DNA from: Lactifluus volemus | Lineage: Eukaryota; Basidiomycota; Agaricomycetes; Russulales; Russulaceae | Direction of reading: 5' to 3' | NCBI GenBank assembly: GCA_022376515.1 | Contig: WTXI01000015.1 | Coordinates: forward strand, 248,001 to 312,000 | Length of the DNA stretch: 64,000 bases | Shown here: piece by piece, positions 1 through 64,000 of the stretch | Layout of the letters: each line of letters starts with the position of its first letter | Position numbering within the stretch: the first letter of the stretch is position 1 | Translations under genes and position numbers: made by a program | The notes under the pieces: model-generated | What the model was told of the DNA's origin: nothing | Database searches by the model: none | Seen by the model: the letters and a program-made list of their open reading frames with translations, nothing else

Positions 1-3000
1 TACCGAACGTGCAATTCAGGATGATCGGCATCGATAGCGTTTGCGTGATTGAGCGCTCTTATGGCTTGTACGTACTTGCCTAAGGTACAATAAGTTCAGA
101 ACGAGACAGTCGTACTTTCCCGTTAAACGCACCCCGCCGAACCGCGACATCGTAAATTGAGGTCCACGAATCGACATCGCGTAGAGAGAGGCGCAATAAA
201 GGGTTAACAGTTTCCATGCGCGCTCCAGTGGTTCTGGGCTTGTCAGCAACTTGACACCATCAGGATCGTCGTCCTTCAAGGACGTTAGATCGAGACCTTT
301 ATCCTCATTTGTTGACGTAGCGTTTGCTGTTGCTGCTGAGTTTGAGAGGTAATCTTCACTGTTTCATGGTTCATTGCCCACCTTTCCTTTGCTCCTCTTG
401 CCTCTGCTGCGCCTTTTTAGCTTTCTTCTTAGCTTTCTTTGCTTCTTCTGCCGTCAGACCTACGAGACAGTACATCACCTTGTCTAGGCTACAGAAACAG
501 ACTCCTTACCTGTCGATAACACGTCCTTTGCAAGTGATGGATTGTCAAAGAGTTTAACGTAGATCTAGACAATGCAAAAATGCTCATTTTTTTATTGCCA
601 GTGCTACCTCCTACCATGGTGGGACTGCACCTGTGAGGCCGATATGGCGGAATGAACGTATGCCGGATGAGACCACAACTGATCCTCCCATGAAAGGAGA
701 CTAGAAAGTAGTCAGTGACCACATCGATTGATGCCGAAGTACGGACTTGAGGTAGATGTTTATCGTGAACTTCCTTAAGGAATAACCATGGAAATCGAAT
801 TGATCGTCTTCGAACTCTTCAAAGATCTGCGCATGCAGTGAGAGGAGGGGATCAACACCCCATGGCTTCAATGACAGCTGACCTTCCGAACGGCATGGTA
901 CTTTTTAAGGGCATGATGAATCTTGCCTTGACGTCGATGTGCATTTGCTTCTTCCGTGAGGTATAGGAGAGACTGCATCTCTTCCAGGTCAGCACCAGGG
1001 CTCACAGCATCCTTCTAGATGATGAGATTAGTAGTGGACGCGAAAAAGACACGCTTGATACCTTCGTAAACAGGCCAAGGGTATCACTAGCTTCTTCGAT
1101 AAGACCAGCTCTAAGCTTGTATTTAGCTGATTTGGTATTCAGGAAGCGATCCTGGCCATCGAGGAGCCGAGCCTCATTGACTGCAGCTGAGGCGCCATGA
1201 AGATCTCCGAGGCGTTTCAAGACACGACCTCTGAGTGTGTGAAGCTCCGGAAGGGTCGGCGTATGGGTAATGGCTGAAGAAAGGACAGACAGTGCACGGG
1301 TATGCTGGCCAACATGAGAGAAGTGCTGAGCGAGGAAGTACAGCGCCCATAGGTAGGTTGTTGGTACATCGCCTTCTGATGTAGCTATGACATCGTCTGA
1401 GGGCTCATCCGGGAGAAGACCTTCTTCTAGTGTTCGTCGGTAGCATTCTACTAGCTCCTCGATGATGACACGCTTTTGTGAGTCATGGTACAAGGGCTTC
1501 AAATCTACAAACAGAGACGGTATGCCTTTTTTCAGAGCGCGCAATATATAAGCGCCTGCTAATGGCTTGAAATCTTCGGCTGGGACCCAAACTGCAATGA
1601 GCAAGATTCATCACAGCTGGCCTTTGACAAACCTGGGACAATCATTAACTCCAGTCGTCTAGGAGCAACAACAGCACGAGGATTCTGTACTGAAAGATCT
1701 CTCAATTGTTGCAGCGCTTTAGGAAGGTCAGCATCTACGACAGATCCTGCGACTGTCAAGTGGTAGTTAATTATCGGCACATGCCAATAAATCGGACAGA
1801 TATCACCGAGTTCAATATTTTTACTACCCAAGTACCCATAATAGTAACTGATGTTATCTGGGTTACGTTGGATGAGAGCACGCCACGCTTGTTCGGCATC
1901 TGCACCTGGTCCCTGTTTTAACAGTAGCCGCGCTGATACACCAAGAGTGTCAATTGATGCATGGCAGATGAAACGATAGACTGTACCTCTGGTCTCCATG
2001 ATGGCAACTTGGTCCACGATAGCCTTGGACTTCTCCTTGATATTAAGAAATGCCAGTGCCTCTGCCAATTCACCTATGTCCTCCAAGACTCTGACGTGGT
2101 AGAGCAACAAGTCTGAGTGATCTGGGTCGTGATCAGGCACATTCTAACAAACGGCAGATTAGTAGAGATAAAACACATATGATCCAGTATGATAGCGCCA
2201 CTACCACATCACGAACCTTCAAGGAGCGCTCGTATTGCTCTAAAACTTTCTTTGCTTCGCCGAGGTTGCCGTTGAGGTGATAAGCTAAGGCGAGCCCAAT
2301 CCAATTTTGCCGCAGGTTGGGCCGCAGTTTGAGGAGAAGGAAGCGCGTGTCTACAAGACCGTCATAGAAGCGAAGCTGTGTCTGAAGATGCGCTGCATCT
2401 CGCAGGATGTTCATATTTTCCTGATTCAAGTACAAAGTGGATCACAGAATCAGAGTCTTGGCCTTGACTTGCAGAGCAGACATAAAGAAAAAGAAAAGAG
2501 GGAAAAGGAACACCCTCGACGGACTAGCTAATTGCAGTGGACTGGCTCATCAACTGCTGAGAATACCACTCTCCGGGGGTGCAAGAACATATGCGGAAAA
2601 GTCGTGGGCAATCTGGGGCGCCCGCGCTCAGCTCACCTTATCGAATCTGAGGGCCTGGGTATATGATTTTAAAGCTTCCTCATAGTTCTTTTCACCTTTT
2701 TGAATAAGGCCAAAGACATGCCAGACAATGTGGGAGGTTAAGTCCAGGCGAACACCTTTCTTGACTAGTTCGAGACCCTCCTCCCTCTTACCCATATGGG
2801 TTAAAATGAGACCCTTCATACACAAAGTCTCTGGTAAGATTACCGCCAATCAGACAGACTTGTCCACGGGAAGATTATACGGACCTCCGTGCTCGGGAAA
2901 CTTCTTTAGGATCTGGTCGGCGGTCTTCTGGCCTTTCTTCAGTTGACGGGTCTCATAAAGGTTCAGCAATTCTCGAAAAAGTGATGACTCCTTCGAAGGA

Positions 3001-3029
3001 AGGGTTCTTTTTGAAGGTGTTGAGGCCAT
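1..3029 (-). CDS. naa15: N-terminal acetyltransferase A auxiliary subunit Naa15/Nat1 (3' partial)
   Basis: Naa15 anchors the NatA complex (with Naa10) to ribosomes and directs co-translational N-terminal acetylation. Exons on the minus strand read as successive Naa15 blocks: start ATG at 3029-3027 (MASTPSKRTLPSK), then the TPR-like helices ETLCMKGLILTHMGKREEG, IVWHVFGLIQKGEKNYEEA, NWIGLALAYHLNG, RNPDNISYYYGYL, IIEELVECYRRTLEEG, TTYLWALYFLAQHFSHVGQH, QDRFLNTKSAKYKLRAGLIEEA and DDQFDFHGYSLRKFTIN. These are followed by LTAEEAKKAKKKAKKAQQRQ and, near the window edge, DADHPELHVR. The order matches human NAA15 throughout. About ten short introns are needed. The C-terminus lies beyond base 1. It is divergent from Pds5, whose ATG is only about 160 bp away, so the two probably share a promoter region. 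Confidence 0.93.
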
Positions 3030-3190
3030 GAACGGGATAAAGTCGAGAAGGACTGTCAGTGAATGGTATCCCAAACTCTGGGCAGGCACAAATGCTCGCG
3101 GATGATGTAAGCAGCTAACAAGTGCACACAACGCGAGCCGCGTCTCAATCAGCGCGATTTCAGGCCTTGCCAACTTTCTCCTACATCGTC

Positions 3191-6100
3191 ATGGTGGCTC
3201 AAACTCGTGGAGGCGGACAAGCCTCGCCTCAGAAGCTCAAATTTCACGATAAGCTTGCTGGAAAGGGCCTCTCCACAGATGCTCTGCTCAAAAAGCTGAA
3301 GAATCTCCACACTCAACTCGCCGAGCTAGATCAAGACCGCGTTGATACTGCTAGCCTCACGACGGTCCGCAAGGAGCTGATCCACAACACCATTCTCCTT
3401 CACAAGGATCGAGGAGTTAAAGCTTACGCTGCTTGCTGTCTGGCTGACATCCTCAGATTATTCGCTCCTGACGCTCCATACACGCACAATGAACTTCGCG
3501 ATATCTTTCAGTTCTTCTTCCGCCAACTTGCCACAGGTCTGAGGGGCTCGGACTCTCCGTACTATAATGAGTACTTTCATCTCCTTGAATGCTTGTCAAC
3601 CGTGAAGAGCGTCGTTCTTGTTTGCGACCTCCCGAACGCCGAGGAGCTTATGGTTGATATCTTCCGGGACTTCTTTGCCCTTGTCCGCCATGGCCTTTCA
3701 AAGAAGATCGAGCTTCACATGGCGGATGTTCTCGTAGCATTGATAGATGAAGCTACCTCACTGCCTCAGAGTTAATGGACATTTTAATGGCGCAGTTCCT
3801 TGACAAGAATGTGGTGCGTGTATACTCGTCTCTTTTCATTGCGTGTGCTTTCATGCATTCGTTACGTCGCGCATTCCGGCATCTGAGATGCACGACGATC
3901 CGTCAAATAACTTGCTGACTACTCATACAGGGACTGGATAACCCTGCTTTCCGCCTGGCAGTCCAAGTCTGTAACAGTACCTCGGATCGGCTTCAGCGGC
4001 ATGTTTGCCAATACTTTACGGAGATCATCGTCCAGCATGCACCGGATGAAGAACTCGATGATATTCGCAAGGCCCACGAACTTGTGAAACAGCTCAATAG
4101 GTTCTGCTCCCCTCTTCTCCACTTGGTCATACCTCAATTAGAAGAGGAACTGCGGGTGGAGGACTTGGCATTGCGTACTATGGCAACGCAAGTCCTGGGA
4201 GAGATGTTTGCGGATAAAGGGGGTGCAGACCTTGTGCGGAAGTATCCGACAACATGGAACGTTTGGAACCTTAGACGAAACGACAAGTCTTCTGCCATCC
4301 GCTTGACATTCGTGGAGGCCGCTCATAGACTCCTCATTGGCCTCCCGGAGCAAAGGGATTTTGTGGAAGGTTTGTCATCCCGACAGCCCAGCATCGCAAT
4401 TTCACCAAATAGAACGCAGAGACCCTGAGTGCTAAGTTACTCGACCCCGACGAGAAGGTCAGAGCCGCTGTCTGCAAGTTATACTCGCAATTGGACTACG
4501 AAACGGCCTTACACCATGTGTCGGAGTTACAGCTCCGCCGAGTGGCCGAACGAGGTCTCGATAAAAAAGTAAATCCTCTCTGCCTGCATTTCATCTACGT
4601 TATTCATGGGTGCTCAGCACGCTGTTCGAATTGAAGCCCTCAACAGTATTGGGAAGCTCTATAACCTCGCGTATTCCGAGATGTGCGTTTTTTTTTTTTT
4701 TTTTACCCATTGGGACTCATGCTCTTATTATTGTAAGTGAGAACGGAGACCAAGCCGCGATTAAACAATTTTCCTGGATTCCACAATCACTTCTTCAGAT
4801 GAGTCAATCGCAAGAGGTCAAGTAAGATTTCAGGCTTGAATTGATACCAGGTCGCCCTTACATACTCTTTTCAGGGCTGCCGCAGAACATGCTTTAGCTG
4901 AATATGTCTTTCCTCTCATTGCTTTGGCTTCTAAAGAGAACGAGATAGAAGACTTCAGTTGGACGGACAGGCTTTTGACAACAATGAGGTTTCTCAATGA
5001 GAGGGCAGTCGGCTCCCTCATTAGCTTTTCTGGGCTTAAATCTGCGCAAGTTTTTTTCGATAATCTACTATTCTTTCGCTGAAGTGTGCTTAGTCGCCCA
5101 TCTATATATGAACGCTTCATTCAGTGCTGCAAGGAGAACAATGTAAGTCTGGCTTTGGGACATGGCCCGTTGGGAGTTGTTGAAGCGATAGCAGGGTGGT
5201 ATCATTGATGAAAATGAAGAGGAGACTATTCGCAAATTGAAGGCTTATATCCAAAGGCTTTCGAGTGCGTGCCATTCACACACCGGGTTCTTCCCTAACT
5301 TTGTTCCAGCTACATTTCCTGACCCCCAGAAAGCTACTGATGATTTTTACGCATTCGCCAAATTGAACGAAGGTCGCCTTTATAAGCTTTTGGAAACTTG
5401 CATGGACACCCAATCCAGCCTCAAGTCTGTGGTCAAATCATCAGTATGACGCTTTACCTGTACTTTGTTTCACCTACCTGATCCATAACCGCTCGATCAG
5501 CGAGAATTTCTTCGACGAGTGGAACAATCATCTGCGGGGATACTTCCCACTATGTCGACATTTCTGCGAAGGGCAAGCCTGCGCTTGATCAACCAATCCT
5601 CGATCCCTTTTCTACTTAGGCACTTGGAGCGTGGTGACCCCACGTCCGATGGCTACGGCACGAGTCACGCCCAGCTTTCGGCAAACAATGCGCAAGCCAT
5701 ATTGACCTCCATCTCCAAGTATTGTCCGATTATCTACAAAGCCCATGTCGGTGAGTTGAACAAAGCTATTGCTGATGAGAAGAACCCGCGGCTCGTCGGG
5801 GTCTGTCTGCAAGCTTTGGCCTCTCTTGCGAAATGGGATGATGGGCTCGTACTTGCCGATAAGTAAGACCTCAATTTATCTCTCCTGCCCACGTTTATCG
5901 AATTCTCTATGGCAGACGGACGACTGAACGGGTTATGCGATTCGCCCTCGATTCCAATCCCCGACTTGCCAAGTATTCGGCCAGGCTGCTCGCATTGTCG
6001 GCAAATAACGAGGAGTTTTGTAGAAAGATGATGGATGTAAGTTTTCTGCTTTCGTAGTACTCTAGTTACTAATAAAACGCCATCCAGACCATCTCTGAGG

Positions 6101-8085
6101 ATCTTAATACGGTGGACCACCACAGGCTCGTCTCTCACCTCGCAGTACTCGCAGAACTGGCACGGACGGCCCCAGACGCTTTTGAGAGCAAGAGCGAGGT
6201 GGTCATGAATTTCATTGTGAAACAGATTCTGATGACACCTAGTCCTCCCGACCCTGTCCGTGTTCCTCCAACCTATTTTCCATATGCTTAAGCTGACTCC
6301 TTTTACACAGGATGACATGGATTCTGATGCCGAATGGGTCGAGAAAGTTAACATGCCACCCTCGATGAGCAAGAAAATTATGGCCATCAAAGTCTGCAGA
6401 AACCGTTGCCTGGCTCATGCTACGTCGGAAACCGCTTTAACATGGCCACCCCCGTTCTCAGAATGCTCTTCGCGTTGTTGGAGCACGGTGGATCCCTTCA
6501 TGCAGAGAACGAAGACGAGTTGGTTCCCCTTTTGCAAACTTGTTCTGATCGGACCGAGCTAATCGTGTTGTCACAGCCCTAAAGTCAAAACTCGTATGCG
6601 GTTGCAAGCAGCCGTGTCTTTGCTGCACCTTTCGACGGTGCCAAAGTTTGCAACTTTCGTGTCCAATAATTTAGTCTCGCTTGCCATTATGATACAGGTC
6701 TGTTCATATTTCGCATGACTGCTATTATTTATATGGCACGCAGGATCCTTGCTATCAAGTTCGCGATGAGTTCTTGCGCAAATTCATTTCTCTCGCCACC
6801 CACCAACATTTACCCCCCCACTTCAACGTGATACCCTTTTTGACAGTCCATGATCCGGAAGCAGATGTGAAGAGCATGGTACGCGTGCGTTCGTTACTTG
6901 TTAGACAGTGGTTCATTATCTCTAGGCGAAAGCATATATCTCTCTTGCGTATCGTGCAGCTGTACCGAGTTCGGGTCCAACCTACCTGCTTTCGAGTTTC
7001 AAGTACTCAGTGTTTTTTTTGGATCTAGGTGTCAAGATGAACCACTATGAGATGATTTTCGTTCAGTTTCTTCATTTACTCGCTCACCATCCCGATTTCG
7101 CTATCACACAAGAGAGTTTGCCCGACATGGCGAAGTACGCACCGAATCTCTTTACCACTGTACTTCCACGTGACGTTCTGACGCCAGGTATATCGACTTT
7201 TACCTCGAATCGGTGGGTTCTGCGGAAAACGTCTCGTTATTGTACCACCTCTCCGGAAAAGCGAAGACCGTGCGCGACTCAGAATCACACCTTTATAGCG
7301 AGGTTTGCAAATCTACAGAGTTGCGCTCCCCGTGTTATAAATGAAGAACTTCAGAACCTCTATGCTCTGAGCGAGCTTGCTCAGCACATCATCAAAGACT
7401 TGGCGAAACGACATTCATGGGCCTTGCAAAGTTTCCCTATGAAAGTCAAGCTCCCTGCTGGTATTTTACGTCCATTGCCGAATGTAGAAGCCACCAATAA
7501 GGTACTCAACCTGCATTCTCTATGCCTCGAGATGATCTTTTGCACAATGCTTCCTGCAGGTTCTCAAACAAGTGTTTCTTCCCCCAGAGGCACTGGACTG
7601 GCTCGAACAAACCCGGATGGCGAGAGTCAATGCTACTGAACTCAAAACCTCTGATCGTCCTAAGACCACCCGCAAGTTTGCAGAAAAGCGAAAGAAGGAC
7701 GGTAACCGATCAAATGGCCATGTGAAGTGGGCTTCCACGAACACGAAATATAATCGCTCTCTGATGCTAACTACACGTATGTCATAGGCGATTGCGAGGC
7801 AGTGGTCGTAATAAACGCCTAGAGATTAGTAGTGACGAGTCGGGGGAAGAACACTTCGACTCGGATGATAGTGGGGAGGACATCAGCCATTTTAAAAATG
7901 CCTCAATTGAAGAAAAGTCGTCGCTGGACTCCGAAGACGATCCCCCGGAGAATCGACGACCCGGACGGGATGCAAGGACACGGGCAAAAGTAACCCATGA
8001 TTTTCGTCGGTGTCTCTCATGCTAACCGGGATGCTAGGCGAAAATACGACAACACGTGCAGAAAAAAATTGGAAAGAAAGGTTGA
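3191..8085 (+). CDS. pds5: Sister chromatid cohesion protein Pds5
   Basis: Pds5 is a HEAT-repeat protein that binds the cohesin ring in the nucleus and controls its loading, acetylation and release. The start at 3191 gives MVAQTRGGGQASPQKLKFHDKL, then the conserved N-terminal stretch VKAYAACCLADILRLFAPDAPY and the helices DIFQFFFRQLATGLRG and YNEYFHLLECLSTVKSVVLV. Later exons give FTEIIVQHAPDEELDD, RVEDLALRTMATQVLGEMFA, LLDPDEKVRAAVCKLYS and HLLAHHPDF, all recognisable Pds5 blocks. The tail is acidic (SSDESGEEHFDSDDSGEDI) and ends in a basic exon, KIRQHVQKKIGKKG, reached by an intron at 7990-8037 with a CTAAC branch site. More than a dozen introns are implied. One apparent 1-base frameshift lies near 3770 (see findings). 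Confidence 0.92.
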
Positions 8086-9461
8086 AAGGTTGAAACTCCA
8101 AACCTACTGGGATCATTTGTAATTTGCTGTCGAATCTTCTGCGTACGCTTGACTGCTTTCCTTTGAACTGCACCCCGTGTATCTTCATTGTTCATGTATT
8201 ACAGTTATCGTCACCTCTGCTATCTAGTTTAATTATTGTAATTGCCTTGTCAGACACGTTACCCGGTGTTCATAAAGCACGGATCTAATCTCTGACTGGT
8301 GTCATCAGATCTCGGATTGTAGGATGGGGTAGAAGATCTGCTTGGTAATCTCTGGTTGCGTCGTTGGTATTTTATGGCACCCAAGATCCATGGACGGGGA
8401 CGTTACCCAAGTAGCTATTCTCGCTGTAACATTCGAAACGAGCCAGCTAGTTGCTAGTCTATGAATTTCTTGTTCATCTTTTAACTCCAAGTTCGTTTGA
8501 CACGACTACGGGGCCCGTTCATCATGTATCCGCTGGAGCTGTCAATCCCACACAGAAAACTGAGCTCTCACCTTCGTACTAGTTCGTATTAGAGGAGCTG
8601 AATATTCACGTCGTTGAAGAGGGTATCGTTTCACGCGATGTAGAAGTTGTCCGCTGCAAGCGCCGACGACTACAATTGAGGCAATCTTGTTTTGCTTTCT
8701 TCCTCGTCTGATACCGACGTACATTTGGTACCATTGCTGGGTACGACTACCTTCATCTAGGTTCAACCCCTGGACGCCCCGATCCTGTGAGTGTCCCACT
8801 AGAGGTTATCTAGGCTGTCTATAGCTATTTTCCGCTCAACGTCAATATAGTATATTGACATGACCCGGAAGTGAAAGGTTTACACTAACCGTCAAGGTCT
8901 CGAAGACAAGAACTCGAACATATGATCAAGTGTCCTTCCTTTTCGACACATGGGCGGTCCAGAGGTACCTTTTTCCATTGACAGGATACATGTTCAGGTT
9001 CGATTCCGTTCGAAGCCCGCACATCATCCAGGCGGTAATGCACTTGAGTCAATGTGCCAGTCTCGGTTAGACACTGATAAAAATCCAGAACAGACCCGCG
9101 GACGATTGGCATACTCACGACTTGACTGGTTTACGCTAATTTTAGGTATCTTCAGTTGGTGTGGGACCTGAAGCTTTCGCTTCTCGACGAGGGCTATGGC
9201 CTTTGTCCAGAGAGGAAGGGTGACATACATCCACAATCCGATTGGGTCAATGTCCTTGGCTCTGAGTGGCACATGGGGCTCGTGATTCATGACGATGAGT
9301 ACGATCACGACATCTAAGCCAGAGCACCCAAATGCCGACTGTGGATAAGAATTCCAAACTTGGTGGGTTCAACATCAACACCTGTGGACTTGGGAACGGT
9401 TCGCCAAAGGATTCGAAAGTTTATTGAGAGATTACTCTAAGAAATAATTGCAAACACGAGA
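8086..9461. other. Intergenic, convergent 3' regions
   Basis: This is the 1.4 kb between the Pds5 stop and the stop of the minus-strand Nudix gene. I see only short open frames with no recognisable domain, and no tRNA or repeat. It is probably the two 3' untranslated regions plus spacer. Confidence 0.6.
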
Positions 9462-10400
9462 CTATGCTGAAAGGACGCCAAACCACCATCTAAGCATTCT
9501 ATATGTGCCAGAGGTATCAGTATCAAAGTCGGCACGCCCAATAAAAGGTCGATTGGCAAGGAGGAGAGGCAACCAGTAAATGTCATCAGGCCACATGGAA
9601 TTGTAGGGTATGGGAGGGAAAACGGCATCTGTTGTCGGTGAAATTTCGAAGGATTGCGTGTCGGTAACAGAAAACCACTCGGGTCGCATCTCTTCTGTCC
9701 TAAATGATACGCATGAGATAGGAAAGAAGGGGGTTGTGACAGAAAAGGGAAAGGAAATACGAACTCGATTAAAGCCCCGGTGTACGCATCAGCACGATAG
9801 ATTTCGATTTGAAACGCCCATTCCGGCCCTCCCTGGATGGTGAAAAGTAGTGTTCCACAATGATTGAGCGATGCCTCAATACCGCATTCCTCCTTGTATG
9901 AGAAAGTTGGAACATGGTCTTCGATTATTTGGGCCAGGACGGACCTTGAGTTCACGAGCAGCCGCCTGCGCAGGGGTTTCACCAGCTTCTACTTTACCAC
10001 CAAAACCGTTATATCTATACGAGATGGGTTTCAATAAGTTGCTAATGCGTTACACCAAAGGCCAGTGAACTGACAGATGTGCGCCGAAACCACGCTTCTT
10101 GTATCCCAGCAGAATCTGCGAATGTAAGTAAGTCAAGGTTTCAAGGTGTTCATAAGTGACAACCTTCCGAGGAGAGCTAGGCAAGACAATGAACGCATTT
10201 GTATACAGTTTCTTTGAGGTGATGGTCAACCATTCTTGGTCTCCTCCACTTGAGGTCTCTACATATTGAGTTTGTGAGTCCAATAAACCGGGCGGAAGAG
10301 ACATGAGAGAGCGGTCGATGACATAAGCCAGCGCCATCTGTGGGTTCGCGTCCGTCGGTGGCAAGCAGGTCATTTCTCCTCTTGGTTCAGTTACCATCAC
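9462..10400 (-). CDS. MTH1/NUDT1-type Nudix hydrolase (oxidised purine nucleoside triphosphatase)
   Basis: Enzymes of this family hydrolyse 8-oxo-dGTP and 2-hydroxy-(d)ATP to monophosphates and so keep oxidised bases out of DNA. The joined exons give KKRGFGAHLYNGFGGKVEAG, then the full Nudix box (G-x5-E-x7-REL-K-EE-C-GI) split by one intron between REL-K and EECGIEA. The C-terminal half has EEMRPEWF and MWPDDIYWLPLLL; the WPDD motif holds the Trp and Asp residues that bind the oxidised purine in human MTH1. Introns fall after SSPRK (phase 0), at GAHL/YNGFGG (phase 2), after ARELK and after TGALIE. The N-terminus is about 60 residues longer than human MTH1; the ATG at 10373 is an alternative start to the one at 10400. 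It is divergent from the BUR1 kinase. Confidence 0.9.
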
Positions 10401-10502
10401 CGTGACGGCGTTCGTCGTACAATCCCTGTGTTAGATGTCATCACTTTCTCTCTCAACTTATACTAACGAAGAGGTAGTCTCCCAGGCTTTTTTGCTCTTC
10501 CC
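10401..10502. promoter_or_regulatory. Short bidirectional promoter between the Nudix gene and BUR1
   Basis: Only about 100 bp separate the two divergent ATGs, so both transcripts must start within it or overlap. It contains a pyrimidine-rich stretch (tcatcactttctctctcaac), as is common near fungal start sites. I see no clear TATA box. This is inference from spacing. Confidence 0.45.
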
Positions 10503-13500
10503 ATGCTTCAGGGTTCGAGTAAACGCGTAGCTTCGACGCCTCCAACCGGTACGGGCGCACGGCCTTTCAAGAGACAGGAGAGGAGTTCGTCTCCTGAAGA
10601 GGGCGAGTTAGATGATGTTGAACCGCCCCAACCTTCACATGTTCCATCTCCGCGCTTTCTTTCTGCTCCGGATACACCTCCGCCTGCCTCAAGATATTCT
10701 GTCAAAGTGAAGCTCCCTTTCAAGACAAAAGTGAACCCGTCAGCTGGTCTCGGGGCGAGTGCAGGTCTGGTCTACAGTTTTAAACGCGGCATAGTACTTG
10801 CTAATTCTAACCACTGTCCTGTTCCACCAGAGCGACCAGTAGCGGATGGATGGGGCTCAAGCAATGAAGCATGCCGGAATAAGGAGAACGGGAAACCTTC
10901 TAGCAGCACCGGATGGAAAGCTCACCCTTACACTAATGATTCGTTGCACCGTGGCCGCGATTTTCCTGACAAACACCATCCGCCGTCGGGATCTTCGCCA
11001 CGCTCCCCTGAGTATGGTCGACCTGGAAGGTCAAAAGTCCCTACTAGGTCGCGTTCCCGATCCTCTGCACGCTCCTCATCTGGCTCGCGGTCCTCGTCGA
11101 AGAAGCGAACCCACAGGTTACCACCCCATCGGTCTGCTAGAGGCTCTCCTTCTCCATTACACTCCCGTCGCCGCGACAGAACACCAGAATCGCGCGACCT
11201 GCGTGACCGTTTCCGTAATCACACCCACACCCGCTACGATTCCGCCTCCAACTGGCGTTATGATGTGCGTGGTCAGTATCGCAGGGACCCACCGGAGAAC
11301 TACTATGCGAGTGATTGCTACCATTCCCCGGGACGACCATATCATGACTACTACGACCGAGGCAACGATCGGGACCCTTATGGGACCCGGTACGAGTCTT
11401 CTCGTGGTCGGCTTGTGGCCAACGATTATCGTCCTGTTTCTCCACTACAATTTTCTTTAGTTCGACGCCCTCGCTCACCTTCACCATGCCTAACTCGGAC
11501 ACCTCCTCAACCTAGGTCCCCACCACCACCGACCCCTCCTCAGTCTGAGCTTCAAGCACGGCACCAGACAGTCCCCATTCTACTTCCAAAAAAACCTTCT
11601 GCAACGGTGGTTCCTCCGTCTCCGCCCTCCATATCTCTTCCACGTTCTCGTTCATTTGGTGGCGGGAAAGGAGACGAAGTTGATTTATGTTCACGTGAAA
11701 AAGTTCCCCCCAATGCAGTTGAGAAACCCAACGATCTCCCACCTCCACCCCAGGCTCCTCGTCCGATTCGTCAACCCCTTCGTCGTACTCGCGAAGACGA
11801 ATACAAGGCCTATGGACGAACCTTCATAGGCTCTGGACAACATGACGATTACGATGCCATGACCAAACTGGGAGAGGGTACTTTCGGGCACGTTCTATTC
11901 TTGTCCACCCATTCCTAGTACTTATTGCTTTTTCAGGGAGGTTCACAAGGCAAAGCACCGCCCGACGGGCAAAATTGTTGCCCTGAAGCGTATCCTAATG
12001 CACAACGAAAAGGAAGGAATGCCTGTGACCGCTTTACGAGAGATAAAAATACTCAAATCTCTCAAACATCCCAACGTAGTGGAACTTCTAGACATGTTCG
12101 TCGTTCGCAGTACGTTATTCGTTATTCGTTATCTTGTGGCTTGGGCCTAGTTGATCAGAGATAGGTAATGGGAAGGATAAGCCGCTGTCGGTGTATATGG
12201 TATTTCCGTATATGGACCATGATCTAGCTGGGTTATTGGAGAACGATCGTGTGAAGTTGCAACCCAGTCAGATCAAGCTGTACATGAAGCAACTTCTCGA
12301 GGGCACGGAATATATGCACAGAGTCTGTATCCATCTTTTCCTACTTCTCATATTATTTGACGTTGCCGTACCCAGAACCATATTTTGCATCGCGATATGA
12401 AAGCAGCGAATCTCCTGATTTCAAATAATGGTTCTCTACGCATCGCAGACTTCGGTCTAGCCCGAACCTATGATCCCAGTGTAGCATCTGCCAACGTGAA
12501 CGCCGGTAGCTTACGCAACAAGGAACGCCGCTATACGAACTGCGTTGTAACTCGGTGGTACCGTCCTCCCGAGTTACTTCTCGGAGCGAGAAATTATGGT
12601 GGAGAAATTGATATATGGGGGATTGGGTACGTCTAGGGCTCATCTAGTTTCCGGGATATGTTCACGCACGTACTCAGGTGTGTACTTGGAGAGATGTTCC
12701 TGCGACATCCTATCCTTCCTGGAAATTCGGATCTAGACCAACTTGAGAAGATATGGCAAATGTGTGGTACTCCCAACCAACATACCTGGCCGAATTTCGA
12801 TACCCTGCCGGGCTGTGAAGGGGTGAAGCACCACAATCAGCACCCGAAGCGACTCAAGTCTGTCTTCGAACAGTTAGTCACAGCTAGAAGTCTGGCTACC
12901 CGTTTTGGCTGATAAAATCTTCGTGAGATTTGGCGCGGAGACTTGCGATCTCATTGACAGGCTGCTCACTTGCAACCCTGGGGAACGCATCACTGCGACA
13001 CAGGCCCTCGAACACGACTACTTCTGGACAGATCCACTTCCAGCAGATCCCAAAACGTGCTCTACCTTCCGTTTCTCATCTTGTAGTTTCTGCTCATGTT
13101 GTTCTTTCCTCTTTCCCTAAGATTACCTGTTTATGAGGCATCTCATGAATTTGACAAGCGCGGACGCCGCCAGCAGCCCCTGCAAGTCCCCAACGCCCCT
13201 CCACATCCACATATCGCAGAACCACCACCGACTGCTGGCAACCTTCCACCCTATCCCCACCGTGGCCATCCGACGCGGGAAAATTTTCGTGCTCCGTCAG
13301 TCAACCTTCCTACTCGGCCGGGCGTTCCACCACCCAGTGGCCATCATCATTCATACCCTCTGCCTCCCGACTATAGGAGTGGTGTGCCAATGAACCTTCC
13401 CCCTATTCACTACCCTGCACAAGGTCCTCCCCCAGTCCCGTATCAATTTCCGAACGTGGGCCCTCCGCCGCCGCAACCTGTTCCTTGGGATCATAAGCCC

Positions 13501-13644
13501 CGGATTTCGCACCTACCCCCACGGCCGTCCATGCCGATGGGTATAGATCGTCTTGGCGATAGTCTGTCCCGAGGTGGAGGTCGGGATAATAATCAGCGTG
13601 TTGGAGAGCGAGGTCGTGACCTCGGCGGATTGAACTACGGGTGA
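10503..13644 (+). CDS. bur1: BUR1/CDK9-type cyclin-dependent kinase with RS-rich N-terminus
   Basis: This family (Bur1/Sgv1, CDK9) phosphorylates the RNA polymerase II C-terminal domain and Spt5 to promote elongation. The first about 430 residues are low-complexity: a Ser/Arg-rich block ([20 protein letters not shown]) followed by Pro-rich segments. The kinase starts at [10 protein letters not shown]. Further motifs are [15 protein letters not shown], the PITALRE-like [35 protein letters not shown], catalytic [30 protein letters not shown] and [20 protein letters not shown]. After [17 protein letters not shown] comes [13 protein letters not shown] and a proline/glycine-rich tail of about 160 residues ending RDLGGLNYG. 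At least five introns interrupt it. [15 protein letters not shown] and the insertion before the APE segment favour BUR1 over CTK1. CDK12/13 also carry RS domains, so that label cannot be fully excluded. Confidence 0.88.
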
Positions 13645-14495
13645 AAATAGGGCGATCAGCCATTTTTGTACCGTGAGATAATCGTGCATCGAATGACAAT
13701 ATTCTCACGTAAACGGTCTTGTATAAACATTTGATCATGTCACAACTCGGCCGAGCTCGGAAAACTAGTATCCCCCCACAAAAATTGCGAAAGCAGACGT
13801 GTGGATCGACTCGCATCGACGGTCTGACTGGCGGATTCCCTATTGCAAGAAAATCGGTCCAAACCGTTTCTCGGTATTCAGTGTATTGTTTTGATCTAAT
13901 CTAATCCTACATAGGCACCCCACTCTAATCCGCCAAAAGCTCGCAAGTCTCAGAGTGGTTCGATCTGACTTTCCCCTTTGCCATTTCCGTTTAGTGACGA
14001 ATATCCTGTACAGCCCCTCATCTTTGATCACGACACGCCCGTACGCAATTGCTGGTGTGGCAGGGTTTCAGCGTGGCGCAAAACATCCTGTTTCAGGATT
14101 TTCCCAACCCGAGCGCAGGCTTAAGCCTGTTCCGCATAAGAATGTTGGTGGCTCTGGCATTGATCACGGCCTTAACATTACCAGAGACGCCCACACCCCA
14201 AGCCGATTTCAAAATGGCACAGCCAAAAATCCAGCTAGGTGGACTAGGGGAACAGCACGTATGACATCAAGCAGAAAACGTGACCTCCTTCCGAACGACC
14301 ATAGAAAGTGCTTGATCACTTTGGTATTGTATTGTAAACATGATCTCATGTAAAACAACAGCCAGGTTGATAGCTCGGTCTACGCAAGCATCATTTTCGG
14401 AAAAACCCCACGAAATAAATGCAGTGGGTATTTGGCTATAGATCACTTTCACATTCTTTTTATATTGACTGCTAGCAGGTAACGATCAGAATAAA
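13645..14495 (+). other. Intergenic, BUR1 3' region and upstream of the VEFS gene
   Basis: This 850-bp spacer lies between two genes on the same strand. A frame at 13955-14353 and an overlapping one at 14049-14264 are open, but neither shows a domain or convincing splice pattern. Confidence 0.5.
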
Positions 14496-15923
14496 ATGGC
14501 TAGTCATGTTACGCATGCTCGTGCACCTGGATCAGATGTCATTGGTGGCGACGGTGCTGCATGGAAGCCCATGATAGCGGCTCTTGGAGCTCTCTCCTTA
14601 TCCACAACTGCCGCCGCTAAGAAAAGTCGCCTCCCGTTTCTTCGTCGTGTTGTCAGAAACAGCTTTTTACGACGTTGCCAAGCGATGGGCCTCGCTGTCG
14701 ACCCTGTTTCGCCGCTGACTCAAGTACTGGTTATCCTTTACAAAATGGCCATAGATGCTTCGGGTGACGAATCGGACAATGATGTGACAGAGTTTGTGGT
14801 CTACGAAGTTAAATTGACATTTGATAAGTTGGTTTGCCCTCTGTGCGACACCATGGGACGCTTCATTACCAAGAAAATGCTAGAAGCACACCTGGAGTGG
14901 GATCACTTCGAGGTGGAGGCGAATTGGCGAAACCGGCCAAACGGAGTTAGTTGTATTGTCCTTTCGAGAGGTTGAGGAATACTCATCGGTATAGAGCCTG
15001 GAATTGACGCTGGAGCTTCCTGGGGGCGAGGCATCAGTAGACGAGTGGGAGACTGAATCATCGTGGCAAGTAAATTTAGTGGCTGCCTGCGACCATCTGC
15101 TGATCAGGTTGGGAAAGAAGCTCTTCATCTTCATCTCCTAGGCCTTCTGCTGTTCGACCTTGGTCTCCTATCGGCGTTTCACTGGCGCCGACAGCTGATA
15201 CTGGAGAGCCGCGAACGCCTACGCGCGAGACCGATACGGTCGCGGAATCATCGGAAGATCCCTTCCCGGCATTCGCATTTAAAACCGAACCCTCTCCTGT
15301 TTCTACTCCTCATACCCCTTCTCTTGTTCCTGTCACATTTAGTGGTGGTGCTTCCGGCATTCAGGATCCTCTCGGGCCCCTTGGGGTTTATCCTTACCTG
15401 TTTTCGAGTGTGGTGAATGGAGACGAGGTTCTACACTCTTCTTGTCGCCCTTGCGGCCCGCGTCTTTTCGATCTCGTCGAGAGGCATCCATTGTCAACTT
15501 ACGGACTAACTTCGTGGTCGCTCTTGGAGAGGGACGAGGAGTTATTCGAAATAGATGACGTGAGAGACGAGGAAAAATCAATGCAGGCACTGTGGAATCG
15601 GTGGATCTTTTTCCAGCGACGGTTCTTGTTCTACTTTTCCTGGATGACTCTGTATGTTGACGCGGCTGAAAAGTCGGTACCTCCAAGATCCCTGCAAAGC
15701 GTTGAAAGAATTCGTAGAGATTTTCCAACGTACTATTACAGAAACCGCAGGATGGAAGGGCTTGCGAGTATGGCTATTGGTATGTTTCTCTATATCCTGA
15801 CAATGCTTGACCCACTAATTATTACGTTGCTCACAGCTACTGGCCAAACACAAATATCTTACAGGGGATGATGTTGTCACAGTAATGGGTCACTTTGAGA
15901 CCATCGCTGGTATCGGGCCATGA
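14496..15923 (+). CDS. Su(z)12-like VEFS-box Polycomb protein
   Basis: Su(z)12 is a core subunit of PRC2, which methylates histone H3 on lysine 27. The N-terminal exon carries a C2H2-type finger (VCPLCDTMGRF, then LEAHLEWDHFEVEANW) as in Su(z)12 proteins. A Pro/Ser/Thr-rich linker (around 15100-15390) leads to YLFSSVVNGDEV, then the VEFS-like core EEKSMQALWNRWIFFQRRFL, then TLKEFVEIFQRTITETAGWK, GLRVWLL and, after an intron, AKHKYLTGDDVVTVMGHFE, ending at TGA 15921-15923. The acidic stretch DEELFEIDDVRDEEK before the core fits the family. Several introns are needed. Its stop is about 110 bp from the stop of convergent Lys2. Function is inferred from family resemblance; other PRC2 subunits are not in the window. 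Confidence 0.75.
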
Positions 15924-16032
15924 CCATATTCGCGGACAAGAATGGGAGATCAGTTCCCTCAAGATATCAATATATCCATCACTGTACGAGGCTTTATCTG
16001 CCACCGATATTCTAGATACATGTCCGGCTATT

Positions 16033-19000
16033 TTAACTACCGCTACGTCCTAAAGCCTTGCCTATGAGACTTGTATCTAACACGGGAAGAGGATTCTTTC
16101 CAGGCAATGTAGGCTTGGGAAGAAATTCAACGTGTATGAGCCAGGACAGATATTTGGCCATCAACTCATCCGAAACAGTTCGACTTCCCTTGTCGTAGCC
16201 TCTCAAAAGCGCACACATATTTGAATCGTCGAGGTCAGGGGACTTCGTGCTTGTGGGCAAATCATCTAGGACAAAGTGGAGGAGGGGGAACAATGCATTG
16301 TCTTGGACATCCATGACGTGCTTTTCGAGCTTGCGCCTCCAAACGAGGTATTCGCATCGTTCTGTCGCAAAACCGTAGCGGGGGAGAGATGAAAATATGT
16401 CGTTGTATGTGGGAAGAGGATGTGCTCGTATGTGGAGGGCAGTCATCCCAGCACCGGGATTGCGAGAAATCGCGGCTTGTGTGACACACAAAGCCACGTG
16501 ATCAACTGGTACCATGTTGATGGTGTTGTCAATATCGGGAACCAGTCCAAGTTGTATGCAACCCTTGACAAGGCGCCAGATAAAGTCGTCTGTATTGGTC
16601 ACTAAACCGCAAATTAGATAAAAATAACCACCTGGCTTCACTTTCGACACACCTGCAGATTCTGCATCCCCTACAACGTAACCAGGGCGAACAATGTAAC
16701 CGCACAGGCCTCGTTTCCCAGCTTCGAACAGTAAATTTTCTGATACCCATTTGGATTGACCATATCCAGTCTTTAGGCCTGTACGTGAGCCCTCGAGGGT
16801 ATCATCTTCGGAAACACCTTCTCCCAAGGTTTCGGAAAGTCGAACATAATGTTCGGTGTCTATGACTGAAGTGCTTGACACGAAAATGAATTTTTTGGGC
16901 TTTCCAAGGTACGCCAATTCAATCGCTCTTAACGTCCCTAGGACGTTGGCAGAACGCAACCTCTCGTATGGGTATACCCAGTGGACCTTGTACGTGAAAC
17001 GGTGCATCAGGGAAATATGATAACGGACCATAGGAACTCTTGCTCACCAGAGCTCCATTATGAATCACCACGTCCACTTCCCTCGTAACGCGATCCCATA
17101 GTTGTGAAGAGAGACCGAAAGCCTCCTGGTCCAGGTCACCACAGAACACTTCTAATCGGGCAGTGCGAATCCAACTCTCGTCCCAAATACCACGGTCACT
17201 TGCACTCTGCCTCAGTCGTTCAGCAGCCTTCGTGTCTGTCGATGAACGAACAATACAGATGACCTTTTTAACACTCTCGCGTGAGAGAAGGCTACGCAGG
17301 ATGAAGCCACCCAGGAATCCAGTAGCGCCAGTAAGAAAGACAGTGAAACACTCCTTCCCGGCCTCAGGGAAGGTAGGTTGAAGGTAAGAGGGTCGTAGCG
17401 TGGAACGAAGGCCATCGAAGTCCTGGCTGTAGCTGATATTGTTTCTTGGGGATGAATCTTTAGCCGTGTCTGGGGCTAGGGCGTTTAAGCCGGTGAGACC
17501 GAAGTCTGCGAAGCGCAGAGAGTCTATCGCCTTGGACAGCCCCGCAATTGTCGGCTCATCAAATATCAGACCGAGGGGTGCATTCACGACAAACGTCTTT
17601 CGGATCTCGAAAATCAGCCGTGTGGCGAGAATAGAATGACCCCCGAGATCGAAGAAGCTCTCATCGAATGGGATTGGGGATGGTGCAGATGGAAGAATTC
17701 GAGACCAGATAGTCCGCATAGCTTGCTCAGTTGAGCTAGCTGCACGGGTATCTGCTTGAGGCCGCGTGTCGTAGGAAGCTGCTTGTGCAGTGTCTGGGAA
17801 GGGAAGGGATGGCTTGTCGATCTTGCCATTTGGATTCAACGGCATCCTTTTTAGTGGGACGAACACTATGTGATCGTAGTCAGACAAGCTACGTCTGGAT
17901 GAACGGACATACATGTAGGAATGCTGTAACTGGGAAGTTTTTTCTTTAAATGTTCTCTAATGTCTTTGATGAGTCTCCGATACTTGCGAATACCGCCAAA
18001 AACATCTCCGTCCTCGGCTAGATCACTAGCGAAGCCATCGAGATTGGGCCCCTCAAGCGGAACGATGTAGCTGACCAAGACCTTTTCTTCGTCTTTATCT
18101 CTTCGAACCAACGTGACATTTTCCCTGACAAGGTGGTGTTGACTGAGGTGGGTATCGATCTCTCCAAGCTCGATACGGAATCCTCTTATTTTGACTTGAT
18201 CGTCGGCACGTCCCGTGCATTCCACAATGCCATCTGGCATGTAACGTCCAAGGTCGCCGGATCGGTACATTCGGTCGCGAATACCCTTCCAGTGCTCGGC
18301 TTCTGGGCCGGGAGGGCCCCGTTCAGTGGTTGGAGGAGTGTGTCGTGTCGTTCGGCCGTGGTGGAGAACCAGTTCATCACGAACTTCTCGGCGGTGGCAG
18401 CTAGGTCTGAATACCCCTCAGCTAGTCCTCCGGAGCGTACGTAGATCTCCCCAATCTCCCCTACAGCACAAGGGACATGCTTGTCGTTCCTATTCACAAT
18501 TAAAAGTTGAACGTCAATCATGCCTTGGCCCGCAGGTATGATGTCTTTTTGTGTCGCAAGGAACGTAGAGTCGTCAGAGATGCTCGGTATACTGAAGTAA
18601 GACACAGCCCGTTGTGTCTCTGTTGTTCCGTACATATTTATGATGCGGACATTGGCTGCTAAAGACTGTAGGCGGGTGCAGTCACGTTTAGTCAGGACAT
18701 CACCCACGAAAAAAGCGTTGAAGAGGGAAGGAATTCTACACGTGGCTTGAGCGGATAGAAGCTGTCCCATAGCTGGGGTCAAGTGCGTAACCGTCACTTC
18801 GCTATTGGCCATCCATTCCGCCAGCCGCCCCGGGGTGTTAATATCATCGAATGTCGGAACATGAAGTTCGGCTCCAAAGAAGAGGGGGGTAAACACTAAT
18901 ACAGTCTAATAAGCATGTAGAATGGAGGGAATAAGAAGCAGCAATCTCACTATCACGTTGAATAGGATCATGGGCAATACCGCTGAGCATTGTAAACCGG

Positions 19001-20544
19001 AGGACTTTCCAATGTGGAACGTGTGGCCCATCCACGGGAAAAAGTGTGTGAGGCTATAATGTCGACCTTTTACACCCTTGGGTATCCCGGTACTCCCGCT
19101 CGTAAAAGATAGCGTGGCGATGCTATCTGGGCCAATGACAATGTCTGGATCATAATCTCGCATGTTTTGAGGAAGGAGAATATCCGTGTTATGACTATCG
19201 GGACCTCCAGCAATAGAACCGTCGGCATGCAGCTCCAAAGCAGGCACCTCGACGCAGATATGAAGTTCGGAAGCTATGAAGGTTCGAACAGTCGGGCTGA
19301 TCGTTCCCGCGCCTTTGAGTAGAATCAAGCCACGAGGTTGGGCAACACGAAGATAGATAGTCTGCCTCGAGGGAGGGTACGCAGGATCTACGGGGTGTAA
19401 TTTGGTGTATCAAAAGGGATTCAGATGGGCGGAACGTACCAATAACAGAGAAAACTGCTCCAGCCTTCAGCGTTCCCATGACTGCAACAACAAGGTCGAC
19501 ACTACGATGCGCATATACCATGACGATATCTCCTGGCTTGATGCCCCCAGAGATGAGGTGGTGGGCTAGAATGTTTGATGCTCGAAGTATTGCTCCATAC
19601 GAGTAGAACCTTTGTTCCTGTGGTTTGTCCAAGTGGGCTGCAGGGATGCTCTGTACAACACATGTTCGTTGGGGAAAGTGCCGAGCATTTTGAGAGAATA
19701 TGTCGGTGATGGGGCCTTTCCAGTCGCACCAATTCAGGTCTGCAGTTGGATCAGGTAGATTGACCTTTTGGGCAGGTGTCAACAGAGGGATGGACCCGAC
19801 GGGGGACAACGGATGGTGAGCCGCTTTGCGGAGAAGAACGGAGAGCTGATCGACGATATAAGAAATACGAGTTCGAGCGAATAGAAGCGAGTTGTATATT
19901 ATGCGCAGCGATATACGGGGTGCGACGGGTTCATGAATAGAAGCGGGGGTTCGAGTGACAAAAAATGTGATATCAGAAGTGAGAGCGCTAGACTGGATGA
20001 AATTCTCCTTCTGTGCATCCGTTTGGTCAAAGAATCTGACACGGAAGATGGACCTGGACGCTTCTGGAACATCGTCTTTATCTTTTCCAAGGGCTCGTAC
20101 CACGGTTTCAAGCGGCAGACAGTCCTGTTCGGCTTCACGCTCGGCCTGTTGAACATTTTTGACTACGGCCCAAAACGGATCGCTTGGTTCAACTGATAGC
20201 CTAAGAATGAGAGGATTTCTGGCAAATGCAGATGAGGAACCAATGACAAGATCTGTATCTCCTGTGTGCCGATGCAAAACGACCACGAAGGCGGAGAGGA
20301 GTAGATGAAACGCTGAAGGCCGATGTGAAATGGCCAAATCGTCCTCGTCTTCGGTGAAATTCTCGTCATAGAGGGCAAGTTTTAGCAAAGCCAGCGAGGT
20401 TTGTTCTGAGAGTTCGGCAATATGGGCTGCCTCAATAAGGCGCTGTGTTCCCAAAGGCCGGGGATAATCTGTGGGCAAGGTTATGGAGGGAAAATTACTC
20501 AAGCGGGCAGTTATTCGAGCCAAAGCTTGAGTATCTGAAGACAT
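16033..20544 (-). CDS. lys2: L-2-aminoadipate reductase large subunit Lys2
   Basis: Lys2 activates 2-aminoadipate with ATP, loads it on its carrier domain and reduces it to the semialdehyde with NADPH, a step of fungal lysine synthesis. The start at 20544 gives [19 protein letters not shown]. An N-terminal condensation-like segment is followed by the adenylation domain ([20 protein letters not shown]; core [59 protein letters not shown]). The carrier domain has [14 protein letters not shown] with the phosphopantetheine serine. The C-terminal reductase has the Rossmann start [18 protein letters not shown] and the catalytic pair in YGQSKW. Several short introns are present. It needs Lys5 for pantetheinylation, which is not seen here. 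There is an apparent frameshift near 18300-18345 (see findings). Confidence 0.93.
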
Positions 20545-20767
20545 GGCCAGGGAGTGGAAGGGCTGACCTGGCTGCTGGTCCGGGTCTAAACCTAAACCCG
20601 GCGGACCCATCGGACTCATTTCGGCCTTTATTTCGGATTTTCGGGGATCGAACAGGCCGAACACAGCATTTGAATCACAATTCCTATCTGAACAGATCAT
20701 ATCCTACACCATATGTTTTATTTATAACCCCTATTTTTTCCCACCTAAGCGATGCGGCCATTCACGT

Positions 20768-22272
20768 CTAGGGCTTGATGGCTATCTTAAGAGCCCCCCG
20801 ACTGTTCATCTTGTCCAGAGCAAGTTGATAGTCTTCCAACTTGAATATGTCTGTCACCTGCAAGTGTAGCGTGACGTCAAAATCATTACACAAACAACCG
20901 TGTCGTGCAGATTACCATGCCAGTGACTCTGATTTTCTTACTGTCCAGGTAGGCCACTGCGCGGGGGAAGCAAAACGTCTGAGAAAATGAGCCAATTATC
21001 TGTGCAAAACATGCATCAGTTTTCACTACGCAAACTGGATGCTTGAACTCGGGAGATGCACCCGTATCTCATCAGCAAAGATCTTCGAAGGTGGCCAGTG
21101 TACGCGTGCCTTATTTTCGTACACTCCGTAGATCATCAATGTTCCCCCACGACGCACGTAGTTGATTGCCTCGTTGGCTAATTTCTCGACTCCTGTGGCC
21201 TCGACAACAACGTCGAATCCATATGGGTGCTTCTCCTTGAGTTTGGCCCACTGTGGCTCCGGATTCTGTCGGTCAAGTTCGATGTATTCATCCGCAGCAT
21301 CCAGCTGCTTGGCGATATCCATCTTTATACCTTTATTCGCGGCCAGTACGACGTTTCTCGCCCCAGTCAATTTGAGTAATTGGGCGAGAATTAGACCTGT
21401 TGGTCCCGCGCCAAGTAGAAGGACCTCAGCGCCAACAGATTGGTTTAGCTTGTCAAGCCCATGAATGGCGCATGCAGCAGGTTCGAGAAGCGTTGCCTCT
21501 TCGTCAGTGAGGTTATGGATCTTGTAGAGCTTATGCTGTGGACTGCCTGATATAAGCAACACCCCTGTTGGTGACGAATCCAAGGCATACTAGGTGATGT
21601 ACTCCGCGAACCCGCCGTGCGAGCTAACCCCCCGTCCTCGGAAGTTTTCGCATAAGAGAGATTGGCCTCTGCGGCAATAGAAGCAGTTGTCGCACTTAAG
21701 AGCTGTCAGTAGGGTAACTTGTTTATACATCTCTCGTACCGTGATGCCAACATCGGCTACGCATCGATCGCCAATTGCGAAGTCCTTGACATCCTTCCCA
21801 AGCTCTATGATAGAGCCAACCGCCTCGTGCCCTGGTATAAGCTACTCAGAAGAGGAACGCGCGAGTGAACGGTCGAAGCAGTCGTGAAGAGGCAGAAAGC
21901 TCACGTACAGGAAATGTTGAGATAAATTCACCTTCATGTATGTGTGCATCGGTGCCACAGACACCTATGAAGGATGGCGCGATGATTGGTGACGCTGATG
22001 ACACCAAAATATGTTGAGAAGATACGAACCACAGCTGCTGACTATAAATACAGTAATGCCGATGAGAGAGGTCCCTTGACAAAGCAAACTTAGATAGGAT
22101 GGCTAACCTTTAAGGAGGACCTCGTCATCCTTGACCTGTGGAATTGGAACATCCTTGATAACAAAGTCCCTGGGCTGCCCCCGTCGAGTCGATTTCTAAG
22201 ATGAGCGTCATAGTGGTATGTGGTCAGACATACGGCGTTATACCACAGCGCTTTCATCATTCCCTGGACCAT
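20768..22272 (-). CDS. Zinc-dependent alcohol dehydrogenase, D-arabitol/sorbitol dehydrogenase type
   Basis: This medium-chain dehydrogenase oxidises or reduces a polyol/ketose pair in the cytosol. Spliced exons begin [13 protein letters not shown] (starts at 22272, 22260 and 22257 are all possible), then [37 protein letters not shown] holds the catalytic-zinc Cys, GHEAVG the zinc His-Glu, and [20 protein letters not shown] the four structural-zinc cysteines. The Rossmann fold is [19 protein letters not shown] and the C-terminus is [19 protein letters not shown] ending ALKIAIKP. Residues resemble the fungal arabitol dehydrogenase group (as in rust ARD1) and sorbitol dehydrogenases; substrate and cofactor cannot be settled by eye. 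It has about six introns and lies 224 bp upstream of Lys2 on the same strand, with no obvious shared role. Confidence 0.82.
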
Positions 22273-25200
22273 GATGGATATAAGGGGGCTGTAAACCTGT
22301 TTAGGGTGGGAGGGCTGTAAAAGATGTTATCCGACTGAGATTTCCCTCGCACTTATATGCAGTAGAAAGAGGGTGGTGACGTCACCGCGGATATTTGTCG
22401 CTGATTTCATACATGAAAAGGAAAAAGAACGTGCCGATGTTTCCGGGTAATGAGCTGCTTTCCTTGTACATTATAGTCGCCATCCGCGGTTCTGGGCACT
22501 ATTCACTCGCCCCGACCAGTTAGCCGTCGCCCCATGCACTTTATACCTTAGTGGGACCAGCAGGAGAGGATTAAGCAAGTTGACCGCGGCGATACTGATC
22601 AACCCTCTGATCAGTTGATGGAATAAATAGCAAGCTGCCCTTACAGCAAGCTGGGCCATGCACATCTAATAGTATTAAGTATCAACAAGCTGGAGTTCAG
22701 GCCAAGGGTGAGGGACACGAGCCAGGAACTGGCAAGTGACCCAAGCCGTAGGCTCGAACTTCAGCTTGTCCGAGTCAAGTATAGTACTAATCAACGAAAG
22801 TTCACCCAGGCATCATTAGGCAATCGGGCGTAAATTTCTCTTCACTGTTCTTTCTCATTTTGCCTTACCGCTCTCGCCTGTACCATCTCTCGGCAAATGT
22901 AGGCTGTAAGAGGGCCACGGGGCTTCAAGTATCACAAGTATTTGACATTGCCGAAAAACTGTAACTACTTGCTGTAATCTCACAGGACAGGGTGAATGTC
23001 CTGAGACTGTCACCTCAGTATTGTGTTGCTGCAATTGTTCAGTCGATGGTTCACCACCGATTCACTGTGTTCAACATGGTTTACTCTGCTACGTGGATCA
23101 CCGAAAGGATGTGGCAGGAGAAATGTATCGGGCTCACGAGGGCTGCTATTGCAGAACTTGGGTCGGCTCATGAATCAGCCCTCGTAGATCTGACTTTTGG
23201 GGCCCGGGGATGCCGTGCGCGCCACAGATATCATGTATCTGATGACAGCGCTGTTAGTTCGGCACGGCGCTATGTACAGATTGTCACCCATCATTACCAC
23301 AGTATCATGGTGTGTGTGTGTGTGGGGGGGGGGGGGGTTGCGCTTGGGGGTGCGGGGAGGCGACATATATTTGGGAGGGGCGGTCGCTGTTCAGCCATCG
23401 GGAGCCCCATTCCGCGATCAGCTGGTTCTAGCGGGATAGGCCCTTGCCGCATCTACTGGTTACGGGTACCTACGAGTGTATCAATCGGACAGCACGTGAC
23501 TTAACCATCCGAGTCTCCCACGCACAGACAGTTCACGTCTTTTTCGTTCTCATTAAAAATATCATAAAGACATGTATTAAATGACACCTGCCAAGTATCA
23601 AATGAAGCGGGCCAGAAATGAGTGAGATATAACAAAGTGTCCGAATGATGGGTGTGGCTGAGGAAGGGTTGGATATACATTACTGAAGTACCCCTGTCAA
23701 TAACCAGGGTTCATCGACGTTCATCTGGGATGTGCATAATGTTCCTCACCCCGGTCCACTGGCCCGGCTCCAGCTAAGACTCATACTATATTTGGATTGA
23801 CAGGTGAAAAACCGGCTACTGTTGGTGGTTGTCACGGCGGGTTGTCTGTCTTCAACTGGACACGTAATATATTATCCGCCAAGTCCGTGTCGCTCGTCTT
23901 CAATCCTGCCTGTTTTTCTTCCTGACTGTCACTACCAAGGTGGCTAGTAATGTTTGGACCTGCTCGATGTGTGTCTCTTGTTTCGAGGTACTGAGCCATT
24001 ATGACGGTTTCGTTTTCCAAGTCCCTTCACCGGCTAGGACTCCCGAGTCTTTAGAATTGGTGGTCGCCCTACCGCGATCAAACTCGCGTATTGCGACGTC
24101 TGGGTCCTTGCCTCTACTCCCTTGACACCGGAGACCAAAACTGCCGTCGATTGCGTCGGCCCTGTCAAGTTTGTCGTTGGGCCAAATGCAGTCCCATCTT
24201 TTCTTGGGTAAGTTGGTTGTCGCGAGAGCGGTCCATTAGGCGTTCCTATACCCGGAACTGAAGCTGAGTTTCATAGGACTTGTCCCCGAGGCATTACTAC
24301 TCACCGTCGGAGAAGTAGCAGAGAAAACGAAACAAGAGAAATTAAAACCATGGCTGTCGGTAACGGTTAAATATATTCATTGGAGACGATAAAGGACACG
24401 CGCTACATCTACTCCCAGCGCTCTCTGGGACTATGGCGAGGCGGAAGCGATTAACTTGGTAAATCTACTGAGCAGAGGGAGAACGCTGCCAAACTGGGAC
24501 TCAGAATACCGAGAGGCTCGTTACTTCACTACTTGCCAGCGTGAGAAGAAAAGAACAATTCCGCAAGCGGGTGTTTAAAAACTAGGTCTGTCACTATGTG
24601 TGTCTTGGACGAAGAGTGAATAAACGCGGCGTCTTTGTTTCTGAAACCGAGAAATAACTTCTATAGAGTCAGCACAGAGTGAACCAAAATGAAAGGTCTA
24701 CATGCCAGGATTTGATCTGGCAAAATGTCAAAAGCGCTGTCCGAAGTTGTGAATGGGAACGCCCACTTAATTCTTGAAGCCGAAAATAAGTTTCTGATTA
24801 GAATCACCCCAGCCTGGGCTATGTCATTCATCCAATAATCTCGGGGAAGATTCCTAACCCATAGAGGCAAAAGGCAATGCGCAAGGACGTGAATCCGGGA
24901 CTCAAGTCGCATATTCCCTGCCATGGGGTATGAGCATCTTTCTGTTGATTCCCCATTTCTTAATAATGCCTTAAACAGGGCGTCATTGAAGTAGACGGCA
25001 GCAATGAGTTGCGAACATTATACGAGAGGTATTAATTATATTTGAATTGAGTAAGCGTTCTGAGGTTCGGGCTGCAGGCGGTTCATCTGAGTGATCTAAT
25101 CTTAGTGGACACGAGACGCAAATGACAGCCCTTCCAAATTACACTTTTCAAGTTTCTCGCCGGTTTTACTCCCGAGAACTCCTGGAGCGGAACGCAAGAT

Positions 25201-25354
25201 GTTTGGGTTTAATCTAAGATACAAATAGTGCAACAAATACAAATGCTTTGCTGGTCCCAACCATCAGAAGGAACTCGACATTAGGGTGGTATGTTTGACG
25301 ACTGGACAAGAGCGTTCAAGAGTCTGGGTGGCAATATATTTATGAGTAGAAGAA
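22273..25354. other. Long intergenic stretch
   Basis: The 3.1 kb between the dehydrogenase start and the phosphatase stop shows only short frames with no recognised domain. A (GT)n plus G-run lies at 23308-23361. No RNA gene was recognised. Confidence 0.5.
23308..23361 (+). repeat. (TG)n tract followed by a 14-G run
   Basis: A run of TG dinucleotides is followed by 14 consecutive G (23324-23337) and further G-rich sequence. It may form a G-quadruplex and is slippage-prone, so the exact lengths may be unreliable. Confidence 0.9.
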
Positions 25355-26072
25355 TTAATCAAGAAGGGCAGCTCGAGTTACTGTTGGAGAGCACGCTGGG
25401 CGTGGACACAACTGTCTTTCCCACTCTCGTAAACAACGCACAAAGCCAGAGTTAGGTTTAATGCACGGGCGACGCTGGCGGACAAACGAAATTGCAGTGT
25501 CGAATGACATGCCACGTTTGCGAATGAGATATGCTATAACAATTGATGCCGAGCGGGAGACACCCTGCAGCAAATAGGATGAGGACCCAAAATATCGTGA
25601 AACTGCGCCACCTCCGCCAATCAAAGTCCGGAGGTGACCATGACGGTGATTGGGCGAATATGTAAATCGAGAGGGAAACGATGCCTACTTGTTGGCAATG
25701 AACAAGAACGTTGCGGCCCCTATGCAAGGCAGAGTCAATGTCTTCGACTGCGTCTTCTAAATGAGGATTGAGATCTTGACTCTCGAGGTCCAAAATGTCC
25801 ATGCGGTAACACTCATAACCATCGTCCTGAGATTTGGGTAGCCAAGGGACATCAAGGACTTGAACGAGATGTTGTATATTATGTTCCTTGAGTATAGAGG
25901 GATCGAGAACTGCAGAGATAGATCCAAGATAGAGAGCACCGGGGTTAGCGGTTTGGGGTCTGGGAGATGGGGGGGTTGAGGGAAGGATGAGATGCATGGG
26001 GGTACACATCGCCTCCGCAACTTCCGGGGAGAGACCTGAAAAACTAATCATGGATGCACGAGCTTGGGGCAA
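25355..26072 (-). CDS. Dual-specificity protein phosphatase
   Basis: Two exons give a compact DSP of about 190 residues. The N-terminal part contains GALYLGSISAVLDPSILKEH and HLVQVLDVPWLP, typical of atypical DSPs, then a candidate general-acid loop DILDLESQDLNPH. The active-site signature HCxxGxSRS is assembled across the intron: VHCQQ before it and GVSRSASIVIAYLIRKRG after it (donor near 25690, acceptor near 25566). RQRRPCIKPNSGFVRCLREWE is the usual C-terminal helix. It is a small cytosolic tyrosine/threonine phosphatase; the target is unknown. It is divergent from Rho1, with 466 bp between ATGs. Confidence 0.85.
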
Positions 26073-26538
26073 GAAGATGCAGAAAGGGTTTGTTTATAAA
26101 CCCATCATGTACTTCGCCTCTGTGTCTGTTCGAGAGTCTAGCCTTACTGTGACGTGGAGAGCTCACCCCTAACCCTAGTCATGGGTTTATCTTTAAATCA
26201 AATATTTGGTGCCGTTCGTCAATGGGACAAAACTTCAGGCTTGAGACCCAAGTGCAAGGCCATGCATACAGAACAGGGAAACAAACTGAATACAATACCC
26301 GTGGGTCCTCGTATAGGATGGGAACCGGATGACAAGTCGTCACCGCCTTTTGAATACAGTACTGTACCCATCAATCACCGGTCACCGGTCACCGCCTCGT
26401 CGCTTCACGACCAAGTTCACACGCACGAGCCACCAATGGCAGTTCGAGTCCCGCTTCAGAGCCCGCTACCCTTCCTCGCCACAACCACCTCTCCCCCTGG
26501 CCTTATCCCCCTAATCACTCGTACTAGTACTCTCCATC

Positions 26539-27337
26539 ATGGCTGAAATTCGCAGGAAACTTGTCATTGTCGGTGATGGTGCTTGCGGGAAGGTGCTGTT
26601 TGAGCCGAGGCTTATTGCTTCTTTTTTCAACTGACCCGTTCCACGTGCAGACCTGCCTCTTGATCGTCTTTTCAAAGGGAACATTCCCCGAGGTCACGGC
26701 TCTTTCGCCGTCTGAACTGCATTATCCTAATAGTCAAGTTTAGGTTTATATCCCCACCGTCTTTGAGAACTACGTTGCCGATGTTGAAGTTGACGGCAAG
26801 CACGTCGAATTGGCCCTGTGGGATACCGCTGGCCAAGAAGATTATGACCGTCTTCGCCCTCTGAGCTACCCTGATTCGCACGTCATCCTCATATGCTTTG
26901 CTGTCGACTCCCCAGACTCCCTTGACAACGTGCAGGAGAAGGTTCGCTCTTCGGTTCTGTCCCATAAGTCGTTCTCCCAACTTTTTTCTGCAGTGGATTT
27001 CCGAGGTGATGCACTTCTGTGCCGGCCTCCCTATCATTCTAGTCGGTTGCAAGAAAGATTTACGACGCGACCAAAAAACCATTGAGAACCTTCGGAAGAC
27101 CAGTCAGAGGCCTGTAACCCCAGAAGAGGTCCGTTTCTATCCTTTCGCCGAACTGTCTTGGAATTTACAAGTTCGTAGGGCATGGCTGTGGCGCAGAAGA
27201 TTGGTGCTAGGCAGTATCTTGAGTGTTCCGCCAAATCAGGTGAAGGTGTACGGGAGGTATTCCAGTATGCTACCCGCGCTGCTCTGCTTACTCGGTCCAA
27301 GAACGCTAAGAAGCACAGCGGTTGCATTGTACTTTGA
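26539..27337 (+). CDS. rho1: Rho1/RhoA family GTPase
   Basis: Rho1 is the membrane-anchored GTPase that activates beta-1,3-glucan synthase and protein kinase C for cell-wall growth. Exons join to give the P-loop [21 protein letters not shown], effector loop [48 protein letters not shown] with the Rho insert helix, and [20 protein letters not shown]. The protein ends in the CAAX box CIVL, predicting geranylgeranylation. Four introns are seen: 26596-26650 (in the P-loop region), about 26690-26743, about 26940-26993, and about 27129-27178. The ATG at 26539 sits in [14 protein letters not shown] as in all Rho proteins. All family motifs seem intact. Confidence 0.95.
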
Positions 27338-30071
27338 AGCTTGGGGTCCAAGGCATTTTGTTATGATCACCGTTATGTCTGCTGGTGACTTGTCAAGCTG
27401 TCACTCCATAGTCTTCTTCATACCCACCATCCGTTGTCTATAACAGCATCTGTAGTACGGTCGCGATATGTGTGCCAGGCAACCTCGCGCTCAGTCAGTC
27501 TGGTTTCCTAGAACTTTCCCAGTACCGTATGTCTTTTCCACTTCGGCCTGTTTAATATATGTCTCTGCAAGGCGTTATATGTGTGAACTGAGCTTTGGTC
27601 AAATTTCTGATAAGTCCTTTAAAACGCGTACCGGTTGCATATGATCGTCAATTTGAGAGTTTGAGATAGATTATGTTGGGATACCCGCTTCTTGTCCAGG
27701 ATAACAGATCTCTAGTTGGAAGAACATGATCGTAAATATGATAAGGGGGTCGCCACTACACCACATGTATAAACATTAAAATTTTCTGCGATATCTGAAA
27801 TAGATCAGAACGTTTGGCACAATGCACTGCGTATGGGACTCCATGCGGCAGCAGTGATATGTGTGGGTGGATTCTCTATCAGCGACGGCCCCTGTCACGG
27901 TTGCATTCGGTGGGTTATTACCAATGATCGAATCTAAACAAGGCAGGTGTGGTGTCCTAATTTGCGCGCTCGTCGCCACAGATCGTCAGGTCGAAATCTT
28001 ATGATACCGAGCTGCCGAGAGCTGCATGGCCGAGCGCGTGAGAGTCTACGAGACTACAGAGCACCAAAAGCGGTTAGTGGTGACAGTAAAGGCATGGCTT
28101 AACCGCCTTAAGCGAGATAAGGATCCTATCAGTACTCCAGCTCTTTAATAAAATTTTTGGTGACACGGAAGGATATGCTGATTTTGGAATTCGAAATCAT
28201 AATCACTGTTTGCGACCACTGACCCAACTCTGACACCTGAATGTGGCATGCTTCGTCCAAGTGACCTTTACAGTCGGAATATGTGTACAAGGGTCTGATC
28301 AAGTAGCTGTTAGAAGACAGGCCTAAAAACATCACAGAACTTGCGGCCTTTCTGTAGGGCATACCGCAGTCAACAAGCGGCAGGGAGCGTGGAGTCTATG
28401 ATAAGTAGGACGTGGCAGAAAGCAGCCAAGAGGACTTGGGGCGCTGAGCAACGACCTGTGGTGAGGTCAGAATGCAGGTTCATTCTGCTGCGCGTTCACG
28501 CACCCACGGACATAGTGAGGCGTTGATAACGGATTAAACGGAACTGACTATCAAATCCCGATGAACTCCGAAAATTTGTCCGATGCACGACGGCCAAGCT
28601 GCAGGAGCAAGATCAAACAGATAAATCCCGGCATTGCTGCGAACTTGCAGTGATGAATACTTCTGGGAATGGACTCGGCCGATATGAGTAAAACAATTTT
28701 GATGTTTGGTCGAACCATTTTCACGGCCCGGGGCTGCTTCGACTCTGATAAGCACCCATGAAGAGAAACGAGCCGCATATAAGCAGCTCGGGTATGATTC
28801 GCCCGAAGTGTCGACGATCTTGTCATCTACCACATGCAGTACATGATATGTTGGGTGACCGATATCGATGAACAATCATGGCGACACGAAACATGCGTTA
28901 GCAATGTACTTGTGGTTGTGGGAATGATAAGTCACCGTTTCTCAGTCAGTCATCCCGTGTGCTAGTCACAGTGTCCATGCCCGAACACAAGAGATATGAA
29001 GGTGAGAAGTAGCATGTGCATATTTACAGGTGGCAGCATCATACGGCCTCACTCAATTTCACAACGCATGTCAGATCCATCATTAATCCTTGTGCCTCCC
29101 AGTTCCACCCAGGAGATTGAGAGGATTTATCAGCTGGAGCTGCCTCCATGTTGGTGACGGGTGCAGTGTACCTCAGGCCATCTGTTTGGATGACAGAAGA
29201 CAGGTACAGATAATGGGAACTTGTGCCTCGAGCCTGAGTCTCGGTCTCGGCCTGATGTAGGGGAAACTACTAGACAAAAGAAATCAGACCGACAGAAATC
29301 TTTCTCAAAATCGGGATCTGCAACAGCCCGATTAACATGAATGGCTGGTTTTAGACAGTCACCTGCAAAGAATGTTCGGACCAGGCAGACAAAGAGAAAC
29401 TGCTCAGAAGGCTTTCAGGAGGGAAGGAATTTCTCGGCATCCTGGCTTGAGGCGAGCCAGAATTTCTTCTCAGATGAAATAACCTGAGTCACAAACTCGA
29501 TGACAGATCGGAAATAAATTCAGACTGGGACAATTTAGGTCACTGGCAAATCAACTTTCCAGCGTCAATGAAAATGCAGTAAAAAGGGGTCCTGGGACTC
29601 AAGAGTTACTACTGTCGTGTGATCCTGCGCCAGTGTCGTGGGCAGAGCGAAAGTCTTGGCTTGCCGTAAGTGAGGCGGCCGGGAGGCCCGATAAGCTAGA
29701 ACTTTCTCACCTGCATAGATCCACCGAGGAGAGGCCCTGACAGGATCGACTAAAGCAGGAAGGGAGGACCATGAAATCACCATGTGACATGGTGTGAGTT
29801 AGCTGGTTATAATTGACACATGTAACCGCTCCCGTTCGAATGATAGCGCTTATCAGGACCGAGGATTTGGCCCGGTCTCCATTCCTAGTACGTAACCTTA
29901 TGACGGAATCCCAACCAAGAAAGATCCCAGCCCGATGACGGATGAATGTAGTTGGGAGATAAAGCGTGGATTGTGATTGGTAGATACGGTCAGACCCCAA
30001 TTCCCATATGAACCCGTTCTTCGCCAGCGCTCTTAGAGTATCTCCCTCCTTCAGAATTTAACCCAAGCGCC
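27338..30071. other. Long intergenic stretch
   Basis: The 2.7 kb between Rho1 and the ammonium transporter has only short frames without domains. It probably includes the transporter's nitrogen-responsive promoter; I could not pick out a convincing cluster of GATA sites by eye. Confidence 0.45.
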
Positions 30072-31861
30072 ATGGTCAATTTCACTTACGATGCCTGTGA
30101 GATATACAGCTTCCTTTCCCGATTCCCGCCAGAATTGACCCCTCTCTCTCAGCTGGTGATATCAACTGGTATGACGCATCGACCGGCAAAACCGTGGTTT
30201 ACAACCTGGGTGATATTGCTTGGGTCATCTCTGCGACGGCTCTCGTCTGGATAATGATTCCAGGCGTTGGCTACTTCTATTCTGGTCTCCTGAGGCGCAA
30301 AAACGCCCTCTCGATGATCTGGCTCAGCATGGTGACTTTAGCAGTCGTCTCCTTCCAAGTAAGTCATCACTCTTTCATCTCGTGTACTTTAAACTTACAT
30401 CTGCCCTGAAGTGGTTCTTTTGGGGGTCAGTATGCTGATTCCGCAGCTACTCGTCTTTTTCTCAAGTTCGTTCTGTTTCCAGCTTTTCGCTCGCATTCAG
30501 TGATACTGCAAACTTGTATATTGGGGATCTTCGTCAGTCTACTCCCTTACTCCCGTCTCCACACGTATTAATCCCGTACAGGTTATTTCGGCCTCAAGGG
30601 CGTTCTTGCACAGCCCTCCATAGGGAGCGCGCGTATCCCGTCCCTGATGTTTTGCGTTTACCAGCTCATGTTCGCCGCCATCACACCCATGCTCGCCGTT
30701 GGCGCCCTTGCGGAACACGGCCGTCTTGGTCCTTCCATGGTTTTCGTTTTCATTTGGTCAACCATCGTTTATGACCCTATCGCTTGCTGGACCTGGAATA
30801 CGAACGGTTGGTCAAACAAGCACGGTGGTCTCGACTTCGCCGGTGGAACCCCAGTCCACATTTCTTCCGGTACTGCTGCCCTTGCCATCAGTATATTCCT
30901 TGGAAAGCGGCGTGGATATGGGACTCCTCGTCTAGCCTATAAACCGCACAACTCGTCATATGTCGTCCTCGGCACCGTATTTCTGTGGTTTGGGTGGTTT
31001 GGCTTCAACGGGGGATCGGCTTTGGGCGCAAACCTACGTGCCATCCAAGCTTGTATCGTCACCAACCTTGCGGCAAGTGTTGGAGGCCTGACATGGATGC
31101 TCTGGGATTACCGCCTCGAGCGCAAGTGGTCCGTTGTTGGTTTCTGCTCTGGGGCTGTCACCGGCCTCGTTGCAATCACCCCTGCATCTGGTTTCGTCGG
31201 TTCTCGTAGGTTTGTCATTTCGAAGCTATAAGCCCCTTATTGAAATACTGCATCCAGCTGCTGCCGTCTGCTTCGGTGTGGTGGGCGGAACAATTTGCAA
31301 TTTCGCGACCCAACTCAAGTTCTTCCTCCGCTACGATGACGCGTTGGATATTTTTGCGGTGCATACAATCGGCGGTATAGTCGGAAACGTACGTTTGAAT
31401 ATCTTCTTGCACACATCCTGAGCCATACCCACCACACCTAGATTCTCACGGGGATCTTCGCGCAAGCATCCATTGCAGGTGCCGATGGCATTACCACCAT
31501 CCCAGGGGGTTGGCTTGATGGACACTTCGTCCAGATAGGATGGCAGCTCGCCGACTCCTGCGCTGGCTTTGGCTATTCGTTGGTCATGACAACAATCATT
31601 CTCTGGGTCATGCACTTCATTCCGGGGCTATCCCTCCGCTGTAATGAAGAGGCTGAGATTGTTGGAATCGATGACTACGATATGGGTGAATTTGCGTATG
31701 ATTACGTTGGCCTTGAACAAGACCTCGGTGTCAAAGACGTGGAAGGAGGGTTAGAGCGGGAGAGGATTAATGCAACCAGCGGTGGTAGGGAGCCCCGTCA
31801 TGGTCATGCTACGGATGCAGATAGCAGCGCTGCTGTGAGCGAGGAGAAGAGGGGAGCTTAA
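30072..31861 (+). CDS. Ammonium transporter (AMT/MEP/Rh family)
   Basis: This plasma-membrane permease conducts ammonium for nitrogen uptake; some fungal members also sense ammonium. After a short first exon (MVNFTYDA) come INWYDASTGKTVVYNLGDIA, IPGVGYFYSGLLRRKNALSM, LMFAAITPMLAVGALAEHGR, then the first pore histidine in GGTPVHISSGTAAL. WFGWFGFNGGSALGANLRA, FCSGAVTGLVAITPASGFVG and the second pore histidine in FAVHTIGGIVGN follow, and the last membrane helices run to VMHFIPGLSLRCNEEAEIVG. The cytosolic tail (DDYDMGEFAYDYV, then hydrophilic) matches MEP tails. About 11 transmembrane segments are implied. Five or six introns include two tiny exons near 30440-30480. It is the last intact ordinary gene before the transposon cluster. 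Confidence 0.93.
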
Positions 31862-32566
31862 CTGGGTCCAGCTTCACTTAGACATGCCTTCTTTCGAAAA
31901 TATTTTGTCCTTCATTTGTGTCAGGTGGCGTTCAGTCACAGATAAAACTATTCGTTTCTATATTTTTATTCTCTCCGGTGTTGGTGTGCCACTGAAAATC
32001 AAACTGTGACATTTAAGAGGGGAGAAGAAAGTTGATTCTATTGAGACAAAGACTTGAATTGGCCTAATTATGTACTCGTGATAACTTGGAATCCAATAAA
32101 TCTATAAACAACAAAATATTCACAGCTTTGCTGGCATAACTTGTTTGACATTGTGAAAAAACAAAGAGTTGGAATCAAAAAAGAACAGTCATAGAATTTA
32201 GGCAATCAGTAATTCTTTATAAACAACATTATGGGTTGTGAATCAATTGTGTTGTTGTCATCATAGAACAAAACACAAGAGCATGAACAACATCTCACAC
32301 ATCAGTAAATGGTGCAATTATAGTGATCAACAACATCAGGAAAACCCATCTGGCCTTAAAGTATATTAAATGCTCCTTACAGCCCCTTGCATAACGTTAG
32401 GCAGGTCCAAAAAACTAGAAATGTTGACGTTGTTGCCACAGACCTTGCTTGGATGGGGGAGGCCCTGTGTTGCCCCAAAATCATATTATGTAATTTATCT
32501 TGTGAAAAATGGTCTAGGATTTAAAGGATATACAGTAATTCGAACACAAAGACTGTCAGGCGCAAC
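31862..32566. other. AT-rich spacer at the border of the transposon cluster
   Basis: No gene is seen. Composition turns AT-rich right after the transporter stop. It contains one arm of the foldback repeat at 32334-32379. Confidence 0.6.
32334..32379 (+). repeat. Single arm of the foldback MITE
   Basis: These 46 bp (starting CATCAGGAAAACCCATCTGG) match the arms of the foldback element at 45618-45793 with a few changes. No inverted partner is visible nearby, so it is a truncated copy. Confidence 0.85.
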
Positions 32567-33034
32567 TAGGGTGCAACACAGGTAGGGTAAACCCTGGGGT
32601 TTGGTGGGTAAGGGTCTCATGGGTATGGGTCAGGGTCTCGATTTTCAAACCCACACCCAACCCATACCAAACTTGTGGGTTTATGATTCAGTGACTCTCA
32701 CATATTCGCAGCTTAGTGTTCAATTGACTTATGTATATGAATATGCCTCAAGCAGAGCTCTGAGACAGTGGCACATTGCCAGTGTTATACATGTGTCGTA
32801 ACCTGTCCTAACAGGAGTCACACTACCCCCCCCCCCCCCTATACCACAACTCTGAGATGGGGCCAAGTTCCAAATTCCAATATATCAATAATAACAATCT
32901 CCCCCTTATTCACAGGTACTACATGAAAATCAAGCCTTTCTTGTCTGTCTGCCTCATGCATGCCTGGGGGGGCCCCAAGTGTGATGCTACCAGATGATGG
33001 GTTACAATGTGCAGGAGGCATAAGGTCTGCATGC

Positions 33035-33200
33035 TGAAGAACGAGCGGGTGGCAGAAGGTGGATGGATTGGGATAGTGCTAAGCGCAGTTGCGTGTGCAT
33101 TGAGTGTTGGGAGACGAGCAGTGAAGAATGAGTGGGTGGCAGAAGGTGGATATGAACTAAGATAGTGGTCATGTGTGCATTGAGTGTTGGGAGACAAGTG
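33035..33200 (+). repeat. Two-copy tandem repeat of about 85 bp inside hAT-1
   Basis: Two diverged units share GTGGCAGAAGGTGGAT and TGTGCATTGAGTGTTGGGAG in the same order and spacing. Confidence 0.75.
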
Positions 33201-34014
33201 GCGATGCTGAGGGTGGTGTATGTCACGTAGATGGCCATACTGTTGTAGTGGAGCATATACATGAATTTGAAGTTGTGTTGGTCAAACCAGCGGTCACAAA
33301 GGTGGCAGCAAGAGGGACGAGTCCAGCAGAGAACCACCAGAATAATTAGTCCAATATAATCCCTAACTCATGACAGGGAATGGGTTCTGAGCGAAGCTGT
33401 GCTAAAACAGAAAGGAGGAGTTCCAATCTGCTTCAGAAAATGTGTAGGATCAAAAAAAAAATTGCACCACCTCCCCCCCCACCCCTCCTTGCCAACTGAC
33501 CAACCCATCATGGCCCACGATGAAGTAGACACCACTCTCATCACAAGTGAGTGCCACAAATGAAAGCTAACATCATATATTACCAATGATAATAATATAT
33601 CCACAGATCAAGAAGAAACTATTAAACGATTGAAGGAGACTGTTAATCCCACCCCCACGGGCCAATCCAGTTAATATCTTGTGGCTGTTAATAAATTGAA
33701 AATTGACTCACTACTTGACAGAAACCAAAGTTCCCCTCCCCCTCCCAGCTAGAAGAGAGCCTGGTGTTCAGACCGCTCACTCTCAAATGGTGGTGTCTCT
33801 GGGCATCGAAAGAGTTGAAAATGAGGGGACTCACCCACCTCTAGATGTTATGTGTTGTGTCCCAGATGATGATGAAAACTGTCCTAACTCCCACAACGGC
33901 CATCAGCTAAAAACATCTTAGCAAAGCAAAAAATGAAAATGCACCACATCAAACGATTTTGAAAGTGATGCCCTGGAGACCACTGATGACAATGATCATC
34001 AGGCAAAGTCACGG

Positions 34015-36860
34015 TTGGTCTTGAAGAAGAAGAGACCTTGGATGCATGCCAACACACAAGCTGAGTCAGAGTCAGATTCTGATGTTGAAATTGTCGAGAA
34101 ACCAGAGGATGCTGCAGAAGAACTTGGTCAGTCAACCAAATTCAGAATGTTACAAAGTGTGGTGGGACTTAGCTTATATTCTGCAGAACAATTAGCAAAA
34201 GATTGGACCTCTCCAATCTATGCCTTCTTTCACCCACACCCAACAGTGGAGACAGTGAATGGCCAGCATTGCCACGAGTTCATATACGCAGCACAATACT
34301 GCAAAGGAAAAGGGGGACAAGCTTGTGTCGTCTGATGCTTTCTTGACACAAGTGATGCGAAGTTGACTGGTAACCTTCGGAAGCATGCAAGGATGTGCTG
34401 GGGCACAGAAATAGTTGAGCAGGCCAATGGTGCTAAAGACATTTCCAGTATCTGAACTGGCCTGGCTGTGGCTAAAACACTTAAGGATGGGTTAATCACT
34501 CCAAGCTTTCAGCCACAAAGGAAAGGGAAAATGATGTACATGTTATGCCAGTACACATACAAGGAAGTGTGGTACATGGGCCACCAAATATAGACATATG
34601 GAACACTCACCATCATCTGGCAGGGTCAAATACATCTGATGGCTAGCTGAGGATAAGAGGCCTATAAAAGTCATCAAAGACAAAGGCTTTCATCACCTGA
34701 TGAAAACCAGGCGCCCCCACATCCAAATTCTGTTAATGCAGATGGTTTCATGTAACATCCACACTGTCTACAGAAAAGTCAAGGATTGTGTCATAAGGAT
34801 GTTATGAGTGAGTTCCCTTTGGTTATAATTAACATGAAGTAGACTTACCAAATTGCCAGGAATATGATGGGCAGTTGAATTTTGCCACAGATGCCTGGAC
34901 ATTCCCAAACCACAAGTCTTTCATTGCCATGACAGTCCATCTTGAACAGAATGGCCAACCTATATGCTTGCTCTTGGATATCATAGAGTTGGCCAAGTCG
35001 CATTCAGGGAAGAATCTCACCAAGGTGTTTGTGAAGATTCTCAAAGATTTTGAGATCTTGGACAAAGTAATGATTAATAACCGCCTCTGCAACCAGAAAA
35101 CTTGTTGACTTACCTTATCTGAATAGGTCCTTGGCATCACTTGCAATAATGCCAGTGCCAATGACAAGATGATCACCACTCTTAGCAAGAAACTCTGTGG
35201 CTTCCCAGGGCCTGCAAACCGTGTCCAGTGCTTTGCTCATATAGTGAACCTAGTAGCAAAGATAATATTGCATCAGTTTGATGTATCAAATACGCGCACC
35301 AAGAGTGAGTCATGAGGATGAATGTAGTGACTCAGAGGACTCACTCACAGAAGACGATCTTGATGTTGAGGACTCGGGGCTCACAGATATTGAAGAAGAT
35401 GCCAGCAAAGAGGAAAATGAAATGTCAGAAACAGATGATATCAACAGCAACAAGTTGGAAAGGGATCTGGAAGAGTTGGAGGAGGCAATGAAGGAAGAGA
35501 TAGATGACATAGCCCCCAGGGACGTAACCCAGCCACTTCAACACATGTTGCATAAGGTAAGCACATGGGAAAGAACCATAGATGCAGGTTGCTCATTGTT
35601 TTTTTTTTTAATTCTTGATACTTCAAAGCTTCGAAGCTTTGCCCGTGCTGTTCCAATGTCAACCACTCTGCTCTTGCCAGAATGGAAGAGTGTCATCAAG
35701 AAGCTTGCTGCAGAGGCTGATGACCTGAAGAAGGCACTGCCTAACCATCTTGTGCCTTGCAATGTTAGGACATGCTGGAACTCTACATATGAGATGCTTA
35801 AGTTCACATACATGTATCAAGAACCCATCAATCAACTTATGGACAATTGCACTATGAAGCTTGGCCACTGCGTTATCTCAAAGTCCAAGTGGATGCTTGT
35901 CAAGCAGCTTTGGGATGCGCTTAAGGTGAGTATACTAATATTTTGGTCATTCAATCTTACTGACTGCCATATTTCAGATCTTTAAGACTATCACATTACT
36001 TTTTTTGACCAATACCCCGTGCCTTGCAGCCATCATCCCAGCCATAGATAAGATACACGAAGACCTCACCGCTGCATCACAGAAGGAATCCAATTATCCT
36101 GCACTTCGATCTGCACTAATGATTGGATCAAAGCTATTAAATAAATACTACTCACTGACAGACCACTCTGAGGTCTATCGCATTGCCTTGAGTACGTCAC
36201 TGCTTTCATTTAGCTTTGTGATCTGGTTCTGATTTAATATACACTGCCAGTCCTCCATCCCAAGTACAAGCTTAAATACTTCAAGAAAAAGGGATGGGAA
36301 CAAGCCTGAATTGATAGAGCGAAGGATATTGTCAGAGAGTGGTTCGATTCTTCATATGCCAACTACATCATTGACGGTGCCTCAAGTGCCACACATGCAT
36401 CAAGGAAGAAAAGGGTAAGTTTGAGTTTTTCATGCATGTTCCCATGCTCATTCAAGCTGTCATTGCTATCTAGGCATCGCAGTTGTCTGAGAGCAATGTC
36501 TCAGAGGCCGAAATTACAAGCACAGATTCTAGCTTGGGTGATAACGAGTCCATGGATGAGCTTGATCAGTACCTCTCAACTGAGCGGCTCAAGAATGTGA
36601 CAAACCCACTATGCTGGTGGTTCGACAATCGAGGCACCTATCCTTGTCTATGGCGCATGGCAAGGGATTATCTCACAATTCCAGGTAAGTGTCATTGTAT
36701 TAGTATCACCCCACAACTTGGCTAACATCATTGCAAAGCCTCGTCTGTTGCTGTCAAATGCGTGTTCAGTCAAGGTCGCCTGCTCTTACTATATACCTGT
36801 AACTGGCTTTCAGCACAGTCAACACGAGCTCTCCTTTGCATTGGTGAATGGGACTGATTA
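34015..36860 (+). pseudogene. hAT transposase with BED finger, degenerate
   Basis: The frames, in order, resemble a BED-hAT transposase. An N-terminal acidic stretch precedes a BED-like zone (HEFIYAAQYCKGKGGQACVV, then NLRKHARMCWG). The RNase H-like core gives LNFATDAWTFPNHKSFIAM, LGITCNNASANDKM and VQCFAHIVNLVAKIILHQF. Then come an Asp/Glu/Ser-rich insertion (35300-35520), CNVRTCWNSTYEMLKF, LHPKYKLKYFKKKGW and a C-terminal hAT dimerisation-like NPLCWWFDNRGTYPCLWRMA plus LLCIGEWD. Several in-frame stops and shifts (for example in the QANGAKDIS region near 34455 and KKKGWEQA near 36308) make it non-functional as read. Splice sites for several introns are still visible. Confidence 0.85.
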
Positions 36861-36989
36861 GGGTATGTAAAGATTATGGACTTGACAACACCAGCTTCCT
36901 TGTCAGTGATTAGGGTTGGAGGTTGATGGTCGCATAGTGATTGAGGTCACATAGTATGGTGAGTCCACTTAGCACTGCCATTGTCGTCA

Positions 36990-37275
36990 CCTTTGCTCAT
37001 CGTTCCTGCACTTTCTGCTCATTGCATTTATCACATCCTGCATTACGTTGCAATGTCCATCCCACGTGCTTCTCTGTTCCACTCTGTGCCTGCTCATCGC
37101 ACCACCCACATCCTGCATACATCGCAACATCATTCCTGTGCTTCTCTGTTCTGCTGCATGCCTCAACCCACTCATCACACCAATCGCATCATCACAAGTT
37201 CGCAACATTGTTCCTGCACTTCCCCGTCCTGCCACATGCCTCATTCTGTTTGTGACACCACCTGCATCCTACCAT
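36990..37275 (+). repeat. Degenerate tandem repeat, unit about 75 bp, inside hAT-1
   Basis: About four units each carry TGC(A/T)CTT(C/T)-rich sequence, then CATCGCA-like motifs and a CACATCCTGCAT or related block. All frames here stay partly open because of the repeats, which explains several overlapping short open frames. Confidence 0.7.
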
Positions 37276-37573
37276 AGTGGCTTTTGCTTCCTGATTCCCT
37301 TGTTATCTGGTGCAGATTGTGCAGTAGACAGTGGACACTAGAGTAGAGTATATTGTTTCCAAATAAAATTGTCTGGCCATTAGAACCTTTGAAAAGTAAG
37401 GCAAAGTATAACTACCCATACCCATTACCCACTGGGTATGGGTAAATGGGTCACCCGCAGCCAAAATGCAGGTAACCCACCACCCATGGCTGTGGGTGTG
37501 AGTTTGTGTGGGTTGGGGTCAGGGTACCTGTAAAAATACCCATGGGTTACCTATGTTGTACACTAGGCACAAC

Positions 37574-39300
37574 CATCTATGTATTATATTAAAGGAGGGC
37601 TGTCTTTTTACCAAAGCAGGCTGCAGCCACTGTTAGGTGGCTCTCATTGGTTGGTGTGGGGTTGTGTGCCTGACTGGTCACAATCCACAGACTCTGGCCA
37701 GGCTGTTGCCTGCTGGTGGCCCCTATCATCAGTGGGCTGCAGCTGCTGTTGGGTGGCTCTCATTGGTTGGCATGGGGACGTGCATCTGATCAGTTATGAT
37801 CTGCACTCTGTGGCCAGGTTGTCGCCCGCTGGTAGCCCCTATTATCATTTGCCACATATTTAACCCAGCGTGAGCTTGTTGTTTATGGTGACGTTGCATG
37901 CCACACACTCATTCACACTGCCACCCTCTGTGCTGCTCTCATGGGTCGGCCTGGGGCATAGCATCTGACATCACGGCTGTCTTTTTACCAAAGCAAGGTC
38001 TTCAGTTCAACTGGCACCTGACCGCAATTGCAGCATGTTCAACTCAGCATGAACTGCCTGCATTCATGAGGACGACCATTTGCTAAAGCATGCTGCAGCT
38101 GCTGTCTGACTTCTTTCTGTCCCCTCTCAAGATTTAGAATGACCAATCTTTGAGCCACCCAGGCAGGCAGTACCAGTCAACGTGGGTTGCAGGTGTGTTT
38201 GGTCAACAACAGGTGGCATGCTGAAGACAGTTCAGTCAGCTGATCTGAACGCCAGATTTTAATCTTTGATAATACAGTTTATCACATCGTTTTCTCTGCC
38301 TTACTTTTTGACAACTTACAATCTCAGTGTTTTCTCTCCCCCCCCTGTCTCCTTCTCATGTGTGCTATCTCAAAACGGCAGTTGGGGAAGCACTTTCTTG
38401 TGGATGACATCACTGATGGCAGACTTTGGACCCCTCAACTGCCTCATTTGGTTGTTCCTCACTTGGCCGTGCACCTGGTTCTTTCCACCTCCATCCCCTC
38501 CGTTGCCTGTTCCCTCATTGCAGGACAGTTTGCAGCCCCCATCGGCTGGCTCTCATTTGTTCATGCAAGGTTGTGCTCTTGACCTGTCAACATGATGTGG
38601 TCGGTGTGCAGTGCAGGAACCATTCAAGATCCGCAGACTCTGGGGTCATGGTGTGGCCCCAGACTCTGGCCAACATTGTGGCCAGGTGGCCTGTTCATTA
38701 AAGGAGCTGGCATGGGGTTGTGTCCTTGCCCTGTCAACACAATCACACTGATGAGGACAGTATTTTTCTACCTATCTGCAGCTGAATCCACTGGCTGAGT
38801 GGTGCATTAGGGGCTGTCTGCATATAAATGTGCACATGATTTCTATTTGGCTCCGACTCGCACATTGACTCCTATTTCTCAGTTTTCCTTCATTTTCTCT
38901 GACACTGTTTCTCAGTTTTCCTTCTTTTGCTTTCACTGTCTTACCAAAGCAGGCTGCAGCTGCTGTTGGGTGGCTCTCATTGGTTGGCATGGGGCACAGC
39001 ATCTGACTTCAGGGCAATCTTTTTACCAAAGCGGGCAGCAGCTGTGGTCAAGCCACTCTCATTGGACGGCATGGTGCACACATAGACTGGCCTGGTTCTG
39101 TGTGAGGATTCCAGACCAGTTTAGCCTTGATTGGCAAAATCAATGGTGTAAGTACATAGCATTTCAGTTCTCGCAAGCACGTCCTCTAATTTCACGCACA
39201 GTGTACAGTACTGTCGATTCTATCAACCGCTGCCATTCGCTAGTGCATTTGATCACAATGTTGGTTAACCTTTTTTTAAATTAACTTAGAGATGAAATAT
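37574..39300 (+). repeat. Interspersed short repeat zone
   Basis: A module of about 50 bp recurs: TTACCAAAGCAGGCTGCAGC, then a GTTGGGTGGCTCTCATTGG block, then TTGGCATGGGG. Good copies begin near 37605, 37733 and 38939; shorter or altered ones lie near 37980, 38530 and 39015. The spacers also share phrases (CACAGACTCTGGCCAGG). No protein is recognised. Confidence 0.75.
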
Positions 39301-39583
39301 GAAATGTTTCGTGCAGATGACCAGAATTGTCTTATTGTTTGCAATTCACGTGGCCAGAAAATTTGAAGTGTGTCAAAGCTGTGGGCACTTGCAGGAGTCA
39401 GTCAGTTTTAGTCACCATTTTGATCAATGCGTTAACCAAGCAAACTAAAATAGGCAACAATAATGAAAGAATGAATTCTCAGTGTGGTATAGCTTAATTG
39501 TAACACAGGTACAAGAATCGGATATGATCCAATCTCATGGTCATCTCTAATGTCTTATTATCAGCATTTGAAGGATTGAGAAA

Positions 39584-41393
39584 TTGTCATCTTTGCTTCT
39601 CAATGTTGAGTTGTACAACACAATCCTTTTTTTCTCCCACATTCAAACATCATATGACATCACGATGACAGGATTGAGTATAATATGTGGTCTTATTTCA
39701 TGTCATGATCCTCAATCAGTGTTTGGTGTAGAAAAGCCCAAGACTCTTACATTTGATGTAGACATCTTTGTTCATACTGGTGAAGATGACGAGATCAAGA
39801 TTTGCAAAGCATTGCTTCATTACTTTGTGACTTACGATCTATCAAAAGTTTCAAATGACGTCTTAGTATTTGTTGTCAGAAAAATCTCAATGGTTGATGA
39901 AGAGACTCTAGTTGGAGATGGATACAATTGGGAAGATTATGCACTTCAAATTGAAGTGATTTGTGTACATGTTGTTACCCTAATGTCTCTGCTGCAGTAA
40001 AAAAGAGAATAGAGGCTGATGTTCTTGTGTTAATAGTTTGAACCTATTGAAGTCAACGAAAATAACCCAGTGGCTGCTTTCCCTCCTGTCGTTTCTATTT
40101 CTGGTGAAGTTAGTATTAATTCAATTTGCTATTATGATTAAGTCAGACTCTTAAACATTTCCTGATCATCATTTAACAGGCAGGTAAATCCATTGATGAA
40201 AGAACATTTGTGTTTAACATCATGTAATATACGATGAACAAAATGAAACCTGTTCATTATATCTGTGAATGTTCGGAGTCAACACCGTGATATCGAGAGT
40301 TGTGTTTGGTTAGGTTGCCATTCCTCAATGTGTTAACCACAGTTATTGGTGTGTCTATAAACACTAATGTTTAAAACATTGTTAAAGTAACATGTATGTT
40401 CATAGGACACATTAATTGCAAAGAATTAGAAGAAATAAAGGGAGAGTGTAGAAAGTGAATATTTATCAGTGTCACAGATGTTATGGACTGACACATGCTT
40501 GCTGACTTATACTATACATTTTTGGACTGATGACTCATTTCTGCTGACTCCCTTGCTTATGTGAATGGACTGCCAATCACTTTGTTTCAGATCACTTACT
40601 TATTTCTCTCATGATACAGCCTTGCACAGCACTGCACAGCTGCAAGTAACAGTCACATTCACAGGATGACTTGCTGATTCCTGAAACATGTTTCAAAACC
40701 TGAAAGCTGTATAAAGGTCACAGCCTTGTCTTCTTCTTGTATATAAACCCTGTACTTTCTGCCCTAGAGACCTTAAGTCTCAGTTTTGTTTCGCATTCCA
40801 AGTCTTCTATCTATTAGAACCTTGCTTGCCTAAGAAGCATCAGACCTGAGTGAACCCTCTTGACATCACACTCTTCGACTTCTTGACACTTTGGTCTCAC
40901 CCCTGAGCCTAAAGCCCTTGACTTCTGAAATGCTCTTGACTTAGTCATTTACTAAGTCTTGTCTTTCTCAAACCTTTGATCTTGACTTGCACGTCTTGCA
41001 AGTCTCACTCTTAACTTCATGACCAAATGTACACTTTGTACAAAGGTCCCACTTGGAACCTTAACAACAGATGTCATTTTTTTGTTAGCAGAGAATGCCT
41101 TGACTTAATCACCCTGTATGACCCAATTTTTTTGGGAGCTACTAAAACATAAAACTGATTTATTGACAGGAGGTAAAAAGAGCTATTGGAAATCTCTGTC
41201 TAAGACTGTTGCTTCTTCCTCTCCTTTGACCCTGTTCAACAAACGTGTTTCTCCAGATTACAATGTATCACTATCAACTTCTAAATGTGTCAAGTTGAGT
41301 AACACTTCAAGTTGGCAGGAGAAAGGGAAAGCAAGGGCACACAATAATAGTGAAGAAGACATATTAACAGATATTGATGACTCAGACAGTTAA
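39584..41393 (+). pseudogene. Unknown protein gene, broken by a solo LTR
   Basis: An open stretch at 39660-40000 reads as plausible coding sequence (KPKTLTFDVDIFVHTGEDDE, then EEVTLVGDGYNWEDYALQIE with variation) and has codon texture unlike chance. After a possible second exon (FPPVVSISGE near 40075) it is split by the LTR at 40479-41066. Beyond the LTR, LDLITLYDPIFLGATKT is followed in another frame by an acidic tail ending SEEDILTDIDDSDS. I do not recognise the family. Frameshifts and stops suggest decay; joining the two sides as one gene is inference. Confidence 0.45.
40479..41066 (+). mobile_element. Solo LTR, family 1, with 5-bp target duplication
   Basis: The 588-bp repeat starts TGTTATGGACTGACAC and ends GGAACCTTAACA (TG...CA, with 5-bp inverted ends TGTTA/TAACA). 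It is flanked by ACAGA on both sides (40474-40478 and 41067-41071). A promoter-like TATATAAACCCTG lies near 40740. It is the same family as the LTR at 61922-62525. No internal region is present, so it is the product of LTR-LTR recombination. Confidence 0.93.
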
Positions 41394-41454
41394 CGTGTTG
41401 CCAAAGAATCATCACCTGCAGTGGAGAGGTTTACTACATCAGCAATTGTCCATG

Positions 41455-41700
41455 TTGCTTAATGGTGATTAGTGGTCTTAATGGTCTTAAATTTACTTTT
41501 TTGCTTAATTTTGCTTGATGAAAATTTTGTTTAAGCGCAATTAAGCAACTTAAGCAGGCTCAACATGCTCAGCACAATTAAGAATGGCATTAAGCATGCT
41601 CAGTATGCTCAGCACTATTAAGACTGACACTAAGCACACTTAACATATTTAAGCAACTAATAAAAATTTAAGGGGCTTTTAATTGTGCTAAGCAAAAAAA
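41455..41700 (+). repeat. Left subterminal GCTTAA/TTAAGC array
   Basis: About ten copies of TTAAGC or GCTTAA with one-base variants alternate with GCTCAGCAC-like words. Dense subterminal hexamers are typical of transposase binding zones in hAT elements. Confidence 0.8.
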
Positions 41701-41902
41701 CATAATTTACATAATCTCACTAATCCAAAAATTTTTGTAACTTGCGAAATTTTTGCTAAGTCGTTTGTTTATTCTTGTTGGCACAATTTTCGTGCCTCAT
41801 TATTTTCAACCACCTGTTGCGTGACTCCACACCGTCACGGTGCCTGCCTCAACTGGCCACCGCCCATGTGAAACCCACCAACTCTGCCTCCGCCTCCGCC
41901 CG

Positions 41903-42380
41903 AATGCCCCCTGTCCCAAATGTCCGATTTCACTCTTTTTACCTTGATCATTATCCAAAGCACTCCGAGTTGCTCGCTATTCGAACGTGCCGTCTTTGGG
42001 TCATCTCGGAGTTTGTCTCCCTCTCAGCCTACTGCATTACCGACAAGTACGAGTCCGCATGGAATGGACAAACTCCTTCGGGAATGACCATACACGCACT
42101 ATTCACACCATATTTCATCCCAGCTGGCGCAAAGGGATACGATTCTTCGTCTCCATTTGTGCACTACAAGGGAACCTGGGTGGACGCGTACTCCACAGAC
42201 TACATCGGCGGCTCACTCCGAAAGACGACCGAAAAGGGTGCAGCTGTCTTCTTCACCTTTAGTGGGACGGGTATAGAATGGTTCGGTTTTATGGGCCTGC
42301 GACATGGCTCGGCTCACGTGTACATTGACAGACACTACGTGCAGCGCATTGACGCATATGCCCAACGTGACCGCGTCTAG
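41903..42380 (+). pseudogene. Captured fragment: galactose-binding-like secreted/membrane protein domain
   Basis: The frame reads VHYKGTWVDAYSTDYIGGS, then FTFSGTGIEWFGFMGLRHGS and AHVYIDRHYVQRIDAYAQRD. This pattern (GTW-D, FSGTGI-WFG, G-A-VYIDG) recurs in basidiomycete proteins with a jelly-roll, carbohydrate-binding-like fold. Both ends are cut: no signal peptide before it, and a stop right after QRDRV at 42380. High GC sets it apart from the AT-rich flanks. Confidence 0.65.
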
Positions 42381-42424
42381 CATCTGAAATCTCGTTTTGC
42401 TGATGGTTATAGCAACCTTTCCGA

Positions 42425-42720
42425 CCACCTCTGCTATTCCATCTCGATTTTGGAAGCGCTTGTTGCTCTGATTACGCTGGCTCTGATTGCCCCCACCGCC
42501 CCGCGACGATGACTGCCACGAGGCAGAAGGCTGCCATGTTCGGTCTTCTGCATTGCGTTGAGAACGGTCGCTTTGAAAATCCCTACGCTTCCAGTCATTA
42601 TGTTGACGATTTGTATGACCACCTTGCCTCGGCCCCCATGAGTCGTTTGTCCGCCAGCCCTCACTGCGACCGTCGTCCCTATGTCAGCCCTTCGTTTCTT
42701 GCTGCCAATCCGATCTCCCT
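42425..42720 (-). pseudogene. Captured fragment: Asn/Gln/Arg/Gly-rich protein, reverse orientation
   Basis: On the minus strand one frame reads HTNRQHNDWKRRDFQSDRSQ, then WQPSASWQSSSRGGGGNQSQ and NKRFQNRDGIA: low-complexity, RNA-binding-like composition. It is antisense to its neighbours, so it must come from another gene. The parent is not identifiable. Confidence 0.45.
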
Positions 42721-42770
42721 TGACGTTGTAAATTGGCAGGGGTTCTTTCGTTGTGAGTGGGCCAAGAATT

Positions 42771-43285
42771 GACCGTAGAATGGGCAGGAGGAGCGTCGTA
42801 CAACGGGGGTCAATGCTATGCAACTTGTGATCATCTCGCCGTCACATGCGATCATCATGGACAAGGTAGAGCACAACCTGCTGACGGTCGATGGTCACCC
42901 CGCATGGGGTGCGCTATACAACTTCAACACTCACCAAGTCACCCCTCTGCCCATGAAGAGCAACTTGTTCTGCGCGAGCGGCGCGTTCCTCAGTAATGGC
43001 ACCCACGTCAGCGTGGGTGGGAACCCTGTCATCGAAGACTACACCACACCAATAGACTTTGGTCAGATGGACGCCGGCAGGCAGGCACTGCGACTGTTCG
43101 CACCGTGCAAGACGACCGACGCATCCGGGTGCGACATCTATGAGAACACAGAGTGCATTCGTCTTGCAAGTCCGCGATGGTATCCAACCGTTGTGAGGAT
43201 CCAAGATGGGAGCGTGATCATTATCAGTGGCTCTATACGTGGCGGGTGGATCAACAACTCAACTGTCTGGTCCTCCTTCGCCTCC
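42771..43285 (+). pseudogene. Captured fragment: glyoxal oxidase / copper radical oxidase, N-terminal region
   Basis: From NAMQLVIISPSHAIIMDKVE through DGHPAWGALYNFNTHQVTPL, NLFCASGAFLSNGTHVSVGG, GCDIYENTECIRLASPRWYP and VVRIQDGSVIIISGSIRGGW this is the start of an Agaricomycete glyoxal-oxidase-like protein. It retains the Cys of FC-GG/FCASG, equivalent to the residue that makes the Tyr-Cys cofactor. It stops abruptly near 43285, whereas the intact enzyme is several hundred residues longer. It carries no catalytic C-terminal half and cannot make an enzyme. Confidence 0.8.
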
Positions 43286-43660
43286 CCATCGTCCTCGCGC
43301 TGTTTCCACATCTAGCACATCTAGTGGTGCCGGATCAACGGCACCCCCCACGAGCGACAGACGTCTGACGACCATGCCTACTCCCTTGCTACGCAGTGGA
43401 CAGATGCTCGTCTACCCCGAAGGATACCTCTGCCCAAAATGTGTGTCACTTGTCCTATCCTGCTCTGCTCACCTGCTCACCTGCCCACTCGCTGCCCATG
43501 TCCTACTCACACACGTCCAACATCAAGGCCACAATACAGGCTACAAGAACTTGACCCGTCTCACCCGTGCCACAAGTGCTGGGATCGCGTTGGCAAGCCC
43601 TTCACGAACGTGCTCGCTTCGAGCCCGTGGGGTAAACAAGGTGATTCCCCCTCCACATTG
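43270..43660 (+). pseudogene. Captured fragment: CxxC-motif protein, intron retained
   Basis: The exon ending PLLRSGQMLVYPEGYLCPK joins, across an intron at 43441-43527 (GTGTGT...CAAG), to CHNTGYKNLDPSHPCHKCWD and then RVGKPFTNVLASSPWGKQG. The CxxC pair plus C-x2-C looks like a small zinc-binding module. Because the intron is kept and splices in frame, the capture was from genomic DNA rather than from mRNA. Family not recognised. Confidence 0.6.
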
Positions 43661-43879
43661 AGCCAGAGCCACTTGTCCCATTGTCCATTGCCTGTGTTCA
43701 AGCCCCCCCAGGAATGCACAGATTGCTGCCTGCACCATCGATGCCCGGCTTGTATCCCCGAACCCCTGCGGTGCGCTCCTCCTCCTGTGTGTTGTGTCGT
43801 ACGTTTTGTGGCCTACCTTACCTTCACTGTGTTCACATACGGCGTGCATACAACCTGCCCCCGCAGTTGAGTCGTTGTC

Positions 43880-44200
43880 GTGGCCCAGACCGCCACACTC
43901 AGCGATTCCATCTCCGGTCTGACACAACTCCTCGGCACACTCTGGCGCACATACGGCCCCACCATTGTCGCCGGCGGCACCGCCCTTCTCCAGTGCCAAG
44001 GCGTCGCCCCCAACGCTGCCCCTGCAACAGCCACCCCGCGAGGTTACGATCTCAGCGATGGTCCCGAGCCCGTCCCCATGCCACACATGAAGCACCGCAC
44101 CCCTCAGGGTCTTTCACCGGTCTCAGAGAACGTGTTGAGTTGGTCCCGGTGGCCATTTCGAGGAGGTGCCCAGCGATGCCAAGGGCGAGTGGTCGGCTGA
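43880..44200 (+). pseudogene. Captured fragment: unknown small protein N-terminus
   Basis: The frame starts MAQTATLSDSISGLTQLLGT and continues LWRTYGPTIVAGGTALLQCQ, a plausible amphipathic/membrane-associated N-terminus, then Ala/Pro-rich sequence. It loses coding character after about 44110 and ends at 44200. No family recognised. Confidence 0.4.
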
Positions 44201-44994
44201 CTCCACCCCCTCCGCTGCCTTTGTCCATAAACACGGTCCCTGGGTGCGTTGCTTTCTTTTTTTTTCTTTTGACTTCTCAGACTAACTTTTTATATTCCTG
44301 TCTACGGTGTCATGCTGCCCGCCCCAACACCTCCTGCACTGCCTCCTCCTGTGTGCCCGCCCCATCTAATGCATCCTGGCACATCCTCGTCATGTCTTCT
44401 GGCCTTGCTCTACCACCCATCCAGGGCCCTCCTCAACAGCCCACGCCCCCACCCGCATTTGAACCACCTCGGAGTCAGAGCCCGATGCAAGGTCGCGGCC
44501 AGACGCAGACTCGTCCGCTCTCCCCTACACCCAATGCTGGAATTAGAATAGGAGCTCGTGATTGCATGCGCGGTGTGTTTGCTGGTGCGTGATCGGCCTC
44601 CTGTCCTTCTCCTACTAGTATGACTCCTTCTGTACTGCCACCCACAGTATCTCTGCCGCCCGACCCCGAGCCCACCGCTCCTCCTATTTCTGGCCCAAGT
44701 CCCCTGACGATCCTGGTAGACCTGCGCAGTATGGGGCTTGATGACAGGACCGGATCCACAGGTCATTATCAAGATCATATGCATAGCCTCCACCACCTCT
44801 GCCTGCCCCACCTGCTTCTCCTGTGCCTCAAAGTATTGTTGAGAGTGTTTGGTCTCCATTGTTGATTGCTGGTGGATTAGAAGAGGCCATATGCACACTC
44901 AGATAGAGTATAGATAGAGTACTAATGTTGTAATATAGTTGACTGAATATACTATCTTATTGATTGAATTTTACCTGATACTTCTGTGTACTTG

Positions 44995-45250
44995 AAACTG
45001 CTTAATGTTGTGCTTAGATTGCTTACATGTGCTTAATTTGATGCTTAGTGCTGCTTTAAAAGGTAATTGAATTTCTTGGAATTTTGCTTAATATTGTGCT
45101 TAATTAAGCACAATTAAGCACAACATGTGCTTAATTAAGCAGAATGGTGCTTAATTAAGCACCGGGGTGGCGTTAACCTGCTTAATCATTTTGTGCTTAA
45201 TTTGTGCTTAACGTGCTTAATAAGCACGTTAAGCACACATTAAGCAACAT
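44995..45250 (-). repeat. Right subterminal GCTTAA/TTAAGC array
   Basis: More than fifteen GCTTAA/TTAAGC hexamers, many fused as GCTTAATTAAGC palindromes. A 35-bp palindrome lies at 45203-45237. It mirrors the left array in inverted position. Confidence 0.85.
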
Positions 45251-45617
45251 GGACAATTGCTGATGTAGGCAACATACTACATGGAAACGTTAACTATGGA
45301 GGTATATAGTATTTCAAATTGTGTTGAAGACACGTGTTATGATTGTCTCACATGTTCAATTCTGTATTGGAGTACTAGTAGTTTGTAAGTTGTTGAAGTA
45401 TGAAAGGTGAATTTGTAAAGTATATTGTAAAGTATTGTAATTCTGAATGACACTCAATTCTGTGTCTTGTTGAGACAGTGTGAAATGGTATCTTTTTGTT
45501 TACCAGATATGGAATCAAATCCAAGGCTTCGCCTCTTTAGAGTCAACCCTCATTAATTGAGTTCAGTCTTTTTGCTCACTGTGAAATACTCATGTGCACT
45601 GCCTCATAGCATGTTCT

Positions 45618-45793
45618 TACATCAGAAAAACCCATCTGGCCTTAAAGTGTATTAGATGCTCCTTAGAGCTTACTTAAGTGTCTTATTAACATTGGTAATT
45701 AGACCCTTCTACTTACCACTGTCAATAAGACACTTAAGTAAGCTTTAAGGAGCATCTAATACACTTTAAGGCCAGATGGGTTTTCCTGATGTA
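45618..45793. mobile_element. Foldback MITE
   Basis: Two arms of about 72 bp, nearly perfect inverted repeats (start CATCAGAAAAACCCATCTGG; two or so mismatches), are separated by about 25 bp and flanked by TA on both sides (45618-45619 and 45792-45793). It has no coding capacity. TA duplication suggests mobilisation by a Tc1/mariner-type transposase. A second, one-armed copy is at 32334. Confidence 0.88.
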
Positions 45794-46379
45794 GTATGGT
45801 TTCATTTTGATCTGATTCAGTATTTGCCGTGTTCTGATATACAAGGGGTGGAGAGAGCACAATTGATGAATAATCATATGCTGTAAAACCTGGATCATCT
45901 GCATGTCTCAGCAAATGTCACATCTACCATCATTGTCGACATGCATGGTTTACACAGTTATTAACAAGAGATTGAGTGACTTCCATTGACCAAGTTGAAG
46001 TCACTTGTTGCTCTAAAAATCCTAACACTTCATCTAAGTTCATGAACGAAATCCTTCTACATTGACACACTTATTGCATTGGCACCTCATTCGGTTATCA
46101 AAAGTTTGTATGAAGAAGCAATTCAATTCCATGGACATATGTTGTATGATGAACCATGTTCATTGGTATCACACAAGAGGCAATGAGACGACGCATCTAG
46201 TACAAATACAGAAAGAAGGCAGAGATAACACATAGGACCTGAAGGACTGGGGTCAAATACAGGTTCCATTGAAACCTCTTTTATGGAACTTCCATCTGAT
46301 GATCAAGTGAAATAATGCTATCACAATTATTATGATTTGACCCAACCTTCAAAGCTGATTGGCAAAGTATGCACTGTTT

Positions 46380-48120
46380 GTACACGCAAAGTCAATGAAG
46401 ACGAACACAATGTCCAAACATGGAGTATCGATAATATACCAAACTGTTAGTGATTGCAACCAATATACAGGCACAATGTGCACGAGTTATACAATGGGTT
46501 GCTTTTTGAGCCTGCTGGTTTGAAAATGGATGGCAGTTGTATCATTGTTACAATTTGTAGACAATGCTTTCAAGAACTGGAGAAACCAAGTCCTCATCCT
46601 CCTCTCCACTCACTCACCAATAACCTGTGGATTGGTCCAATACCATGGGAACTATTGAGTTTAACACAACTGGAGCAGCTCTTGATTGCATTGTTGTATC
46701 CTCGCATCTTTGTTTACAAGTTGTATAACAAGATGTGGTACAACACAGACCAAAGTACGCTTCAGCGGGGCATGTGGGGCACTGTTTGCACATATGAAAT
46801 GAATATGGATAGCATTAGCTCAATGTTACAAGGTGATCTCATGCCAAGACCAATGGAAATTTTATCTTCGATCATCGTTATTACATTTATTGGTTGAGGG
46901 AAATTGTCCCTTTCTTGTCTCCACACATTGTTTCGTGTCTGATGGAGAGCAGTAACAGATGCTCTCATGTGGTTGAAGGCAAACAATCTGAAATATTATG
47001 GAGAAGTTGTAATTGATCAGGAGAGATTGGTGCAATTATCTGAAGATGCAGTTCCTGTGGAGATTGTCTTGACAGTCAGATACAGTAATGATGAAGGACT
47101 GATTGAACAAGAAAGTTCTCCTTATGTTTCTTATGAAGAGAATGAAGCTGTTGAATCAGGTGAGGTGTTTCCAAAGTGTTTGTATTTTAATTGATACAAA
47201 AAAACTTGAAACAAGAAGAATTTGCAGAATCAGCAGATATTATTTCTGGTATCTCAGAGACTTGGATTTCTGATCAAGACAGTAGTAGCAACGAATCTGT
47301 GGAACATGATTTCAATGATGATGAGAATGTTCATACCGTGACCTTGACAATTCAGTTGTTGATAAAGACTTCACGAAAATCTCATAAGATAATGGAGAAG
47401 TCATACCAATAACATCCAATGGCTTTTTCGATACGGATATGTCAAAAATCATGGCTTCAGAAACATGTTTTCGTGCAATGATGAATTTGTGGAATCAAAA
47501 TTAAGAAGGATTATATGGAATCTGCCACAGTTACCAACCCATTTCTGATTTCCCAATTCAATCAGAAACGCAAGACTTGTTGACTGAGTTCAAGTATTCA
47601 AAAAGGCTTATCCATGTTTGTACCCCTATGGATGCGGAGGAATAGAAGCCCCAAGACCCATTTCAATAAATTTCAAAGACCATATCAAGTGGTCTATGGG
47701 GTATTTCGACCATTGTTTTCGCAAGCACAAAACTTTTTTGTTCTACTGTTTTGGCATTCTACAACGACACGAAGCACTTCTGTCAGCTAGGTTACAAATG
47801 AACAGACAAGCTTTTGACCGTGTAGCCAATATTCTTGCAACAATTACAAAAGAGAAATTGTTGCAGGCACATAATGAAGAGCAACAAGGAAATCCTATCA
47901 GTAATCCAGCTGTACAGTTGCTTCATAAAACAGTCCAGGGAGCTCTTACATGAGTCACTGGTTTGAATAAAGCACAGTATCAAATGCAGGGTCAAATATG
48001 GTCAACAAGCGTGTATTTGGGACCACCCTCTCTGTGGATCACAATAAATCCTTCAGATATCAATAATCCTATTGCGCAGATCTTTGTGGGTGAAAAATTG
48101 TACTTGTGGTCCACCCCGTC
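46380..48120 (+). pseudogene. Helitron Rep/helicase-like protein remnant (DUF6570 and Helitron-like N region)
   Basis: Decayed frames give GKVCTVCTRKVNEDEHNVQT, then LYNGLLFEPAGL, LTNNLWIGPIPWELLSLTQ, QRGMWGTVCTYEMNMDSISS and LMPRPMEILSSIIVITFIG, the region found before Helitron Rep proteins in Agaricomycetes. After linkers rich in Ser/Asp/Glu come PCLYPYGCGGIEAPRPISIN, DHIKWSMGYFDHCFRKHKTF, ATITKEKLLQAHNEEQQGNP and SLWITINPSDINNPIAQIFV. It ends at about 48120, before the HUH and helicase parts, where Gypsy sequence begins. Several frameshifts are present. Confidence 0.82.
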
Positions 48121-48182
48121 CCTATTGCACCTGCCACAATAAAATGAGTTCTTCCTCTTCCTCTTTCACTTACTGGTGATCC

Positions 48183-48732
48183 TCAGAGAACTGATTCCTG
48201 GATCACCAGCAGGCGGCTGTTCACCCGACGAAGATGCAACAAGTGGTAAACGTAAGTCATCCCCATTTGCTGCATGTATCCCCTGGAGTTGATCAGCATG
48301 GTCACTTGCAGAAGGTTGGGCCCAGCCAAAGACCTGCCAGGGATTGTAAAAGGGTTTGGATCATATCTTGTGAGGGTCTTCAGGGACATTACTTCTGGCT
48401 GGAATCTCATGTCCACTGCTAGAGACTCCAGGGCTTCCTGGATAGGCAAGAGTTGAGGAGGTGGTGTCGGGCCCAGAAGAGGAGATGGAGTTCTCAGATG
48501 GTACGAGGGGCTGTGGCTGGATCTTTGGGGAGGTGAGTGGGTGATCCTCCTGTATGGTGGCGGCGCTGATCTGGGTTGGCTCTGGTGAGGTGTCTGTGGC
48601 AAGGGATGTCTCTGGGAGGAGCCATTCCCCTCCCTCGCAGACCATGAGGGTGTTGAATGACAAGTCGAGGAGTTTGGGGTAGTCCTCCTCTGAGTTGGGG
48701 TATTGGAACACAAGTTGTAAGGCATTACTCAT
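48183..48732 (-). pseudogene. Reading frame following the Gypsy-A chromodomain
   Basis: It begins MSNALQLVFQYPNSEEDYPK only about 35 nt after the chromodomain frame stops. A Pro/Ser-rich middle leads, after a shift, to NPFTIPGRSLAGPNLLQVTM and LINSRGYMQQMGMTYV. The same landmarks (PNSEEEP; NPLSSPFILLQIMVLMNSDG) occur in the longer frame after the Gypsy-B chromodomain, so it is a conserved part of this element family, probably gag-like. It is truncated at about 48180 near the Helitron junction. Confidence 0.55.
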
Positions 48733-48768
48733 GGAGGAGGAGATAGTGGGAGTGGTGATGGTTTGGAT

Positions 48769-51700
48769 TCACCTTTTCCTCTTCGCTTTTATCTTTCCTC
48801 CTCTTATTACATTGAGGTTGTGCTGGTAGAATTCCTTAATGAGCTCTGGAGCCTTCACATTGCCAGCAGGTTCCCAACTATCATGAGCAGGTAAATATCC
48901 CTTCCAACGAAGGAGATATTCAAGTTTCTCTACCTTCTCTTTCTTGTGTGCATCAATGATCTGTTCCACCTCATATTCTGGTTTGCCTTCTATCAGATCA
49001 GGTGGTGGTTCCGTGAAGTTGCGCCCATGCTCCTCCGTCTCCTTGTAAGGTGTTAATAAGGACACATGGAAGTGTCACGGTTCACAGGGACCATGGCTTG
49101 AAGTGAGCGTCGTTTCTGGGCTGACTATTTGCTGTGGCGAGTCGGACAAGACTAGCAACACCAAATAGTAGGTCTAAGAACACGCAGACAAGTTCCTGTG
49201 AAGGATAGACTTGACTGTGCAAACTCTCAGTATTTGTATCGTGTGTGGCAGATAACATGGGCCGGCGCACATGATGGTCAGAGTTACCATTCCCAAAGAG
49301 GATAGACGGTGGCAGATAGGTAAATGATGATGTGTGGGTTCAACTGCAACACAGGCGCGAGCGTACTGGGGTTAGAAGGGATCTTTCTAGCCCTAGTACA
49401 TTAGTGTGAGGTTGAACTAAGGTTCAATACAAGTGGGGCATGAAGAGTGGGAACTACTCTTTGCAACACACTTGTAATAAGGTTCAGGCATCTGTGAGCT
49501 TGTTCCAAAGGTAATGGACCAAGTGAACAGATGTCTGATGGTGGCGCGAAGTACCTAAATCAAGGTACAAAGAGGGGATTCACAAGACAAGAGGAGAAGA
49601 TGCGATATGAGTGTGAGCAGGAGACAATGAACTGCGATTCTAGATGAAGCTGAAGCTGGGGCTTTAGCTCATCTACAGGGCCCTATTTATACATACAGAG
49701 GGCCAGTCAACTATTCTACAAAGGTCACAGTAAAGTAGTGTAGTCAAGACTATTGACTAAGGATCTGACTCAGTTCTGATGACTCAAGAACTGACTCAGT
49801 GCGTCTGACTCAAGATTTGAGTTATGATCCCTAAGTCAAATACACATCCAAAAAGGTGACACACAGCCTCTAGAAGTTGAACAGAGGGGGCTGGCCAAGG
49901 AAAGGGATCCTAGGTTGTAACACAAGGCAAAAAACAGATGGAAAACAGTAGCAAATGGGCCGGACGGCCCGCATAACCATAACAGGAAGACATTATGAAT
50001 GCACCAGTGTGGGGGAAGCTGGAGGTGGTACACCACTTGTGAAATGATGTCAATGATGGGGAATGGACCATGTCTTTTTGGCCCCAACTTTGCAGATGGA
50101 TATATTGTCTTTAGGTTTGTTCTCTCCAACAATACTTGCTGTCCTTTCTCAATTGGGTGGAAGTGTCTTTGGCCCTTCTTTCTCTGGCGCCATTTCATCC
50201 ACAGTTCCTGCACCTTTCTGATAGCATCTTGGGCGTGCTCCCTAGTCTCCTTCAGCCATATTTGCCTCTGATGCAGTGCTGAGACATTTGTACTTTTTCC
50301 AGAGAGGCAAATGATTGGGTTTGTGCCCCACAGGAGTTCAAAGGGAGTCTTCTTTGTGCTCACATTTGGCCAGGAGTTGTGGACAAATTGGGTGAGAAGA
50401 AGAAGGTTTGCCCAGTCATCTTGTTGGCTACATCCATAGATCCATAAATATTTCTCCACCCACTGATTGGCATGTTCTGATTGTCCATCAGTCTGCGGAT
50501 GATAAGTAGAGCTGATGTTCTGTGTGATTCCCAACAGTTCACACATCTGGTGGGTGAAGTGTGCAGTAAAATGGGGATCTCTGTCTGAAATGACATGGTG
50601 GGGGCAGCTGAAGAGAGGGAAGATATGTTCCACATAGAGCCGGGCCACTTTCTCTGCGTCAATTGTCTTTTGACAGGGCAAAAAGAAGGCTGCCTTCGAG
50701 CAATTGTGGTCCACTATTGTGAGGATTGAGTCATACCCCCTCGAAACTGGGAGATTGGTGATGGGGTCGAGTGAAATTGTCTGGAAGGGGATTGTCTTTC
50801 GCTCAACAGTGATTGGCATCAGTGGTGGTTTAGGTTTCACAGTGTTGGGCTTTGTCATTTGGCAAGTTGCGCATTCTTTGACATAGCTCTGAACAAATTG
50901 TTGCATCGTTGGCCACCAGTAGTCCTCAGACACTTTCTGAAGTGTTGTGGCAATGCCTGGGTGCCCAGCCAAGGCGTGGTCATGGTATTCATGTAGAATC
51001 TGTTGCTTCAGATCTTTCTGGTTCACAACCACAGGTCTCCCTTGGTGCACCCAGTGGTGATTTACTGAATCAAGTGGGTAGGAGCGACGCAGCTCTGTGA
51101 AGTAGTCTGGTGTGTGTGCTTGCCAATCCCAAACCTGCTGTTCAAGACCGCTAACTTCTGCTGCCCATGCAAAGAGTTTGTCAGGTAGAACAAGGGTGTT
51201 CTTATTATCATGTTTCCCTTCATCCACTCCTGGTGGTCTGGACAACATGTCAGCCTTGTTCAGCTTGCCTGGGCAGTGTACTAGCTTGTAATTGTAGTCC
51301 GCAAGGTCACTAAGGTACCTTGCCACGTGTCTGTTAATTCTCTGGGGTTGCCAGTAGTATCAAAGATTATTATGATCGGTGTTAACAATGGTGGTAAAGG
51401 GAGAGGAGAGGAACAAGTGTCTCCATCACCACAGACCCTGGATTACTGCCAAGAGCTCTCTATCATGGACATTGTACTCTCTCTCAGCCTTGTTCAATGT
51501 CTGGGAGTAGTAGCCCACCGGACAGAGTCTCTGCTTGTTATTTTGTTGATAGAGGATGGCTCCAGTGGCATACTGGGATGTGTTCACCTCCATCTCAAAG
51601 GGGCAGTCATAGTCAGGTCTTTGGAGGACAGGATTGGATTCTATAATCTGGAGAAGTGTATCCAAGGCTCTGGTGCACTCATCTGTCCACTTAAATGGTC

Positions 51701-53128
51701 ATCCCTTCTTTAGCAAGGCAGTAAGTGGTGCTGTGAGGTGTGCGAAGTAGGGGATGAATGGCCTCTGATACCCCAAAACACCAAGCGTGCTCCAGACCTC
51801 CTTTACTGAAGACAAGGTTTGAGGCCACTGAGATAGTCCTTTCCTCTTTGTAGGATCAATGCAGATGGTTTCATGCTCCATGTGGATGCCAAGGTAATCA
51901 ATGCTGGTTTGTTCGAACTTATACTTTGACAACTTGAGAAAGAAAGATTCCTGATGGAACATCTCAAGGATTTCTTGAACTATCCTTCAGTGTTCCTTCA
52001 CATCTCCCCCAGTAGTGACCAAGACATTATCCATGTACACAAACACCTTCCCTGGGTAGTGGTTCATGATTCTAGCAAAGACTCAATCCATGCAACACTG
52101 GATGGTGGCTAGAGAGTTCTGAAGACCAAAGGGGGTCTTAAACACAGCCTTCCATCAATCTTCAGGGTAGATTTGAATGTTGTGATAGCTCCAATGAATG
52201 TCTAATGCCGTGAAAAGGGTGTGTCCATGTAAGGCTTCCAGGATTTACTCAATGTGAGAGATGGGGTACACATCTTGCACCATCCAGCTGTTTACTTCTC
52301 TATAGTCCTGGATGGGGTGAAGACTTCCATTCCTCTTCTTTATGAAGAACCAGGAAGTCGACCAGGGAGAGTTGGACTTTTTTATGAATCCCCACTGCTC
52401 ATTCTCCTTTATGAACTTCTGGGTTGCCTCCCTCTCTTCCTTCGTGAGTGCATAGATTTTACAGTTGATGATAGCTGGGGCGTCCTCCTTTAAGACGATG
52501 GCATGGTCTTCCAGTCATGAAGGCAGGAAGTGATGGGACTTTTCTTCATTGAAGACATCCACATAGTCCTAGTATTGGGGTGGTAGCACCTCGTGTTTTC
52601 CCCCACCAGCCACCTGTTCTTGGTGCGCTTTTATGGCCCAGAAATGGGCCACATTGATGCAGTCAATGCGTGCTGGTTCCTTCTCCCTCTTCTTGTGCAC
52701 CTAGCAAGGGCGTTGGTATTTCCTCCACTTGGTTTCGATTCATACTTCTCCATCCTGCACCTCTCCCTTGGCCCAATCAATGTGAGGATTGAACTCTGAG
52801 AGCCAGAAATGTCCTAGGAGCACACAATCTTTGCCAAGATTGGTGACATAAAACTGCTGGAGAGTGTCCTTGCCCCCCACAACATATTGAAGGATGCAGT
52901 ACTCTGTGAGCATTTCAGCCTGGTTCTGAGTCCCATCCCTGTTGTACACATAGCAAGGGTGAGGAAGTTTCTGGGTACTAAGTCCTCATTGTCAGACCAT
53001 CCATTGATCAAGGAAGTTTTCCGTGGCTCCACTGTCAATTAATGTGACGTCTGTGAATATTTTGTGGACATTTGAAAATGAAATGGGCAAATTCAAAGCA
53101 TTGGCATTGGCATAGCTAATGTACATTT
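48769..53128 (-). pseudogene. Ty3/Gypsy pol, copy A (protease, RT, RNase H, integrase, chromodomain)
   Basis: On the minus strand from right to left: protease with TLIDSGATENF (near 53040); RT with the YMDD box changed to YMDN (52026-52037); RNase H with DCPFEMEVNTSQYATGAILY; the zinc-binding integrase start HALAGHPGIATTLQKVSEDY and CATCQMTK; integrase core SLDPITNLP, ISDRDPHFT and TDGQSEHANQW; then, beyond a solo LTR, PYKETEEHGRNFTEPPPDLI and the chromodomain LEYLLRWKGYLPAHDSWEP. Stops (for example near 51710) and the mutated RT motif show it is dead. Confidence 0.9.
49073..49984 (-). mobile_element. Solo LTR inside Gypsy-A, with 5-bp target duplication
   Basis: The 912-bp repeat reads TGTCACGGTTCACAGG...AACCATAACA on the plus strand and is flanked by GGAAG at 49068-49072 and 49985-49989. 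It splits the Gypsy-A pol between the integrase end (HNVF) and VSLLTPYKE. A TATA-like TATAAATAGGG on the minus strand (near 49690) suggests minus orientation. It is not the same family as the LTRs at 40479 and 61922. Confidence 0.9.
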
Positions 53129-53171
53129 ATTTCAGTCCTAAGGCTCGTACCCAGGTCACGCGGCATGAGCT

Positions 53172-53722
53172 TGTTAAGGCTCAGAGGGGCCTTGGCGCAT
53201 GACATGTGCTTGGGTAGTGATTGAGGAGAACTGAACGTGGCATGTAGCCTTAGTTTGATGAAGATCACTTAAGTTCTTCCCTTGGCTTTACTATAGAGGA
53301 GAGCATCGTGCTGACAGATGCACTCTACTATATCGTCAAAGAAGAGATCAAGGGTAATCACAAGATGAGACTAAGTCTTGGATGACAGCGGTCAGGAGGT
53401 CTGACTTGAGGGGCAGGAAAGGGAAGATGGTTCAACTAGTCTAATTGCAGACAAAGCGAAGTCTAAGGAGACAAGCTACAACAGGCCAGTATTTATACTA
53501 CTACAGTATGATGCTGAGTCAGGGGTTCCCAGGCATGTCACAGTGTGACATGCCTTGTAAATAGTATATCATAGATTGGAACAGAGAAACATTGGGCTAA
53601 CCTCAGAAACAGCTGGAGATCTGTATTGTAAAGTGTCTTGTGATATCAGTTGGAAAAAGAAAAAGATACCCAGGGTCACATGCAGTGGCATATCTTGCTA
53701 GATCACATGGAAAATCCATAAC
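53172..53722 (-). mobile_element. LTR between Gypsy-A protease and the Gypsy-B downstream frame
   Basis: Read on the minus strand it begins TGTTATGGATTTTCC at 53722 and ends CTGAGCCTTAACA at 53172; a TATAAATACTGG promoter-like box is near 53490. The flanking 5-mers (GAGCT and GTGCC) do not match, so it is not a simple solo LTR. It fits the 5' LTR of Gypsy-A, possibly shared with Gypsy-B as its 3' LTR. About 16 nt beyond it is TGGGTACGAGCC, a possible tRNA primer site. Boundaries are tentative. Confidence 0.55.
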
Positions 53723-55348
53723 AGTGCCTCTCTTCTCAAGGGTGCTGTGCTACCAGCGCTCAATGATGGCAACGCATGACAAGAGAAGTGGGGCATTGCC
53801 AGATGGGGTTCTGCTCACCCTTGGGCTCGGTGAAGTCATGGTTGTCATGGCAGAAACAGTCGGTGGCTGTACAAAGCATGTGCGGCCACAGGCAGTGGTA
53901 GCCAAGATGCCCACCTGCACAGTACAGGCAGTGGACATCAGTGGGGCAGAGGTCGAACAGGTGGTCAGGGCAGCTTGTACCACAAGAATGATAGGGCAGG
54001 TACTCAACCAGCGGCAGGGGCAGAGGTGGGATGGTCGGAATCTAGGCAATGCCTAGAGGGGAGAAAAGCTGCTGAGGGTAATACCACACTCTGTGTGGAG
54101 GAGGCACATATTGGGGGGCACAAAAGCCGTCCCAAATGCCTGTATGTTCCCGTCTGAGTTCATGAGCACCATGATCTGCAGGAGTATAAATGGGGAGCTT
54201 AGTGGGTTTGGCAGCATTGACCTGTATGGGTCCAGAGTGGGCGGCATGAAGTGTATCTGATGCATGTGAGCTGGTGGGAGAGGGGTCGCTGGAGTAGGAG
54301 TTCTGACATGATAGCTTGGACTCCTCGCTGGAGTAGGGGGCGGTAAAGGACTGGTCAGATTGATTACTTCCAGAGTCTTCTTCGGTGGCAAAGGTGGGGG
54401 TGTTGACTCGTGTGTGGAGTCACTTGGAGACATCATATAGCTCCAAGTATGAGGATGGTGTTTGAAGGGAAGAGACTTCTTGGTGCACTGAGCCCAAGTG
54501 TAGTGCTGACTGGGTTCGCCACTTGTTGACATGGTGGTAGGTGTTGTTATGGAATGCAGGACACGTTGGACCCTATGCTTCCCTAACCCGCTTACTCATA
54601 CTGATGACGTCCCTTCCATCATTGTCTCTATTGTGCTGACTGTCTTATTGTCTTGCCGTTCTATTGTTCGTCCAGATTGGTCCAGTGTTATTGTCTCACG
54701 TCTCTATTGTTTTCTGTCCCCTATTGTTCTTGATGTCTTGCTTATTGTCCCTCCTAGTTGAGTAGAACAATTAGCGTAGATTGTATAAGTAGGCCTCAGC
54801 TGGTAGCTTGTACCCCAGCTTCGGCTTTGACTCAAATCGACTTGTTTCCCTCTCCTGAAAGACAAGAACTTCTCCTCTCCTCCTTCCTCTCTTCTCTTAC
54901 CCTCCTATACGCCCTAGTAGGGTCATCGAAGCTTGGTGGTTGTGCTACAACACCACAAGGCTCAGCATGTCGACACTTGGAGTGTCCCTGAGTCCAGGTC
55001 TTAGGAGAGACCAGAACAACCAGAACCCTAGTTGGGACCCAGCCCTAGTCGAGCCGTAACAGGTGTCAAGCACGAGGGTAATGGGCTCTTCTTCTGAATT
55101 GGGAGGGGCCTCAGGTGAGGGGTAGTCTACATCGGAGGGCTCTGGAGACCATGCACCATGGGTGACAGGTCAAGTGGACTGAGGGGCCTAGAGAACAGGT
55201 ATGGGTGCGAGGGGCCAGGTGGCTGGGTCAGGTACAGGGAGCAGTGACGGTGAGTGGGCATGTCAGTGGTCTTTGTCAAGGTACTTGGTGATGATGGTTG
55301 GGGATCAAGAGTGGGGTTTATATCCTCCTCAACTTCCAGAGTTCTCAT
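53723..55348 (-). pseudogene. Gag-like frame with CCHC knuckle following the Gypsy-B chromodomain
   Basis: It begins soon after the Gypsy-B chromodomain (MRTLEVEEDINPTLDPQPSS), passes PNSEEEP, is split by the solo LTR at 54545-55061, and continues with Ser/Pro-rich sequence to NPLSSPFILLQIMVLMNSDG. Further on, CLYCAGGHLGYHC (53890-53931) is a zinc-knuckle pattern C-x2-C-x3-H-x4-C, followed by LWPHMLCTATDC. Knuckles usually mark the end of gag. It has several frameshifts. Whether this belongs to Gypsy-B as a downstream ORF or is the gag of Gypsy-A is open. Confidence 0.6.
54545..55061 (+). mobile_element. Solo LTR with 5-bp target duplication
   Basis: The 517-bp repeat starts TGTTATGGAATGCAGG and ends GTCGAGCCGTAACA, flanked by GGTGT at 54540-54544 and 55062-55066. 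A TATA-like TTGTATAAGTAGG lies near 54780. It interrupts the gag-like frame. Confidence 0.9.
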
Positions 55349-57875
55349 GGCTTTGGGATTTGCCTTGTGAAATTCTCAGATTAACTCCAGGGAATTGATG
55401 TTCTCAACTGGCTCCCACATGTTGTGTGATGTAGAATACCCTTTCCATTTAAGGAGATATTGGAGTTTCCTGTACCACTTCCTTGATCTAAGGATTTGTT
55501 TCACTTCGTATTCAGGGTGATCATCAATTAGGTCTGGTAGAGGTTCAGTGTAATTTCGGCCATACTTGGCTGTTTTAGAGTACGGGGTCAGAAGCGATGC
55601 ATGGAAGACATTGTGGATCTTCCATTGGGGTGGCAAGTCCAGTTGTACACATAAGGGGATATGACCTTTGTGATGCGGAAAGGTCCAAAGTGCTTTGGTC
55701 AGAGTTTCCTTGTTGGATAGGAGAGGTTTAAGTTTGTGCCCTCAAGTAGAACACTTTGCCCTTTGGAGAATGGTTGGAAGTGGCACTGCCCCTTCTTTCT
55801 CTAGTGATATTTCTTTGTCATTTCCTGTGCTTGTTAAATGGCCTTCTGCACTCTATCCCTTAGGGTACAGAGATATGCAGATCATTCTTCTAGCGCTGGT
55901 AGTGCTGTACTGACTGCCTGTTGTTCCTGAGTGTGTGGGGTGAAACCAATAAGAAGTTCAAAAGAGGTCTTTCCAGTGGTGGAGCTAGGTCATGAATTAT
56001 GCACAAACTGGGCAATAGGTAGCCACTGCACCCAATCGTTTTGTTGGAAGTTTCCATAGATATGCAAGTATTGTTCCAGTCACTGATTAGTCCACTCAGA
56101 TTGGCCATCTGTCTGGAGATGGTATGTGGTACTGATATTTTGTTTGATGTCAAGTCTCTCGCACAGGTTCACTGTAAACTTTGACATGAATCTTGTATCC
56201 CAGTCTGATATGATAAGTCTAGGGACCCTGTAATGTGGGAAAACGTGCTGGGCATAGAGTGTGGCTACTCCCTCAGAGTCAATCTTCTGCATATAGAGGA
56301 GGAAGAAGGCTGCCTTTGTACAGTCATGGTCTGTGATCGTTAGAATAGAGTCATACCCCTAGGACAGTGGGAGGTCAACAATGAGGTTGAGGGTTATGGT
56401 TTTAAAGGGAAGGGCATTTGGTTTCACGGTGATGGGGTATAAGGGGACCTGTGGCCTGGTTGTGTTGCTTTTGGTCGTTTGACATGTAGCACAGCCTTTA
56501 ATGTATTGTCGGATGAAGTTCTTCATATCTGGCCACCAGTAACCTTGTTCAACTGTGAAAAGGGTTTTTGAAATTCCAGGGTGTCCTCAGTGATGTGATC
56601 ATGGTGTGCAGCCACCACCTCCCTCTGCAAGGCATTGTCTGCCACGACAACGATCTTCCCAAGGTGGGTCCAGAGGCCGTGGGGGCCTCTTTCAAGGCCA
56701 AAAGGGGTAGTTCAATGTGCAATGTCAACCAGGAAAGACTCCTGAGCCTGGAGCAGGCATAACTCCCAGGGTGATAAGGATGGGAGCAAAAGAGCAGCAA
56801 TGTTAACAAAAAGTTGGCTGGGCAGGACAATGACATCCTTATTGTCGGTAGCACCCATGTCGAAGTTGGGGCAGCATGAGAGGGGGTCCGCCTTCATAGT
56901 CCTCCCAGGTTTGTGGATCAGTGTGAGGTTAAAGTCTCTGAGGAGTGAGATGTAGCAAGCGACGTGGTGGTTGATGTCCTGAGGGTGATGATAATACTAG
57001 AGGTTTTTATGGTCTGTGTAGACCTTGACAGGGTGGCACGCACCCAGTAGTAGGTGGCACCAATGTTTCAGTGCATGGATGACAGCAAGGAGTTCCCAAT
57101 CATGGACATCATACCCCCATTCAGCAGGTAAAAGGGTGTGGGAGTAGTAGCTAATGGGATGTGGAAGGCTGGTGGGGGTTCATTGGAACAGGATAGTGCC
57201 TAGAGCAAACTGCGAGGCATCAACCTTGACTTCAAAGGGGTGGTCATGATCTGGGTGGTTTAGCGCCATGTCACGCTCGACAAGCGAGATGAGCTGCTTT
57301 ACTGCAGTGCACTGGTCGTCTCCCCAGCAGAAGGGGGTGTCTTTCTTTAAGAGGTCGGTAAGGGGTCAGGCGATTTCCACAAAGCTCAGAATGAACAGTT
57401 GGTGGTAGCCAAAGACTCCAAGCATGCTGCGCATGCCAGAGACAGTGCTCTGTTCCAGTGGCCACTTCAGGAGGTCCCTCTGTTTTGTGGGATCTAGGGA
57501 AAATTTGCCATCCTCCACTACAATGCCAAGGTAATGTACCTGTGGCTGCTCAAAGTGACATTTTGCAGCCTTGAGGAAGAAGGACTCGTCCTGAAATCTT
57601 TGCAGGACTTGGTGGATGATCTTGCGATGAAGGGCGAGGTCTGCCGGGGAATTGTTTGGGGTAGTGATAAGGAAGTCATCCATGTAGATGTGAATAAAGT
57701 CTGGGTAGGCATTCAGGAGGTCTCAAAAGACTGTGTGCATGCATTGTTGGAAAGTCCCAGGCATATTGCATAGCCCAAAGGGCATGACATGTGTGTGAAC
57801 TTTTCTCTGTTGAGACGGACTCAGGGGACCGCCCTATATACCGTGTTGTAACTATACAGTGTCCGCTGTGTAAAG

Positions 57876-58156
57876 CTACTCATGCAATTTGTCCAATAAC
57901 CCTCTCCTTGTCCTGCGTTTCGTCTCGGTGTTGAGTCGTGATGAGCGGCGGTCGGAGGTCATCTCGTATGGCTGGTCGGAGGCTAGCACTCTGCCTAACG
58001 TGCGATTGGGGACGTGCGTTGCCGCACTTTGCCGGGGGCCAGGAGTAGTCGTTGTTGGTGTCGGTTCTTGAGGCTTCGATGTCGAGCTTGACTTCTTCTT
58101 TTTCAATGGATGTTGGTCTTGCGTCTTCTTAGCCTGAGATTGAGCGGTGGTCATGG
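57876..58156 (-). CDS. Second short basic frame in the insert
   Basis: From the ATG at 58156 (MTTAQSQAKKTQDQHPLKKK) it runs Lys/Ser/Thr/Pro-rich to RRSSRLNTETKRRTRRGLLD and stops at 57876. The open frame extends upstream across the stop of the 331-residue frame, which would allow coupled translation or frameshifting. It may be the start of a longer second ORF lost by truncation. Low confidence. Confidence 0.35.
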
Positions 58157-58183
58157 TGCTGACTGGGGGTTGGGGGGGGCGAC

Positions 58184-59179
58184 TCAAGTCTTGGGGGCCA
58201 GCTTGTTCGGTTTCGGGGCAGCTTGGGACTTGCCTTTGCCGCTCGCCTCCCCACTCTCATCACTATCCTCCTTGGAGAAAGGGCATCGGTGTCGCTTGGC
58301 GGCCCTGCGCGTCGCAAACTCTCGCTTGCAGTACTTGCATGACCGTTGTGGTTTGCCATTGGCTGCCTCGGCGGCGGCTTTCCGGCGCTCCTGCCTCGAT
58401 GCGCGATTCCTTTTCTGTGCAAGTTGCCTCTTCTCCTTCAGAGCCAGAGATGCCACTCTCTGTCCCTTGGAGAGATCGAAAAAGGCCTGGGGGCCCTCTC
58501 CGTTAAGAAGCTCTAAGATGTATCCGAACATCACCTTTTTCACCTTGTTAAGAGGGCGAGGTACAAGCGCAACAGCGCACTTGACCAGGTGAGCATGGAA
58601 CTGGGGAGCAAACTCAACCCAAAAAACTTTTCCATCTTCAGCCTTTTGGGCCGAAATGACGTTAGCCACGAGGTGGTCCCGTGATAAGAACCAGCGGCGA
58701 CAGAATATATTGTGGATGTCGAACACGGAGAGTTCGTCAGCCGCAGAAAGAGCCCTTCGGGTTAGGGGTTTGCCCTTTGCCCTAGGGGTCGTGCCCGCCT
58801 GCCCTTCGCCCGGAGAGTCACCGGAGGGCTCAGGGTGTGGAGTGTTGGGCTGTGAAACGGGGGTCCCAGTGCAAAACGGTGTAAAAGGCAACTGGGAATT
58901 TGATGTGCCAGCCTCGCCAAGCGAGCTCGGGGGCTCGGTGGGGGCTACAGAGGGAGTAGGAGGGGGTTCAACAGCTTGGGGAGCGAGGGCGGCTCTAAGG
59001 GCTGCCTCAACCACGTCCGATCCATCACCTAAGCGATGTCCTCGCTGGACGTCGTCTGGGATTTTGCAGACAACCTCCATGGCCGCGTTTATTGCTTCAG
59101 CTGCACCTGGGACTTCCAGGGTGCGGTCGTCCTTGGCTTTGTTGAAGGACTGAAGGTCGAGAATGGGGGGATAAGACAT
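58184..59179 (-). CDS. Unknown protein with C-terminal zinc-finger-like motif, inside the insert
   Basis: 331 residues without a stop: MSYPPILDLQSFNKAKDDRT at the start, a Pro/Ser/Thr-rich middle, then FDIHNIFCRRWFLSRDHLVA, a basic helix rich in Arg/Lys/Ala (LALKEKRQLAQKRNRASRQE), and SCKYCKREFATRRAAKRHRC near the end (C-x2-C-x12-H, with a second Cys instead of the usual His). Basic tail plus finger suggests nucleic acid binding; ORF1 of a LINE-type element is one possibility. A second frame (to 57876) overlaps its stop by a few bases (MTTAQSQAKKTQDQ, ending RRGLLDKLHE). Not recognised with certainty. Confidence 0.6.
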   Translation of the reverse strand: MSYPPILDLQSFNKAKDDRTLEVPGAAEAINAAMEVVCKIPDDVQRGHRLGDGSDVVEAALRAALAPQAVEPPPTPSVAPTEPPSSLGEAGTSNSQLPFTPFCTGTPVSQPNTPHPEPSGDSPGEGQAGTTPRAKGKPLTRRALSAADELSVFDIHNIFCRRWFLSRDHLVANVISAQKAEDGKVFWVEFAPQFHAHLVKCAVALVPRPLNKVKKVMFGYILELLNGEGPQAFFDLSKGQRVASLALKEKRQLAQKRNRASRQERRKAAAEAANGKPQRSCKYCKREFATRRAAKRHRCPFSKEDSDESGEASGKGKSQAAPKPNKLAPKT

Positions 59180-59877
59180 CGAGAAAATTTCGATGATGGT
59201 GGTAAGAAGTCAAGAAGGCTTGAAAAAAAAAAAAAAAAAAGGGCATGACATTTGGGAGGTATAGACCAAAGGGGGTGATGAAGGCTGCCTTCCAGTGATC
59301 TTCTGCCTTAATACAGATGTTATTGTATCCTTAGCGGTAGTGTTGTTCCAGCCCGGCTTGAGGCCAGCAGCTGGCCAAGGCTGGCCAACTGAAGGGCTTG
59401 AGGGGTCCTGTGGCTCGGCTCCCCTCTCGGTTGAGCCAAAGCCGGCTGGTGTAGCCGGGGCTCTAATTAGTAAGCATTAGTAAGCAGGGCATGCGATGCC
59501 ACAACTATCCAGTTCATGCACGTGTAGTTTCTCTGACCTGTAACCTCTCTTACCTCTTTTGTGGTCTTTCTTTACCTATTTTCTGGTCGACGATCTACTG
59601 TTCTATCCAAGTTTCTCAACTGCCCCTGGGCCATCGCCCCGACCATGTTTGACTTTCTCCGTCAGAACCGTCACCACTGGCATGCCGGTGAGTCCTCATT
59701 ATGTTTCATGGGCTATTTTTCACTGGTACCTTCAAGGTTCTTGCACTTGCTCAGAAGGCAAGCCAGTGAGTCGTTCGATTCTTGTTTATATCTGACAACT
59801 CCTGACGTTTTTCCCCATCCCCGTCCCCCGTCACCTTTCTAACGGTCTAACCCACCACTTTACTTTGTGCCATCCAA

Positions 59878-62800
59878 ATGTCAACCGTCTCTACCATCAA
59901 GTCTCTTGTCAAGGAGATCGGCGTCCTCTCCAACACCCTTTCTGACTCCGTGTCGAAGGCGTCAAAAGCTGACAAGATATGGTTGGTCATGAATTCAGAG
60001 GAGTGCGAGATCCCACACGAGACCTTTAATCGCCGATTTGATACTTTGTTTGGGGAGGACTGTCGTGACTCGAATGGTCGATTACACTATGTGCGACAGG
60101 GTAAGTTCGGTATGGGTGTCATCGTATCGTATCTCCTCAAGGTCAACTGGGCGGTCGACTTTCCACTGGATCTAGTGGAGATCAAACTGCAACATCTTAT
60201 TACGGAACTCAAGCTCCTTCAGTGAGTACAACACTTGATATCTCATGGTGTCATGTTACTCATCAGTGGGCCATCACTGTAGGCGGGATGATGTGCAACG
60301 TCCCGTTTGCGTCATTCACCCTGCTGCAAAACTCACGGATGCAGCCAATTCGTCGGTGCCTGAACTTTCCTTTCAGCATCAGGTCGTCGAAGAATACTGG
60401 TCGCGCCAGCCTCAAGATCCAGTCAACTCTACCAGGGAGTTGTCCCTTCCTGCAGTCTCAAACTCTTGTGGCAACCCTTGCCCAGGTGTTCCGTCGTCCG
60501 ATACTCCAACTCTGCATGCGAAGCAGCCGACAAAGCGCAACATCGTTGTCACTGACATTGACAGCGACGTTGACATTGAATTGGACAATCCGCAGAAACC
60601 ATCGAAGCGACATACGTTGAACGTTTTATTGTTGTATCTACCTGACTTACAGCCATATCTGTAGTAAAGAAGAAGCTCACGATGTCATCATCCTCCAGTT
60701 CATTTGTGATTGGTACTGAGGTGTCGGATGACAGTGGGGAGGATACGACTGGGCCGACTGGTAAGGCATCTTTTACTCTCCACCTTCGTTCCTCATATTT
60801 CCATGCCTCCAGAAACGCTCGGCAACCCGTTAACTGTCGATAATAATGGTCTACTTGCTGATGTGAACGTCCCAGCGGTAGACAGCAGTCCACCTGCCAT
60901 GCGTGAAGATAAACGGCGGGATGTGGACCAATTTTTCCATCCCACCATTTCTAAAGAAGTCAATGGGAAGGTGAAAAGATATTGTGTTTGCAAAATATGC
61001 CCGTGAGTAGCAGTTGACATCTATAACACATGCGATAACAAGGCCGCCTAGGAACATGAAGACTATTGTCGATGAAGTCACAACTTTGCGGCACCATCTT
61101 GATGCTCACCATTCGGTCTGTGACTGATTATCTTTGCGTTGTAATGACTTACTCTTGTTTCAGGGGAAGTATCACAATTGGGCAAAGGGTGCCAAGTTTA
61201 TATCAAAATTACCAAGCAACGTCAGAAGGTGGAAGGCCGCCGCTGAGGAGGTCATGCGTACCCTTGATCGTGATCTTAAGGAGAGGCAGCCCCTTGAGCG
61301 TGTTGTTCCCTATTCAGCTCAAGCATTTCGTCGTCTTTCCATTGAGTGGCTTGTAGCTACAGACCAGGTGTGTTTTTCACATGCTGTCATGGTACCTACG
61401 TTACTTAGGTCTCGCGTAGCCAATCCAAAGCTTTCAACATCCTATGTTCATAGCTATGCTTAACATGGCATCACGCGCAACAAATGGTTTACATATCCCG
61501 GGTCGGAAGGTGACATGGACTGAACTCATGAACACCTTTAGGAACCATCTGGTCAAACTGAAGGCGATATTTGCTGTAAGTTGTTGACCAAGTCGACAGA
61601 GATCATGATGTAACCCTCTGGATAATATAGGGGCCTACTGTGAAGGGCGAAGTAAGCTTCACTTGTGACGCTTGGCAAGCCAGCAACAACGATGCCTATT
61701 TCGCGGTGTCTGCCCACTGGATTGATGAGTTCACGCCTGCGAAGTGGGAACTACGTAGCGCATTAATCGGCTTTGTGCAGCTCAACAGTGCACATAACGG
61801 CCGTCGCCTTGCTCACGTGTTTTTCAAAGTCATCTAACATGTGGGCCTTCTGCATAAGGTGAGTCACTGATCTGTTCTTATTCGTATTCACTATCTCACG
61901 ATAAAGGTTGGTCATGTAACTTGTTATGGACTGACACGTGCTTGCTGACTCATACTGTACATTTTCGGACTGATGACTCATTTCTGCTGACTCTCTTGCT
62001 TATGCGAATGGACTGCTGATCGCTTTGTTTCAGATCGCTTACTTATTTCTCTCACGGTATAGCCTCACATAGCACCATACAGCCGCAAGTAACAGCCACA
62101 TGCACAGGATGACTCGCTGATTCCTGAAACATGTTTCAAACCCTGAAAGCTGTACGAAGGTCACAGCCCCTACGGCTGTGTACATAGCTTCATTCTTCTC
62201 TATATAAACCCTGTACTTTCTACCTTAGAGACCTTAAGTCTCAGTTTTGTTTCGCAATCCAAGTCTTCTATCTATTAGAATCTTGCTTGCCTAGAAGCAT
62301 CAGACCTGAGAGAACCCTCTTGACATCACGCTCTTCGACTTCTTGACACTTTGGTCTCACCCTGAGCCCAAAGCCCTTGACCTCTGAAACGCTCTTGACT
62401 TAGTCGTTTACTAAAGTCTCATCTCTATTAAACCTTGATCTTGACTTGCACGTCTTGCAAGTCTCGTTCTTAACTTCACGAACGCTCGTACACTTCGTAC
62501 AAAGGTCCCACTTGGAACCTTAACATAACTTGTGACAACGCGTCCAACAATCGGACGATGATGAAGGAGCTGGCTGCCCAGCTGAAGATTGCTACGTCGA
62601 AGAAATACAATTGGCAGAAGAGAAAAATCAAGTAAGTGTATCGTATAATCGTGCGATTAAACCCTAATCATAATCGTGTCTTAGCTGTCTCGCACACGTT
62701 ATTAATCTGGCCACCCAAGCACTCATCTCGACATACAGCAAGTCACCGCATTTTGATCCAAAGGAACCAGATGCTCATTTACCTCGGTATCGGGATGAAG

Positions 62801-64000
62801 TAAGACTAGTTCGTGCCATTGTAGTGAAGGTGCATGTATCGTTGTGCTCAGTTGCAACCCTCACTTATCGTGTTTTAGGAACGTTCTTCTTCAAAGCGAA
62901 AAGATATGTGGAAGACCATTCAAATCAAGGCAAAGGTCGCAAAGCCTGTTCAACTCATCCTCGACATGAAGGTCCGATGGTCATCCACCTTTCTCATGCT
63001 TGATTGTGCCAAAAGGAACAAGGAGGTACGTAGCCACCATACTGTGTTCAAGATATACTCACAAAACATTTGACAGTATGTTGATGTCTTTGTTGACAAC
63101 CTCTGTTGGGAAGAACAAGATCCTGTGAAATGCGACAAGATCTGTGAGCTCAAACTCACCAGCAAGGAATGGTCCCGAGTTGGTCTCTTCCTTGGTCTTT
63201 TAAGTGTACGTTTTTCAGCTATGTCATTCCGAAAATAACTCTGAATGAAGCCTCAAATTCCAGCATGCCGATAACGCTCAGCACTTGTTCTCATACAAGA
63301 GCATTCCAACCCTTCATCGTGCCATCCCTGCCCTGGAAGCTCTACATAGAGCGTGGTCCAGTCGTGCTACACGTCCAAAGTATTCTCGCTTTGTTTCTGC
63401 GCTCGACGCCACGTGTGACAAGATCAACAAGTACTATGAGAAGACAACTGATTCCCCAGCATATATTATGTCCATGCGTAAGCAATCCACATCCGCACTC
63501 AATACACAACTAATGCGACAGCAGTCCTTGATCCACAGGAGAAGATGAAATACTTCAAAAAACACTGGCCCGCAGATCTTCAGGCTAAAGTTACAGCATG
63601 TTGTGAAGAAGTGGTAAGAGATTTTCCCAACCATATATATTAAGACACACTAATTGTATGCTTACAGTTTAAAGAGCGTTGGCAATCTTTGAATCGCACC
63701 TCAACGTCACTGCCATCAACTCAGCCTACCAAGACCAAATACCACACGCTCCTTCAAGAGGTTAGCGATGATGAAGACGCGGATATGGATGTAGGCCCAA
63801 ATTACCCCAACGACCCTCAACAGCCATGGCTGTGCGATTACCATGCATATATCGATGCAGTGGAGCAAGTGCCCAAAGATTGGAGCGCAGTTTCATGGTG
63901 GGGGGTAAGCACCATCAAGTCGTCTCATATTTCAACTGATTCTTATGTGGTTTCTAGTATAACTCACAACGCTATCATCCTGCATGGGTCTCACTCGCGC
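59878..64000 (+). CDS. hAT transposase, BED-finger type (3' partial, split by a solo LTR)
   Basis: The start at 59878 gives MSTVSTIKSLVKEIGVLSNT; an intron (CTTCA|gtgagt...tgtag|GCGG) leads to RDDVQRPVCVIHPAAKLTD and a Ser/Asp-rich linker. The BED finger is DVDQFFHPTISKEVNGKVKR, CVCKIC and LRHHLDAHH. The catalytic region has SFTCDAWQASNNDAYFAVSA, then TCDNASNNRTMMKELAAQL and CLAHVINLATQALIS, with later LILDMKVRWSSTFLMLDCAK, LHRAIPALEALHRAW, VLDPQEKMKYFKKHWP and DWSAVSWWG before the window ends. Introns have clean GT-AG borders. One stop (near 61836) and the LTR at 61922-62525 break it between the first catalytic block and CDNAS. Otherwise well preserved. Confidence 0.85.
61922..62525 (+). mobile_element. 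Solo LTR, family 1, inside the hAT-2 transposase
   Basis: 604 bp, TGTTATGGACTGACAC...GGAACCTTAACA, flanked by TAACT at 61917-61921 and 62526-62530. Collinear and highly similar to the LTR at 40479-41066 (same TATATAAACCCTG box, same ends), with about 20 extra bases including CCCTACGGCTGTGTACATAG. The 3' flank resumes transposase sequence at CTTGTGACAACGCG. Confidence 0.94.

Follow-up and report, generated by a model that had tools for sequence, protein, structure and literature searches.

The 3,829 bp stretch at positions 41437-45265 of the window (the whole 64,000-nucleotide stretch of Lactifluus volemus DNA analyzed here) is a Pack-type element, as originally predicted: it has terminal inverted repeats (TIRs), target duplications, fragments that can be traced to donors and copies at unrelated sites, and no transposase was detected in its 10 open reading frames (ORFs) scanned with Pfam, again in line with the original prediction. 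We consider it quite probable that its ends identify it as a non-autonomous, PlavakaB-like (CACTA-related) TIR transposon and, as part of the same explanation, that host-gene fragments became nested in it through internal gap repair.

The ends had been described as perfect inverted repeats of 31 bp. The pairing is indeed perfect, but the repeats proper are 28 bp long, flanked by CTA/TAG that hold the TA target duplication; since the three bases preceding CATCAG vary among the other genomic copies, the element is delimited at 41437-45265 with 28-bp ends. More broadly, the inverted arms at 41429-41464 and 45238-45273 are 94% complementary, and the window contains two oppositely oriented occurrences of the 29-base end, compared with 0.00 expected from shuffles. 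The features of the two ends are as follows (C-numbers, such as C57 or C246, denote contigs of the 62.4 Mb host assembly and element types are named by contig, the present element being that of C57):

41435-41436: left target-site duplication TA (C57 context ...ACTA / element / TAGG...)
41437-41464, plus strand: left terminal inverted repeat, 28 bp (CATCAGCAATTGTCC...)
41456-41655: left subterminal TGCTTAA array
44867-45265: right end, with TGCTTAA/TTAAGCA array at 44999-45246
45238-45265, minus strand: right terminal inverted repeat, 28 bp
45266-45267: right target-site duplication TA

The mirrored GCTTAA arrays and the GC-rich core noticed at the outset are both confirmed. Of the 26 TGCTTAA motifs counted in the window (expected 7.6, sd 2.7), 22 are inside the element close to its ends, and the GC content is 0.535-0.581 at 42-45 kb compared to 0.36-0.39 at 45-48 kb. 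The left end, approximately 250-400 bp including the TGCTTAA array, matches the other 28 analyzed elements, as do the last 123-133 bp of the right end, where a longer stretch matches only some of them.

A search of the host genome with the ends, which the original prediction had proposed, recovered many other copies with different cargo. In particular, when up to 3 mismatches were allowed, 77 ends were found in the assembly, compared to none for a reversed-pattern control, and 29 complete elements were analyzed. All 29 pairs start with CATCAG and end with CTGATG, a regularity that the search pattern itself favors. Identical 2-bp flanks surround 21 of the 29 elements (probability near 1e-19 if each match has a simple chance of 1/16), and 1 further element has a 3 bp duplication; altogether, 8 elements lack a matching 2-bp flank. 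The cargo falls into 15 groups, including oxidase, MCM and aldehyde dehydrogenase fragments; copies of the same type differ by 0.4-1.3% (13 aligned pairs), and Pfam detected no transposase in 20 ORFs of the other elements. The search for empty sites was successful for the family, with element-free, junction-spanning counterparts identified for 7 of the 9 insertion sites queried (5 of these across the whole query stretch), but not for the C57 insertion itself, nor for that of C223.

The target duplications separate this family from several other groups of elements. Across the 29 copies, the longest identical flank is 4 bp and most are 2 bp, so that Mutator (Pack-MULE) elements, with duplications of 8-11 bp, were rejected; Tc1/mariner elements, which duplicate TA only, were rejected because only 8 of the 21 duplications are TA and 13 are other dinucleotides; and Helitrons, which have neither TIRs nor target duplications, were rejected given the presence of both. 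The hAT superfamily, with 8 bp duplications (5-7 in variants) (PMC12730594), was rejected on the same flank lengths. The termini CATCA..TGATG together with the 2-bp duplications match PlavakaB, for which 5'-CATCA..TGATG-3' termini and duplications of 2-3 bp are described, Plavaka being related to EnSpm/CACTA (PMC12730594).

Matches to the Plavaka domain comprise 168 stretches in the host genome (one gene may give several) compared to none in 14 control genomes. Among the matches listed, none was seen by eye to lie between a pair of element ends. No transposase was found by inspection of the ORFs in the long copies C51, C111, C348, C624 and C190, the first four of which contain LTR-retroelement-like ORFs and the last one LINE-like ORFs. 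A search for an autonomous partner through the subterminal palindrome TGCTTAATTAAGCA yielded none away from the known copies among the 100 of 192 matches listed.

The cargo of the C57 element matches six separate loci, namely C246, C112/C81, C556, C2, C124 and C343/C92, and its pieces are arranged as follows:

41847-41935, plus strand: C246-gene fragment part A, outer layer
41936-42382, plus strand: copper radical (glyoxal) oxidase fragment part A, from C112/C81, middle layer (92.7% identical to C112)
42383-42796: fragment of C556:487818-488233, innermost layer (98.1% identical)
42797-42799: 3-bp filler at the C556/oxidase junction
42800-43267, plus strand: copper radical oxidase fragment part B, middle layer resumed (Glyoxal_oxid_N match)
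43268-43772, plus strand: C246-gene fragment part B, outer layer resumed
43796-43848: 53-bp piece identical to C2:320967-321019
43850-44215: piece 86% identical to C124:50087-50481, common to the C140 type
44390-44728: piece 86-87% identical to C343:12350-12700 and C92:63894-64241

Thus, the C556 piece lies within the copper radical oxidase fragment, which itself lies within the C246-gene fragment; 214 bp of the donor are missing between the two oxidase parts, and 101 bp between the two C246 parts. The predicted copper radical oxidase piece was recovered by Pfam as a Glyoxal_oxid_N match (9.6e-14) in the ORF at 42779-43312, and its donor is a recognized gene. The ORF that had been called galactose-binding-like matched no family in the Pfam scan; this stretch and that of the oxidase both derive from a single donor gene, of which they are collinear parts on the same strand. 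Accordingly, of the claim that the cargo derives from five unrelated genes, the multi-gene origin stands, but two of the named pieces belong to a single gene that a later insertion divided. The two ORFs of the C246 donor that were scanned gave no Pfam match, and its reading frame seems, by inspection, to be broken in both donor and element.

Nesting is not specific to this element. In all six cargo types searched (that of the C57 element, C58, C140, C43, C9 and the first copy of C596), each of which has cargo matches outside elements, an older fragment is interrupted by a fragment from an unrelated locus. Capture junctions are near-blunt. The C43 type carries the C246 fragment free of the oxidase insert, and the left junction of part A is identical in the C57 element, C43 and the C379a type; likewise, a 960-bp insert of C9/C97 is absent from C379a/C32b. 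As judged from sequence comparison, the C43 type and C379a/C32b retain earlier, uninterrupted states of the cargo. Outside CpG context, the C246 pieces of the C57 element and C43 share 2 derived changes compared to 12 and 20 private ones; the shared changes being few, it is the identical left junction that points to a single ancestral capture. Layer order is not always mirrored by divergence: identity in the C140 type is lower for the middle layer (81-90%) than for the outer one (93-97%), and the inner WD40 piece of the C43 type reaches no more than 81% identity with its best relative. The region C1:85391-86330, which contains the nested stretch of the C596 first copy unbroken at 86% identity, is probably a decayed copy of that element.

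The nesting of fragments and the uninterrupted states kept by sister elements favor repeated internal gap repair with template switching. Under this mechanism, a transposase supplied in trans would bind the TIRs, probably along with the subterminal TGCTTAA repeats, and insertion duplicates mostly 2 bp, as seen in the copies. Host-gene pieces would have entered at the DNA level during repair of gaps or breaks within existing copies, the repair strand copying an unrelated locus and rejoining with almost no homology. Some captures would also have removed a stretch of older cargo, with new pieces placed inside earlier ones as in the nested arrangements above, and transposition then spread the new configuration, as the multi-copy groups show. 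We give an even chance to the broader proposal of a recurrent collector of gene fragments in mushrooms, driven by Plavaka-type ends and growing inward by a new host fragment in mid-cargo with each cycle of excision or breakage and repair.

Recombination or gene conversion among elements already carrying different cargo could account for part of the mosaic: parts of the right half of the C57 element are common to C168, C140 and C108, and C9 and C379a have blocks in common with reciprocal insertions. As the main source it is unlikely because it leaves the first entry of host pieces unexplained, and the inner pieces from C556 (98.1%) and C423 (99%) each match one non-element place, and none of the scored candidates was of another element type. 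The route described for Pack-CACTA in a 2026 review (PMC13317346), whereby neighboring elements with complementary terminal deletions fuse as a hybrid enclosing host DNA and later layers form likewise, is quite unlikely here. Plavaka is related to EnSpm/CACTA, and neighboring insertions of the family do occur (C32:84824-87773 and 87874-91578 are 100 bp apart), but this route predicts element DNA bordering host DNA, whereas in 6 of 6 types the host fragment is interrupted by a non-element fragment, and the donor sequence resumes after the insert, in one case without a lost base (C611:57508/57509). Capture of spliced transcripts as cDNA, which would resemble the transcript capture described for histone H3 transduplication in Pyrenophora (PMC6710886), might be suggested by the donor stretch C2:321075-321216 that the C140 type skips, possibly a removed intron; it is very improbable given that an intron-like GT..AG stretch is kept in both the C246 donor and fragment, and no poly-A was seen at the junctions (both by inspection). 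Finally, a reading as a native gene with several exons or as a chimera of the assembly, for which the several ORFs of 100-315 aa in the core might speak, is already refuted by the copies: the ends number in the dozens and enclose different cores, there are target duplications and sites free of the element, and the pieces map to different contigs.

The captured pieces look like passengers, although a coding or regulatory role is possible. None of the observations lends support to the original suggestion that the element can give rise to chimeric transcripts. CpG change is one-sided in these pieces, most strongly in C246 part B, and the C556 piece shows little asymmetry (2/63 vs 3/162); the captured pieces decay mostly through CpG-to-TpG change. 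When nonsynonymous and stop changes were compared with random placement of the same mutation types, fewer than expected were observed in the oxidase parts (10 vs 15.4, P 0.015; 9 vs 15.9, P 0.002) and in one MCM part (19 vs 25.4, P 0.019), with no significant deficit in the second MCM part (4 vs 5.9, P 0.145) and none in that from aldehyde dehydrogenase (11 vs 10.8, P 0.66), for which the donor frame used had 3 stops. These deficits were not read as functional constraint on the element because they include donor-branch divergence and because, when polarized with 60 homologues out of the 119 available besides P0001, the 22 amino acid differences in the oxidase parts are assigned as derived to the element in 17 cases and to the donor in 4, with 1 unclear. 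A junction residue accounts for one of the 17, and several affect residues invariant among the compared homologues; the homologue comparison gave no sign of retained function, and the oxidase pieces look like decaying sequence.

The route of capture by TIR transposons is still debated, with gap filling, fork switching and tandem hybrid excision all under consideration. Here, the order and place of capture can be read from recent copies, traceable donors, sister elements with earlier states and fragments within fragments, and capture models therefore become testable. If the elements are indeed inward-growing collectors, each would amount to a layered archive from which captures can be dated, and together they would form a general counterpart, in basidiomycetes, of Pack-MULEs and Pack-CACTA, assembling chimeras of several genes. 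Stepwise capture is reported in the title of a study of maize Helitrons (PMC3288121).

The original prediction knew of no well-characterized fungal case. There are precedents in ascomycetes (PMC3538342, PMC6710886), where hAT transduplicates histone H3 and Tc1/mariner carries an ORF. These are likewise fungal TIR elements bearing and amplifying extra sequence of host type; they differ in being single ORF captures by other superfamilies, with no multi-donor mosaics described in the excerpts of these sources. Among the matches listed from the open-access literature (subscription papers and preprints fall outside this scope), there was no report of a Plavaka Pack-type element or a basidiomycete Pack-TIR, so within that literature Pack-type gene shuffling is extended to a new superfamily and fungal group. 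Helitrons of Pleurotus (PMC4289320) are similar as basidiomycete class II elements with extra genes. PlavakaB of Agaricomycotina (PMC12730594) shares the termini and short duplications, and the Plavaka domain is abundant in the host genome; the present element differs in its host-gene mosaics and in the transposase not found inside, and the excerpted text on Plavaka mentions no gene-fragment capture. For animal Pack-TIRs (PMC8277862), gap filling or template switching is likewise proposed, multi-copy forms are amplified by transposition and their captures are GC-rich; layered multi-donor nesting, as in the mushroom element, was not seen in the excerpts of that source. Plant Pack-CACTA and Pack-TYPE elements (PMC13317346) are likewise non-autonomous TIR elements of the same broad superfamily that carry host-gene sequence, but their capture is described as proceeding via tandem insertion with terminal deletions, whereas in the mushroom element cargo is nested in cargo.

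The element spans positions 41437-45265 (3,829 bp), is flanked by TA on both sides and is bounded by perfect inverted repeats. These were originally predicted to be 31 bp long, but their true length is 28 bp, and the element is three bases shorter at each end. The mirrored GCTTAA arrays described in the same prediction are readily recovered: 22 of the 26 TGCTTAA sites of the 64-kb window (C57:248001-312000; C-numbers denote contigs of the host assembly, 62.4 Mb in 628 contigs, and the elements found on them) are located inside the element, close to its ends.

The 29-base end has 77 matches in the host genome at up to 3 mismatches (36 forward and 41 reverse) and the reversed end sequence, a control for chance matches, has none; the first 15 bases of the element match 108 times at up to 1 mismatch, compared with 2 for the reversed pattern. 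The analysed set consists of the 29 complete end pairs among the fetched loci, with other pairs, such as those on C607 and C628, lying outside it. Single linkage of the cores yields 15 groups among these elements, so that the search for copies with different cargo that had been proposed was productive; the largest group (7 elements) comprises two types joined only via a retroelement common to C51 and C348. Most of the elements (25) are 1.96-4.0 kb long and four (C51, C111, C190 and C348) are 9.9-15.4 kb long and contain retroelement-like ORFs; C624, outside the set of 29, is of the same kind. Identical 2-bp flanks are present in 21 of the 29 elements (TA in 8, CA in 4, AA and TC in 2 each, five others in 1 each), for which the chance probability is about 1e-19 at 1/16 per copy, and one further element has identical 3-bp flanks. 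When the joined flanks of nine insertions were queried against the genome and 40 of the 337 candidates were scored, element-free matches spanning the junction over the whole 160 bases at 91-100% were found for five (C140, C226, C97, C58 and the second C334 copy) and partial ones for two (C43, ~90%; C9, ~85%). Because several of these lie in repeated sequence, they represent related empty sites and are not proven to be allelic. These data show that the family has moved by transposition, mostly with 2-bp duplication. The alternative that the ends occur only here and lack empty sites is contradicted by the 77 end matches and the seven element-free sites, although the element under study is one of the two insertions with no such match among the scored candidates. 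Two pairs of fetched loci on different contigs (L057/L062 and L058/L061) share the same element end and flank, and the assembly therefore probably holds both haplotypes in places. Other features of the window are the following:

16033-20700, minus strand: consecutive ORFs with Condensation, AMP-binding, PP-binding and NAD_binding_4 domains, which look like an NRPS-like reductase gene
37619-37847: tandem duplication, two copies of a 116-bp unit
~40980-41060: uninterrupted copy of the repeat into which the C412 element inserted (compared by eye), apparently a related empty site that lies within the window
45618-45793, ~350 bp outside the element: near-perfect foldback of two 86-bp arms, 94% complementary with 4 bp between, possibly MITE-like
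49836-51326, minus strand: integrase ORF (H2C2, rve, Tf2-1-like SH3) of a Gypsy-type retroelement

The captured fragments match host donors at the DNA level and are nested. Along the element, C246 part A is followed by oxidase part A, C556, oxidase part B and finally C246 part B. The oxidase parts match, in order, one strand of a single copper radical oxidase donor (C112:113083-114201, and equally C81), of which 214 bp are absent between them; the two C246 parts are arranged in the same way on one strand of one donor, with 101 bp absent. Identity to the donor decreases outward, from 98.1% for C556 to 92.7-95.5% for the oxidase (against C112) and 90.5-92.1% for C246. The fragment joins show 0-1 bp of homology, one of them with 3 bp of filler, and pieces matching C2, C124 and C343/C92 are found downstream of the nested layers. 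The same oxidase gene is present on C112 and C81, which differ by 1.7% and look like two haplotypes. For one donor gene, the best named relatives over most of its length are from Russulales (Multifurca 71%, Lactarius 67%, Russula 62-66%); Rickenella scores higher, but that alignment covers 60%. These relatives place the host probably within Russulaceae.

Nesting was sought in 6 of the 15 groups, chosen rather than drawn at random, and is present in all six types, including the element under study; the others are:

C58 type: MCM-gene fragment (C46, C316) interrupted by a C423 piece (99%) and a C201-type piece (91%)
C140 type: aldehyde dehydrogenase piece (C168/C205, 96%) within C556:1024498-1024733 pieces within C2 pieces
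C43 type: WD40-family piece (labelled from its translation) within the C246 fragment
C9 type: pieces of the C576/C507 and C591/C605 types within a C2:912418-912924 fragment
C596 first copy: 635 bp matching C434 inside C611:57301-57655, which is contiguous at the donor locus and has lost 0 bases in the element

Identity to the best match is usually higher for inner than for outer pieces, except in the C43 type and, for the C140 type, in its middle layer. The nested stretch of the C596 first copy is also present in one piece (86%) at C1:85391-86330, probably a decayed element copy. The WD40-like piece (L029:1641-1937) falls within a very large repeat gene family of the host genome; the query returned 201 matches, and most of those listed cover this piece.

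Earlier states survive. The C43 type contains the C246 fragment and lacks the oxidase insert, and the left junction with this fragment is identical in the element under study, C43 and C379a; this common ancestral junction points to one ancestral C246 capture, after which the types probably gained their other inserts separately. The 960-bp insert of C9/C97 is absent from C379a/C32b, and a 600-bp stretch of C379a is absent from C9/C97. Copies of the same type differ by 0.4-1.3% (thirteen aligned pairs), and by BLAST C32:84824 and C140/C223, as well as C379:58928 and C32:87874, are 97-98% identical.

Pfam identifies a Glyoxal_oxid_N fragment in the element (9.6e-14) and MCM_OB (2.5e-25), Aldedh (3.6e-16), DUF4112 (2.5e-07) and, below the Pfam cut-off, SH3 (5.4e-06) fragments in others; 15 of the 20 ORFs scanned from other elements have no Pfam family at 0.01. 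Of the 114 donor CpG positions compared with C246 part B, 29 read T or A in the element, against 5 of the 210 remaining C/G positions; in the reverse direction, the donor shows such a change at 1 of 56 CpG positions of the element. The same but weaker lean is seen in oxidase part A (11/76 versus 7/166; reverse, 4/64), C556 (2/63 versus 3/162) and aldehyde dehydrogenase (3/116 versus 0/274), a pattern that would fit methylation-linked decay of silenced repeats. A C-to-T change created the stop in which oxidase part A terminates, and of the 22 oxidase amino-acid differences from the donor, 17 arose on the element side; at the sequence level, we see no apparent sign of the chimaera being kept as a protein.

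The family starts with CATCAG, ends with CTGATG and makes 2-bp duplications, resembling PlavakaB families, for which the available text of a 2025 study (PMC12730594) gives 2 or 3 bp duplications and 5'-CATCA..TGATG-3' termini. The Plavaka domain has 168 matching stretches in the host genome and 0 in 14 control genomes. None of the Plavaka matches listed, as a candidate autonomous partner, sits between two of the family's ends, and the putative PlavakaB assignment therefore rests on the ends and duplication length. The subterminal palindrome TGCTTAATTAAGCA also occurs in pairs with the same 49-bp spacing at C19:52031-52093 and C223:298487-298549, with none of the ends listed nearby, perhaps marking a related family with other ends. 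The variant CATCAGCAAATGTCC, found among the matches listed once each on the minus strand of C1, C35, C53, C98, C124, C208, C297, C438 and C593, is another dispersed repeat.

Transduplication by TIR elements is already published for ascomycetes (PMC3538342, PMC6710886, available excerpts) and Pack-TIRs for animals and plants (PMC8277862 and PMC13317346, likewise in excerpt); among the matches listed in the open-access literature, there is no Plavaka-based or basidiomycete Pack-TIR family. The tandem-hybrid route of Pack-CACTA, as outlined in the excerpt of PMC13317346, is an alternative source of captures but would not readily produce host fragments directly inside host fragments. We infer instead that the captures probably arose when internal breaks or gaps were repaired with template switching. 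This model was put forward for the Pack-TIRs of animals in PMC8277862, the available part of which describes it as proven with the P element.
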